This document shows positions 1 through 64,000 of a stretch of 64,000 nt of DNA, in pieces. The notes below the pieces were generated by a model, which saw only the letters and a program-made list of their open reading frames with translations, was not told the origin of the DNA and ran no database searches. The stretch spans positions 74,497,821 to 74,561,820 of the forward strand of contig JAHLJT010008756.1 in NCBI GenBank assembly GCA_031308135.1, written 5' to 3'. Source of the DNA: Acheta domesticus (taxonomy: Eukaryota; Arthropoda; Insecta; Orthoptera; Gryllidae). Positions within the stretch are counted from its first letter, which is position 1. Each line of letters begins with the position of its first letter. The translations under genes and the position numbers were made by a program.

Positions 1-344
1 GAATATTTTTAGTGAAACTGAGTAATTCGATGTACAGACAAATTTTGAGGCTTGGTAAAAGGCTACTATTGAAAGGTCAAGAATTTTGTTTCCGTTCCTG
101 TCCGTAGATGATACGCAGTTATTGATCAGTTTCCGTACTAAACATTCTTGGCAACTCCCGTTAGGTTTCAGAAGAGCCTATCACGCTCTCTTATATACAC
201 CCGTCTTAAGCATGATACTGAAGAACAAAAGTAGAAGGAAATCATTAAGACTCGAGGGCTGTAGACGACCTTAACTGAACCTAAGTGATCATTGGGCCCG
301 CTAATTTATTAAAAGTCGTGGGCAATAACTAGATAAGCCAGTAG
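1..344. other. unassigned AT-rich sequence
   Basis: I see no repeat structure, RNA gene or recognisable coding potential here. One 62-codon open frame on the plus strand has no recognisable motif and looks like chance. Confidence 0.5.
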
Positions 345-632
345 TCATTGGATGCCGCCGCGGCCACGTGGTTGCGAATGCGCTAGAGCGCGTGTGCGCA
401 CGTGGGGCGGTCGCGGGCGGAGAAACGCCGCACGCAAGCGCACGCGAGGCCGCCACGCTCCAGGGCACGCGGGCCCCGTAGACGCGGTTGCCTCACCGGC
501 GCGGCGCCTCAGAGCGTCGCCGGCGGAGCCGGAGCCGCCGCCTTCCCACCGACCGAGGGCAAGGCACCAACTCCGTCTGCGCTGCGCTTTGGGTCGCGGC
601 GGCCGCTTCTGTGAGCGTCTGCGTCTGTACTA
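345..632. promoter_or_regulatory. CpG-rich island
   Basis: This block is abruptly GC-rich and dense in CpG, against AT-rich flanks on both sides. Open frames in it are arginine/alanine/proline-rich on every frame, which is what GC-rich DNA gives by chance. It could be an unmethylated promoter island, a first exon, or a GC-rich repeat fragment. No TATA, initiator or splice site stands out, so a promoter role is only inference. Confidence 0.3.
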
Positions 633-670
633 GGATTTATTTAGAGCTGCCTCTGAAATAAATCAGCTGT

Positions 671-927
671 TATACTGCGATTTTTGTATGAAGAGCTCTC
701 AAGATAACTCAAATCCCATCTTCGCGATGGAATATGTCACGGCATTTCGCGTCTTTTCTCGGTCTTGCCGGTAGAAGTCGCATGATCGCAAGCACTGCTT
801 CATACGGTCGCGATCGTGCGAAATCTAGCGGAACGACTGTGAATGATACAAAATGCCGTGACATATTCCATCGCGAAGATGGGATTTGAGTTATCTTGAG
901 AGCTCTTCCTACAAAAATCGCAGTATA
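671..927. mobile_element. foldback MITE, copy 1 (77-bp inverted arms)
   Basis: Positions 671-747 and 851-927 are inverted copies of each other over 77 bp with essentially one mismatch, separated by a loop of about 103 bp. The ends read TATACTGCGATTTTTGTA and its complement. The inner part, with TCACGGCATTTCGCGTC and a following GTCGCATGATCGC, recurs in the inverted element at 35510-35720, so both belong to one family. No coding capacity is present, as expected for a non-autonomous foldback element. I could not identify a clear target duplication or assign a superfamily. Confidence 0.75.
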
Positions 928-1775
928 CGGTGTCGTCCAGTCGGAAGGTTGAACGTCACCATAATGACGTGTAAGCTCCAGATTGGATACACAGTAACAG
1001 CTGATGACCTGATACAGGCAAGTGTAAATAAATCGCAGTATATATCTCGTCGGTGCACGAGTCAAGTGACATATGTTACACTCAGATTTTTACACAGTGC
1101 CATTTCAACGTCACGAGCTGGACCGAGAGGGGGGGGGACACTCATCCTTAAATTTTTAGTATTGGAGCTATTGGATATACCGATTGGATGAAGTCTCACT
1201 CTTCTTCCAGCTCGTGATCTTGAAGTGCTACTGTAAGAATTGGAGCATAAACTAGTGGTGTAACAGAATGCCACAGACTTTCTCGTATTAGTTTTCTAAT
1301 TTATTCGGTCTGGAATAGCTTTTCCGTCTTGCCCTTTTCTCTTGCCAGCTGCCATCTATCGCCGCCCAAAATGTTTTTTAAAATTTGTCTCAATTTTTTC
1401 CGTGCCCTAATGGTAGAACCGAAAAATGACTTTAAGAATATTATAGAAAAGTAAAACTTCGTCCTATATCAACATTTTTGTTGAAAAATTTGGAGCGGTA
1501 TTAAAGAAAATGTTTAACCGTTATTGTAAATGCGATATTTGAAGATCTTTCTCACAGAAAACTTTTGAGTTTTCAAGAAACTTCAATTATACACGAGAAA
1601 GTAAAAATCGACATTTGAGTTAAATGCAGAAACATGGTTAGAAATAGGATATTTTTGCTGGTAAAATATTAAAGAGATTTAGACAAGGCAGCTGAATTTA
1701 ATATAGAGAAAAACAAATACGGTCAAATAGACCTCAAAATTTAGGGATCCGCCAAGTTATACTAGTGGAGCTAGA
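928..1775. other. unassigned AT-rich sequence
   Basis: No recognisable gene or repeat. The part around 1000-1070 repeats short words related to the foldback element (ATCGCAGTATA), which may mean the mobile element is longer than its clean arms. Confidence 0.4.
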
Positions 1776-1777
1776 AC

Positions 1778-2945
1778 ATGTACTTTCTCGCATTATTTCA
1801 AACTTTTGCATTATTATTTCAAACTTTTGCATTATTATTTCAAACTTTTGCATTATTATTTCAAACTTTTGCATTATTATTTCAAACTTTTGCATTATTA
1901 TTTCAAACTTTTGCATTATTATTTCAAACTTTTGCATTATTATTTCAAACTTTTGCATTATTATTTCAAACTTTTGCATTATTATTTCAAACTTTTGCAT
2001 TATTATTTCAAACTTTTGCATTATTATTTCAAACTTTTGCATTATTATTTCAAACTTTTGCATTATTATTTCAAACTTTTGCATTATTATTTCAAACTTT
2101 TGCATTATTATTTCAAACTTTTGCATTATTATTTCAAACTTTTGCATTATTATTTCAAACTTTTGCATTATTATTTCAAACTTTGCATTATTATTCAAAC
2201 TTTTGCATTATTATTTCAAACTTTTGCATTATTATTTCAAACTTTTGCATTATTATTTCAAACTTTTGCATTATTATTTCAAACTTTTGCATTATTATTT
2301 CAAACTTTTGCATTATTATTTCAAACTTTTGCATTATTATTTCAAACTTTTGCATTATTATTTCAAACTTTTGCATTATTATTTCAAACTTTTGCATTAT
2401 TATTTCAAACTTTTGCATTATTATTTCAAACTTTGCATTATTATTTCAAACTTTTGCATTATTATTTCAAACTTTTGCATTATTATTTCAAACTTTTGCA
2501 TTATTATTTCAAACTTTTGCATTATTATTTCAAACTTTTGCATTATTATTTCAAACTTTTGCATTATTATTTCAAACTTTTGCATTATTATTTCAAACTT
2601 TTGCATTATTATTTCAAACTTTTGCATTATTATTTCAAACTTTTGCATTATTATTTCAAACTTTTGCATTATTATTTCAAACTTTGCATTATTATTTCAA
2701 ACTTTTGCATTATTATTTCAAACTTTTGCATTATTATTTCAAACTTTTGCATTATTATTTCAAACTTTTGCATTATTATTTCAAACTTCTGCATTATTAT
2801 TTCAAACTTCTGCATTATTATTTCAAACTTCTGCATTATTATTTCAAACTTTTGCATTATTATTTCAAACTTTTGCATTATTATTTCAAACTTTTGCATT
2901 ATTATTTCAAACTTTTGCATTATTATTTCAAACTTTTGCATTATT
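1778..2945. repeat. 21-bp AT-rich minisatellite, about 55 copies
   Basis: The unit is 21 bp and contains ATTATTATTTC followed by AAACTTTTGC. It runs almost without mismatch. Variants are single-base deletions in the T-run (CTTTGC instead of CTTTTGC) near 2181, 2431 and 2682, one TTATTC deletion near 2195, and three consecutive units with CTTCTGC near 2785-2835. The array sits inside a sequence whose two flanks are found side by side near 62374-62475, so the expansion happened in a pre-existing repeat. Because 21 is a multiple of three and the unit lacks stops in most frames, long open frames appear on both strands. They are by-products, not genes. Confidence 0.97.
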
Positions 2946-3020
2946 TGAAAATTCAGAGTCCAACGAAAATGACACCTGTGTCAGATTTTAAGCGTCCTTG
3001 CTTTGCCGAGGAAAAAAAAA
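2946..3020 (+). repeat. right flank of minisatellite locus, shared with 62.4 kb
   Basis: This stretch contains CAACGAAAATGACACCT and CCGTCCTT-like words in the same order as 62407-62475. Together with CTTTCTCGCATTATTT on the left of the array it defines an interspersed repeat with an expanded and an unexpanded copy in the window. Confidence 0.7.
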
Positions 3021-3045
3021 TATGTCGAGGCTTCTGCGGCCAGAA

Positions 3046-3150
3046 TGATCTCGGCTGTCCCGGTGGCGCCACGTTGAAGGCTGTAATGTCAGATGATGCC
3101 AGTGCCGAAGATCAGACTTCGACGCGGCGTGACCCGGACAGCCAAAATCA
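3046..3150. mobile_element. diverged palindromic element, family of 40.9 and 47.3 kb
   Basis: The left end reads TCGGCTGTCCCGGTGGCG and the right end is close to its complement (ACGCGGCGTGACCCGGACAG). Both match the ends of the palindromes at 40889-41044 and 47286-47462. The central part is strongly diverged, and the hammerhead-like core seen in the other copies is broken here. It is non-coding. The copy lies immediately right of the minisatellite locus. Confidence 0.65.
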
Positions 3151-4095
3151 TTCAAAAAATTTAATCCAATAACTAGGGGTCACTTTTGGGAAAACTTCGT
3201 GTTTATATAAAGTACCCCCTAAAAAAATCAAAATATCAAGACTATTTTGACCCTTTCTATGGGGAATATCAATTTTTGACAAAATAGTTTGAACAGCTTA
3301 TGTACTAGTTTTTCCACACATGGACTTATTTTTTTGACTTTATGAATATTACGTAGTAAAATTTAAACCAACCAAAATTTGAATCAACACTTCAGTGTTT
3401 GATTCTGCGAATGGCTCTTTTACGCTGAGAACTAATTATTTTTACGTTTATTTCTCTTGAAATAAAAATCAAAGGAATTTTGATTTATATCGGTGCTATG
3501 TAAGCGAATAATGTTGATCTTAAGCCGCTTAATATCGATTCATAAAATGTCACAATTCCATTCCTCTGTATTAACTTTTACGAACTATTTAATTTGTTTT
3601 TGACATTTCCCCCACGAACAAAGCTTACCAACGCTTTACTAGGTCGCATCATGGACGTACCTAGATTTTTCAACCCGTTCGGTTTAAATTTGGTCTAAGT
3701 CTACTGCAAGACAATGAGTTGCTTCGGAAATTTTAATCACACGATCAGTACGAGTAGGCAATCAAGTCATGGTGAGCTACTTTTCAGAAGAGAGAGAAAA
3801 AACAGTTAAGTGAAGCTTCTCAAATTGTAAAAAAAGTAGTTCCTAACTAATCTGTTGTTTTTTTCTCTGGAGAAAATTAAATATGTCCCCATAAAACTGT
3901 CGCCATAAAAATAATGTTCACATAAAACTAATGTCCCGATAAAGTCCTCACAAAGTCCTCTAGGGGCACAATCTGTCGTTAGGGCCATCTGTCCTTAGAT
4001 GCCATTTAGATGTCGGTGTCACAGACCATTAGTGTTTGTAATATCGACATAAAGCAAATGATAATTTTGGCCTCTGATTTGTCCCCTCACTAGGA
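3151..4095. other. unassigned AT-rich sequence
   Basis: No gene, RNA or clear repeat recognised. Scattered short open frames have no motif. Confidence 0.4.
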
Positions 4096-4265
4096 GCATT
4101 GCTCGGTACAAAATCCTGCGAGGAGTTACCGCGCTGCTGCGGTTAACGGTTGCCCTCAAGGGCGCCCGCAGCTCGCCCACAGCCTTCACGGTCGCTGGCC
4201 GCGAAAAGCGCCGTGAAAAGTTCCCACGCAGCGGCGCCCCAAGTACAGTTAGAAAACAGGGAAAT
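4096..4265. other. short CpG-rich patch
   Basis: A GC-rich patch within AT-rich DNA, with many CpG dinucleotides and no open frame of note. Function unknown. Confidence 0.3.
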
Positions 4266-5561
4266 GAATGAAAATTATTCGCGGAGTGTCGATCGAAGAG
4301 CTTGTTAAATAAGACAATGATTATTAATTCCCAATTAGTGGTAATAACGACGTTTGGCGTTTTTGTACACAGGGTACATGTTTAACTGACGAGCGCGATA
4401 CAACAGGTTCGTATATGGGTCGTGAGTAGGGCCCAGATTGTTAGGTTTTAACGCATTTTATTCTTCTCTTCGTAACGTCATTATTTTGATATACATATCA
4501 TTGCTGAGCAAAATTCTGAAGATCCTAAATACGCTTAACATTACTTATAATCCTAAAAGAGGCGAAATCGGGAATTTCTTTAAAAAAATACAAAGTTGTG
4601 TTAATAAAATCCATTTCTTCATTTTGGTTGATCAAATTTTTACGGTAGCTTAACCACAGTGTCTAACTTTGCTGACTTTCCTGCTACCATTGAAAAATCA
4701 GAAGTGGCTTGTCTTCTACTAAACGAGGCAATACACGTATTGAAGCAGTGAACTAAATGAAGGTTTGAAGCTGTTTCAATGTCAATACCAGACTGTAGGC
4801 TTGGTGTTGACCGTGAAAGCTCTCAAAAATTCAAGGCAATCGTAAATGCCCAACGATGAAAGTATTAATGCAGTTCTTGTGAAAGAAGAAATTGTGGATT
4901 GGGCAATTACCTAGGGTCCGAAAGCAGAGGCATCTATGAAGCAGCCATGAATTTCGTATTGCGATGAAGGAAACTTTTCTCGTCACAAGGGTGGATTGAG
5001 AGACAATTGGAAGTCCCTCACATTGGTATTTTGGTATTATACATGGTTCATTGCGACAATGCATATTGAATAAAGGGCATTTTTGGTTTGTATGCTACAA
5101 TTGAAGGAAATGTTTAGAAGTTGCAGTTAAAAAGGGTCTTTTTTGAGAATAACTTTTTCATTAAGTTAAGAAGTAAAAACATTGAAAGAGTAATTTAAAT
5201 TTGTTATTTATTTCAAATATTTTTCAGCTTTACTTCAGCCTGATTAGAAAAAAATTAAAATGGGCTAAAGCGTTTTTCAAAACCTAAAATGTTCATAAAA
5301 TCCTTAAAGTCCGGCACCTATGAATAAAGTTAAATGATTTGTCAAATATTCCTTTACTACTTAACAAACTTTAATATATCCATATAAGAAAAAAAAGTAA
5401 TATTCAGGTCTCAATAGTATGCCCTCAAATTTCAACGTGCTGGTAAATTTTGCTTTAGATTAACCGTAAAATTTATGAGGGATTGGGTAATAGTATGAAT
5501 GTTTGGAGATGCATTTGTTATTAAATAGTGTCCCGTCAGTTTTTAATTTTCTGTCACCTCA
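4266..5561. other. unassigned AT-rich sequence
   Basis: Nothing firmly recognised. In 4800-5130 the plus strand gives broken open frames that look like a heavily decayed coding region, perhaps of a transposon, but I cannot name a family. Confidence 0.3.
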
Positions 5562-5569
5562 CTTTGGAG

Positions 5570-5995
5570 CATGGGCGTCCAACTTTCAAGGTCTGAAGGG
5601 CCACAACTAAAACCTCTAATGTAGTTGCGGACCAAATTTTATTTACTCGGACGATCCACATCTGACCTCCCCGTGGTGTTGATATCGGCAGTTTGCCCGG
5701 CTGCTCTCAAACGGAGTGGAGGGGGAGAGAACAAAACCATGCGTAATATCAAGTCTTACCATGCATAACGCGGTGAAACACATTGGGATGATTGTAAGTT
5801 TCCGATTTACTAGAACAAAAATTCTTAAATCTAAACTTAACGTGTTCTTACATTAAGGGAGTGCTGACTCTGATAGGGCGCTTGCGCTTGGAGATATTCT
5901 CTCCCGTTATTGACGAAAGAGACTTTTACCTTTGACCAATAAAGTTTTGCAGGCCACAATAAATGTTTCCACTGGCCGCTAGTTGGACAACCCTG
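5570..5995. mobile_element. hAT-like MITE with 8-bp target duplication
   Basis: The right terminus read on the minus strand is CAGGGTTGTCCAACTAG. The left terminus is CATGGGCGTCCAACTTTC, so the ends are imperfect inverted repeats of the CAGGG..GTCCAA kind known from Charlie-type hAT elements. The element is flanked by CTTTGGAG (5562-5569) and CTTTAGAG (5996-6003), an 8-bp duplication with one mismatch, which is diagnostic of hAT insertion. GGCC-rich subterminal words follow both ends. Its 426 bp carry no transposase, so it is non-autonomous. Confidence 0.8.
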
Positions 5996-6003
5996 CTTTA
6001 GAG

Positions 6004-6452
6004 AGTGCATTTCGGTTCCATTAGAGTCAAATACTCTTCAGTGATTGTTGTAATGCTTAGGCACAGTAGTTGGAGATTCCATACCGAATGAAACGCGAAT
6101 AGAAGGTAAATTTTGAATAAGGTGGCAATGCCATTAATTCATTTTTTGTTGCATTATAGTATGTAATAGAAAGTAGACTATATTTCATGGATTTATTCAT
6201 AGCGTCTGAGTTAATTAAAAAAATGATCGAAGAACTTGATTCGTTTTAAATCACGATTTAATATTTTCCATTGAAGTCTTTTGGAACTACAGGTGTTAAT
6301 CCTGGTGGAATCGTAAGGCTGGTACGTGTGAACGAATGTCAATAATTTCTCAAGAGTGGCAATGTATTATTCTCAAGCGGTGTCGACTTAACGCTGTTAT
6401 TGCAACGCGCGTAACGTAACTTATCTGAACGATCCAACCTGGAAACTTATTT
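6004..6452. other. unassigned AT-rich sequence
   Basis: Nothing recognised. Confidence 0.4.
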
Positions 6453-6788
6453 TCATTCTCCCATCCATTTCTCTGAATAAATATCTATCGGACTTTTTGA
6501 AATCTCGCGAAGTGAGCTGGTAACCCAGTCACCGACATCAGCTGGGGCAAGGACACTTCCTGGAAGCCGTGTTGTCCTTCCATCGCTATCGATCAGCGTG
6601 GTCGCCCTGCCTCGCGTCTGCGCCCCTGCGCCGTCCGCCTGCTGGTCCCGCAATGCTCCGCTGCCCGCCGGGTGTCGTCGGAACAGGGGCTCGCAGGGCT
6701 TCTGCACCGCTCGCTGAGACTCCTTCTGGAACACACACGCTACCATACCGTATCAAAAGATCAGAACAACGGCTGCAAGACAATAAAT
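6453..6788 (-). other. possible coding exon in a GC-rich patch
   Basis: On the minus strand a pyrimidine-rich tract ends in TTATTGTCTTGCAG (just above 6774), a good-looking splice acceptor, followed by a GC-rich segment. One frame stays open for 97 codons to 6453, starting MVACVFQKES and ending SPIDIYSEKWMGE. The other frames are also open for 60-70 codons, which is common in GC-rich DNA, and the 97-codon frame has no family motif I recognise. No matching donor is evident. It may be an exon, or only a CpG patch. Confidence 0.2.
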
Positions 6789-7876
6789 AAAGTTATGGAT
6801 TGATTATTAGTCGCTTCTGTGTCGTGATACACAAAAGTCAAGAAAACATTATTTAATTACGGAGCTAAATTAACACATTTTGACATACATGAAATCAAGG
6901 TTTTTCTCTTTTCTCACTCGCTTCTTGAAACCTTTATCTCTTATTTTCTTTTCAAGATGATTAATTTCTACTCCTTTTATACTCTCCGCCGTTTAATTTC
7001 TTATGATTGTTCTCTATGTATTCATAACTTTCTCTTTATTTCGATACTCATGCCCACGTTTGTTCGTTTCTCTGTTCATATTCCACATTTTTCTCTACAA
7101 ATGCTGAAATATACAAATTTTTGAATATAATCCATTACGTTCATGTTTATAGTGATTTTAAACTGTCTTTCGCATTCTCACTGATGCATGACTTGTTCTG
7201 TTTTTCATCTTGTTCTGTCCCATCCCCTTCTCTATTTGCAACATATTAATACTGTTTTATATATTCTTCGCTCTTCTTTCCCTCACTATCTATATTTCAC
7301 TATCTAGAAATGATAGTCATGCAATTATTCGTGATACTTTGAATCAGGGCACGGCTAAATGCAGTATTTCCTGGAACAAAGGTTTCACTTAAAATGACAT
7401 ATTTTTGTGTACGGATAGGCCACATTTCGATACTCGTTATTCAACTATTGCCTTAGGTTTGGATCTTACGTAATATTTTAATTAAACTTTTTTGGCTTTA
7501 CATGTGATTTTACCATTACATCAATCGCGTCTCATTATATTACGGAATCAAATTACATTGCTAATCGTAATTTTCAAGGCGTCAGACTGTAGGGTTTATA
7601 TGAGCTCTTTTCCAAACCCTGTAATAAGAAAAAACGTGCGAAAAGTGGGTGGCCTGATACAAACGAGGCAATGAAATATCTTGCGAAATTCGCAATGAAC
7701 AAAATATGTTTGAAATAAATAATTGATATTTTCGAGGGTGAGTATGCTTGTACTACAATCAGATCGCTTCGACCTGTCGAATTGCGTTAATAGAGTTTAA
7801 CTTTGAGACTTCAAAATAAAAACTCTTATATTTAATATGGATTCATATTTTGCTGCAAAACAATGGATTCCGCTAG
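6789..7876. other. unassigned AT-rich sequence
   Basis: T-rich on the plus strand from 6900 to 7300, with no gene or repeat family recognised. Confidence 0.4.
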
Positions 7877-8122
7877 TTAGATTCTTTTTTCAATTCGTGA
7901 TAGTTGAATCTTCGTTTCTACCTGGAATGCCATTCTGATAGCATTTAGGTAGTCGGTGGCTTCCTCGTTCGCGGGCCCTCCCGACGCCGCGCCGCGCCGC
8001 GCCGCGCCGCGGCCGCGTGGTGCAGCGGGAAGTGCAACGTGCGGATCCCGGCCGTCCGCCCTCACCCGCCGCGTGCGCACGTGCGCCTGGCCCCTTGACC
8101 TTGTTCCTGGGCGTTGCGCCAC
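7877..8122 (-). other. possible exon end with splice donor
   Basis: The minus-strand frame ends its GC-rich part with EEATDYLNAIRMAFQ. The nucleotides at the end of that segment read TTCCAG followed by GTAGAAACG, a plausible donor near 7922. Codons before the donor have ordinary amino-acid composition, unlike the GC-driven Arg/Gly/Ala part upstream. I do not recognise a family with confidence. It abuts the GC minisatellite, so the reading upstream is probably not protein. Confidence 0.2.
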
Positions 8123-8164
8123 CGCGCTTTAAACGCTTCGCCCGCCCTGCCTTGTCCCGCAGCA

Positions 8165-9286
8165 TCCCATTCCGTGTTCCGTCCCGCGTTCCGTCCCGTC
8201 CCGCGTTCCGTTCCGTCCCGCATTCCGTCCCGTCCCGCGTTCCGTTCCGTCCCGCATTCCGTCCCGTCCCGCGTTCCGTTCCGTCCCGCATTCCGTCCCG
8301 TCCCGCGTTCCGTTCCGTCCCGCGTCCCGTCCCGCGTCCCGTCCCGCGTCCCGTCCCGCGTCCCGTCCCGCGTCCCGTCCCGCGTCCCGTCCCGCGTCCC
8401 GTCCCGCGTCCCGTCCCGCGTCCCGTCCCGCGTCCCGTCCCGCGTCCCGTCCCGCGTCCCGTCCCGCGTCCCGTCCCGCGTCCCGTCCCGCGTCCCGTCC
8501 CGCGTCCCGTCCCGCGTCCCGTCCCGCGTCCCGTCCCGCGTCCCGTCCCGCGTCCCGTCCCGCGTCCCGTCCCGCGTCCCGTCCCGCGTCCCGTCCCGCG
8601 TCCCGTCCCGCGTCCCGTCCCGCGTCCCGTCCCGCGTCCCGTCCCGCGTCCCGTCGCGCGTCCCGTCGCGCGTCCCGTCCCGCGTCCCGTCGCGCGTCCC
8701 GTCCCGCGTCCCGTCGCGCGTCCCGTCGCGCGTCCCGTCGCGCGTCCCGTCGCGCGTCCCGTCGCGCGTCCCGTCGCGCGTCCCGTCGCGCGTCCCGTCG
8801 CGCGTCCCGTCGCGCGTCCCGTCGCGCGTCCCGTCGCGCGTCCCGTCGCGCGTCCCGTCCCGCGTCCCGTCCCGCGTCCCGTCCCGCGTCCCGTCCCGCG
8901 TCCCGTCCCGCGTCCCGTCCCGCCTGCCGTCCCGCCTGCCGTCCCGCCTGCCGTCCCGCCTGCCGTCCCGCCTGCCGTCCCGCCTGCCGTCCCGCCTGCC
9001 GTCCCGCCTGCCGTCCCGCCTGCCGTCCCGCCTGCCGTCCCGCCTGCCGTCCCGCCTGCCGTCCCGCCTGCCGTCCCGCCTGCCGTCCCGCCTGCCGTCC
9101 CGCCTGCCGTCCCGCCTGCCGTCCCGCCTGCCGTCCCGCCTGCCGTCCCGCCTGCCGTCCCGCCTGCCGTCCCGCCTGCCGTCCCGCCTGCCGTCCCGCC
9201 TGCCGTCCCGCCTGCCGTCCCGCCTGCCGTCCCGCCTGCCGTCCCGCCTGCCGTCCCGCCTGCCGTCCCGCCTGCCGTCCTTCCCA
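8165..9286. repeat. GC-rich minisatellite built of 12-bp units in blocks
   Basis: The array has ordered segments. At 8165-8315 a 34-bp unit with CGCATTCCGTCCC recurs (words at 8221, 8255 and 8289). From about 8316 to 8650 the 12-bp unit is GTCCCGTCCCGC-like. From about 8650 to 8855 most units carry GTCGCGCG instead. After a short return to the first type, 8922-9280 consists of units with GTCCCGCCTGCC. The minus strand carries repeated GGGACGGGAC and GGGACGGCAGGC, giving regularly spaced G-runs. Open frames over 400 codons exist on both strands only because the unit is 12 bp and stop-free. Confidence 0.96.
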
Positions 9287-11763
9287 TTGGGGAAGGATCG
9301 ATCCTCTTGGTCAAGGATTTTTGTGGAACACACACATACCTACACACACTTTTATCCATACTATCAAGATTGAAATAAGTGAACAACAGAACTTCGAATA
9401 TCTTTACACACCAGTTCCGGAAGTATTAAATATTAAGGACTTAAATTAGTATAATTCAATGCTTTTATTATGCCTTTGAAATCGTCAATCACAGGCCAAA
9501 TTCATAAAGTTCTATTCAAATTCTTTCTCTGCCTTGTAAGATATCTATGTATTTCTTCTCCTTCCTTTCTTCGACTTCATCTTTCTCCTGTCTCCTCCTC
9601 TACATTTCTTTCTTCCTGCTACAAGATTGGCCATTGTGGGCTTGCCAGATCGCCAGCCGTTTTTGTGCCTTTCATAGTAATTTTTTCCTCGAATTTTTTT
9701 TTAATAAGATAAGTTATAGCGTCTCCAGTCATTGCGATTTTACCTCCCAAACGTTTAATACAAAAATAATGACACTGTCACGTATTTCATATTTAACTTC
9801 ATCAGAATTTTCATGCGGTATTCGTCGCAAAATTGTGTGGTCTCACAAAACATCTATCGTTAGAATTCTTTTAATATGCTCCGATTAAAATAAGTTGGCG
9901 ATTGACAGTTGTGCTTCTGAAGCTGTAACTTCATACAATATGAGTGTATGATTTGGTTACTTTAATAAGTATTTATTTCAAGTGTTTATTTTCTTGTCCT
10001 AGAAGCACGTATTCAGTGGTACGCTAACGGTCAACGTCACTCCCTTCCATTCGCAACTGTCAATTACCAACTTGTTTTAATCGTACCATAACAAATACAA
10101 ACATTGAATAAAATACATGTTATTTTTCAAAACAATTACAGAGTGTACGCGCAGGAGTGCGTTGACAAAGTGCGCGTCATGCAGTAAAATTAATTCAGGC
10201 ACTAGGCGAAGCACAACGAGAAACTGAAAACACACAATATGACAGCATCTGGACTAAATGCGCACGGCTTCTTTTCAACAATTTCGCGAAATTTCACGTA
10301 TAGTTTTTTAATATTTTTGATGATAAATATCTAAAATTTAAAAGTGCTGTGTAATATAGCATTTGTTATTTCAGTCCTATTTGGGAATGCCTTTACGTTT
10401 CATGTGTATCGTTTGTCATGAATGGAATCGGGGTAAATGGTGTATAAAGTAGGTGGACATAGTGGACATAGTACCCCTTTTATGTCATAAATTCTCATAT
10501 TACTTTGTACTATTATAATAACATCGCTAGCGAAATGTTTACCCATGATCTAACGTTAAGAGAACTCGACTTGGTAGAATAGTTAAACCACAGCAGAAAT
10601 GTTGCAAGTTTCTTAAGCCCTTACGGTACACACACGAGCCCGGAGATAAGAAACGTCGAGTTCTCTGCGCATCCTACTTGTTGACAAGAGTATTAGGCAT
10701 AATTTACGCAAGATATAAAGAATTAATTCTCCGCATTAGTCGTTTTCTGAAGCTACGGTGCTACTACATACGTCGCTGTTTACTTTGTGCAAACAAATGC
10801 ATTGTCTACGCAGGAGAAACGTACACATTGTGTACACACAGAGATAAGTGATAAAACCTGCCAGTTGACGTAGCTTTCTTGACTACATTAAAGATGTTTA
10901 TATTTGCATAATATTCTTCGTAATTCATAATGATTCTGTAACAGGATAACTTGATATATACATACGGTCTCATTTTCAAATGGAGAGTTATATGCCTAAA
11001 ATACTGTCTACGAATAGTCCTTCGTTATATGCCTAAAATACTACTCTCAATTATCTCGCCTGAGAGGTGTCTCAGTCGTACGCACTCAAGTAACAGTTCC
11101 ATTTTAAATTTTTACAATCAATAATATTTTGAGATTGGAAAAATATAATGTAGAATTATGTTCCGAAAATAAACATATGAAGTTTGAACATACTTTATTA
11201 CGAAATACACTAATAAATGAATTTGTATAAAATGAAGTTCATGTGTACTGGACAATGTTGGGCAAGGTTTTTGACACAAACTGCATCCTTACCACTGTTA
11301 CCAACATTAACATTAAATTACATTATTCGCGTTTTCTAACTTTTCTTATTCGTTTCTTAGAACATTGTTTTTGCAATTACCTAATTTTAAACTATTCAAT
11401 GATTAATATTACTGCACGAATCTACAGTTACTCATGCAAGCTTATCTATTTCCATTCATACAAAACGAAAGTTCATCTCAACGAAATTTCGCTTCACGGA
11501 AGTCCACTCCGTTCTTTCGCGGTTTTTTCTCTAACAAATTTCCAGCCGTTCTGCCTGTCTCTTCCATATTACACACAAAAATCCTTCTCATTTATTCCTT
11601 CCCATTCGTTGATTGGTTCTTTGTCCTGCTCGGCTAATTTCAACTATCGAATGTATTCGACGACTGCGTGCACCTGACTCGCAAGTGTTTCTCCTTCGCT
11701 TCGCCGCCATTCATGTAGTTTCATACCTAAATTTTATACAATCTGTGTTGTGATTGGTGGAGA
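9287..11763. other. unassigned AT-rich sequence
   Basis: No gene recognised. A 19-bp direct repeat GTTATATGCCTAAAATACT occurs at 10987-11005 and 11024-11042. Short plus-strand open frames (9470-9890, 11243-11677) have no motif and an AT-driven composition. Confidence 0.4.
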
Positions 11764-11829
11764 CTATTTTTGACTAAACAAGTCCATTATTTTTACTTTC
11801 CCGTATACGCACGTATATACGGAATAATA

Positions 11830-12110
11830 TGTGGTACAGGAAAATTTATGTAATCTGCGGAAAATGGATTTTGAGATTTCAACGGAAATACACGTTTTGG
11901 GGTCCCCTGATACCAAAAACGTGTTTTTTTCAAAACGTCCGTCCGTCCGTGAACCATCGTAGCGCCGAAACCATAAGTACGATTTCTTCCAAAATGAATA
12001 TTCCCCGGCCGATCTGGTTCCCCTCGAGGCGCCGCGATTTTGAAAAACATTCTTCAAAATTTGGGGGCACTTTACAGGCCCCTGTTGAATTCTATCCCTT
12101 ACCCAAGGAG
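11830..12110. repeat. interspersed repeat with CGTCCGTCCGTCCG motif
   Basis: Positions 11931-11954 read CAAAACGTCCGTCCG then TCCGTGAAC. The same motif, in inverted orientation and with G for T in places, lies at 56263-56286, and a shorter form at 35408-35427. The surrounding sequence, with GGGGTCCCCTGA upstream and stop-poor frames on both strands, looks like a conserved piece of an interspersed repeat rather than a host exon. Family unknown. Confidence 0.45.
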
Positions 12111-12143
12111 ATAGTGTTTGGATCACAGTACAAGAAATTCTAG

Positions 12144-14023
12144 TTTAGAAATGGAAAACTTATATTTATCTTCCGCGACCGTAAAATTAAATAAACAATC
12201 CTAACATCTTTTGAGACATTTCAGCTTTGTTCTATAGTTATATGTTCTGAAATCGCGAAGAGGAACACAAATTGCTGGAAAAAGGAAACATTGTATTAAT
12301 GAGAAATGATGGATGTGATGTGATACGAATTGTGGATGTTTCATTAAACTGCATGGAATCAAGCTTTTGCATTCACGTAATGTTTCCGTTAACGTTGCGT
12401 TGTGAATGACTCCGTTTTATGATCGCTTCTCTACCCGATGGTTTGCGACGTACGAGGCCTGCACGGAATTCTTTCATGCGGGAGATTAAATCTGTTAGCC
12501 GCCTGGGAAATGCCTCGGCAGCGAGGCGTACGGCTCGGAAGATCTTTCTCCATTGACGCGCTCTTACGAAAATACTTGAAATAGAGAAAGCACCTGACGC
12601 TGGAACATGTAACGATATTTCTGGTCGCATACGCTTATAATTGTGAATTATTTGCATAAGTACACTAAAGTATACTTAAGTAAGACTAAGGTAACAGACA
12701 GACTTAAAAATACTCAATAGGAAACAGTCATACTACAGAATTATTCTTGTCTGGGTTGTGGAGTGTTTTCACGATCTAGTGTTCTTGAGAGTTCATAATA
12801 TAATAGTGTAGTGTTCGTAATATTCGGCGTACATCTGTTTTCCACAAATTAGTTTTTTGCCCAATCCTTTTTGCTTTCCTCTGAAGGAGGTATAAAACTT
12901 AACCTGTTAATGCATTTATATCCTTATTTTTAAAAAACGAAAACGTTTGTTGTTTAACTTCTTACAGTGTGTTAAAATTTCATCAATGGCAACGTGACGC
13001 ATTGAAAACTAACGTGAGAATAGACTCGAATTCAAATACTGTAGATCGAATGGATCGGAATACAATTTGCCAAATTTCAGGACGGAAGGGGTCAAAAGAA
13101 TTCATATTCAATCAAATTAGTAGGTGTGTTCACGCAGTGTAACAATGTGTTTATTAGAGTTCAGAAAAAGATCTAATATAAAACGTCAAAATATGTACAT
13201 TAATATGTAAAGAAAACTAAGAATATATAAGAAAAGTGTAAACACAGGTATAATATGTAATATCAAAGTACACCATAAAACATTCAGCAAAAGTATAAAA
13301 CACAAGTAGGGTGCATGAATATTTACAAACAAATAAAATAAAAGTACACAATTTGGAATTACGTTAATAAAATATTTATTAAATCGGTTTTAAAAGAGAT
13401 TTGCTTGGCTTACTGGTTTGAAATTTATTTTAAGAGCAATGCGAGTCATCGTAGAAGCGTGGAAACTCCAATGTCGAGCAAGCAATAAGTGTAGCATCCT
13501 CCTGTAAGTACTATATGTCTACGACCACCTTAATTCCTCGAAACTTGAATATCAAGAAACTCAACGTCACTAATACTTTCCACCTGAACGTAATGTTCTC
13601 AGCGCTCTCGCCCTTTGTAGTGACATAGAGAACTAGAGCTGCGCAGACGGGACCGATGGCGTTTATCCGGCCGCATCTTCACGAAGGGCAGCTACGGTCG
13701 TAATCATTGCAATATTGAATTTGTATAAAAATATGCTGATATAGAAATAAATACTAGTTTTAAAAATTCATCAGAAATGTATACGGAATGAATTTGCGGA
13801 ATAAAAATTGGTAGAATATTTTGTTTCTTGCCAAAATAAAAATATATCAATTAGTACAAAATGTGTAACGTTTCGTAGTCTTTATATGTTAACATAGGTG
13901 TCATGTATTATTGCATTTTCTTATCAATTTGATATAAAAATAATTATAAAAGTAGTAGTTAGTATTTCTAAACAGTAGGGGATAGGAATACAACAAAATT
14001 GATTTCTGTTTTGAACGCTATTA
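12144..14023. other. unassigned AT-rich sequence
   Basis: A moderately GC-richer piece at 12410-12560 has a 94-codon minus-strand open frame without recognisable motif. The rest (12660-14023) is AT-rich with many A-runs and no identified feature. Confidence 0.4.
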
Positions 14024-14027
14024 ATAC

Positions 14028-15571
14028 TGTCACACCCAAGGTTCGTTATCGAGCCACACGGTGGCGTCGATCGTCAACCACAGCGTCGAGCTCCGGCGGC
14101 GTGGGTGTGCGCCGAAGTCAACGAGGGCGGCCCGGGCCTAGCTCAGTCGGCCAACTTTGTCACCTGCTTAGAATCTAACTCGGATGGAAGGAGTCGTAAG
14201 GCGTTTGCTAACTACAGAAACAATTCAGTGGTTGGTAAAGCAAATAAAAAGGTTTATTCCCGCCTAATAATAGGCCGGGGAAGTTACAGTGATTCAAAGA
14301 GTTAAGAAAGGCCCTACCTGATGAGCTCAGTTAGAAACGAAAGAAAAAAATGAGATAAAACTTAAATCTAAAAAAAAAATAAAGAACGAGAATTACAATC
14401 AAATTCCTTTACAGGCCCCAACAAACTCTAGGCCATTCGCCTTCTGGCTGACAATAATGAGGAAACAAGTGCCTAAGCGCGGCACAGCAATGCACAATAG
14501 TTCTTTGGCGGTCGTTGACCGAAGTTTATGCCTGAATGGGGCGGCGTGTAGGCGGCCCTCGGCGGCGGCGACGGCAGCGTCGGCTTCTCTCCGTCTGGGT
14601 CGGCGGCTGAGATGGCCCTGCCAGGCCGAGAAACGTCCTTCCACAATAGCTACCAAAGGAGCGGCGGCGGCGACAGCGGCTGCGGCGGTGACGGCGGCGG
14701 CGGCGACGGTCAGCTGGCCCGGATCGTGAATGATCGCGAATTCCGTTCACACAAATCAGCAGTTCTTACGGAAAGTTCTCTGGAGTTTTCACGATCACGA
14801 ATCTCGGAGAAAACTAGTCACCGGTCACTGCCCACGGCAGAGCTCAGAGTCCACGAACTAAGTCCCAAAATAATAATTCTCCCTCGAACGCGGCGCCGGA
14901 GCTATCACTTACTCCGCGGCGCTCGCCACCCAAGACAAGTCGAGTACACGTAGTGTTCAAACGCGGCGCCGGAGCTGTTACTCACTCCGCGGCGCTCGCC
15001 CCCCCCAGCTCAATCGAACAAGAAGAAGTGATATTCTCCCCTACGCCGCTAGCGTGGAGGTCTCCTCGTTCCGCCACCCCGAAAATTCAAAAGTGCCCCA
15101 AAATCGCTCCCACCCCACGGAATTTTGCCCCTGATTGGCTAAGTGCTACTACGCCGTAATTTTGTCCTCGGCCAATCAGGTCCGGTGATTCTAGGAATTT
15201 TCCGTAGCCCTATCTCTGTCTGGAAAACGCTCTCCGTCTGACTTCGGAAGTAGGTCAGTAAAGGGTACGCGGAATGTCCGTTGGGACCCCTGGAGAAAGC
15301 TGCGAAGGACGGCCTGGGTACTTAGTGCGCATGATACCCGGAACGGCGGGATCAGCACACGTCTCTAATCTCTTCTTCGGCGCCCGGGTGCGTGACGGGA
15401 TGAGGGTCGACTCGCGGACGATGGCCATAAACTTTAGAGGGGCGCGTGCTGTCATCCCTTTCATTAGCGGAGGGGGCGCGCCGACCCGGCTGGCGGCGGC
15501 GGGAGGTGGACGCCTCACATCGACAGTTATTTGTGAAATTTAAAAAATATTAAAAATAGCGTACCGCTACA
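14028..15571 (-). mobile_element. candidate solo LTR (1,544 bp) with 4-bp target duplication
   Basis: The segment starts TGTCACACCC and ends GTACCGCTACA, so it has TGT..ACA ends. It is bounded by ATAC at 14024-14027 and ATAC at 15572-15575. On the minus strand it begins TGTAGCGGTACGC and contains GGGAATAAACC, a plausible polyadenylation signal, about 240 bp before the end. This fits U3-R-U5 order in that orientation. It is strikingly GC-rich (14520-15530) compared with its surroundings. No gag, pol or second LTR is next to it, so it would be a solo LTR from recombination. Ty3/gypsy-like elements have 4-5 bp duplications, but the clade cannot be assigned from the LTR alone. A large non-autonomous TIR element is a weaker alternative. 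Confidence 0.6.
14886..15002 (+). repeat. 44-bp direct repeat inside the solo LTR
   Basis: GAACGCGGCGCCGGAGCTAT at 14888 and CAAACGCGGCGCCGGAGCTGT at about 14958 begin two near-identical copies ending CTCCGCGGCGCTCGCC, about 71 bp apart. Each copy contains GCGGCGCCGG and CCGCGGCGC. Tandem motifs of this kind in a U3 region often hold enhancer sites, which is inference here. Confidence 0.7.
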
Positions 15572-15575
15572 ATAC

Positions 15576-16490
15576 TGAAGCTCCATTTGCTATTTTACTT
15601 AATCGTGCCATTAATTAAACTATATTAATAATTAAAGAATCATTCTCAAAAAATAACTTTATCTACCATTAGAAACGTTCGTATTGGAAATAAGTGATTG
15701 ATTATTTTATTATTAGATTGTTATCTTTGATTAAATATTTTACAACAGTGTTAGTTTAATACACAGGAATAGGTTTGCATGTTGGTTTTGCTTCAAATTA
15801 CGAAAGAATGGCGTCAAGCTCTCAGGGTCCAGCGCGCATAGCACCTTAAATCTGGTCTCTTTTTCGCTGTAAACAGAGAAAAGAATTCCAAAGGAATATT
15901 TTCTCTCTGCTGTAAAGATAAATGCTCTCTCTAATGTCCATTTATCTGAATCTTCATCGAGCAAAGAATAACAGACGATGCACAATACGTGACATGATAA
16001 AGATCAGCAAGGTGATTTAATAACCATCGTAGATACTTGTTGAAGATTGCATTTTTTGCGTATCCTAGAACGTCCTTGTACTGACGACAAGGATTCAAGA
16101 CAGCCAGTTTGTGAAATCACTCCATTTCATAGCAATTCTATTCAAATTTAAATCAAGAAAGAAATTGTGAAACATCCGTAAAGTGAATATGAAATATCCG
16201 TAAAGTGCGTAAATATGAACAATGAAAATCTTGAACTTATTTCTTCCACAAACTTTTATCATGGATTAGTGAGAAAAAAATGCCCACTCAGTTTCCCATT
16301 TTTCACGCTTTCTTCTGGCACGCTTGACGCATGTGGATCACCTTTGTTTCATGTAGTCTACTGCCCGGCGATCACTGAAAAGAAAACCTTCAGAAGAACA
16401 AACCGGAAGGTTAAGTGCGGTCATTGCCATTAAACACGCAACGAACAGCTGCTAACAATCCCTTTTCCTTCCGTTTTTAATAGAATTGCA
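15576..16490. other. unassigned AT-rich sequence
   Basis: No gene or repeat recognised. Confidence 0.4.
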
Positions 16491-16499
16491 AAACGACCT

Positions 16500-16740
16500 T
16501 CATTTTTGGTTGATTCGTTCGCCGCTCTTAGCGCTGTACTCGTTCGCGGAAGAAGTGCTTTGAGTAAACGCCGCTTGACGCGCCACTATCGTTCGTAGCG
16601 TCGCAGTCGTGAGGCGTGGCCGAGGCTGGTGGCGGCGGGCTCACAGCTTACAACCAGTCCCGTTGCTCACCGCGGTGAAGGTCTCGAGCGCGGGAGAAGG
16701 GAGGGAGGAGTGAGTGGCGACACCGCCGCCGCACACTAGG
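16500..16740. other. CpG-rich patch
   Basis: GC-rich block with many CpG dinucleotides, directly left of a TAA microsatellite. No coding motif. Confidence 0.3.
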
Positions 16741-16771
16741 CCGAAACGAACAAAAAGCGAACACAAAAAGC

Positions 16772-16825
<54 letters not shown>
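16772..16825. repeat. (AAT)n microsatellite, 18 units
   Basis: Uninterrupted AAT repeats of about 54 bp. The polytyrosine frame on the minus strand is an artefact of the repeat. Confidence 0.97.
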
Positions 16826-16826
<1 letters not shown>

Positions 16827-16829
16827 GTT

Positions 16830-18100
16830 GTGATTACAGCCCGGCAGTTCTGGCATTTATTCTTCCTAAAATAGGCAGACGAAAAGACGTTTATAAAACG
16901 TGAAATATCCATTTATTTGGATAAAATAGGAGTGCAAACAGAACGAAAAATATGACGCATGACGATTAAAATAAGATCGATACGGGTCGAAATAATCACG
17001 ATAAGGGTTGAAGATTTTATTTATGCGAATTCAATAAAATAACTCCAAGAATCTTAATTGTTATCGTTTCGCTTCCTGGGTGAGTTCATTTCGCCCGAAA
17101 TAGCACCTTCGCTTGCAGGGAAAGATAAAGTAATGCGATTGGGCCCACGCATTGTCCTGACTTGACGATAGGTTTTAAAAAGGAAAAATTGACGAAAAAG
17201 GAAGAAAAAAGACAATATAAGGCAAAATATTCCAGAAATTAGAAAAAAAGTAGCAATGGTAGGAAAGATAGGAGACGAGGGCCTTTTTTCATTGATATGC
17301 CTAAATAAAATGTTTGCCCTCGGATGTCACACATTATTTTATCCATTACCAAGACGTAAAAAAAAAAACAGGAATAAAATATTAAATTATTCCAAGTATG
17401 CACGAATTGATCACATTTTTCAGTGCTTTTGTGAGACTGATATCAAGGCGACGGAAAATGGACACATTGTCACGTAAGTGCACTAAAATAATGTTATCAC
17501 CTTCAAATTATGGCAGTTTTAATTTGCTGCGCAATGAAACCATTGTTTATGTTACATAGGAGAACAAAATAAATGGGTTACGTAGCTGGAATGGATAAAG
17601 TACGTTGTGAGGGAGTAAATTCTCGGCTTCTTGGCAATTTTATATGCTAGTTGCATATTTGCGAAGCTTCGTATTAAAACCTTTTTTTATAACAATCCTT
17701 GCTACGGAGTTGAGATACCCTGAATTGAAATAAAAAACCATAAGGTGTGATTACGGAATAAAAACCGTAATTCCTACCTCTAACCTAGTTTGAGTGTTAC
17801 ACACGATGTCTCTTTCTTGTTTTTTTTTAATTTATTAACATGGATTTTCTAAAACTGAATAAGTACGTGTCAGTGTATACTGATATGAACAATTCCATAC
17901 TATCCTAACATTGTCAAACCTTGAAAACAAGTCTATTTATTAAGAAAAAAACAATACAGCGATCGTATTTGCTCTCTTCTGATATTAATAAAATGATCTT
18001 TGGAACGTAATACAAAAATAACACTTCTCATGTGGGTGTCGAATATCTCTGTTTAGCTTCCGAACCTTTCATTTTATCGACGTGCGACGTATCTGGAAGA
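16830..18100. other. unassigned AT-rich sequence
   Basis: No gene or repeat recognised. Confidence 0.4.
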
Positions 18101-18119
18101 CGTTGCTGCCGTGAAAGGA

Positions 18120-18438
18120 ATACTATACTACTCACTCCCACTCTCACTTTCTGTAACTCTGGGTCTTACTCTACCACTCTACCCCTTTCTGGTGCACTCA
18201 CTCTTTCTCCATCTCGCTCTTGCTCTTTGCCATTGTCACTCTTACTCTCACTCACTCTTACTCTCTGCCGTACCTCTCTCATTCTCATTCTCTGCCATAC
18301 TGTCTCACATTCACTCTCACTCTTACTCTCTGCCATTCTCACTCTCATGCACTCACCCACTCTTTCATTCTGTCACACTCATTCGCACTCTCACCCTCAC
18401 TTTCACTCACATTCACTCCCTCCCTCCCTCCTCCTCAC

Positions 18439-18482
<44 letters not shown>
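18120..18482. repeat. degenerate CTCACT-type repeat ending in (CA)n
   Basis: The plus strand is pyrimidine-rich with many variants of CTCACTCTTACTCTCTGCC, then a pure (CA)n tract at 18444-18482. Long His/Ser/Leu-rich open frames across it are repeat artefacts. A similar CTCATACTGTC-type region next to a TA microsatellite lies at 60100-60370. Confidence 0.9.
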
Positions 18483-18484
<2 letters not shown>

Positions 18485-19420
18485 TTTTGAGGTACCTATC
18501 CCTCTCATTTTCTCACCATGATACCGGTTGGAAATTAACAGGAAATGTTATGCGTGCTGTGAGTATCGTTGCGACCCACTGTGTGGGAGCGGCGGCAACC
18601 AGGACACAGGCGGGAGGAGGGCTACTGAGCTCGCAAACCGGCGACCGCCTTCCGCAGAGGCCCCGGCGAAAACTTCCTTTCTCAAAACGTCTCTCCACAC
18701 GTAAACAGAACGTCATGCATCACAAAAATAAACACAACTATCAGAAAATACACTGGAGCTGCGATATTTCGGATCCGTCCACAAACAGAAAAAAAAAAAG
18801 TTATCGCGAGATACCTTCATATCGAGGTACGAGTAATCTAATATTTTGTACTCAGGAAGATGAAAGAAGAATAACGAAGTTCTGAGATGTCAAGGAATTC
18901 TAATTGTGCGTGTTGAGCAATAGGGTTCTATTGAAATTAAAACGTGTTCCCGTTTGTTTCTTCTGCATTCAGAAGTAAACAAATGAAAACCATTGAAGAG
19001 ATACCTCCCAGGACTGTAAAAGCCGAGAAGAGGGGACCGAACTGGGTAAATTCCTAAGTGAAGTATCAACGTAAAGATGCGTTTTGTGGGGCACATGCCG
19101 TGGAGTTTGTTTGGAGTTATCGCGGAAGTTTAGCAAATATTTGTCTTCCAAATAGAAGCAGGTTTATTTTTGAAAGAAATTGGGGACTATGATGTCAATA
19201 CGTGGAAAAAGACTAAACATCTGAACGTAAATTGGATTAAAATAATGCGAATATTGGACAAAAAGTCACAGATGTCTTGTTTGATCATTGAATACTTCTC
19301 AGCTTCCATAAGAGAGAAAATATTGTTTTGCAAAAATGTGGATTAGTAATCATCATTAAAATACCATAGTGAGGAGATTTTTTCTGTAATGAATAAAATA
19401 TTAGATCTTTAAATAAGATC
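18483..19420. other. unassigned sequence with a GC-rich patch at 18560-18690
   Basis: No gene or repeat family identified. The GC-rich patch carries no recognisable motif. Confidence 0.35.
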
Positions 19421-19430
19421 GTATGCCGAC

Positions 19431-19990
19431 TTGGATGGCCGAGGTGCCTAAGAGCGTTTTTTAAATTTTTTTTTATTAAAATTTTCTTGTTGAATATTAC
19501 ATAGTTCAGTGGAACGTACACTATACATATGTTTTTGTTGCTTACAACTAACTTACTAAACGTAATCCAATTCATAGGTGAGGAAACCATCATTGGTACC
19601 TCTTAACTGTCAATTTCGGCGAATCTTTGCAGGAAAATGTGGAATGGGTATTTATTTTGAATTCGGGTTAGTTGGGTTGGGTTACGGCCGAGGTTGAGAG
19701 CTTTTAGAGTGGGGGCTAAGAGCGTGTACCGACTCAGCGCCTCGGCCCGAAGGGTCACGGGCTCGAGTCTTGCCTTTGACATGGTTGTTTGTCCCTTGTG
19801 TCCCATGTATGTATTGTTGCGGAGGGCCTCGCGTTCTGCTGATCCCTGTTCAGAGGACCCCACATATTGTGTTGGTGTCTAGTGTATGGTCGAATACGCG
19901 TCCCATCGGGACGCAAATGGTAACCGGCTGTCAACTGGAGAAAACCGTGGGGGAAAGAAATACAAGTTATTGTGGTTTATACGAAAACAT
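19431..19990 (+). mobile_element. tRNA-derived SINE interrupted by a nested insertion
   Basis: The head TGGCCGAGGTGCCTAAGAGCG (19437-19456, A box) is separated by 19457-19715 from a second CTAAGAGCG (19716-19724), then the continuation with a B box GGGCTCGAGTC near 19759. Removing the insertion gives a normal tRNA Leu/Ser-like head with box A and box B at the usual spacing. Downstream, ACATGGTTGTTTGTCCCTTGTG is like the conserved tail of insect SINEs, also seen near 26430 and 31770. The 3' boundary near 19990 is approximate. Confidence 0.65.
19457..19715 (-). mobile_element. retroposon fragment nested in the SINE
   Basis: The insertion begins with a T-rich run at 19457-19475, which is an A-tail on the minus strand, and is flanked by CTAAGAGCG at 19448-19456 and 19716-19724. 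A poly-A tail plus a 9-bp target duplication shows L1/Jockey-style target-primed insertion. Its content does not let me name the source element. AATAAA occurs just before the tail on the minus strand. Confidence 0.6.
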
Positions 19991-20740
19991 TCTAAAACAC
20001 AGCTACATTTTCTTAAAAATTATTTCCTCGGATAGAGCAAAGGACACATACGTATGGCGAAGGTCTCAATTTAGCTGGACTCGGAGTTTTCTTTGCAATG
20101 AAATTGCAAAAGTTAGAAATAATGCTAGAAAATATGTACTGTTGAAGAGTCACTAGTAGTTTATCTACACCCCTTTGCAGATTCAGAAATGATGACTATT
20201 TTCGTTTTTATGAGAATGCACTACCTTTTATTCCTTTAATCTAATTATTAACGTAATTGGATCACGTACACTTCAGGATTGTCAATAAGGAGCTGCAACA
20301 GCTGTGAAGGGGTTTAGATGTAATAGTTTCAATGGCGGGTTGGGTAAAGTGAGTTTTGTGAAAAAGAAGAATTTATATTATTTCCGCACAAGAATAAATT
20401 CGATATATTTAAAAATGTAAGTAATGTTCAACAGGTTTATTATTTCTGTTCGCAACCTAACGGACCTGGAATACAGGGGCCATGAACCAACACCTTGAAG
20501 GCAAATATTCGTACTTCGTATTTCTTATTAAAAGGAATATAATTACTACAGTTACTATAGCTTAATGTATGTTTTTGTATAAATGTATTATCTGCTACAA
20601 GTACAGCTAACCAACAACGTAAGAAAAGTAAATTAAATTCTTGTTTAGTTGTAAATAATAGTGTTTACATTTCATTTACTGCAAATTAATCGAAGTAACG
20701 TTATCTGTCGAGTGCTGACATAAATCTCTGTGTTGCTAGA
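19991..20740. other. unassigned AT-rich sequence
   Basis: No gene or repeat recognised. Confidence 0.4.
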
Positions 20741-21056
20741 CCCTCCAGGAAACGGACTCTACAACTCGTTTATATTTACGGCAAAATTTTGCACCACGTT
20801 AATCCGCCGCACCTGTCGCCCGACCTGTGCGTTTCCCGCCCAAAGAGCGTTCCCGCCATCGCCACTTGCATCTTCGCGCGCACCTGCGGAGGTTCGCGGG
20901 TTTTGGCGCGAAGGGCTCGCCAGCTGTCATCGGTCCGGAGGCGCCCCGCCCCACGCTGCTGGCTTTTGTTGTCGAGTCTCTTTCAAGGAGACTGAGAGAA
21001 GAGAACGACACGTACCTGGAGAAGGCGCGGAAATACGATGTTAGGAAAAAGTGACC
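20741..21056. other. CpG-rich patch
   Basis: GC- and CpG-rich centre at 20810-20970 with open frames in several phases and no motif. It could be a small promoter island or exon. Nothing in the sequence decides this. Confidence 0.25.
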
Positions 21057-21096
21057 TAATTATGATTAGGCCATTTGTCGTCATGTGAATAAAGGC

Positions 21097-21098
<2 letters not shown>

Positions 21099-21154
<56 letters not shown>
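21099..21154. repeat. (ATT)n microsatellite, about 18 units
   Basis: Uninterrupted ATT/TTA repeat. The polyasparagine frame on the minus strand is an artefact. Confidence 0.97.
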
Positions 21155-21159
21155 TGTGC

Positions 21160-21645
21160 CTGCCCGCTTTGGTAGGATCAGCAAATGTAATAAAAATCTG
21201 ACAGATTGTTTAAATGCGTTCAATCCACGATGCCCTGAATACAATGTTCAGTATTTTGTTTCTTACGATCACATCCTATGTTGGCTGTGATCAAACTATG
21301 TCTCAATAACCAACGGAATTGTTTCAGCCGACTAGGGGAAGTTGCCCAACAATCATAATGTCTTTTATTTTAATTTTTACAGACTAGCTAATTACCCGGA
21401 GGTGCCGGGGCATTTATCTCAGTCATCTATGAATATTAAGGAGCTATGCCGGCTCCGCCCGCTCAAGTCCACCAATACGCAGAGGAGTCATATCCCCTAC
21501 AAAGACACTTTTTATTGTAATTTTACTAAAATGATTAAAAAATAATACCATATGTATATCTCGTCTCATCCAACGCAATTCGATTTAATTCTCATTACGA
21601 ATATACTAATAGACTTTTTATTTCACGCTAACAATATAAAAAAGT
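21160..21645. other. unassigned sequence
   Basis: No gene recognised. 21440-21500 is GC-richer than its surroundings but has no motif. Confidence 0.35.
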
Positions 21646-21646
21646 A

Positions 21647-22104
21647 CTACATTCTGACTCGATTATCCGAACGTCAATTATCCGAAACGTCAAATATCCG
21701 AACTCGTTTATTTTCTCTGAATAATTATTTTTTAAATACTAAATATTGAGAATGATTTCCGACATGATTCACAGTGATAAAATATTAACGAGATACTGTA
21801 CAATAATCAATCAAATGACTTCAGTGAACTTTGACAAATCCTACAATAAATGCTTAAGAATTCCGAATGTTTATTTTTAGAAGAAAAACGCTTTTCACCA
21901 CCTTTAAGTGCAAGAGAACTAACAATACATTGTCAAACAACCGATCGTAAATGCTTAACAGCTGTCACTCACTCGCAATGCTAATTTTTGGCACAAAAGC
22001 CACTGTCTTTTAGTGCAACATTGACACTGCGTTCGGTTATCCGAATTATCGAATATCCGAACTATACCTGGTCCCAATTAATTCGGATAATCGACGTCCC
22101 TCTG
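21647..22104. mobile_element. pogo/Tigger-like non-autonomous DNA element
   Basis: Both ends contain the CGATTATCCGAA word in inverted orientation: CTCGATTATCCGAACGTC near 21659, and on the minus strand CAGAGGGACGTCGATTATCC from 22104. Additional ATTATCCGAA and AATATCCGAAC copies lie just inside both ends. A TA dinucleotide borders each end (21645-21646 and 22105-22106), as expected for Tc1/mariner/pogo insertion. The middle 350 bp are AT-rich and non-coding. The left terminus is less regular than the right. Confidence 0.7.
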
Positions 22105-22136
22105 TAATTGAACTGAAATCCTCCCTCCCTCGGGAG

Positions 22137-22298
22137 CAGTGGCGTATCTAAGGTATGACAGGCATGGAACTCACAAGGGGCGCTATTTACAGTATATACC
22201 CGTTAAAACAAATAACAACCACCTTAATTTCAAGCATCCCCAAAGGGGCGCAAATTCTATGCTTGCCATGGGCGCCTGAATACCTAAATACGCCTCTA
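22137..22298. mobile_element. 162-bp hAT-type MITE with perfect 8-bp target duplication
   Basis: The left end is CAGTGGCGTATCTAAGGTA. The right end on the minus strand is TAGAGGCGTATTTAGGTA, so the termini are inverted repeats. The element is flanked by CTCGGGAG at 22129-22136 and CTCGGGAG at 22299-22306, a perfect 8-bp duplication. CAGTGGCGTA-type termini and 8-bp duplications fit hAT-superfamily MITEs. No coding capacity. It inserted only about 30 bp from the pogo-like element. Confidence 0.82.
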
Positions 22299-22306
22299 CT
22301 CGGGAG

Positions 22307-22450
22307 GAAATGCCTCGTGGGCTCGCCGCTGCCCTTGCTTTGATAGCGCCCGAGGCGCGAGCCCACGTGGCCGTCGTCGCCCGCAGCGCCGCCGCGCCGC
22401 GCCGGCAGCTGCGACGACAGCGCGCGGGCGCCCACCTGGCCCCTCTGCGC
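22307..22450. other. CpG-rich patch
   Basis: GC-rich with GCGCCGCCGC-type words, adjacent to the MITE. No function assigned. Confidence 0.3.
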
Positions 22451-23687
22451 GACTACATTGTCACAAGAAGTATCTCGAGTGCATGAGGATTTATCAAGAA
22501 CTCCCCTTTCATGAGCGATGTTTAGTTCGGCAATTTAGAGAAGAAATTCGTTAATAGATTTTAATCAAATTATTCAATCAACAAATAAGATGGAAAATGA
22601 TATAGATATTGTAATTTTCACCAAGCGATTCATGATGCAACTATTATCTCTGCCTCCTGGAATGATTTTGTGAAAGAAATGGTCGTTTCACTGAGAAAAT
22701 TGATTCAGAAGTTTCGTTTATATTCTAAAAATACCTATTTAGCAAATATAAGAAATGTTACATGAAATAACACACGCTGCAAGAAACATAAAAAGGAAAT
22801 TAAATGAAGAATAATTAAATAATTATCGTAATTAAATGAAAAAGTTTTTAAAACAATTAACATTAGCCCAGTACTTGAAATATATTTATATTTTCTTCAT
22901 TTGATTGTCCTGAACGTTCATAATTTGTTTCAATGGACCGATTAACCAGTGAAACAAATTATACTGGAACGTTTCCAAAAGCTTTTCTTGTTTTGAGCCT
23001 AGAGGGCTCCAAAGGGATTTCTCTGAAGGGTTTAAAGAACTCTTCCTGGTTGATCGAAACAAGCTTGGATAAAAAAATAGGGAATTTCGGCTAAAATCAT
23101 TTAAAAAATGATTTCCTGATTTCAGGAAGTCACAAGATGATTAGGTCTGGGAGCCGTTCTGGAAGATTAGGGTAAGCACAATGACGCTGCTGGTATCGAG
23201 ATTCCGAACTCGACTGACTGTTTGAAAAATAACTGTGAAGAATCGCGGTCACGCGCCCTGTGAAATGAGGCGGGCAAATGCCCCTGCCTGGCGGTGACCA
23301 CCTTTTCGTTGAACTCTCGCGTGCAGCTGCATTCTCACGTCTAGCTCCACAGTTCCAGCAAAATCCGTTACATGCGTCGCTCCACGCTTTCAGGTATTGC
23401 GGCGCAAGTGAACGTCGACCGCCACCGCCACAGGCTTACTTCACGGACCGATTTCTTATCCCCTTTTGAATGAGCTTTGGCTAGCCAACTGTCATTAGTT
23501 TCAGGTTGAGTGAAACTGGATGCTTTATCCGAATATGTATGGCATCTTGCAGGTCTTCGTGGCACAGAGAGCGGTGTAAACACGGGCGAAAACGGATAGA
23601 TCGATTTGATGAATTTCTAGTGATCCCGGGCGCGTCAACCGCTAAGGTCATTCGTCTCGTAAGTGTAGTGGATGTTTTTGCTTGGGA
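22451..23687. other. unassigned AT-rich sequence
   Basis: No gene or repeat recognised up to the SINE. 23270-23460 is mildly GC-rich. Confidence 0.4.
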
Positions 23688-24170
23688 AGTGGCCGTGATA
23701 TTCCTCCTCTGGATGGCGAGATCCTGCGCTGACCTACCGTCGGGTAGCGGGTTTTTTTCCAACAAGGTATCTCCCACTACCGGGGCCGCGCCCCAGCCGG
23801 GACATGCTGTAAGCTCCCGACCGGTCTCCTAGCATGTGTGGTAGTGTAGTGCACGTACGTGTTAGTGTGTGTAAGTAGGAGGTGGTATAAGATAAGGAGG
23901 AGGAAGGAAAGATCGCGCGCGGTCCGTGGCTCGTTTGGTAGTGTACTGCTCCAGCATTCGCCTAGTGTTGGTCGGAAAAACTGCGGAAAACTATCGATCA
24001 GAGCAGACGACCGCTAGAATTCCCCTCCAGACAGCGACAGAACTCGACCTAGCTCTCTGGCTAGTGTCGAAAATCCGGCCACTGTCGGCACTCGAACCCC
24101 AGATCTCCCGGTCAGAGCACTGCAGTGACATCCGTCTTGACGCTCTGAGTCACCTCTCCCGGTTGAGGTT
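23688..24170 (-). mobile_element. long tRNA-derived SINE, copy A
   Basis: On the minus strand it starts with a tRNA-like head: GGTGACTCAGAGCGTCAAG (A box-like) and GGGGTTCGAGTGCC (B box-like, near 24090). The body runs to about 23688. Alignment by eye to 38019-38465 is continuous: shared words in order are GTGTCGAAAAT, GATCAGAGCAG, AACTATCGATCAGAG, ACGTGTTAGTG, GTAAGCTCCC and GGTATCTCCCAC. About 480 bp makes it long for a SINE. No long open frame follows the family consensus. Confidence 0.75.
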
Positions 24171-24719
24171 GAAGGTTGAGGGCTCTTATACCAGGTGCAA
24201 GAGTTTTGACGCGGTTGTCTCCTTACACCAACGCAAATCCAACCTGATGATCAGCCATTCATCAAACATCGTTACTCATCCATCACAATAATCCCAGCAT
24301 CCTTCGTAGAATGGACGGAAAGTAAACAATTACTGCGATCTGTTTAGGCAAGAGAAGGTTTAAATATGCCAGATGCTTTTTTCTCCTACGCACAGAAATG
24401 AGTATGACACTCACTCACATGTGTCACCTAAAACTGCGTCTTTTCTTAGGCTTCTTTAAGCTTGTCGGTTTGCTTTAATCGAATACCCATCTTCAAACTG
24501 CGGAAAGTAAGGTCGTAAGTATATAAACTTATTTTTCATCCCAATTTTGACCAGATCGGGCTTAAAAAAGTCCATGTCTGCCTCCTCACAATCATCAAAG
24601 TTATCCATCATGTAGTTTATTTGAACTTGTACGCATGTAATGGGTATGCCTTGAAGAAAAATAAGATGCATTTTTATCTGTGAACAATCGATATTGCATA
24701 TCGACATATTTACTGCCAA
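24171..24719. other. unassigned sequence
   Basis: No feature recognised. An 87-codon minus-strand open frame (24456-24719) abuts the R4-like relic but shows no motif. Confidence 0.35.
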
Positions 24720-26361
24720 TTGTGTGAAGATAATTACAACAATAATAGTTTGATTTCACTATCTAGACAGTTGTCGCACACTGACTTTGTTTGTAAGTTC
24801 TATGGTGATGAAAGATCAGTATCACATTTGTTTTACATGGATGATCTTAAAGTATTTGCTAAGAATGAAGCAATTCTATCTCTAATCGTCGATGCTTTAA
24901 GCAAAGACATATGCATGAAATTTGGTCTTGGCAAATGTGCAAAAGTCACTTTAAAGAGAGACAAAATGTCAGAAAGTATTGATGTTGATGAACACACTGT
25001 GATCAAGATCTTGAGCCAGGTAAAACTTACAGATATCTTGGCAATGAAGAATGTGAGAACATCTCGAACGACACAATGAAAGAGAGAATTCGCAGGGAGT
25101 AATACAGAAGAGTGACACTTGTCCTGCAGTCCGCTTTGAACTCCAGGAATAAACTATCTGTAATTAGTAGTTGGGCGGTGCCTGTAGCCGAGTACAGTTT
25201 CGGACTAGTGAACCAAACTGAGCAAGAATTCGAATCGTGGATGAAAAAAACAGAACACTGCTAACAATATATCATGTTACCCACCCTCGAGCTGATGTGC
25301 ATAGACTTTGTCATCTAAGGAAGGAGGAAGAAGTCTCAGACAAATTGAAGTCCCCGGGCACAATGCAATATTCGGGATGCGAAAGTATGTTGACAGCCAT
25401 CGAGATGATCATGGTCATTAAATCTAAGCAAAGAATGGGAAACAGAGGCATTGAAAGTGTAACAATAATCATTTCTAGAGAAAACTATTCAAGACCCGCA
25501 GCATAACACACACTTAACTTCTGATATTACTCAACATGTAATGTGAGACACAAAAAGTGTTAAAGAAATTGCGGAGAGGCATGGACAATGTACAAAAAGA
25601 ATGGAAAAGGTACAGATCAATAACTATCAATTATTTATGTGGCTCAAAAGGGGAAGAATGAAGCCAGGCATTGAGATTACGACATTACGATAAAGCGGTT
25701 TTCAAAATTTCCCAAGATGTTAAATGCCGTATCTGCCAGGAAAGAGTAGAAACTATTGATAATATTGTCTCAGATTTCCCAGTTCTAACAAAGAAAGAAT
25801 ACTTGAAAAGACACGATAGGGTATGTAGTTACCTCGACAATTAATTTCTAAGAAGTCGCCCTCGAAGTTCACAAACACATGCTCAAAGTGGTACGAGCAC
25901 TCTCCAAACCTGGTGATGTCTGTTGAACTGTATACAATATTGTACGACCAACAAATTCAAACTGATTGCAATCGGCATTGCGCTTAGTGGCCAACAAACA
26001 GAATTTTGTTATCCTAGATTTGAATAAAAAGTGTCTACTTGTAGATGCTCCTGTGTCGTGCGATCGAAACATCTTAACCAAGGAGGCAGCGAAACGTCTT
26101 AAATAAAAGAGTTTGGAAATCGAGATCAGCCAAATGTGGGGCGTAAAATCACAGGTCTTTCCGATAATTATCGGAGCTCTGGGATTGGTTCCGCAAAATT
26201 TGTGTAAGTCCTTGGCTAAACACCAAGGTCATTCAAATGACTGGGAAGTGCAAGACGTTGCTTTATTGGGAACAGCCCACATTTTCCGCGAAACATTTGT
26301 AGTAGATGCATCGAGGTTCCCAAGATTTGCTCCATGTGAAGCTGATTGCAACCTGAGGTAG
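24720..26361 (+). pseudogene. decayed R4/Dong-like LINE polyprotein (RT to endonuclease)
   Basis: This is the 3' part of a non-LTR retrotransposon ORF that would copy its RNA at a nicked target. The RT active site YMDDLKVFAKN lies at 24834-24866, preceded by SHLF, followed by a DICMKFGLGKCAK stretch. After a frameshift near 25016, TYRYLG and KERIRRE continue, with TAA at the next residue. WAVPVAEYSFG and LLTIYHVTHPRADVHRL follow across a further shift. Near 25720 CRICQERVETIDNIV and EYLKRHDRVC match the cysteine-rich region, but the usual His and second Cys are replaced. At 26020-26340 LVDAPVSCDRNI and IIIGALGLVPQNL match the restriction-like endonuclease end. At least two frameshifts and several stops make it dead. 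The 5' part is missing. The R4/Dong assignment rests on remembered family motifs. Confidence 0.8.
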
Positions 26362-26393
26362 ATTTTATATCCAACCGACTTATAACATTTTAA

Positions 26394-26490
26394 GTCGCAG
26401 ACGGTTGCGGCAGCAGTCGTCTGCGCCGAGGAGGTTCGAGTCCTGCGTAGGCATGATCGTATTTGTGATTGTCCCTTTACTCATCATCAT
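26394..26490 (+). mobile_element. tRNA-derived SINE fragment
   Basis: A B-box-like GGTTCGAGTCCTGCG (near 26435) is followed by AGGCATGATCGTATTTGTGATTGTCC, which is close to the tail of common insect SINEs (GGGCATGGATGTTTGTG type). The A-box side is poor. It lies 30 bp beyond the R4-like relic. Confidence 0.5.
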
Positions 26491-26499
26491 TCTATCACC

Positions 26500-26810
26500 T
26501 TATAATTCACAATTCAAGGGGTAATAATCTTGTATTACGAAGGAATACAGCCGAAAAGCTGAATCCCATGGCACACGTTAATCTCTCCGGGATATAATAT
26601 GACTGCGCCCCGAAAAACAACGTGTAGCGTGGTCAGAAATGGCCGATATGCAAATAATATTTTGATATGCGACAGAATAATATTGTATTTTAGGGAAGAT
26701 TGATTTGAAGAAAATGTTACAGGTTTATTATTATAAGAATTTTGCGTTTAACATTGTTTTTCAGAGAGTCGATATTATCCTGATGTATATTGTTATCTAT
26801 TTTCTCTCGT
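26500..26810. other. unassigned AT-rich sequence
   Basis: Nothing recognised. Confidence 0.4.
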
Positions 26811-26811
26811 T

Positions 26812-28346
26812 ATTTCTTTTTTCTTTTTTTTTTAAATTTATTTTCTTCCTGTTCGGCAGTTTTGCCTTTCAGGGGTTTTAAATTTTACATAACATTACGT
26901 ACATAACATTTTGGGCAAACAACCTCTTATTATTGTATTTTACTACTAGCTATTTTACAAGTTTTCATGATTATATTTCTATCACGTGTAATCAATTTAC
27001 ATACAATACTCAAATTTTTAGCGTTAAACATTCTTAAATCTAGATATTTCTATAAACATTGAGAGGAAAATTTATTTTAAACATACAATATTATTGAGGA
27101 TACTTATTTTTCATGGGGGTTTATACATGTCCTTCGAGTATCGTGAGCGTATTCTCTTGTGATTATTCAATGTTTTTCCCATTGTAAATTTTATACAGCA
27201 AGGAGAGGACGGAAGAAGTGTAAAAAATTTATCACAGTTCTTTCTTATATGCTCGATTAGGGGCTCAATTTGGAGTTCTCTTTGAATTTGTGAATTTGAG
27301 ATGAACCAAGGAGCCTTTGCACATTTTCTTAAAAATTTATTCTGTATTTTCTGCAGTTTTTCAATGTTGCTATTTGCTGTGTTATTCCAGACTGGACAGG
27401 CATATGTGAGCGATGGTCTAATAATAGATTTAAATATTAACATAGCACATTCCAAATTTAATTAACTTTCGCTCAGCCTTAATGGATACAGTTTCGATAT
27501 TTTGGCATATGTTGCACTGGTTATTACTTCAATATGCTTTTTCCAAGTTAACCTGCTGTCAATGTTAACCCCAAGATATTTTACTGGTGTATCAGATGCT
27601 AGCCATGGGATGATAGTATTATTTACTACTAGTGGGCGCGGAAACTTTGGTTTACAGAGAGTAAAGATTTTGGCCTGTGTTTTAGTTGGGTTTATTTTTA
27701 TTCTCCACTGATGAGCCCACTTTAGAAAGCATGAGACATCTGCTTCTATGTTATCCTTCGCTACATTTATATCTGCATGCGTTGTGTATATTGCAGTATC
27801 GTCTGCGAATAATGCAAGATTTGAGTCACCTAATTTGGGAATGTCTGAAAAATAAACATTGAAGAGGAGCGGCGATAGCGCGGAACCTTGCGGTACCCCT
27901 GCTCTTATTGTTCTAGTTTGTGAGAGTGCGCTGTTTACTTTAACTCTATACGTTCTGTCTGAAATACAACTATTTATAATGTCCTGTAAGTAGAAAGGTA
28001 CTCCCAGATGTTTCAGTTTGAATAGTAAACCAGTATGCCAGACTTTATCAAAGGCTTTCTCTACGTCTAAGAACAGTCCAATTGTATGCTGTTTGTTATG
28101 GAAACCATTTGCAATTTGTTCTACTAGGCGGATGAGCTGATGAGTTATACAGTAATTTTGCCTGAACCCGAACTGCTCGTCTGGTAATGCCCTTATTTCT
28201 AAGAGGTATTTGGTAAGTCTTTTTTGTATCAGTTTCTCAAATACTTTGGACAAAGATGATAATAAGCTAATTGGCCTATAGCTCGTTACTTCTTTCGGAT
28301 TTTTGCCTGGTTTACTGATTGGAAGGACAATCTCGTTATTTCTCTA
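26812..28346 (-). mobile_element. 5'-truncated Jockey-like LINE
   Basis: The element lies on the minus strand. Its RT pseudogene occupies 28343-27111, its 3' UTR continues to an AATAAA next to an A-rich tail at about 26834-26812, and its 5' boundary is near 28346, where similarity stops. A poly-A end and 5' truncation are usual for Jockey-clade copies. I could not find a clear target duplication. Confidence 0.75.
27111..28343 (-). pseudogene. Jockey-like reverse transcriptase, C-terminal half, one stop
   Basis: This encodes the RT domain that would copy element RNA into DNA. Reading from 28343, VTSYRPISLLSSLSKVFEK precedes residue 1 of the clean frame (28253). Then come DEQFGFR, FLDVEKAFD (motif A), AGVPQGSALSPLLF (motif B), FADDTA (motif C, catalytic aspartates present) and KYLGVNID. 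The frame stops once at a TAA (27462-27464), then continues in the same frame as LNLECAMLIF through IIRPSLTYACPVW to a natural end at 27111. Thus a single nonsense change splits an otherwise intact C-terminal region, suggesting a fairly young copy. The N-terminal RT, the endonuclease and ORF1 are absent. Confidence 0.93.
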
Positions 28347-30889
28347 AACGCATCTGCCAAGACTTTGACCTGAGGTTTAATGTTTTTCTGCCACGTCTTT
28401 CGTAAGTGCTTCGACTTTCAACGGCCCAATCATACTGTCCTGCGTGACATCAGATGGTATGTTTGCACAATAACAAACTTTATTTGGTCTTGGAAAGACA
28501 TTTCCAAATGAATCGGAAATTCGTACTGTACATTTGGAGGTGTATTACAAAATTCTTAACGAACCGGATCTGACAACGAGAAATAAAAACGACTCGCTGA
28601 GATCACGAAGGCGAAAACATGAATAAAAGAATGTTCCTCTCTCCCGTGCAATGATTATCTTTTTAGGCGCTTTGTTATTATGTCAACAAATTTCATTCAC
28701 CTCTTGTTGCAAGTCCCGCGGAGAGTCCGTGACCTCGAAACGTAGTACAATGAGACCGTTTCGGATTGTTTCTTAGGGAAAACTTGGCGAAAGCCAGGCC
28801 AAAAACTCAAATCGCCATGCTTGGTGGCGAGAGTGAACAGAGTCTAATTCGTGATATTCTTGATTCAAATAGTTACGGGTACTGAACGATTTATTTTCCC
28901 GAGGACTGTGTAAAAACAAGTTTTCAAATTTCGATCACAGGTAGACTTTTTTCACAGGTAGACCTGTTTTTAATTCTTGGATTGTACTTTACAAAGTTTT
29001 TTTTTAATGAATCCTCATTCACGTTTTACACTTTCATTGCAACACAAAAACGACATTAATGTTTTAAATTACTAAGGTGCGAGTTAATAAAATTGAAGAT
29101 GGTCTGATGCAACTTCTCCGTAAAAATATTTTAGAGAAAACAAGTTAAATACTAAATTGAAGGCATAAAGTGTTGACATGAAGCTGGTTTGTATGAAATG
29201 TTAATTCTTGAAGAAACATTTTATTTACTTGTATTTCTGAAAAGCGCGAATAATGAATTTATTAAGCCAGTAAAATTATATCCCTTAAAAGGTCGATCTC
29301 CAAAAAATTGGTGGGGATCTGATGACTTACGTAGGTCTCCGTTATGAGTAATTCAATATGTTACAATTTTCGCTGCAGTAGTATATAAAAAACTTAAAAT
29401 GTTCAAAGTCAGATTACTGGTATCAGATACCTACTTGAGTGGTTAAAACAGTTTTCAGAATTCCGCTTCTATTTGGGAGGCAGAACATTAATTTGATAGA
29501 TCTACATATAAAACGCTTGACTTACAACGAGACTCTTGAACTTTGAATGCTCTTATTTATAATGTTTCGAGTGAATTTTTTAAGGATATTATCTGAATAT
29601 CTAATCGATGAATGCGCTTAGGTGTTTTATTTTCAATCCATTGTGTCATTGTAAGATTAGGTACTTAGTTAATCCATTTTAGCTGAAATGACAAACATCA
29701 AATATGTCTTCAAATGTTTTGGAAAACTTGAGCTAATCGTTAGTGATTGATGCATTAATTCTTCGATAAAGGCCCTGTATTTGCAATGTGTAAATTAGAT
29801 TATTCATTCAAGGTTTTCCTTGTTTTATGGCGCAGTAATTAGCTGTTTATCAAACACAACAAAGTGAAACAGTTTGTTCTTTTTATAGTCGTCTGCCAAT
29901 GAAACGAAGCAGAGCACTCTAATCTGATACGTAATTCAGATTTCTACAAATTTGAATAAATAGTAACGCAAAGAATCAAAGGCAAAACAAGGTAACTCAG
30001 CAAATGTAGTTTTATCCCCCCAAACTTCAAACACTTTTATTTTTCGTTGACGTAAAATAAATAAATAGAACTCAAATGCAAACATCAGTGGTCGCAATGG
30101 AAAAACAAATCACAAGTCAACACAAGATCCATTCTGTATTTTTCATTCTTTAATAATTGTAACTAATTATACTATATCTTCGGAATATCAAAATTAAGGA
30201 GTTGCTAATGTGTAATTCATCCTAAAAGATTAACACAACAGAAAGATAATGAATATGGGATAGAAAGCAGTTTGTTGTTGTACTACTGCTTAAGTTTATA
30301 TGCAATTCTAAGGTAGATGCTGACGCAAATATCCAAATTTAAAATAATCATAGAAAATCATTCAAAAGCATAATAGCAAATCTGCCATTTTCCTCGGTTT
30401 CAAATGTACATAAAGATGAGAGAAAGATACTATTAAGTTCCACTCTGAGAACCAATTGTAAGTTCAAAAAATCTTCAGACATCTCAACAATTTCTTTACA
30501 TGGATTACTAGTTTTAAATCATACGTTTCCAATGTTTTGATAATCTAAATAATGTTCCTTATTATGTATGTAGATACAAAATGAATAATATTAACAAATT
30601 GCAAACTTAACTTTTCTAACTTGATTTTCATGGCGCCTTCAGCGGATATTTTAATTTTAAGAACATTTGTGCTTCGCAAATTTATAATAAAACTCAATTT
30701 TAAACGTATTACTGTTGACGGACTCGTCCATCTTCGGGTATGAAAAGTACCATGAAAAAGTGAATATTTTAAATTCTTGCTTATTTTTTTATATTACAAA
30801 TTTAGGTTTAATTTCGCCAATCCGATGTATCAAGTCTCAATGATTCATGTAAATGCCGAAAAAAGAGGGTAGTTTTACTGCATTTTACT
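28347..30889. other. unassigned AT-rich sequence
   Basis: About 2.5 kb without open frames, structured repeats or recognisable elements. Confidence 0.45.
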
Positions 30890-30929
30890 AATGTTCACTT
30901 AGTTGCACTGTAACCATAAAAAAGTGTTT

Positions 30930-31610
30930 TTCCAGAGGGGGGAACGCTAACCTCTATCCGCCCCCCCGCCAGGCGCACAAGTCCATCTTTGGTCTGGTAT
31001 CTGGATTCCGCCAGAACGCAGTTACTCCTCATGGGAACCTTCCCATTCAATCCCTGGGTCGGGTCGCCCGGCCGGCTCGGAGCTACTGGCTTTCCAGGCG
31101 GCCAGTGCCACAGTAGAAACAAGGCGCCACTCACATTGCACCGGGACAAGTCTTTTGTCTATTCTTAGAGTACCGGTCTACTGCTACAACGAAGCCGAGT
31201 GCCCAACTGGGGGCTACCGGCGCTAAGGTGGTCTCAGCCCATCTCCTCACTGCCTCCACCTTAAAGCTATCGACGTGAGTACTGCCGGAACCTAGGCAAC
31301 CTGGCAGGGGGTTCATGTTTCCCGTCTGGGCTTTCCCATGTGGGATCCGGGTCATTCCCAAAACGTCCTTGGCCTAATCCCACCCAAAGGTCGGAGGGCC
31401 ATAGCCCCAACTGGTGGGTCCCCGAGCGAACCCGGCAACACGGAGCTTAGCATCATCTACTCACTGCCTCCTCCTTGAAGCTATTGACGTGAGTGCAACC
31501 AAGCGACTCGGGCACCGGGTGGACATCTCCGCCTTCACCTAGAGTGTCAGGTCCTGCGACTGTTTGCCCCCCCCCTCCTGCGGGGGGACGGACGGACTGC
31601 CTGTCTTGAG
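30930..31610. repeat. GC-rich repeat with 214-bp internal duplication
   Basis: The segment is GC-rich and abruptly bounded. CTCACTGCCTCCACCTTAAAG..GACGTGAGT at 31240-31284 recurs as CTCACTGCCTCCTCCTTGAAG..GACGTGAGT at 31454-31498, and the bases before each copy (CCAACTGG..) are also similar, so two diverged units of about 214 bp seem to be present. GC-rich tandem units fit an untranslated or promoter end of a non-LTR element, but I see no adjoining coding region. Confidence 0.55.
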
Positions 31611-31682
31611 TTTACTCGTCACTATAAAACGTTTAAGTTGATCTTAATTACTCTTGACTAAAAGTAAAACGCAATTACCGCC

Positions 31683-31920
31683 GCCGATCCGGAGACCCGC
31701 GGTTGTTAAGGAGGGAGCGCCCTAACTTTCCTGTCTTGAAGGATGACGGGTTCGAATCTTGCCTTGCCTTGCCTCGGGCATCGATGTTCGCTTTGCGTGC
31801 CGTGGTACGGTGGGGCTCTCCAAAACACTATGTGCCCCTTTGGAACCCTCTTTCTCTGCCACGCCGTGTCTGTCAGATCATCTCTGTCTCGCCGCCTCAA
31901 CATTGGCACTAATGTTTATT
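31683..31920 (+). mobile_element. tRNA-derived SINE
   Basis: B box GACGGGTTCGAATCTTGCC at 31745-31763 is followed by CTCGGGCATCGATGTTCGC, the conserved insect-SINE tail word also found at 26.4 and 19.8 kb. The A-box region (GGTTGTTAAGGAGGGAGCG) is diverged. No target duplication identified. Confidence 0.6.
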
Positions 31921-33710
31921 ACAACACTGACTGTAACACAATTATATCAGTATTAAATGAGCTAATAATGATTTCAGTTGATACCAGTGCATATCATGGT
32001 TGTGAATCTCACGATCCAAAACAAAATCAAACATTTATTGCACTTTATTTTCGTTCAGTATATTTTGCATTCCATTTGCTAAACACCTCATTTTAAAAGT
32101 ATAATTTTAAGGCTTCCAATTACTTTTTCGCGACTTTCGCGCTTTCGTCCAAGCTTGGAGTTTTGATAGAAATGAATCTGAAAATGTTTTGGCCATATTT
32201 GTTTAGAAAGTCTACCTATGCTACCTTTATTTGACGGTGGAAAACTCGTCTTTGCCTCCCTAAGGATGAAAACCAGTACGTAGAAAGGGAGTAGTAATTT
32301 TTCGTCATACGTATCTTTCATAAATGACATTATCTAATCCCGCGAAAAGAGATTTTTTTTAGGTTTGTGACCAATATTGTTTCGCTTTAGGAAAGCAATA
32401 AGCTTTGTAAATCTGCAAGTGTAATTATTTATAAAGTAAATGTGGAAGATATAAATACATTTGTTGTGTAAAATAAGATACAAAACTGCGACGGTCTAAG
32501 GTTATTTCAACTTGCACCATTCATTTGATCGTGGAGTTATTCCACCAAACGTGGAATAAATCCATCAAGGCCTTCATTGTCTTCAATGAGTAAAGTAATC
32601 AAGCAAAACTCCTTCTTTGAATATTTTGACCTTCTTCTTCGAGCACCATTTCGTAAACAAATCTTATTCCTTTTTGTGTATTTCTCTTGACTTGCTATAA
32701 ACTAACTCCTCTATCACTCGCTGGCCATTTCCAGAATATTTGGAGGAATTTTTACATTTTCTTCGGTCAAATTTACTTCGATACCTTCCATTTATAGGTT
32801 GTAAATAGACAGTTGTTCGCATCTTTATTGCAAAATAAACTCTTAATCTGGTTCCTTTAGTATCGATCTATTACCAAATTGTTTATATTTTATAAATGAT
32901 GGGTAATATTTGCAAATATGACGAAAATTAGTATATGTTAAGAGGGCCAAAGGTTTTTTTGCTCTCGATTTTATTGCGACTCTTGGACAAAGCCACGAGA
33001 AAAAGGCCTTTCTTTTTGCCCGAACATACTATGGGGGGGGAATTGTGCCCTAATACTTCATATTCTTTGAAGATATTTATTATAATGAATTTTCTTCTTT
33101 TTATTAAAATAACTCTGTATTTTAAGAATTTTCGTATCTCAGAAGCATGTTGATGATTTCACGGTTCTTTTAGAGGGGCGCACCACATTGATTGTGTTTG
33201 TTGTCTATGGTAGAAAACGGTGGCCTGCCTTACTCGCTCAGATAAGATTCTTTTGTTTAGAGACGAGGATTGCGGAAAGTATGTGGCATATTGTTATCAC
33301 GCCACACGCGAAATAGCCTTCACGTAGCTCCTGGCCACCAACCAATCTTATCGCGTATTGTGCAAGGTTGTGAGTGACTAAGACTCCTCCACGAGGCGAC
33401 TCTGTATTGTTTTCGTTGCAACATCGTTCTTTAACTTTTCTTGCACATTATTATACATATTAATATTACTTGACAAAAAATAAAAGAAACTGGAGCAACA
33501 GCACGTAGGCAAGCGAGAATGAATCTACTACACGTCTGCCTGGGACAGAGCTTTTCAAAATAGTTTCCTAATTTCTTTAGTCTAGGGTAGGATTTGAGTT
33601 TTGCCCCACCCTCTTCCTCGGCTGCTAATACATTTTTGAACATTTTCTCATTTTTTTCGGTCCCCTAATACTAGAAATAAAATGTGACATTATAGTTATT
33701 TATGTATCAA
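31921..33710. other. unassigned AT-rich sequence
   Basis: No gene or repeat recognised. Confidence 0.4.
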
Positions 33711-33844
33711 GGGCGTTCAGTAGATGTTTTTGCCCCGAAGGCGACTTCCAAACCCGAGGGTCTCTGGCCCGACTTCCAAACCCGAGGGCCTCTGGCCCGA
33801 GGGGTTGGAAGTCGCCTGAGGGGCAAAAACATCTAGTAACGCCC
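33711..33844. mobile_element. 134-bp palindromic MITE
   Basis: The ends are GGGCGTTCAGTAGATGTTTT and, on the other strand, GGGCGTTACTAGATGTTTTT, followed inward by GCCCC and GCGACTTCCAA on both strands. Almost the whole element is self-complementary. The middle contains CGACTTCCAAACCCGAGGG twice in direct orientation, so one arm carries an extra copy. No coding capacity and no clear target duplication. Confidence 0.75.
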
Positions 33845-33860
33845 GTGGTGCATACAAAAC

Positions 33861-34712
33861 TTTATGGTTTACTAGTTCGTTGCTGAATAAAACAAGAATT
33901 CGAAACATTTTATAATATTTCTTGCGTCTAAAGTGAAAAGACGCATTGTAACAGTAATTTGTCAATATGACGTCAGATAAACAAAACAAAGTGTATATCT
34001 AATTTCTATTGCATTATCATTATTGGACTGATTTGTTCGTACAAAATGAAAGAATATTGTGAAGTTCCTGTGGAAATTCTCGCAAAAGCTAACAAAACTA
34101 TGGACAGTGGTTTCCATTAAAATCTTGAGAAATATATAAAACTCTTTATGGTGTATTTGAGATTTACCAGCGTGAATAACAGTGTAATTTGCGCTGATGA
34201 AACGGTACTTTTAGGTTATTAGCGCCTATTGTCAAACGTTATTTAGAATATGTCAAAACACCAAAAAATAACATTTCGAGGATGTTAGCCGATGTGCCTT
34301 ATATATCTTATTACTATTACGAGTACCGCCACTAAAGAAGAATATAATTATGTCACTAAAAAAGATGGTACGTAACAGTGAAATGCGAGTGAATGATGGC
34401 AATTATAAGTTCACGGAAACATTTCAAAATTTCAATTTTCATATCAAATAAGCAAAACAAGGTTTATAACAATTTATTTTATTTATTTAAGCATTATGCC
34501 ATTTATTTATTGTATTTGCTTCCATCTTAACTTTACAAAATCGAATTCATAACTAAGTTCTGTGTGTTGAGTTGGTATAAGAGCGGGCCATAAAGTATTC
34601 AAAAGGCCCTAGGGCATAAAGAAGCGAAAAGGCCCGCAAGGGTATTAAGTATACCGTTACGTGTTTTATTTCAGGTCTGTAAACACACAGCAATGAACTA
34701 GTAAACCATAAA
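33861..34712. repeat. 25-bp inverted repeat pair 0.8 kb apart
   Basis: TTTATGGTTTACTAGTTCG at 33861 and its complement at 34688-34712 match over 25 bp with one mismatch, with further weak matching (TAAAACA) beyond. The left arm starts 16 bp after the palindromic MITE. The segment between is AT-rich with a stretch of GGCCC-containing words at 34595-34645. It may be one unrecognised element or two fragments of one family. Confidence 0.45.
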
Positions 34713-35395
34713 GAATATTTCAGTAGAGTAAAAACTGGTCCTGTGTGCGAGTTATCATTTAACAATTTTGACCAGTTTTGGAAAATGTCGTTTGAGCTTT
34801 TCTGAATATGCGCATATTTCAGGACATCACATAGAAAGCTTTCAGTTTTCGAGAATCTTCAAATCAAATCCTTTGAGGCACGTCCTCTCAAATACAAGGA
34901 AGATATAAAAACGCTCTTAATGTAACTATTAACGACGTAAAATAGATTTAAAAAAAACACATTCGTGTAATTATTTGAAATATGCGGTTGGTGTTGTCAT
35001 GTGATTCAAAGCATTTAGCTCTATACAAACATTAACAACAACAAAAATTGAAGCCGTTTTTGAGAAAATCTTGTTTTTTATGTTGCTTCACTTGCGTGAA
35101 ATATACTATTTAAAAATGTAGAGGACATTAATTAAAGGATTAATTAATTAAAGAATTAATTCAAATTTGGAACAATTTTTGAGAATTTTTTAAAAATTTT
35201 ATTAAATTATTATTAATTATTATTAATATTAAAGAATTAATTCAAATTTGGAACCAGTTTTGAGAAATTTTTTTAAATGTGAGACTTCACGTAAGTACAT
35301 AAAAGCAAATTATCCATTTCAAATTTACGCGGCCTCCACATTACTTAAATCGATTAGGGAATATCTATTTTAACAAATGTCGTGCCTACAGTTTA
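34713..35395. other. unassigned AT-rich sequence
   Basis: Contains two similar stretches, AAGAATTAATTCAAATTTGG at about 35151 and 35233, roughly 82 bp apart, each followed by AAC..TTTTGAGAA. Otherwise nothing recognised. Confidence 0.4.
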
Positions 35396-35407
35396 ACCGT
35401 TAACATT

Positions 35408-35500
35408 GTTCACGGACGGATGGCCGGAAAAACACGGACAGCCGGTCAGACAGACGGACATGCGGACCGACGGACGGACATGCGGACCGACGTAACATTT
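35408..35500. repeat. GGACGGACATGCGGACC tandem motif
   Basis: CGGACATGCGGACCGACGGA occurs twice, preceded by TTCACGGACGGATGGCCGG, which matches the CCGTCCGTGAAC motif at 11.9 kb in inverted orientation. It directly precedes the second foldback MITE. Confidence 0.6.
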
Positions 35501-35509
35501 TTAATCGTC

Positions 35510-35720
35510 ACTATACTTCGGTTTTTCTTTCTTAGTGCACAGGGGCGTGACAATAAAATGAAATATCTCACGGTATTTCGCGTCGTTGGTTGTGCCGCTA
35601 GGAGTCGCATGATCGCGATTCCCGGCGGCACAACGGAGAACGACGCGAAAAATATCGTGAGATATTCCATTTTGATGACGCACACCCGTGCGCCAAGAAA
35701 GAAAAATCGAAGTATACTAT
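35510..35720. mobile_element. foldback MITE, copy 2
   Basis: The two halves are inverted copies over about 100 bp with scattered mismatches, with the centre at ATCGCGAT near 35617. CTTCGGTTTTTCTTTCTTAG on the left matches CTTCGATTTTTCTTTCTTGG on the right. The inner part TCTCACGGTATTTCGCGTCG and GTCGCATGATCGC matches the foldback at 671-927, while the outer ends differ. Open frames in both directions are products of the palindrome. Confidence 0.75.
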
Positions 35721-36986
35721 TTTTTTTAGGCCACTCGAAAGTATTCATACCAAATATGAGAGTAATGACTCCAGCGGTTCTAAAGTTTTTGTTACCCATA
35801 GAAATATACTTTTATTTTTTAGCAACATTTTATGGTTTTACAAAGTTCATTTCACACTCTATATTGTTGGCTTAAAATAAACGTCTGCTAATAACTTAAT
35901 TCTATTTTTTTCAGAAATATTTTAGAACAGTGCATACTAACTTTTATATAAGAGTCTAGATTGGTTTAGGAGTTGAATTTCGTTTCTAAACCATTTTCTG
36001 GCTATCGCTATAAATGTACTTATTTAAAAATATCACTAGGCAAACATTTTTCACTTTTCTAAATATCCTGCAAAATAGCCGTTTCTTTATTTTATAAAAA
36101 AAGCAAATACCAAGTTGTTATTGACTAGCAATATGCATTAGAAACAACAGATTACGACACTGGTCACATACTATGCCCAATGTGGATATCGCTAGTTGCA
36201 AAATTAGGGGGACAATTATTTTCTTTATCATACTGTCATTGTTATATTTGACGCAAAAATATATACTCAAGCAGATAAACTTTTCTTTATCAGATTCTGC
36301 ACTAATTGTTTACCGAGTATGCACAATATTACGTATGGGTGAATTACATTGATGGGAGAAACTATGGGGAACGCGCTGGCCACATGCAGATACGGCAATG
36401 TCAAGGGGTGAACAGAAAGCAAAATAATCAACATGCTTATGATTATTCACTTTAAAAAATCAGAATAAATAAATGTTCCGCGAACATTTGTTACCTTGCT
36501 TTTTTTCTCATGCATAAGACAAATTGAAAATGCAAATTTCCCGTTTTCACAAACGTGTTTCCAGGTTTGAAAGAAAATTAAGAGAATATTTACACATTAA
36601 TGAATGAAGACATTAAAATAGGTCGAATCATTTTTTCAACGTACTTTGAGATGTCCCTTTTTACGTAGATTCACGAAAAACCACTATTTTTCTTGAATCG
36701 TGGTATCCTTTGCTTCGATCCAACTTCAAAACGAATGTCAAAACTCCTGCCGCAGTCGGGCCTCGAGAAAACAACCTACCAGTCAACAAAGCTTTAGTTG
36801 TGGGCTGGACAATATATCCGTATGCCATCGCAAATGTTTGCACAAATTTTACCGTTCAAATAAACGTCTTCGTCTCATTAAGTATTTACAATCTGATTAC
36901 TTAACACCGGAAAATTGCACATTTTGAACAAGTTCACCAATTTTTGTTGTAGTTTACTCATTGACTTACGTACATATATTCTTACT
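35721..36986. other. unassigned AT-rich sequence
   Basis: No feature recognised. Confidence 0.4.
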
Positions 36987-37947
36987 TTTATTTATTTGAT
37001 GCTCTTTATTTATTTATTTACTTAAGTGCTTAATTACCGATCTGGGCAGCTGAGTTGGCTAAGACAGACGTGCTTTACCAGTCTCAGTTCGCATCCCACC
37101 TGCGGCATGGAAGACCCCCCCCCCATCGTGTTACAACTCGAAAAGTTTTTATTTATTTGATGCTCTTTATTTATTTATTTACTTAAGTGCTTAATTACCG
37201 ATCTGGGCAGCTGAGTTGGCTAAGACAGACGTGCTTTACCAGTCTCAGTTCGCATCCCACCTGCGGCATGGAAGACCCCCCCCATCGTGTTACAACTCGA
37301 AAAGTTTTTATTTATTTGATGCTCTTTATTTATTTATTTATTTACTTAAGTGCTTAATTACCGATCTGGGCAGCTGAGTTGGCTAAGACAGACGTGCTTT
37401 ACCAGTCTCAGTTCGCATCCCACCTGCGGCATGGAAGACCCCCCCCATCGTGTTACAACTCGAAAAGTTTTTATTTATTTGATGCTCTTTATTTATTTAT
37501 TTATTTACTTAAGTGCTTAATTACCGATCTGGGCAGCTGAGTTGGCTAAGACAGACGTGCTTTACCAGTCTCAGTTCGCATCCCACCTGCGGCATGGAAG
37601 ACCCCCCCCATCGTGTTACAACTCGAAAAGTTTTTATTTATTTGATGCTCTTTATTTATTTATTTACTTAAGTGCTTAATTACCGATCTGGGCAGCTGAG
37701 TTGGCTAAGACAGACGTGCTTTACCAGTCTCAGTTCGCATCCCACCTGCGGCATGGAAGACCCCCCCATCGTGTTACAACTCGAAAAGTTTTTATTTATT
37801 TGATGCTCTTTATTTATTTATTTACTTAAGTGCTTAATTACCGATCTGGGCAGCTGAGTTGGCTAAGACAGACGTGCTTTACCAGTCTCAGTTCGCATCC
37901 CACCTGCGGCATGGAAGACCCCCCCCCCATCGTGTTACAACTCGAAA
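36987..37947 (+). repeat. six-copy tandem array of a tRNA-like SINE unit
   Basis: The unit is about 160 bp and starts TTTATTTGATGCTCTTTATT. GATCTGGGCAGCTGAG begins at 37039, 37200, 37363, 37526, 37685 and 37843, giving spacings of 161, 163, 163, 159 and 158. Each unit has an A box (GGCAGCTGAGTTGGCTAAGAC), a B box (AGTTCGCATCC) about 45 bp on, a C-run of variable length, and a TTTA-rich tail. Copies are nearly identical apart from the C-run and the number of TTTA units, so the amplification is recent. The unit looks like a short tRNA-derived SINE multiplied in tandem. Whether any copy is transcribed by RNA polymerase III is unknown. Confidence 0.9.
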
Positions 37948-37976
37948 AGTTGTAACACGATGGGGGGGTGTCTTCC
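37913..37976. repeat. hairpin closing the SINE array
   Basis: Positions 37913-37942 and 37948-37976 are inverted copies around the 5-base loop CGAAA. The right arm (GTTGTAACACGATGGGGG) is the reverse complement of the end of the last array unit. The array therefore stops in a template-switch or fold-back junction. Confidence 0.9.
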
Positions 37977-38018
37977 GACCACCATGAATTATTCCGAACT
38001 TTTCTTGCTTCTACCGTA

Positions 38019-38465
38019 GCTTCTGTGGGTCAGGGCATCAACTGATGTCACTGCATTGACTCTGATCGGAAGTTCTTAGGGCTCGAGTCCCGACAGTGGC
38101 AAGATTTTCGACACCAGCTAGATAACTATGTCGAACTCAACTACTGCCCTGAGAATTCTACCAGCCGGCTGCTCTGATCGGTAGTTTCCCGTGGTTTCTA
38201 CGATCGATACCAGGCGAATGCCGGAACAGGACCTTAAGAGACAGACTATGGCCCACGTGTGAACTTTTCTTCCTCTTCCTTGTTCTATCCTCACCTGTAC
38301 TAACACATACGTAGACGGTATACACTACCATACATGACGGGAGCTTAGATCTTCTTCCGGATGCGATCCATTCGCTGGTGGGAGATACCTCAATGTGGGA
38401 AACCCCGCAAGCCGACGTGGAGGTTGAGGTCGGATCTCACCGTCCAGTGGAGGAAGAACACCCCT
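38019..38465 (+). mobile_element. long tRNA-derived SINE, copy B
   Basis: The head carries GTGGGTCAGGGCATCAAC (A box-like) and GGGCTCGAGTCCCGACAG (B box, near 38081). The body aligns over its length with the minus-strand copy at 23688-24170, with small indels. Divergence is substantial, so neither is recent. It begins about 40 bp after the hairpin that ends the tandem array. Confidence 0.75.
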
Positions 38466-40888
38466 CGTGATAGCTCATTATCTATCACCTTTCAACTGAA
38501 AATCGTAACCTTCATTCACCTCATTCCTCTTCTCTTATATGAACGTGAAGAAGTGAGGGGCAAGGGACCACGGATTGCAGCGTCAATGCCACTGACAACG
38601 AATGGGAAGACTGATAGTACCGTGGGGCCGGGCCGGGCCTGGAGCAAACAGACTCAACCGGGGGATGGGGTCTATCTGTAGGCACGGAAAGGTGAAAAAG
38701 ACGTAAAACAGTTATACATTCTTGTACATAAAAATGTAATTTTATTCATACGTTTTCGAGAAAGTATGTTTCAATTCCTTGATATTTGGCATCCGAGGGC
38801 TAGCGAGCCACATCGGCACTAAGGACAGGTTGAACAGGAAGGATAGGCACCGCGGAGGGCCCCACGTGGCGGAAACAGTTTTAGCCGGGGTGGGTGGGTG
38901 GAAAGATGCAAATACCTAGAACAGGAATACAGACATTAATGATTCGTCTATTTGTGCACGCATTTCGATGAGTTTGGGACTACTGTGCGCCGCTCCCAGA
39001 CGCCGAAACCGCGGACGACAGCCAAGTAGCGGGCTGCGGGCTGCAGGTGCTTCCGCCGTCGCCGACGCCATCGGACAGTGGGTCAGAAGACTTGACTGGC
39101 GTTTTTACTGTAATTTCAAAACAACCGTTCCAACTAACGAAAGAGAAAGACAAGTGGAAAGAATGAATGAAACCTCGTTAGACGTGAGAATGGTTCGATA
39201 GGTTTCTGGCCTCACTAAGTTCTATATGATACAAAGAAAAAAATTGTGTAACTTTTAATCTGAACTACCCTTTACTCCAACTCACGTCTCATATCTGTTC
39301 ATTAATATTTGTAGGCTTTTGAAAAAAAACCTGCGAAGTTTTGTTCGTAAAATGGTCAAAATTGCATTTTTCATCTCGAACTCATCTGAAAAATTTCTTC
39401 TCCGAAAGATCTTTCTTTAGTTTTGAAAAGTGTTAGTAGTCGCAGGGTGTCCCAACTGGACTGTAGGTTGGTCCAACTCCTTGAAGCCACAGTCCTTCAC
39501 AGCATTCTTTGCAATCCGGACAGTAAGCACAAATGCATTGTCATGAAGCCACCATGAGATTTCGTGCACAGCATCCAACTCTAGTACCTCTGTCCATAAA
39601 ACTGACGGAGATGTGTCCTGCAATCTTATTACATTACAACACTGAAAGACAAGTCTACCTACTATTGTTCCGAAGGTTTTTCCGTTGATGAGCGTTATCT
39701 TGGGCAGGCCGGAAACTTATGGAATGTATATTCATAATAATTTGATGAATCAGTCTATCCATATTTTAGAGTTTTTATCCAAATGACTGTTGCCCAGGTT
39801 AAGTATTTTTTGCAAAAACAATATGTGTAAAATAGTCATTTAGTAATCAATGATATTAAGTAAAACATATTTTGAGTAAACGTTGTTTAATGTAGTTTTA
39901 CAAAGAATATAAAATTGCAGTAAAGGTGTATAAAAATTATAATAATTACTATTATTATTATTCTAACAATATTATTATAATTTGAAGGGAGGTAAATGGT
40001 TGGTATTCAAAAATACCCTTCTGTATTTTTGAGGAGTAGTATATCGCTGACTAAATTTCTCAGCGATATTCTCTCTCAAATAAATTAGTAGGTAGTTGTT
40101 TGAAGTACATTTTCTCCAAAAAGCATTAAATGTACATTGTTTTATCAGAAACATGTTTTTAGAGCAAACAATCGTTTAGTTAGCAGTAGATGATTTTATT
40201 GCATTATGTAAGGATTTCGAAATGACATTTACAATTTTTACTTTTTTTTATTTTTACGTTGAATGAATAAGAACAGTCAAATTTAAAAGACCTGTTTTTA
40301 TTTCTCCCTAAGCCCGTTATTCTCCCGGGGTCAACTTTGTCCCACAATGCGCGCCCTTTCGCCAACTGGCTTTCGATCTCGGCTTCTGCGAGTGCCAAAG
40401 AAAGCGAAACGTGGTCCGCCGCCGGACGACAGGTGCGTCGCTGCGTCTATAGCGCGCTACAACGCCTGCGGAGGCGCAACAGGATGACGCATTGTGTTTT
40501 TTCTTTTTTATACATTTACCTGTCTCCTGTCTCTTAGGAGATATTAGAAAACGCGGGAGCGTACGTTCGCCGCATGCCGCAATTGTGATTTTGCGGTTGT
40601 CTGGGAAAGAATTGATCTTGAACACTTATCGCTCCGCTACTCGTCGGAACCCTGCTGGGACGAATTTACTTGCATTTGAATACCCCAACATCAGAAAACC
40701 AAATTCTAAAACTAAAGGAAAGAAATATCATTTAATAAACAGGATATACATAATAAGATAAGTTCATAGCTCTTTTCGTAAAAAAAAAGATAAAAAATAT
40801 CGCGCACAATGCGGTGTCAAGGATTCTGCGGGCATAGCCATCGAACACCAATACTCGTGAGACCGTAGGCTTTAGCGGCTGGAGTCAG
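38466..40888. other. unassigned sequence, GC-richer at 38580-39090
   Basis: No gene recognised. The moderately GC-rich part has only short frames without motifs. A 77-codon frame at 38968-39201 and a 102-codon minus-strand frame at 40317-40625 carry no recognisable domain. Confidence 0.35.
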
Positions 40889-41044
40889 TAGCTACTTGGC
40901 TGTCCGGAAGACGCCGCGTCGTAGGCCCAGGTGCCAACGTTTTTACTCAGGCGCATTTCGCCCTGAGGAAGGTCGCAGTATAGTGGCTGAAACGTTCGCA
41001 CCTGTGCCTGGGACGTGGCGTCTACCGGATAGCAAAGTAACTAC
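40889..41044. mobile_element. palindromic element with hammerhead-like core, copy 2
   Basis: GCTACTTGGCTGTCCGGAAG at the left mirrors the right end (CTACCGGATAGCAAAGTAAC read in reverse complement), with ACGCCGCGTC..CCAGGTGC words inverted on both sides. The middle reads CTGAGGA, a weak stem, then GAAACGTT. It shares ends and core with 47286-47462. Non-coding. Confidence 0.75.
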
Positions 41045-42119
41045 CAATGCTCGTGGTTTACGTGGTAAACGTGGACTGTTTACGGCGTCTGCGGTTTGTG
41101 TTATGGTATTTATTTATTTGCGTTAAACTGATGACATCATTAGTAATTCCGATGACAGCATTAGTTATAATTCTTCTTAGGCCACACGAAATCCGATACT
41201 TGTGTAGGTGAGTACAGGGTTCTCTTGCGCCTGTATGGTGGTAATATTGCTAAATTACACAGATGATAGCGCGGGGTACGCAAATCCCCCGAAGCAATAA
41301 TTGTAAATCTACAACTTGCACATTGCTCCAATAACGTGAATGTGCCACTTGCAAATTGCTACAATTACGTGCAACAAAGCAAAATGTATTTCTTACATTC
41401 AATTTGAAAATTGAAGAATATATAAACTGGTTTGCGTTAGTACCATCTGGGAAGTAACCAGAAAAATGAAATAGACCATGAGGTATTCCATGATCACCAT
41501 TTTTTTCGATGACTAATACTTGAATGTGCCTGAGATAGGACAAATATTACAAATGTTCCACATTGATCACTTCTAAACTTAATTATCATTAATATTGATA
41601 ATAAATGTGTAGACTCTACTTGTATTCTGTGATTAATGCCTGAAAGAATTCCAATTGAAACATTTGACATTTAAAAATAAATCCGTCTCCTGATTGTTGA
41701 CTTCTTTTTTTCGATGACGATGCATTAATCCTGCGCGATCTATAATAATTTAAACAATTTTTTAAAGTACAAAATAATATTGTTTACATTTTTTCATCCA
41801 ATTATTGTATTCTGAAAATAACTTTAAATGGGTACCGTAATACCATTTTTTAACAAATGTTATTTCAATATACAATTCCCGTCTTGTTTTACACTTATTA
41901 TGTATTCAAGGCACCCAGTTCGAATAACAAGCTTTCAAACTGATGACTATTGCAAGACCAACATCGCGAAGTGAAGAAAAAATGAAGAATATTGCCTTCT
42001 AGACAACGGCCAACCCGGCGCTGCAGGTGATGTGCATTAAATGGTGAATTTCGAAAGAGCCGAGACCGTTGGCACGGTGGCCTACAAACGCAGTTGCTCC
42101 GTTGGCGTTATTTACTGCC
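41045..42119. other. unassigned AT-rich sequence
   Basis: No feature recognised. Confidence 0.4.
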
Positions 42120-42160
42120 GGGAAGCGAGGAGAGGAGCAAATGCACTGCGGACGCCGTCG

Positions 42161-42210
42161 CCCCGCCCCGCCCCGCCCCGCCCCGCCCCGCCCCGCCCCG
42201 CCCCGCCCCG
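42161..42210. repeat. (CCCCG)10 microsatellite in a CpG-rich patch
   Basis: Ten perfect CCCCG units lie within a GC-rich stretch (about 42120-42310). The minus strand (GGGGC)n can form G-quadruplexes. Open frames across it are repeat artefacts. Confidence 0.95.
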
Positions 42211-42319
42211 CGCCGTGCCGCGCCGCACCGTTGCGTTCTTCGCCCGTAAAACCTTGCGCGCGGCAGGTGCTGGCAGCGAAGGTCAGGAGGTCGACGCCGC
42301 GCCGTTTCGCCTTCTGCTA

Positions 42320-43300
42320 TTCTGTGACAGTGTGTTTCAAAAATAATATTTGTGGATATTCGACGTACACTCGGGGAAGAAGAACATTTTTTTGCCAACT
42401 TTGATCTCAAAAATGCCTGTTTTTTGTTTTTAATTAGGTTGTTTGTTTGTTTGTATCATTGTACGCTCCCTGCTCGTTTTTGTGTTTTGTTTTCTGTTTG
42501 GGGGTACCATGAAGCAAGTAAGGAAGTATCACCTTCCCTGTCTCAAAAAGCAACGCAATAAATTGCCTGACCATTAAACCCATGTTTAATTTGAAAGTTA
42601 TTAATAAATATTGCGTAATTAGAAATATATCCGTAAAATTAAATTGGCTGGGTAGAAATAAATTATATTTTTAATCATTCAACTCTTCAAATATCTTTTT
42701 CGAAAACGTTCTTGCTCTCTTCACTTCTTGAATTGCTACTCTAACTGTACGTAGGAGGCCAATGAATAATTAATACAATCGATAACGGGTCCTTGATAAT
42801 ATCTGCACTTTTCATGAAAATCGGCGCGCGAGGTCTTTAAAGAATACGTTTCCTGGAAAACATTCGGAGTGCGGTGATTTCGAAGTCGTCAGCCTTCGGA
42901 TATTTACCGAAGTAGGTGCCCTTCATTCTTGGGATGTAACCGAATGAAATAACCCGTTGTTGTGTGAGAAGATAAGATACTCTTTTTTATGAGATGAGAG
43001 CCTCCCTCCGCGACTATTGTCAAAGTAACTGAAGTCACCCGAAAAATGTGTTCCTGGAAATTGACGTGAATAGTCAATATTTACTTTTATCGACGAGATA
43101 ACGCTGATAATAGCTGTATCGATCTCAAACCGACGTTTCACCACAGTTGCAATCATGAATATTTCGCACATGCCGTGTTCGGAAATTAGTATGTAGGTTT
43201 GGACTTTTAATCGATCCCTTTTAAGCAATGCAAGAGGCTTTCGGGCGTAGGCGTCCGCAGCAGCCTAAAACGAGAAAGTGACCAATTATTATTTTGGGCC
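42320..43300. other. unassigned AT-rich sequence
   Basis: No gene recognised. Confidence 0.4.
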
Positions 43301-43309
43301 CTCCTTTCC

Positions 43310-43485
43310 ATAAACGTTTTTATTCACATGGCATTTTACTAGTAAATAAATAAATTACAATTGTATTTGAATGATACAATTAACAAATTCAATGTATTTT
43401 ATGTTGAACCATTTGCAACGATTGTCAGATGGCTTGAAAATCTCTTCCCTAAATGTATAACGAATTCCCCAAATTGTCGGGGTAA
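43310..43485 (-). repeat. diverged interspersed repeat, mate at 61.7 kb
   Basis: CATGGCATTTTACTAGTAAAT, AACCATTTGCAACGATTG, AGATGGCTTGAAAAT and CCCCAAATTGTCGGGGTAAA occur in the same order as near-identical words at 61676-61866. At 61.7 kb the repeat continues into a tRNA-like head on the minus strand. Here the head is not evident. Confidence 0.55.
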
Positions 43486-46400
43486 AAAGGTTTTATTGAA
43501 ATAAAATATCTTATTACGAAAAAAGCTGAAAGGCCCCCTTTCAAAATTTTTAGGTTGGTCATGTCCCCTTTCCCTGCATACACACCTGTGATTTCGATGA
43601 TTAATTAGCAGCCTGGCATTTTTAGAGATTCGTTACTCACAGTGCTCGTTGAGAACCTACTATATTTGTAACATGAGAAGTAGTTGCAGGGAATTTATAG
43701 TAGTAATTGGTTTTGTTCTTCCAGCATGTCAAAAAATTCCGGTTGTGAGGTGAGAATCTTCGATAGTTCTCGTCCTAATTAAATTCTGTATTCGCTCAGA
43801 AACGAGAAGAATTCTATAAAAAATCTCATTAATGCGAATTGAAATCTTTGTTGTAGTCCACCTTGTCAGCGAAAACAGAGCAAAAATGGATAGTGCTGGG
43901 AGCCATGGAGTGGAACACCAGAAATTCTCAAATAATAAAAGATTTTTCTGTTCACTCGTGCTCCCAAGAAGCTATCAAATCGTCATAATTGTATCTGGTC
44001 CTGAAGAGTTAGTTGAATCCTTGGGAATTCTCTCGAAAGATAGCCAGGAAATTCCAATCGCTATTGATTCCGTTAATTATTCTATCTATTGTAAAAGGAA
44101 AAAGCGACGTAAAAATTCAATGATATTTTCAAAACTACAAAAAGAAATCGAGTAATGAGGTTCTTCTTTCCTAATAATTGATTCATTTATAGAAGTAAAC
44201 AATTACTCATGTATGTGTTTAGAATGAAAATTAATGAAGTACACACGAAAATTTCGAGTTAGGAAGTTTGATTATTTTTCTGTCTGCAGTTCTTTTCGGG
44301 CCAATTTTCTTTTCTTTTCTCTTTTCTTTTCCTGCCAGGCGTTCGCAAACCGGCCCTACAAGTGGTGCGCGTGTGGAGGTGAAGGTTATCACTCGCTGGC
44401 CTGCTAGCCTACAGACGGGCGTCGCTGCACAGTGGAACGACGAACCACTTAACGTAGCAGAAATTAAAAGTAATTTATAACACAAGACAATGCAGTATCA
44501 TTATCGTGTGTAATGTTTTAGGTCTTCCATTTATTAGGGTACAATATAAGAAAACTCTCCTGAGGTTACGTTAGGTTAAAGAATTTCGTGCCCTGCAGCA
44601 AGGAACCCTTGCCAGAAAAGTGAATAATTGTTTATTACCTGGTGAGAATAGACACAATAAAATATTAATTATTAAGAAGCGTTGTTTAATATAATGAAAT
44701 ACCAGAAATAAAATTTTACAAGTAAATGTTATAAAGCAAGTACATTTCCGAATTTACTGGATAATCTGGGGAATAAATCCTAATGTGAAAGAAATCAAAG
44801 AAATTAAGTTGGAGATAAATGTGCTTAAAGTTTTTGGCTGTGAGATGCAGGAACCACACACTTACTAATTGATGAATTAAGAACTGAGCATTATTAAAAG
44901 AATTCATGGAAGAACTGTAAATAATAATTGTTTAAAAATATTATAAAATACGGGCATAACTCAAAATTTGTATATTCGGGTTGCGAGAGTACTGCAGCAC
45001 TTAAACGATGTGTTAAGGAGATTAATTGGACGGGTAACAATGGATATAAACAATAGGATTGTTATATTTGATAAAATCAATTTTTTTATTTCATTCCCAA
45101 ATCCTAACTAAAAAATATAAAAAAAACTGGTAAAAACAAAAACGAATTCGCAAAATAAATACCCGTACCGGTAAGGGATAGAAGTTTTAAATGACAATTA
45201 AGTGTTTGGTGTTTGGAAAACTTAGAGACAAACTTTATTTTCCAAACTTTTATTTAAAAACTGGTTCACTAATGTTTTGGGGGTTGCGTATTATGAATAT
45301 TGAACGTTCCTCAGTTGTGCGACAGGTATTTCGCGCGACCCAGCGTGTGGTTCTGAATCATCTAAGCCCTCGGGGCTTCCAGAGCCAATGGACTGGTTGG
45401 AGCTCAACACGCGCTCCGGCTCTATCTCAAACTGGAAGCGAAACGCACCATCTAGAATGGTCTATATATTTCTGTGTCTATTTATTCATTTGTATATTTA
45501 AATCAATAAGGGTTTTCGTTTATAAAGATATTTAGCTTACTACTCAACCAAATTTGTTGATTTATGCTTTAAATGAAAGTTAATTGGCCCCAGATGGGTA
45601 ATAGGTTTTGCAGTATCAATGATAAATGTTAATAATATCTTAATAGAAAGAACGCTTATTTGCAGTCATTTTTTTTTGTTCTGCGAGTTGCACTCGATCG
45701 TCTCATGGATCGAGCAGTTTCCTCACAGATTCCTCACATGGCTCGAGCAAGTCTGTGAGTCTGGTTGTAGTAATGTTTACTTTGTTACAGAATGTCAGCC
45801 TACAATATACCTGAATAATCAGGCTGTGTGGTCCACGTACGGTTAATTTCCCCCTTGTGTATTTTACTGAAGACAATGCTTCTGAGATATTGCTCCAATA
45901 ACTTGAAATCCCCTGAACTTGATGCTTGGTTTAATCTAAACAAATACATTGAAATCAAAAGTATTTTCTTCTACATTGAAATATGGGTTAATTATGTTGG
46001 GACTACAAAGGCAATAGGTGCTGGAATACAAGGAAAATGTGTAAAACTCTTGGGTTTACAAAATAGTCTCTTCTGTGAATTTTTTCTCAATTACCATCAA
46101 ATTTTGACCCGTTTCCACTAGTACTCATTTATTCATCGACGTTTGCCGTTTCTAATATCATTTGTTTTCAACCGTTCCGCATATTTTACTTTGAAGTAAA
46201 AGCGATGGGAAATCGTTTAACAAATACGTAATTTTCGTTCAAAATCGTTATTTTTGAACCCCTTCCCCTGTGTAAAATTTCGCAACTAAAATCTTCTAAG
46301 CCTGCAAGAGTAGAGCAGAATTCATACATATCATGAATCTCTCTTTCCAACTGATAGAGGTACAAACATTTAATGTCTGTAGTATAACAAATAATTAAAC

Positions 46401-46700
46401 GGTGTATGAAGGAAAGAAAATAGTGAACCTACTGTGTTAAATTATTTTTAACTATATCTGTTCATCTAAAAAATCTATCACAAATACATTTGTAGCGTAA
46501 TCACAAAATTAAAAAAATGGGTTGTTTCTCTAATTCGTAGAAGAATGAAAAAAAAGTGCAACATTTGCTTTATTCCCGCAAACATTGTATGTACTGACAG
46601 TGCATTTCGCATTGGTCGCTCTCCCAGGTTATTTATTCACGTTTTTTCCTCGGTAAAATACGTTTTTGAAACATTTTTTGGTCTAAAACAAATTAAATAA
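43486..46700. other. unassigned sequence
   Basis: About 3.2 kb without recognised genes. A 107-codon plus-strand frame (43832-44155) has a lysine-rich end and no motif. The GC-richer parts at 44330-44450 and 45340-45440 show nothing identifiable. Confidence 0.35.
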
Positions 46701-46735
46701 TAATAATAATAACAACAACAACAACAACAACAAGA
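46701..46735. repeat. compound (AAT)n(AAC)n microsatellite
   Basis: Short AAT run passing directly into about seven AAC units. Confidence 0.9.
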
Positions 46736-47285
46736 ACTTCAAACGAGACCTCTATTTTTGTAGTGATTGTATGCTTTTAAATAACTTCCACCCTCTCTCT
46801 CAAAGTATAATACCAGATTCCATCCCCTATTAATGTGGACGTATTTATTAAAGTATCCCCAAATAATTTTGTCTCGGGGTTTGGAGCCGTGCCCCACTGC
46901 GAGCAGCCGCCGCGCCGCCAGACCCGCACCGGAAGCACCTGCCGCTCTGTGCTGAAACGTGGCGCAGAGCGAATACTTTCGGGATCCAGTCGGGCAAAAA
47001 TCGACAACTCGAAAATATCAGTATTTACTGTTCCGCACAGAATGTCCTGTTTCTTCGATATAATGCCGACAAGGTGTCACTTGCTCCCTAGCGCGAAATT
47101 TCAAAAAACAATGTTTTATCCTAAGGATGCTGAAATATGAACTGGGAGGTAATAACAACCGACTCGTGGTTTTTATGACCTCTTGTGATGTTTGGCGAAG
47201 GAAATTTCTGCTTCGTCTTATGAAGACGTGTATTAGTCAATTGTGACTGTTGTAGAGGATTAAAGTAAATAAATTAATATTCAAA
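46736..47285. other. unassigned sequence with small GC-rich patch
   Basis: The patch at 46880-46990 is GC-rich with open frames on both strands but no motif. Otherwise nothing recognised. Confidence 0.35.
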
Positions 47286-47462
47286 ATAACTTCTCGGCTG
47301 TCCGGGTGACGCCGCGTCGTTGGCAGAGAGACCGACGTTTCGCCTACCATGTCGCAGGCTTCCTCAGGGCTTCCTCTGCCCTGAGGAAGCCTGCGACATG
47401 GTAGGCGAAACGTCGGTCTCTCTGCCAACGACGTGGCGTCACCAGGACAGCCGAGAAGTTAT
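47286..47462. mobile_element. near-perfect 177-bp palindrome with hammerhead-like core, copy 3
   Basis: Arms of about 82 bp match almost perfectly around a 13-bp centre near 47374. The outer ends are AACTTCTCGGCTGTCC. Each strand contains CTGAGGA, then GCCT..AGGC able to form a stem, then GAAACGTC, twice over because of the palindrome. Ends and core are shared with 40889-41044, and the ends with 3046-3150. The high arm identity implies recent formation or gene conversion. Such a palindrome would extrude as a cruciform. A Penelope-type endonuclease fragment follows 0.7 kb to the right. Confidence 0.9.
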
Positions 47463-48147
47463 GAACTCGAGCCGCGGAAGCTTACGTGTACAATATTCAA
47501 AATATGCGATTGAGGTAAACTGGTAGGATATTATTTTCGCATCGATATAATTGAATATGAAGTGTTTTCTAATAATTGTTATTCACAGTATTAACAAATC
47601 TTATGGAATACATTTTCATACATTTATGATTCAGATTAGTACGAAAAATATGCCAATTAGAGATATTTTTAGGCATTATTGTGGCTGATATAAAAATAGT
47701 ATACTACATAAGAAGTGGAGAGAGTTTATGGATTGAGATTCGATCGTACGCATGGGTTCATTAGAAATGAAGTAAACCATGAGTCTGAGTATTTGTAACG
47801 AAATGATAAGTATATTTTTCTCGTAACTAATGACGAGTAACACATTAATGTTAGCAAGAAAGTTTCAAAACAGCTGTTGTTTTTTACATACGATTGTATT
47901 TCTGCTTGATTGGACGGCAGTTTTGTGACACGTTTGACTCGTTTCGTGACTTCTCGGCAGATACTGAATGTATGATGGGAAATGAATGGCAGATGAAATA
48001 CAGTTAAAGCAAAAAGTGATCTTACTCTTACAATGTTAGAAGCTAAGTGTATGTCAGTACGAACTACGGAATGTAAGAAATATGTTAAGTTAAAAATACA
48101 AATGAATATTAAAGTCTGTTTGAAGAATTTGAAAGAAAAATCCAAAA
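47463..48147. other. unassigned AT-rich sequence
   Basis: A long minus-strand frame spans 47726-48331, but its composition is AT-driven and it overlaps the Penelope-type fragment in antisense, so I do not call it a gene. Confidence 0.4.
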
Positions 48148-48475
48148 GACAAATGTAATAAACTCGATGGAGTGTATCAGCTAAATTGTAAGGATTGCTG
48201 CTCAGCCTATATTGGTCAAACGGGCAGGAAATTCTCTTGCAGAATAAAGGAACATTCTTGTGCATGGAGATTACAACAAAAGCACTTTTGCCTCTCATCT
48301 CCTTGATAACACACATTTGACCCCAACACAAATTTTAAAATTTTGCATTTGAAAACGATGGTCCTAAATTAAATATTTTAGAAAATTTGGAAGTCTTAAA
48401 ACTGGAAAAAAATTCTAAAGTCGACTGCCTCAACGACCAAACTAATTTAAAATACAGCTCTCTGTTAAATATCTT
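48148..48475 (+). pseudogene. Penelope-like GIY-YIG endonuclease fragment
   Basis: Penelope-like retroelements carry a C-terminal GIY-YIG nuclease that nicks the target. The first frame reads DKCNKLDGVYQLNC, then AYIGQTGRKF and RIKEH: GVY in place of GIY, intact YIG, and the following Arg/Lys-Glu-His region. A frameshift near 48270 moves to KSTFASHLLDNTH. After another shift near 48345, ENDGPKLNILENLEVLKLEK continues to about 48475. The order and spacing fit the domain, with at least two frameshifts, so it is inactive. No RT domain is found upstream. This is a short 3' remnant. Confidence 0.78.
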
Positions 48476-50889
48476 AGTAGGCCGCCTTCCCCTTCCCTCA
48501 GAGAACAGTGCACAAAATGGCACCGTGCAATAAGCACACCATGCTTCATGTTGTCCATGTTACTTGGGTGATTTGGGTCCATGTTACTTGGGTTACATGT
48601 TACGCATGGGTTAATTAGACTTTTTTTAATACGCATGGGTTAATTAGACTAAATAATACTTTTTTTCTACAGTTGTTATTTAATAGTGTTTGTTTGTTTT
48701 AGTAGTTTACGTTGGATCACAAAAAGCATGACACGCTGCCTCTGCTTAAGCTTACTTCTTTCACAGAGAGCTTGACATGCGAAGTTGAAACAAGCTTGCA
48801 TTCTACAGCTTAGTTAATGAAAGAATGGAAAATGTTAGTGAAAATCACAGAAGTAGAACTTCAAAACACGATTCCTGATGAACGAATATAAGAATTTGTG
48901 ACATAATACCTTATTGAACTTTTCTCTTCTACCCATTTGACTTACAACTTTAGGTACTCTATTGTGAATGACTAGCAGTGCTCTACACGACCAATATCAT
49001 CGCGCCGGGAAATAACATTTTTAATAAGCAAACATCTAAATTTATTTATGGATAAACCATTGTTACAAATGAGACATTAATAATATAACAAATTATTAAT
49101 ATATCAGACTAATCCGACTACAATTATATTTTCATGAGATGTATGAATCATTTCCATAATACTAAAATAGACAACATGTTCTTTAAAAATAGATATGCTG
49201 ATAAAGAAAATAATTAAATCAGGAAAGAACTTTATTATTGCAATTCATGAAGTCCCCCAATTCACTGGGAATACCAATATACGTGTTTTATTCCTGTTTG
49301 TATGATAACAGCCTTCACACTTTAATGAGCTTGCTATCATTTACGAACAGAGGTCAGTGAGTTCACTACTACTTAACAAGCTCGAGCAAAATTGTATCTT
49401 CATGAAATAATTCAATAGATCCAAAGTAAACAAACTTGTAATGCAAAAAGTATTCCTAAAAAGGAAATCATTTGTTGCACAAGAAATGCCCCGTAGTCAA
49501 GGAGTTTCCCTGTTCAAAGAACATTCATGGTGATAAACAAGAGTTCATGATAATACATTCTGAGTAATTATGCGAACATCTTTCACAACTTAAATAGTTT
49601 TGCTTTCTTATATCATAAGAGATAAATGGATGCTGCAATAATTACAGCTTGTGAGTGATTCACTGGTCTTGAATATTGTGAACACTCGATTATATGAACA
49701 TGTGCGAAATGTAAAGAGAATATCATTGTCAAAGTTACGTTTTTATTTTTAGTTGTATATTTTTATTCCCAATATAGTTTTTACAGAGAAGATTAATAAG
49801 TAAAGGGGTAATTTCTATTACATTTATTAGAATTATAATGACATGATAAAATAGGTTTGGGAATACAAATGTTCTATTAAATATGATTCAAAATATCACA
49901 GTATTTTGAGGAAAGACTAAATGCGTCTTTTACTTTTCTTTCTATTATTTGAACCGTATCTTTACACTTTCTTTTGCAATTACATTCCATTGTTTTTTTT
50001 CAAGACCCGCGTTTTAATCAATACGTTCTCAGTAAACAACTAGAAGTACTTGGAAAAGTTCTCGCAATATTTTAAGGGTAGTTTTTAAGCTTCCCCATAA
50101 AAAGACTTGAGCCCGACCAATAAGGGAAACGCCTCGAGTGAGATTTATGGAGTCGTTGGCGGGTCTCCAGGGGGCCGAGGCAAAAGAATGAGTTGAGGGG
50201 GCGGGGAAGGAAGCCTTGTGGACATATTAGATGTCCCTATGGGACTCGGGTCTGAAATTAAACTCGGAGTATTGATTGTCTAAATGAAAAGAAACGGGGA
50301 ACACGGACGAGGCAATTGGCTGTGTGCTTACTGAAGTTATAGGGAACGGAAGGACGAAAGCGAATTACGTGAGTGACTCAGACCAACTAGTACGAAAGCC
50401 TGAAAATGAAGATTTCTAAAACTTCGTGGTTTACCTTGAAATTTCGAAGATCGTCCTCACTAATAGTTGTGGTGATTTACTATTTGGATCTCTAGCGTCC
50501 ATGTGGGTGCTATGCAATTTATTAATAATGTTAAGTTTTGATTTATTTATCTACTTGCTTGTTAATATTTTACTTGGTATTCAGCTTCATATTTTCTCAT
50601 GCTTTTATAAGAGTTAAATGAGATATCCCCAATTACAATTTATTTTGAATGAATTGTTTTAAACTTCTTCTATGTGTTGACACTTCCATGAACGGACCAA
50701 CATTTTTGTCTCGTGTAGCCTAATGTAGCCATGTACCTAATGTAGCCACTATCGTCTAAATGACGGTCAAGTTCAACTGGATGTCGTGGAACGATACTTT
50801 CCTACAGGAGAATAAGCATCTTACTTGTTAATGGGAGACTCTTTTCTGTTTCCCAAAACTACTTATCAAGCACTCTATATCTGTAATGC
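48476..50889. other. unassigned AT-rich sequence
   Basis: A small duplication, ACGCATGGGTTAATTAGACT, occurs at 48603 and 48631. Otherwise 2.4 kb without recognised genes or elements. 50110-50250 is slightly GC-richer. Confidence 0.4.
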
Positions 50890-50896
50890 TTTAGTA

Positions 50897-50935
50897 GGTC
50901 CTGAAGATGGAATAAAAACATTCCGAAACGTTGGA
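50897..50935 (+). ncRNA. hammerhead-like motif (CTGAAGA, hairpin, GAAACGTT)
   Basis: CTGAAGA is followed by T, GGAAT, a 6-base loop, ATTCC and then GAAACGTTGG. The CUGANGA and GAAA boxes flank a 5-bp perfect stem, as in stem II of hammerhead ribozymes. ACGT after GAA is self-complementary, so stem III could form between two copies. A matching stem I is weak. Penelope-like elements are known to carry hammerhead motifs, but activity here is not established. Confidence 0.3.
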
Positions 50936-51215
50936 AATCTAATGATATAATTTTTCTACTCACTCCGACCAAATCCCATGAACGACATTTCCTAAACCCT
51001 CTTGTACGCAGATGTGAAGTCCACTTACTCCCACTATAAAATCTCACAAGATCGAGGAAGTTTGAACCAAAGGAACATTCAAAAACGGGAGAATACGAGA
51101 AAGAACATGGTCCATGACTCCTCATCGAGATACATGTCACGATTCGTCCGAAAATTTCTCGGAGGAAACACGAGTTGTTAATCTTGTGAAAATTCCGGGA
51201 GTTTAGGAATTTATT
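50936..51215. other. unassigned sequence
   Basis: No feature recognised. Confidence 0.35.
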
Positions 51216-51226
51216 TTGCCTAAAAT

Positions 51227-51517
51227 GTATGTATGTATGTATGTATGTAGTAGGCGTTACAGCCCGTTACGGGCCACGGGCTACCAGCAGTGTCACGGCA
51301 TCGCGGCCATGGGTCGTGTGGTTAGCACATAGACATCCCTCCGCCGTATTCTGGTCTTCTCAACCTGAGAAGTGAGCTTTCTCATCGTCACCCAGTAATA
51401 TATACTGGAACATTGCAAGGAAAACGCACACTATTATCTTGCCCGACCGGGAATCGAACGCGGGGTTACGTCATGAAAAGCGAGCACTCTAACCAATGAG
51501 CTACCCATGAGGGCATC
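51227..51517 (-). mobile_element. tRNA-derived SINE with 11-bp target duplication
   Basis: On the minus strand the head reads GGGTAGCTCATTGGTTAGAG (A box) and GCGTTCGATTCCCGGTC (B box) at tRNA spacing. A body of about 200 bp follows, ending in a (CATA)n tail, seen as (TATG)n at 51227-51249. The flanks are TTGCCTAAAAT (51216-51226) and TTGCTTAAAAT (51518-51528), an 11-bp duplication with one mismatch. This is the most complete SINE in the window. The (CATA)n tail indicates mobilisation by a LINE that does not need poly-A. Confidence 0.92.
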
Positions 51518-51529
51518 TTGCTTAAAATA

Positions 51530-52880
51530 GACATGCAAAAGTGCATTTACTCTCACTAAAACTAGGAGTGAAAGTGGCGTGAACAATATGTAAAATGAGC
51601 ATTAAGAAGTATATAGAGTCGAAATAAATACGAAAGTGATCGAAGACCACACTCTTGGAAGATTCGTAGAAGCCGAAGAAACTCTGTAGGTATGAAGGAA
51701 ATAAATGAAACAATCTTGGCTTATCGACTCGTTTGCCTGGCAGCTGTTTTTAACATTTAGAGCCTGAGCCCAAGTTCAAGTCGTCTTGTCCTTTCGCATT
51801 CAGAGAAAGATAAAGTGGAGCGGTAGTTCCCATGCAATGTGTAGGCTAGCCATGGTCCAAATTTCAGGTTTGATTGAGATTGATTTGAATTTTGAATTGA
51901 ATTGCCTTTTTTTACGTGGCGAGACTCAGGCCTGCTCTTCCGTCTGACCACACAAATTTCGCTACGCTCCTTTCACCAACTAACGGAGAAAGAAGGTATT
52001 CCATGGTCGACGAAACAGGCGATTTTGAATTTTGCTCAGAGGCGTCATTTAGGCTTGAGGATCTTTTACATGCAGTGAATCTACTAACATGGGACAGCCG
52101 GCTTTACTTCCCCTCCGAAGGAAGGCGTACGAAGGATTTTTTCGCCCCTAAAAATCCATGGCTTCGATCGGGTTTGAACCTGCGAGAATTCCCGAAGAAC
52201 CACGAATTCCAGAAGAACCACGAGAATTCCCGAAAAAACGACAAAGGAGGGAAAAAGACAAAATTAGATAAAGTAATCTTGGGAAACTAAAATAGGAAAA
52301 ACACAAAAGGAAAATCTAAAACAATTCAAATACTGGTTAGTGATTTATTATAATTCTTAAAATCGTCACAATAATATGAAGACACTTTGCCAAACTTCCG
52401 GACCGTAAACATACCTCTTAATTTCTAGAGGACTTAAAAGGTAGAATAATTGTCAAACGTTCTACAATTTTAATCTACTATCACGGGCCTCATTGCGGCT
52501 CTCGAGTAGTGTGGGTGCGTTTACATATGATGTCGTGGGTAACGCAGGTCGAGACAGAAATAGAGTAAAAACGTAGAAGATATATGAACCCAGAGAAAAT
52601 GTGCCGCGAACTCACTCTGTGCATCAAAATTTCCACGTTGAGTGCCATAATATTATTACAAACAACTTTGAGAAATGTTGAGGGCGAGTTAGAGGCTTGG
52701 TAAAGTTACCTTCAATTGCGGTCCGGTCACAGAAGTACTTCCTCCCTCGAGGAACTCAGGGACTCGGGGAATGCTGATTTGCTCCCTCATTCGCGTTAGA
52801 AAGATAGGCGGCAGCCTGAAGGAGTCGCCGGTGACGAGGTGGCAGTTATTCCACAGAGTTGTTCCACAACTGTTATCTGA
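51530..52880. other. unassigned, possible old repeat at 51930-52290
   Basis: The 51930-52190 segment has stop-poor frames and ends with CTTCGATCGGGTTTGAACCTGCGAG, a B-box-like word, followed by repeats of GAATTCCCGAAGAACCACGA. It looks like an old interspersed repeat but cannot be assigned. The rest shows nothing. Confidence 0.35.
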
Positions 52881-52888
52881 TTGGAATT

Positions 52889-52922
52889 TGATGATGATGA
52901 TGATGATGTTGATGGTGATGTG
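52889..52922. repeat. imperfect (GAT)n microsatellite
   Basis: About eleven GAT/GTT/GGT units. Confidence 0.9.
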
Positions 52923-52929
52923 GATCATT

Positions 52930-54610
52930 TCGTCGTTCGATCGTTCGTTATCATGCGGTGTTTTATTAGAATATATCTACGAGGGTAAAGGTCAGTAAAT
53001 ATCTGTACTTCAGCTTTAATTGTCGTGGGTTGACTGTGCAGCTTAGTGCACTTACCCGCCATAAGATGACATCGTTCACTTTGCTTATGGTAAGTTTCAG
53101 CAATCGCTGAAAATGTTCGCTTGAGTTGTTGCGACGTAAACATAACTGGACTCTGTATGCACCTATACTCTGTATGCACCAATAAAGAACAAGCTTTCAT
53201 AATACTTTTTCTGTGATCTGTATACGTACCAAAAGCTGGAATTCCTAGTCGACCTTCAGGACAATGTGAGTGTAATGTTTTTTCCTTGGTGAAGAATTTA
53301 CCAACGGATTGAACCATTCAAAGGGAAGGACGCAATCATGCAGGTTGAGAAAACAACAAGATGTCCAGCCCCATCCAATACTGATTCCAATATTGATATC
53401 CCATACCCAGATTGAGTAACCGAATATTGATGAAGTGGAAAATCATATGTACGTTATTCCGGTTCTGCATTGGAGAACTTCGAGATTGATATTCGAAACG
53501 CATTATTTTGTTGCAATAATTCGCACAACCACATGCCGCCGTCATTGCTCCTCAAAATTCGTATTTCGGGGTATGAGAGCATCCCGGTTACAGTTCCAAT
53601 CTGGTCACGTCTAATTTCGATCTCTTTGGTCCTGTTACAGATGCTTGTAGAGGTCGAAGATGGCCTCCAAACTATTGCTGAGGAACTAGTACATGGCATG
53701 CTGCTCAATCGAAAATCCTTTTTTCTGAGGGTTTCGGAATGCTGGTGTTATGATAGACCAAGTACTACATTGAAAAGCATGGTGCGTGTGTTGAATAAGG
53801 TCTTGTTGTAACGTTTGTGCTGTTGTATTCAATTATAAACATAGAGTTTATACAGATACTTATACACAAATACTTACTGACTTACTCAGTTACATATTCA
53901 AAGCTTTACTTCCATGATCTGCTAAGAACTGAGCAGCTTCGTGTTACAGTGAATGAGCGCCATGTACACGACCTGCACTACGACTTCGGTAGTAGATGTA
54001 GAAATCGCACACGCGCCCGTACAGGTCGAGTGCACGCTGACTGCGGGCTGAGCTGCACGTCCTCAGAAGATCCCCCTGTTCCCGACTTTCAAGCATCGAC
54101 CTGTGGGCCATAACCAGCCGAAAGAGCGCCAGGACATATTTTGGAATTTTAAAGACGCCGTTTCATTCCATCGTAAATAAAGATATGAGAGATTTGTGTG
54201 AATGAAATGGCATGGAATAAATACATTCTCGTGTTGTTCTAATTCCTTATTCTGTATTTCATTGTTTCTGTCAATTTAAACATATGTATACGTATTGCTT
54301 GTCGAAGTAATTAATTTAAAAACTATTTGTTTGATTGGCAAAATATCCCGTTTACAACTTTGTCAACAACGGGTCTTTGAATGACGTGTCAAAGATGTAT
54401 CATCCATATATTATTCCCGTCCATTTTATATAAGAGATGGCATTATTTAAAAATAATTGCTTGATTTGGGGGTAGACGCTGAAAATAAGGTTCATGTGAA
54501 GTAAAAATGAATAACCCTCCTTTCTCAACTGGAACAATCTCATTCTTTAACGCAGCCGACGAAAAAAGTATCCCGCCCTCCTCTCGAATGTAGGAAAATG
54601 AGGACTCAAG
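52930..54610. other. unassigned sequence
   Basis: Minus-strand frames at 52925-53317 (130 codons) and 53336-53708 have no motif I can place. The latter, with EIEIRRDQIGTVTGML, may come from an old transposon. 53990-54110 is GC-richer without a recognised feature. Confidence 0.3.
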
Positions 54611-54689
54611 AAACCACGCGCATATGGAAACTTTGCTAGAGGAACGGAAAAACCAATTCGATTCGAGCTTTAACTTCCCTTGGCAGGGC

Positions 54690-55068
54690 GCTTTCCCACC
54701 CACTGTGCAGGGGGCGCTGACCCAGATGGGAAACGCGGCGGGGGCTGGGGCGGGGGAGGCGCCGCGGCGCGGTGGAGGGGGTTGCGCGGGGGTGGCGCTG
54801 CGAGGCGTATCGATCGCTGGCACGATGCCCACTGGGGCGAGGGTGGCGGCGGCGGCCCCGCTGCCTGCGTGACCTCGTAGGGGCCGCCCCCTCGTCGCCG
54901 TCCGCGGCCCGGGCCCCGCCCCCGCTGCTTCTTGCTGGATGTTCCGCCCCAGCGGAGGGCGAGGCGGGGTGCGCTCTCGCCCTGCAGGGCACTGCCTTCG
55001 AAAAGAGGTCCAACGAGGGGCGGCGGTGCCTGCTCCCCGCTGGCCACGTACAGGAGGGGGATCTTTAA
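54690..55068. promoter_or_regulatory. largest CpG-rich island of the window
   Basis: Very GC-rich with many CpG dinucleotides in otherwise AT-rich DNA. Open frames exist in five phases, as expected for such composition. The 243-codon minus-strand frame (54443-55174) is Ala/Pro/Arg-rich over the island and ordinary outside it, with no domain. It could be a promoter/first exon. No splice or core-promoter signal is decisive. Confidence 0.35.
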
Positions 55069-55079
55069 CTCGGCGACAC

Positions 55080-56709
55080 ACAACCTCTTTCGGCTCAAGG
55101 CTCACTTGCAAGTTTTTAAAATTTCTGTGAACCACTTCACCACTGATGATAAATGGCTCTCTGAGAGAACACAAGCTGATGTTTCCTCTGTGTTTAATAT
55201 TATTATTTTTTTAAATTGAAGATAAATTAATAATGATGAATTCAAAAGAATTAACAAAGTATTGTACATTGACTTGTACTAATAGTATAAAAATTAAAAT
55301 GCACTCCAACACAATAGACGTTAAGTTACACGTAAATAACAGGTTATATTTCTTCTCAAAATGTGAACTTCAGCAGATCCTTCGCGGACTACTTGAAGTC
55401 TGCGAGGAATTTATTCATAAACGAGTATAAAGTGTTTATGATGTTCATTTGATGGCATTCTCGCTAGAAATGGATCTTATATTGTCCAATTGAAGAGTTT
55501 AATTGAAAATTCTGATGCGCTGACAGTTATTGTTCGTGAAGAACATTAAGAACAAATATTGTACAACGAATTACATACGTATTGCGACACACTACGTGCA
55601 GCTTTATAGTCATCCACAATGAACTACTATCTCGCACGGTTCGCGGTGTCACTTTAAAACACTATGTAATACATTTGTCGGAGCACTGTTCTGCCTCTTC
55701 TTCAATCTTTAATTTTCCGTATAAACGAAGATGTTTAACAGTGGATACGTGCCATAATTATTTTAATGCTTCCGAGTGCATTAGGTCGGATTACCTTATC
55801 CGCAAATACTTATTGAGGGCTTCAGAAATTGAGTTTCCTATCCTAAGTTTCAAATTAGCCATGGACGTTACACTGACGCATGTGGCCACGTTTTAGTGAC
55901 ATGATTTGGAGGAATTGGTTTTAATAAAGTCTTCGGTGGAATTTACACAAATTTCATGCAAAATTACGTGAAAAGTACTAAAATTTTCGAAAAATTGTAA
56001 TATCTTATTTCAAAATCTATCTTTAAGGAACAGATTTCATTAAGGAAAAAATATATATCTTTATAATTGTAGTTGTAGGAAAATGCCGAAAAAATTGTGA
56101 AAATTTCAATTTTTGAAAAATCAGTACGAACGTGAGACCTACACCATTATCTTGAACGTCTTTACAGTATCCTACAACAAAATTTAATCAAAACGACTTA
56201 GCCATTTTTTTGAAAATTTTGAAAATGTCCCAGGGGGTTCATGTTAAGTACGCCCCAAAAGCGTTCACGGCCGGCCGGACGTTTTGCCGTCAATCGATTT
56301 TTCGCTATCCAGGATCCACAAAACATTGATTCTGGCTACACCACATGTTAGAGGATGTGGGAGAGAGGTCACTCATTTGAGAATCAATGCTGTTTATGAA
56401 GAATCGGTCACCTACGGGACACTCATTTTAACTGTCCACTATGAATTTACCACTGGTTTCTGAAGCTATTTCCACTTACATTTCTTTTTTCTCTCCGAGT
56501 CTGCGTAATACTGCGTCAAAACTGGAACTTCCAATTTTCAGTGTTTTCATTGTGGAAAAGTATTGCAACTCAGTTTAAATCATATAATATCGACGAAGTA
56601 TGACTTTCTTTACACGTAACACAAGACTGTTGCCTCTATAAAAGTATTCCATGCTTCACAAATCTTTTCCAGGAAGTTTTGATCGTACGTTGTCAAGTGT
56701 GATTGATTA
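55080..56709. other. unassigned AT-rich sequence
   Basis: 56090-56290 contains stretches of AAAATTTT-type words and, at 56263-56286, the inverted form of the CAAAACGTCCG..GTGAAC motif from 11.9 kb. A 104-codon frame at 55582-55896 has no motif. Confidence 0.4.
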
Positions 56710-58347
56710 CACTGGTCAACACTCATTTTCTTGCCAAACAATTTAAAGCCATTTTAGGGTATGTTTAATGTAGTATGTTAAATGCACAGATTCCAAATAT
56801 GGCATTGGTTTTGGTAGATTGGCTCTAGTTTTTGAGATAATGAAAATCACAAGGAAAATATTATTTTATTTTATTGAGTACAGGCTATTCGTAAATTGCA
56901 TAAAGCTTGAACTAAATGTAACTAGATATGCCTATTTATACAAAATTAAACTCTTCAAATATTTAATATTAATATATTCAATATATTTATATTTACAGCC
57001 TACAAAGAATCATAAAACATTGTATGATATCCTTTTATGCGACAAATCAGGGCAGTCACGTTGATGGCTCCAATAGTAATCTGCCATTGTGCCTATCCCA
57101 TCTGCCCTGATATCTAACTTCCATTACCGTTATTTCTTGATGGAACCGCTCTTTGTTCCTCACACATATTGCCATGATTTTCTGGAAATTTGTATATATA
57201 TGCATATGGAGAAAGTGTACCTTAATGCTCACAGTTGCACCCAAATTTTGAAAGTTTAAAAGCAAGTCTGCCATCCGTTTTGGATAATTTTCTGCTTTAT
57301 GATTACCCAAAAAGTTCTTGACAACTATGACAAAGCCTGTACCAATAACCAGTAAAGTGTTATTTTCGCTTCCAGTGTCAGACATTTCTTTTAGTCAGGA
57401 TGCTAAAAGTTGAGCTGCTTTGTTTGGCAAACTGAGAGCACGTGTTAAATCAATGAGCTTATCTTGGGAGAAGTGCTCTTTTGTAACAACACTTTCATCG
57501 TATTCACTGCCACTGCTAACTCTTGTATTGCACCCCAGAATCTGTGTATCCTCACTATCAGACACAGGACTTCCAGTGAGTGTGGTGAATATCAGGTCCA
57601 TGTAGCACAGGTCGCTCTGCTGATTCCAAATAAGGGTACTTCCTGTTCTTTTTCTTGCAACGATTGAAGACTTTTACGTTTACAGAACAAAAATAACAAT
57701 CATCAGGATTTTAGGGCTCTCGCCTTACCATCAGTACACCAAATTTTAAACTGTTCAGTTTTCTACTGACGGAGACACTTCACACAAGTTTTGCATAACA
57801 CATCAGGAGCCCACGACGTATCTTGATCACCCAATTTTATACCAAAATATCTTTTAATTATTTTTCTACGAAGTTCGTAATATTTCTTTTCTAATGAAAT
57901 ATTTCAATTACCTATCAAAACCATAATAATCAATATCATTCTACTTATCACCTCCATATGCACCTCCATATCACTTCGATATGTTTTTGTAGCGTAAATT
58001 CCCCACAAATGTAGTCAAATACATTAGTCATTCAAACAAGATCTTCCTGAAGAACTCATTGTTTTGTAACAAAAACAATGTATTAATAAAACGAAGCTCA
58101 ATTAAAGTATCCCGAAAATAATGCGATATACAATGTTTAAAATGAAAAAAAAACAGTGTTTGTATGAAGGTAGATATTTGCATAAGATGCTGTGAGGTTC
58201 GTGATAGTATCATTCATTACAGTGTTAATAGCACAAAAACTAGAGCCAATTCAGCAAAAATAATGACATATTCAGCGTACCCGATTTACTATAAATTCGT
58301 TGCAAAATCCTAGGCAAGTGAAAAACAGTTTTTTTTGTTGAGCAGTG
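56710..58347. mobile_element. 1.64-kb element with long imperfect inverted ends
   Basis: The left end starts CACTGGTCAACACTC and the right end, on the minus strand, CACTGCTCAACAAAA. The two ends remain alignable for over 100 bp inward and are strongest at ATTGGCTCTAGTTTTTG (56817 and, inverted, to 58253), preceded by AATATGGCATTGGTTTTGG and AATATGTCATTATTTTTGC. Between them lie minus-strand fragments of a widespread multicopy protein family. The structure is that of a DNA transposon with long TIRs. No clear target duplication was found, and I do not know the superfamily. Confidence 0.6.
57056..57601 (-). pseudogene. internally deleted copy of a widespread multicopy metazoan gene
   Basis: Two open segments follow each other. 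The upstream one (57601-57395) ends LIDLTRALSLPNKAAQLLAS. After a stop, the downstream one (57385-57056) has VVKNFLGNHKAENYPKRMAD, LNFQNLGATVSIKVHFLH, ERFHQEITVMEVRYQGRWD. From memory, these are the N-terminal and C-terminal ends of a family of uncharacterised proteins found in many copies in arthropods and cnidarians, normally separated by about 250 residues, so the middle is missing here. Function of the family is unknown to me. Its position between inverted ends suggests it is carried by a transposon. Confidence 0.6.
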
Positions 58348-58363
58348 TTATTGGTGTCGTTGA

Positions 58364-58969
58364 TTTTTAAAGATAAAATCTATACATTTACGCGGACACA
58401 TTATCAAGAGCATGTTTCAATGTTAAGGAAGTTTTGGGGGGCAGTTTCAAAGGTTGTATTTCGATGAGATTTTTGGAAGGGATCGTAGTAGTTGGCAAAA
58501 TTTCCATTTTAATATAAATGACATGCCAGTCCGTTGCTCAGAATATAAAAGAAACATATATTTACTAATTTCTTCTGTAGATCTCAGTTACGATTTCTTT
58601 CGTAATTATTTCTGTATTATTTCGATTTACTTTTATTTAATATAACTGATAAAATACGTTTCTATGTTATGCTCAATAATCAAATTCTTCCCCTCTTCTA
58701 AGGCTTGGTTGGACGAATGGGAAGATACGAAAGATTATTCTGACGATGGAAATTTTTTAGTGAAATCGAGATGTAAGTAGGTTGTAGTGGAATCTGTTTC
58801 ACAATGCTTAGGCTTTGTTGAAAATAACCCTAAGCGGTCCAATCTGGTTTTAAGTAATTTCGGAGTTTCCTGGTCACAAATTCAAATAAGTGATAACATA
58901 TCATTAAATTAGATATTGTGACATCGATTTGGAAGACCGCGTAAATGTATAGATTTTATCTTAAAAAAT
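58364..58969. mobile_element. 606-bp element bounded by 32-bp inverted repeats
   Basis: GATAAAATCTATACATTTACGCGG at 58372-58395 (with TTTTTAAA before it) recurs inverted at 58937-58969, essentially perfect over about 32 bp. GGAAGTTTTG-containing words also occur just inside the left arm and outside the right arm. No coding region. It starts 17 bp after the 1.64-kb element. Probably a MITE, of unknown type. Confidence 0.6.
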
Positions 58970-59950
58970 CCCCTGACAACAAAACTTCCTTGACAAAATT
59001 TGTAAATCATGAAATAATTTTTTAGAGCCAAGTCTTGTGCGTTATGTATAAAGAAAGTCATAATTCGTCGATATTATGATTTAAACAGAGTTGCAATACA
59101 TTTACACAATAAAAACACCGAAAATAGGAAGTTGCAATTTTGATGCAGTGTTACGCAGATACAGAAAGAAAAAAGAAATTTCAGTAGAAATAGCTTCATA
59201 AACCAGACGCCAAATGCATAGTGGACAGTTAAAATGAGTGTAAATAATATTAGTACCAATTGCCCATATATTTTTATACTTTCTCGCTACTGCTTATGCA
59301 ATATAGGAACAGTATTGTAAAGCTCCAGAAAAAACGGTGAATTTTCGGCACAAAAACTTATTGCCGGGCCTTAGTAAGGAAGCATTGGATACATCTTGTC
59401 CCTACATATAGTAAATTTACTATATAAGCACTTATATATTACATACAATTTGGTCGTATATAACTTATCTTTGTTGCATTGCCAAGGAAAGGGGTGTAAC
59501 GTGTTTGCGGAGTGTCACCAATGCTTGAATATTTTCTCCGTCTCGGCACATAAGTTATTGAGAGTGTGCAGTTCAAAAGAAAGGGCGACCATCGACACGG
59601 TACAATGCGTCTGTTTACATCGACTCTGCCGTTGGGTCGTCTATTGCTTGTCATCAATGTCATGTGGGTCTCATGGTGGGGTGGAACGAAAAGAGTAAGG
59701 GAAGGCTCCCTTGGGTTCCTTATACACACATCCAAACTATCATTGTGACGGACGTGGGTTGAAATAGTATTTTCCCTGTTTGAAAAGTATCTGCTGAATG
59801 GATGATAGGTAGGCAAACAGGGCTTTTGGTAGTAAGCGCACGCTCACACATATACAACATATTCAAGAGGAGGGAGAGGAAATAAAAAAAAGAGGAGAGG
59901 AAAAAGACGTGAGGGAGTACTTGATGAGTGGTAAAAAGCAAATGAGGCTC
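58970..59950. other. unassigned AT-rich sequence
   Basis: No gene recognised. A 125-codon minus-strand frame (59439-59816) has no identifiable domain. Confidence 0.4.
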
Positions 59951-59959
59951 GCTCTCATG

Positions 59960-59960
<1 letters not shown>

Positions 59961-60009
<49 letters not shown>

Positions 60010-60012
60010 CAC

Positions 60013-60100
<88 letters not shown>
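59961..60100. repeat. (TA)n microsatellite with duplicated inner block
   Basis: Long TA tract in which TATGTATATATACACACATA occurs twice, about 36 bp apart. The Tyr-Ile open frames are artefacts. Confidence 0.95.
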
Positions 60101-60375
60101 TCACTCTCATATACACACACGCTCCCACACTTACATTCGCTTTCACATTCACTCTCTCGCATACTGTGATACTTGTAGCGCCGGACTCATACTGTCGGGC
60201 TCATACTGTCAAGTTCATACTGTCAGGCTCTTACTGTCTCTCTCATACCGTCTCGCTCTTACTGTCAGACTCATTCTCAAGCTCATATTCACTCTCACAC
60301 TATCAGTCTCACATTATCATACTCCCACTCTCACTCATACTGACACTCTCACACTCGCACGTACTACCACAGATA
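60101..60375. repeat. degenerate CTCATACTGTC-type repeat
   Basis: Variants of CTCATACTGTCAGGCTC and CACTCTCACAC follow each other. The composition resembles the repeat at 18120-18440, and both adjoin a dinucleotide microsatellite. Confidence 0.8.
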
Positions 60376-60529
60376 CACAATAAATGGGAGAAAGAGTGAG
60401 TAATGGTAATACCCTGTGAAAGTGCAAGATTGTCTTGTGAAACATATTTGCTTTTGCAGTCGTTTCTTATTTCGCTGGCCATTCCAATTCCAGGGAACGA
60501 TATCCCATCCTAGGAGCTTACCAAATAAA

Positions 60530-60790
60530 GGTTCGAGGGCGGCGATCGAGCAGAGGCGTTCAGCTCCTGAGGGAGGGGCGGAGGGCGCGAGGGGTGGGGT
60601 GGGGGTGGGGGGTGGGCTGGGCCGTCGCCCTGGAGACAGGGTGGTCGACCGCCGACGTCCACGTGCGCGCCCGCCATCCCCTTCTCCCTTCTCTGCCCTT
60701 CCTTTCCGCCTTCCGGAGCCCCAGAGGTCACGCAAAGGGCGCCCCGGCCAGAGGCGGTTCCCGTCTTCTTCGGCCACTGCCAGTGTTTTC
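60530..60790. promoter_or_regulatory. GC-rich island upstream of a possible gene
   Basis: GC-rich stretch with G-runs near 60585-60620, lying directly upstream of an ATG that opens a signal-peptide-like frame (60813). The arrangement suggests a promoter and 5' UTR, but no core element is decisive. Confidence 0.3.
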
Positions 60791-60812
60791 AGGAGAAAAT
60801 AAACACAGGACG

Positions 60813-61072
60813 ATGTTAATATCCCTGCTGATTGGGGCCCTGGCGGTTTCTAACAGTAAGTTCATTGTAAGGAATTTGTTTTCGGTTTCCCATTACCGTC
60901 TACATCGTACATATTACATTTTAGAGTTAACAGAACATTCTCCTTTTATGTTTTGAAATATTATGTTTTATTCTTTTCTTTGTTAATTGCAGCCATGGTT
61001 ATTCTTCCTACGACAGTGCAGTTGAACTATGTAGGGTTATTAAATGCACACAAGGCTGCAAATGTCACTTAA
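60813..61072 (+). CDS. candidate two-exon small secreted peptide
   Basis: Exon 1 (60813-60855) reads MLISLLIGALAVSN, a hydrophobic start like a signal peptide, and ends ACA followed by GTAAGTTC, a strong donor. After 137 bp comes TTCTTTGTTAATTGCAG (ending 60992), a strong acceptor with pyrimidine tract. Joining in phase adds TMVILPTTVQ and continues to a TAA at 61070-61072, giving 41 residues. Both splice sites and intron size are normal for insects. The ATG lacks a strong start context, and TTTTCAG at 60791 could mark an upstream intron, so this might be an internal fragment of a larger gene or a chance structure. No family recognised. Confidence 0.35.
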
Positions 61073-61079
61073 TCCGGGA

Positions 61080-61650
61080 TTATGTCTATGTAGAAATGTC
61101 TTCTAATATCGGTCTAAAAATTAACCTTTGTCAGTCGGATGATAGGGGACTCCGTTGGAAATAAACATGTGTTCAAATATTCGTGGTCTGATATTATTCT
61201 GCGCGCTGCCATTGACTTCTAGTGAAGTGTCCAATTTATTAACACTAGTTTCTTCAATGTTTGTCTTCTTTTATAATTTTGAGTTTCACGCTATGCTAGT
61301 GAATAATATCATTACTATTTTATAATGCAGAAAATTGAGTAGTAGGCTTTGAGGAACCTGGAATCACAATAAATTTCAAATGAATTTCGCGGTAACGCCA
61401 ATTGTTTGTGGTACGTGACTGTACCATTTCCAACCTGAATATTATTTCTAAGTTAGAAAATATTTCTTTCGATACGTTCTGTTCGTACATCATTTGAATG
61501 TGAATTTGATTAATTTCTTCGTTTTTTGACTCTTTGACACACGAGGATACGTCATTTTTCATGGGATCGTGAGCATATGCTTGCAAGCTAGCGTGTAAAT
61601 GCTATGCTTGCAAACAAGAGGAGATGCCACCTACATTTCCGGATCCGCTT
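61080..61650. other. unassigned AT-rich sequence
   Basis: No feature recognised. An 88-codon minus-strand frame (61320-61586) has no motif. Confidence 0.35.
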
Positions 61651-61669
61651 TCTTTTTAACTTTCTTATT

Positions 61670-62060
61670 TACTCATGACACATTTTGCTAGTAAATGAAT
61701 AAAACATATCATAAGGAGAATGCAAATTTAACTTCTGTGAGATAATTATAAAATACAATTGATTTTATCACAAACCATTTACAAAGTTGCCAAATGGCCT
61801 GGAGAGCCTGTGTTCCAAAATTAGTACAATAATTTGCCAAAATTGTCCCGTTAATGCGGGTAAATCCAGGGATTTCACATATTTAAGAAAATAACATGTT
61901 TTATTACATACGATTGCGGAGCCCGTCTCAAAATATTCAGATAGGCGACGTCCTCCTTCGTTCTCAACGCTTGTGTTGAAACAGAGTCACCGTCGGGATC
62001 GAACCTTAGAACTTCCTACTCAACAACGCTACAGAGGCGTTCCACTCATCACTGGCACTC
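61670..62060 (-). mobile_element. tRNA-derived SINE-like repeat, mate of 43.3 kb
   Basis: On the minus strand TAGCGTTGTTGAGTAGGAAG (A box-like) and AAGGTTCGATCCCGACGG (B box, near 61998) form a tRNA-like head. The body continues to about 61670 with words shared in order with 43310-43485, such as TTACCCGCATTAACGGGAC and CATTTGGCAAC. The match implies a family whose body can occur without the head. Confidence 0.6.
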
Positions 62061-62373
62061 ATCCGCTTTGTTTGTGAACTTTTATAGCTGGCACCAAGGG
62101 CGGAACGAATGACACGATCCCGAAATTCGATGAATTCAGTGACGTCCCGTTGCCTAATGAGCTGCGAGCAGTGGCGAGCAGCGGCTCGGAAGGTCCCGGG
62201 GGATGTCTGCTTCTTCTCACAGGGGGCGTGGCCGCCAGACGCCACCCGCTTGCTGCGTCGACGCCTTAAAGGCGAGGGCTCGAACGCGGTGCTCTGGCGG
62301 GGATCACTCCCGCGCTCAGCCCGTGCACTGCGCCTGTGATGCTCAGGCCACCTGCAACCAATTGTGTTAACAG
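62061..62373. other. CpG-rich patch
   Basis: GC-rich at 62195-62335. An open frame of 76-79 codons exists on each strand without motif. Confidence 0.3.
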
Positions 62374-62480
62374 CACATACTTTCTCGCATTATTTTTAAC
62401 ATTTTGCAGAATTTTCGAAAATCCAGAGTTCAACGAAAATGAGACCTCTGTAATTTTTTTTTACCGTCCTTAGACGCCCG
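62374..62480 (+). repeat. unexpanded relative of the 21-bp minisatellite locus
   Basis: ACTTTCTCGCATTATTT is followed by TTAACATTTTGCAGAATTTT and then CAGAGTTCAACGAAAATGAG. At 1778-3000 the same left and right flanks enclose about 55 copies of the 21-bp unit. Here only a little more than one diverged unit is present. Confidence 0.75.
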
Positions 62481-62564
62481 ACGCGACGTTTACCGCGACG
62501 AACAAGCTTGCCGCAAACTAATTGTTCGGTATCAAGAACTCACAAAACGTGTATTCTGACTATA

Positions 62565-63464
62565 AGGGGAGAGTTAGGTTAACTAGTCCACTTTTTTTAC
62601 CTTGTTTTTAAATGTTATTTAGTTGACCTTTACTGTGAAATTTCGTTTTATATTTGAGAGGCTTTCTCCTTATATTGTGGAAACAAACATCATTGTGCTT
62701 ACAATTATTGTCAAATATGGAATGTTTTATAAACTTACAATATGACCAGTTAACCTAACTGACAAGGTAAAGTGGACCGGAAATTGAAATAAGCAGTGAA
62801 AATAAAATTGAGGTTTAATAGGCTGTTTTAATAAAAAAAATTCTTCTACCCATTGCCATTACATTTTTCACACATAAATGAGGCCGCGGACTGCGCGCAG
62901 TTTCCCAAAACGTGGAATCTAAAATTAAAACTTGGAAATAACAGTAGTAGTAAATTAAATTAATAAATTAGGGAAAGGCAAATAAATCATGTAACATTCC
63001 AGATTTAATAATTGCAAAACTACAAATTCCGAAAAAAATAAAGGGAGTTACAGGACCGGTCCACTTAACCTAACCTCTCGGGGTTCCAGTTAACCCCAGA
63101 GCACATATTTTCTCTATATGCCCAAAAACACACAAACCGCGACCTATTATTAAAAACAAAACTCACTATTACAGAGCAGAAATACTAACAATTAATTTGG
63201 TGTTAATATTCTTCTTGTAGTTGCTATTCAATCGCAATAAAAACGCAAAGCAAATGAGTGGTAGAAAAAACTTCTGACCTTTCAAAATACAAATTCCTTA
63301 CTGTACTGAAACAAACGAGGCTTGCAACGTATGAATGTGGTTTAGATTATCAGCCCTGTTATCCTACGAATGCCATCCAGTGGAAAAGGCAGGAAACACT
63401 TCCCACCAACATTTAAAAGCATAGACCACTTAATCTAACCAGTCCAGTTAACCTAACTCTCTCC
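62565..63464. mobile_element. 900-bp TIR element with repeated subterminal motifs
   Basis: The left end AGGGGAGAGTTAGGTTAACT and, on the minus strand, the right end GGAGAGAGTTAGGTTAACTG are inverted repeats, and a TA dinucleotide borders each side (62563-62564, 63465-63466). Variants of AGTTAACCTAACT with GTGGACCGG recur inside, near 62740-62780 and 63054-63095, in addition to the ends. The interior is AT-rich and non-coding. TA flanks fit Tc1/mariner-type insertion, but the repeated inner motifs are unusual for it. Confidence 0.65.
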
Positions 63465-63466
63465 TA

Positions 63467-64000
63467 CACAATATTAGAGAAAATAATTTACTACATATAG
63501 AACAATATTTATCCAATTTTTTATATCTGGAATCTCTGATACGATGTTTTCGGACGAAAAATCGCCACTTTTCGCGGCAGCATGACAATTCTTTATCGTT
63601 GCTATCGTTGATTCTGAAAAGCGTTGGGGGAAACGCCAGTGTTTTATTTTTCAAATGGCTGTCATGTACTAAAGAAAATATGGTATGTAAGGCACCAATC
63701 AAAGCACTTCTTGTTGAAACATGTCGTCCTACATTTTCTTGAATCCGAAATCAAGCCCTGAATGATATCAAATGATTACTAATTAGGACTTTATTCTTAA
63801 GTTTTCCACGAGGAGCGTCAATCAGTACTTACATGAGTGTGTTTCTTATGTCACAGATTCAATCCGTTTAGTGATCTATATTTTCCGGCAATAGCGCAAC
63901 ACCCAGAAAATCGAAGTGACATCATTTCGTTCCTTTACCGGATACAGGACGTTTTGTATCCAAATCGATAAGCTCTCTCTGTAAACAAGTTCTACTGTTG
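63467..64000. other. unassigned AT-rich sequence
   Basis: An 84-codon minus-strand frame (63448-63702) shows no motif. Nothing else recognised. Confidence 0.35.

Follow-up and report, generated by a model that had tools for sequence, protein, structure and literature searches.

Evidence for a degenerate, internally deleted Chapaev3-type DNA transposon in the genome of Acheta domesticus

INTRODUCTION

A stretch of 64,000 nt from Acheta domesticus (the window) contains pieces of a multicopy protein lying between inverted ends at positions 56710 and 58347. An earlier note on this DNA proposed that the protein was the cargo or the transposase of an undescribed DNA transposon. What kind of element lies between these ends, and does the protein belong to it? 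The evidence given below indicates that 56710-58347 is very probably a degenerate, nonautonomous DNA transposon of the Chapaev3 type (Transib/CMC group), internally deleted and moved in trans. The multicopy protein is the Chapaev3 transposon's own transposase.

RESULTS

Ends and target site of the window element

The ends lie exactly where the earlier note had placed them. The left terminal inverted repeat, CACTGGTCAACA (56710-56721, plus strand), is the 3' end relative to the transposase gene, and the right one, TGTTGAGCAGTG (58336-58347, minus strand), is the 5' end; the two match at 11 of 12 positions, with one mismatch. Inward of them is a subterminal inverted repeat of 69 nt, 71% identical, at 56796-56864 (plus strand) and 58204-58272 (minus strand). 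It includes a 17-bp core, ATTGGCTCTAGTTTTTG, at 56818-56834, whose reverse complement at 58234-58250 is perfect. The element begins with CAC and ends with GTG, and TTA adjoins it on both sides (56707-56709 and 58348-58350), with an A before (56706) and a T after (58351). A longer imperfect target duplication (GTGTGATTGATT / GTGTCGTTGATT, two mismatches) was considered and rejected because the related families described below show 3-bp duplications.

By itself, a 12-bp terminal pair with one mismatch could be due to chance. It is not, as other copies in the genome show. A DNA search with the element as the query (40 of 1,044 candidates scored) found at least 39 further copies, with 87 to 92% identity over the longest piece. 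By hand count from the resulting table, 38 of these 39 start no more than 3 bases from the left end; at the right end, 28 come equally close and 11 fall short. Because the query ran only 2 bases beyond the element, whether similarity stops at the ends was judged from five copies that we read, the window copy and four others that were fetched. Where the four still have their ends, similarity breaks off there or no more than about 20 bases away; the left end is missing from one of the four and the right end from another.

The window element is surrounded by an imperfect palindrome, in which 56419-56681 plus 58362-58395 is arrayed against 58937-58970 plus 58980-59241. The pairing consists of arms of about 265 bp that are 85% identical and a 34-bp pair that is 97% identical. 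Such inverted arms on both sides could mean that the ends are simply part of a larger palindrome, 56419-59241, and that there is no separate element. We regard this reading as extremely improbable: the uninterrupted half is found only here in the genome, whereas 56710-58347 has the many copies just described, and the element splits the left arm, with the pair 56681/58980 on one side of it and the pair 58362/58970 on the other. Because the uninterrupted half is found nowhere else in the genome, the palindrome is not evidently a repeat family. The right arm was also tried as an empty site for the window copy but did not give a clean one, as some sequence close to the junction fails to align.

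Transposase remains and the common deletion

The words KVHFLH, RFH, and RYQGRWD, which the earlier note had seen as fragments between the inverted ends, all fall within a single minus-strand open reading frame (ORF) of 109 amino acids (aa) at 57056-57385. It starts with about 15 junction residues and continues with the C-terminal part of the transposase (KVHFLH, KERFHQE, RYQGRWD); the last matched piece, MADYYWSHQRDCPDLSHKRISY (57022-57087, minus strand), is in a different reading frame. Upstream in the gene, a 68-aa ORF at 57395-57601 (minus strand; FSQDKLIDLTRALSLPNKAAQLLAS) corresponds to the region preceding the catalytic core, and N-terminal remains in several frames (MSSSGRSC...YICGE...YFGIKLGDQD...DDCYFC) occupy 57588-58059 on the same strand. 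Within the N-terminal coding part, about 89 extra bp (57893-57981) are present only in the window copy when it is compared to the other copies aligned there. A Pfam scan of the two window ORFs gave nothing useful.

Compared with a 562-aa relative, P0001, the window copy is missing about 245 middle residues (approximately 202 to 447 in P0001 numbering), and with them both motif Asp residues, C(2)C, and LH. The junction of this internal deletion (57340-57385, minus strand) is common to all five copies read, whose pairwise identities are 85.8 to 91.7%. The common junction and this level of identity therefore identify the window family as an old, internally deleted, amplified family. A genome search with the 109-aa ORF (150 of 3,592 candidates scored) matched at least 150 places, itself included. 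Many of these matches span residues 1 to 15, the deletion junction, which has no clear counterpart in full-length relatives. In many of the copies listed, no stop interrupts the 109-aa ORF, even though the DNA of copies differs by 8 to 14%.

The protein family

When the window fragments were used as the query, 11 relatives were found at an E value of ≤0.001 (best, 1e-29), and P0001 in turn recovered the window remains by tblastn (E = 1e-27). The window protein belongs to a large family: with P0001 as the query, 2,152 of the 7,984 candidates scored reached an E value of ≤0.01. We describe these relatives from the best 120 of the 2,152. The sources among those listed include Hydra vulgaris, the worm lizard Rhineura floridana, the frog Phyllobates terribilis, and the beetles Onthophagus taurus, Pyrocoelia pectoralis, and Callosobruchus analis; the Hydra, worm lizard, and frog relatives listed are named "uncharacterized." The Hydra and lizard members are 72% and 78% identical to P0001, respectively, and P0047 is 90% identical over 565 aa to the transposase of a copy in A. 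domesticus (L001, family A below). The last identity, together with the lizard and Hydra members, would fit horizontal transfer.

Scans of viral contigs with a few peptide patterns, and of genome contigs from bacteria and archaea with two, found no relative. A close relative, P0104, is assigned to a Pseudomonadota metagenome-assembled genome; it is probably animal DNA contaminating a metagenome bin.

None of the 120 relatives listed carries a precomputed Pfam domain. Among seven family members that were scanned, no Pfam transposase model matched at an E value of ≤1, and the only match was a weak one to zf-AD in three of the seven (best E = 0.0033). A literature search with six signature peptides of the family found none that prints them among the papers searched. 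The alignments show conserved N-terminal cysteines (FCYICGE...C..C) and, in P0001 numbering, conserved D259 (in WRLFIDSS), D313 (in DLK), C332-x2-C335, L380-H381, H489-x4-H494, and E511. The numbered positions are invariant in 7- and 4-sequence alignments; in a 50-sequence alignment they are again invariant apart from E511, which is conserved at 90% or more. The residues presumed to be catalytic were assigned by motif.

A fold search gave the RAG1/Transib transposase fold for the predicted structure of transposase residues 171 to 552, the comparison to known transposase folds that the earlier note had called for. A fold search of BFVD gave no matches at an E value of ≤0.001. A first guess of kinship with KDZ/Academ was rejected because the fold search gave RAG1/Transib.

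Fuller copies in the A. domesticus genome

The 2.33-Gb assembly that contains the window has at least 79 protein matches (79 listed; 77 of 15,410 first-look candidates scored). Ends were counted in 56 copies, L001-L030 plus 26 of 27 further loci that were fetched; the one left out, L052, was fetched with the 55% group and has ends resembling those of family A. The copies form three families, and ends were placed by alignment to each family's reference copy. Family A (L001-L030; n = 30) has a reference copy of 2,250 bp with ends CACAGGCCTACA / CACAGGCCAACA, family B (L035-L051, L053, and L054; n = 19) one of 2,258 bp with CACAGGTCTGCG at both ends, and family C (L055-L061; n = 7) one of 2,349 bp with ends CACTAGTCAACA / CACCAATCAACA. 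The flanks of L002 and L005 are about 99% identical, and these two are probably one duplicated insertion; each was counted.

Fuller members of the protein family are indeed flanked by transposon ends. Of the 56 copies, 55 begin with CAC and end with GTG (A, 30/30; B, 18/19, with one AAC; C, 7/7). An exact 3-bp target duplication flanks 51 of the 56 (A, 29/30; B, 15/19; C, 7/7), consisting of 25 TAA, 22 TTA, 2 ATA, 1 TCA, and 1 TTT, and only 1 of the 56 agrees at 4 bp. An A before and a T after the duplication are found in 50 of the 56 (A, 27/30; B, 17/19; C, 6/7). Because the target sites are so alike, mispaired flanks also agree in 33 to 43% of cases, but none of 100,000 shuffles reached 51 agreements (maximum, 35). 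For one insertion, L036 of family B, the flanks of L030 and L029 provide paralogous empty sites with a single TTA. The earlier note's assignment of the inverted ends to a DNA transposon is supported. The particular end sequence named earlier is not general, its exact letters varying by family; what is general is CAC...GTG and the A-TWA-T site.

L036 and L039, also of family B, seemingly lie at the same place in one dispersed repeat, in opposite orientations, which may mean that this repeat holds a favored target. At L039, no exact duplication flanks the element.

We considered whether the protein might be a host gene or cargo caught by an unrelated transposon. The window copy, broken and without its catalytic middle, would allow this. 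However, the protein match lies inside a 2.22- to 2.35-kb element in all 56 copies, the transposase is the longest ORF in each of the three reference copies (566, 567, and 596 aa), and it is predicted to fold like the RAG1/Transib transposases. We give this explanation almost no credence; of the two roles proposed in the earlier note, that of transposase stands and that of cargo falls.

No stop interrupts the matched stretch in 45 of the 56 copies (A, 20/30; B, 19/19; C, 6/7), but five copies (L023, L024, L025, L029, and L030) match P0001 over only part of its length. Mean pairwise identities, counting substitutions only, are 99.5% (A), 99.68% (B), and 99.71% (C). Families A to C are three very young Chapaev3 families, possibly still mobile. 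That at least one of them is mobile today is a serious possibility to which we would give somewhat less than an even chance. The best protein match of the window family to these families is 46% over 82 aa, in family A; none of the three is its close parent.

DISCUSSION

How the window element may have arisen

From the present results and general knowledge of RAG1/Transib-type transposases, we infer the following course. An autonomous ancestor of perhaps 2.3 to 2.4 kb would have encoded one transposase of about 560 aa, with a cysteine-rich N-terminal region followed by a RAG1/Transib-like RNase H-fold DDE core. The transposase would bind the CAC...GTG ends, and probably the subterminal repeats too. 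Transposition would be by cut and paste: the enzyme would excise the element and insert it at A-TWA-T, where a 3-bp stagger would account for the TTA duplication. A copy that had lost the middle of the gene and kept both ends would then have multiplied by means of transposase supplied in trans. Since the window family has no catalytic core, it would have been moved by the enzyme of a full-length relative. The window copy would have decayed after its insertion.

Significance

The window element is a well-resolved but ordinary member of the known Chapaev3 group, and the window family is probably not individually described. Recognizing the protein family, which matches more than 2,000 database clusters, as the Chapaev3 transposase should keep its members from being mistaken for host genes. 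As the earlier note supposed, a transposon origin would explain the abundance of this family in animal genomes, since the protein is the transposon's transposase. The near-identical copies with open frames would lend themselves well to studies of how a RAG1-like enzyme determines target-duplication length. If a family is presently mobile, it would provide a naturally occurring active transposon whose transposase is RAG1-like and whose site is a 3-bp A-TWA-T, versus the 5 bp of Transib.

Comparison with known systems

The present family has the predicted fold (residues 171 to 552) of Transib, RAG1, and ProtoRAG and shares with them the motif order D-D-C(2)C-H(4)H-E (PMC12730594). Sequence searches of the PDB gave no similarity to Transib, RAG1, or ProtoRAG. 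Transib makes 5-bp duplications (PMC4411706), whereas those of the present families are 3 bp. The present elements have little room for a RAG2-like gene. On its predicted structure, the transposase is a distant relative of the RAG1 of the immune system. This agrees with the published place of Chapaev3 beside the transposons ancestral to V(D)J recombination; Chapaev3 is grouped with Transib, TransibSU/RAG1, and Chapaev in PMC4411706, which credits the group to a Repbase report by Kapitonov and Jurka in 2008 and gives it an N-terminal "Chapa" zinc finger. The EnSpm/CACTA (CMC) elements are also alike in their CAC..GTG ends, 3-bp duplications, and C(2)C and H(3-4)H motifs (PMC12730594), a likeness by description, with no Pfam transposase model matching at an E value of ≤1.

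The closest counterpart is Chapaev3, which is treated as a sublineage of Chapaev in PMC12730594 and of which fragments are listed for a blowfly in PMC3630058. As described in PMC4079192, Chapaev elements have 5'-CAC/GTG-3' ends and 3- to 4-bp duplications; Chapaev3 has TWA duplications, with insertion between A and T backed by paralogous empty sites, and transposase motifs C(2)C, LH, and H(4)H. The Chapaev3 elements described there (Merrow, Garfield, and Conan) and those described here have the same CAC...GTG ends, A-TWA-T site, DDE residues, and C(2)C, LH, and H(4)H motifs. In this comparison, which is with published descriptions and not with named Chapaev3 sequences, the present families agree with Chapaev3 on the hallmarks testable here. 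For the N-terminal Chapa zinc finger, the family shows the conserved cysteines and the weak zf-AD match described above.

The elements might instead constitute a new DNA-transposon superfamily that is merely similar to Chapaev3. The failure of Pfam transposase models and of the signature peptides to find a match would suit this reading, as would the few source names among the 120 relatives listed, which are "uncharacterized," "hypothetical," or "unnamed." Against it are the shared hallmarks and the fit of size and hosts (2.25 to 2.35 kb and 566 to 596 aa in the three reference copies; scattered animals), and we consider it highly improbable. The preferred assignment is to Chapaev3, and the earlier note's view of the transposon as undescribed finds no support as regards superfamily or group: it shares its ends, target site, motifs, length, and predicted fold with published Chapaev3.

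Further likenesses to the elements of PMC4079192 concern size and history. Garfield_BM, at 2,289 bp with a 556-aa transposase, is like families A to C. Chapaev3 was repeatedly transferred horizontally among vertebrates and invertebrates, and the hosts of the present protein family are likewise scattered over both. The genes of Merrow and Garfield consist of two exons, whereas families A to C have one open frame, like most Chapaev3 by that paper's account. Amplified internal-deletion derivatives are known in Chapaev3, as in the window family; at 1,638 bp, or about 1.55 kb if its private insert is left out, the window derivative is larger than the MITEs described in that paper.
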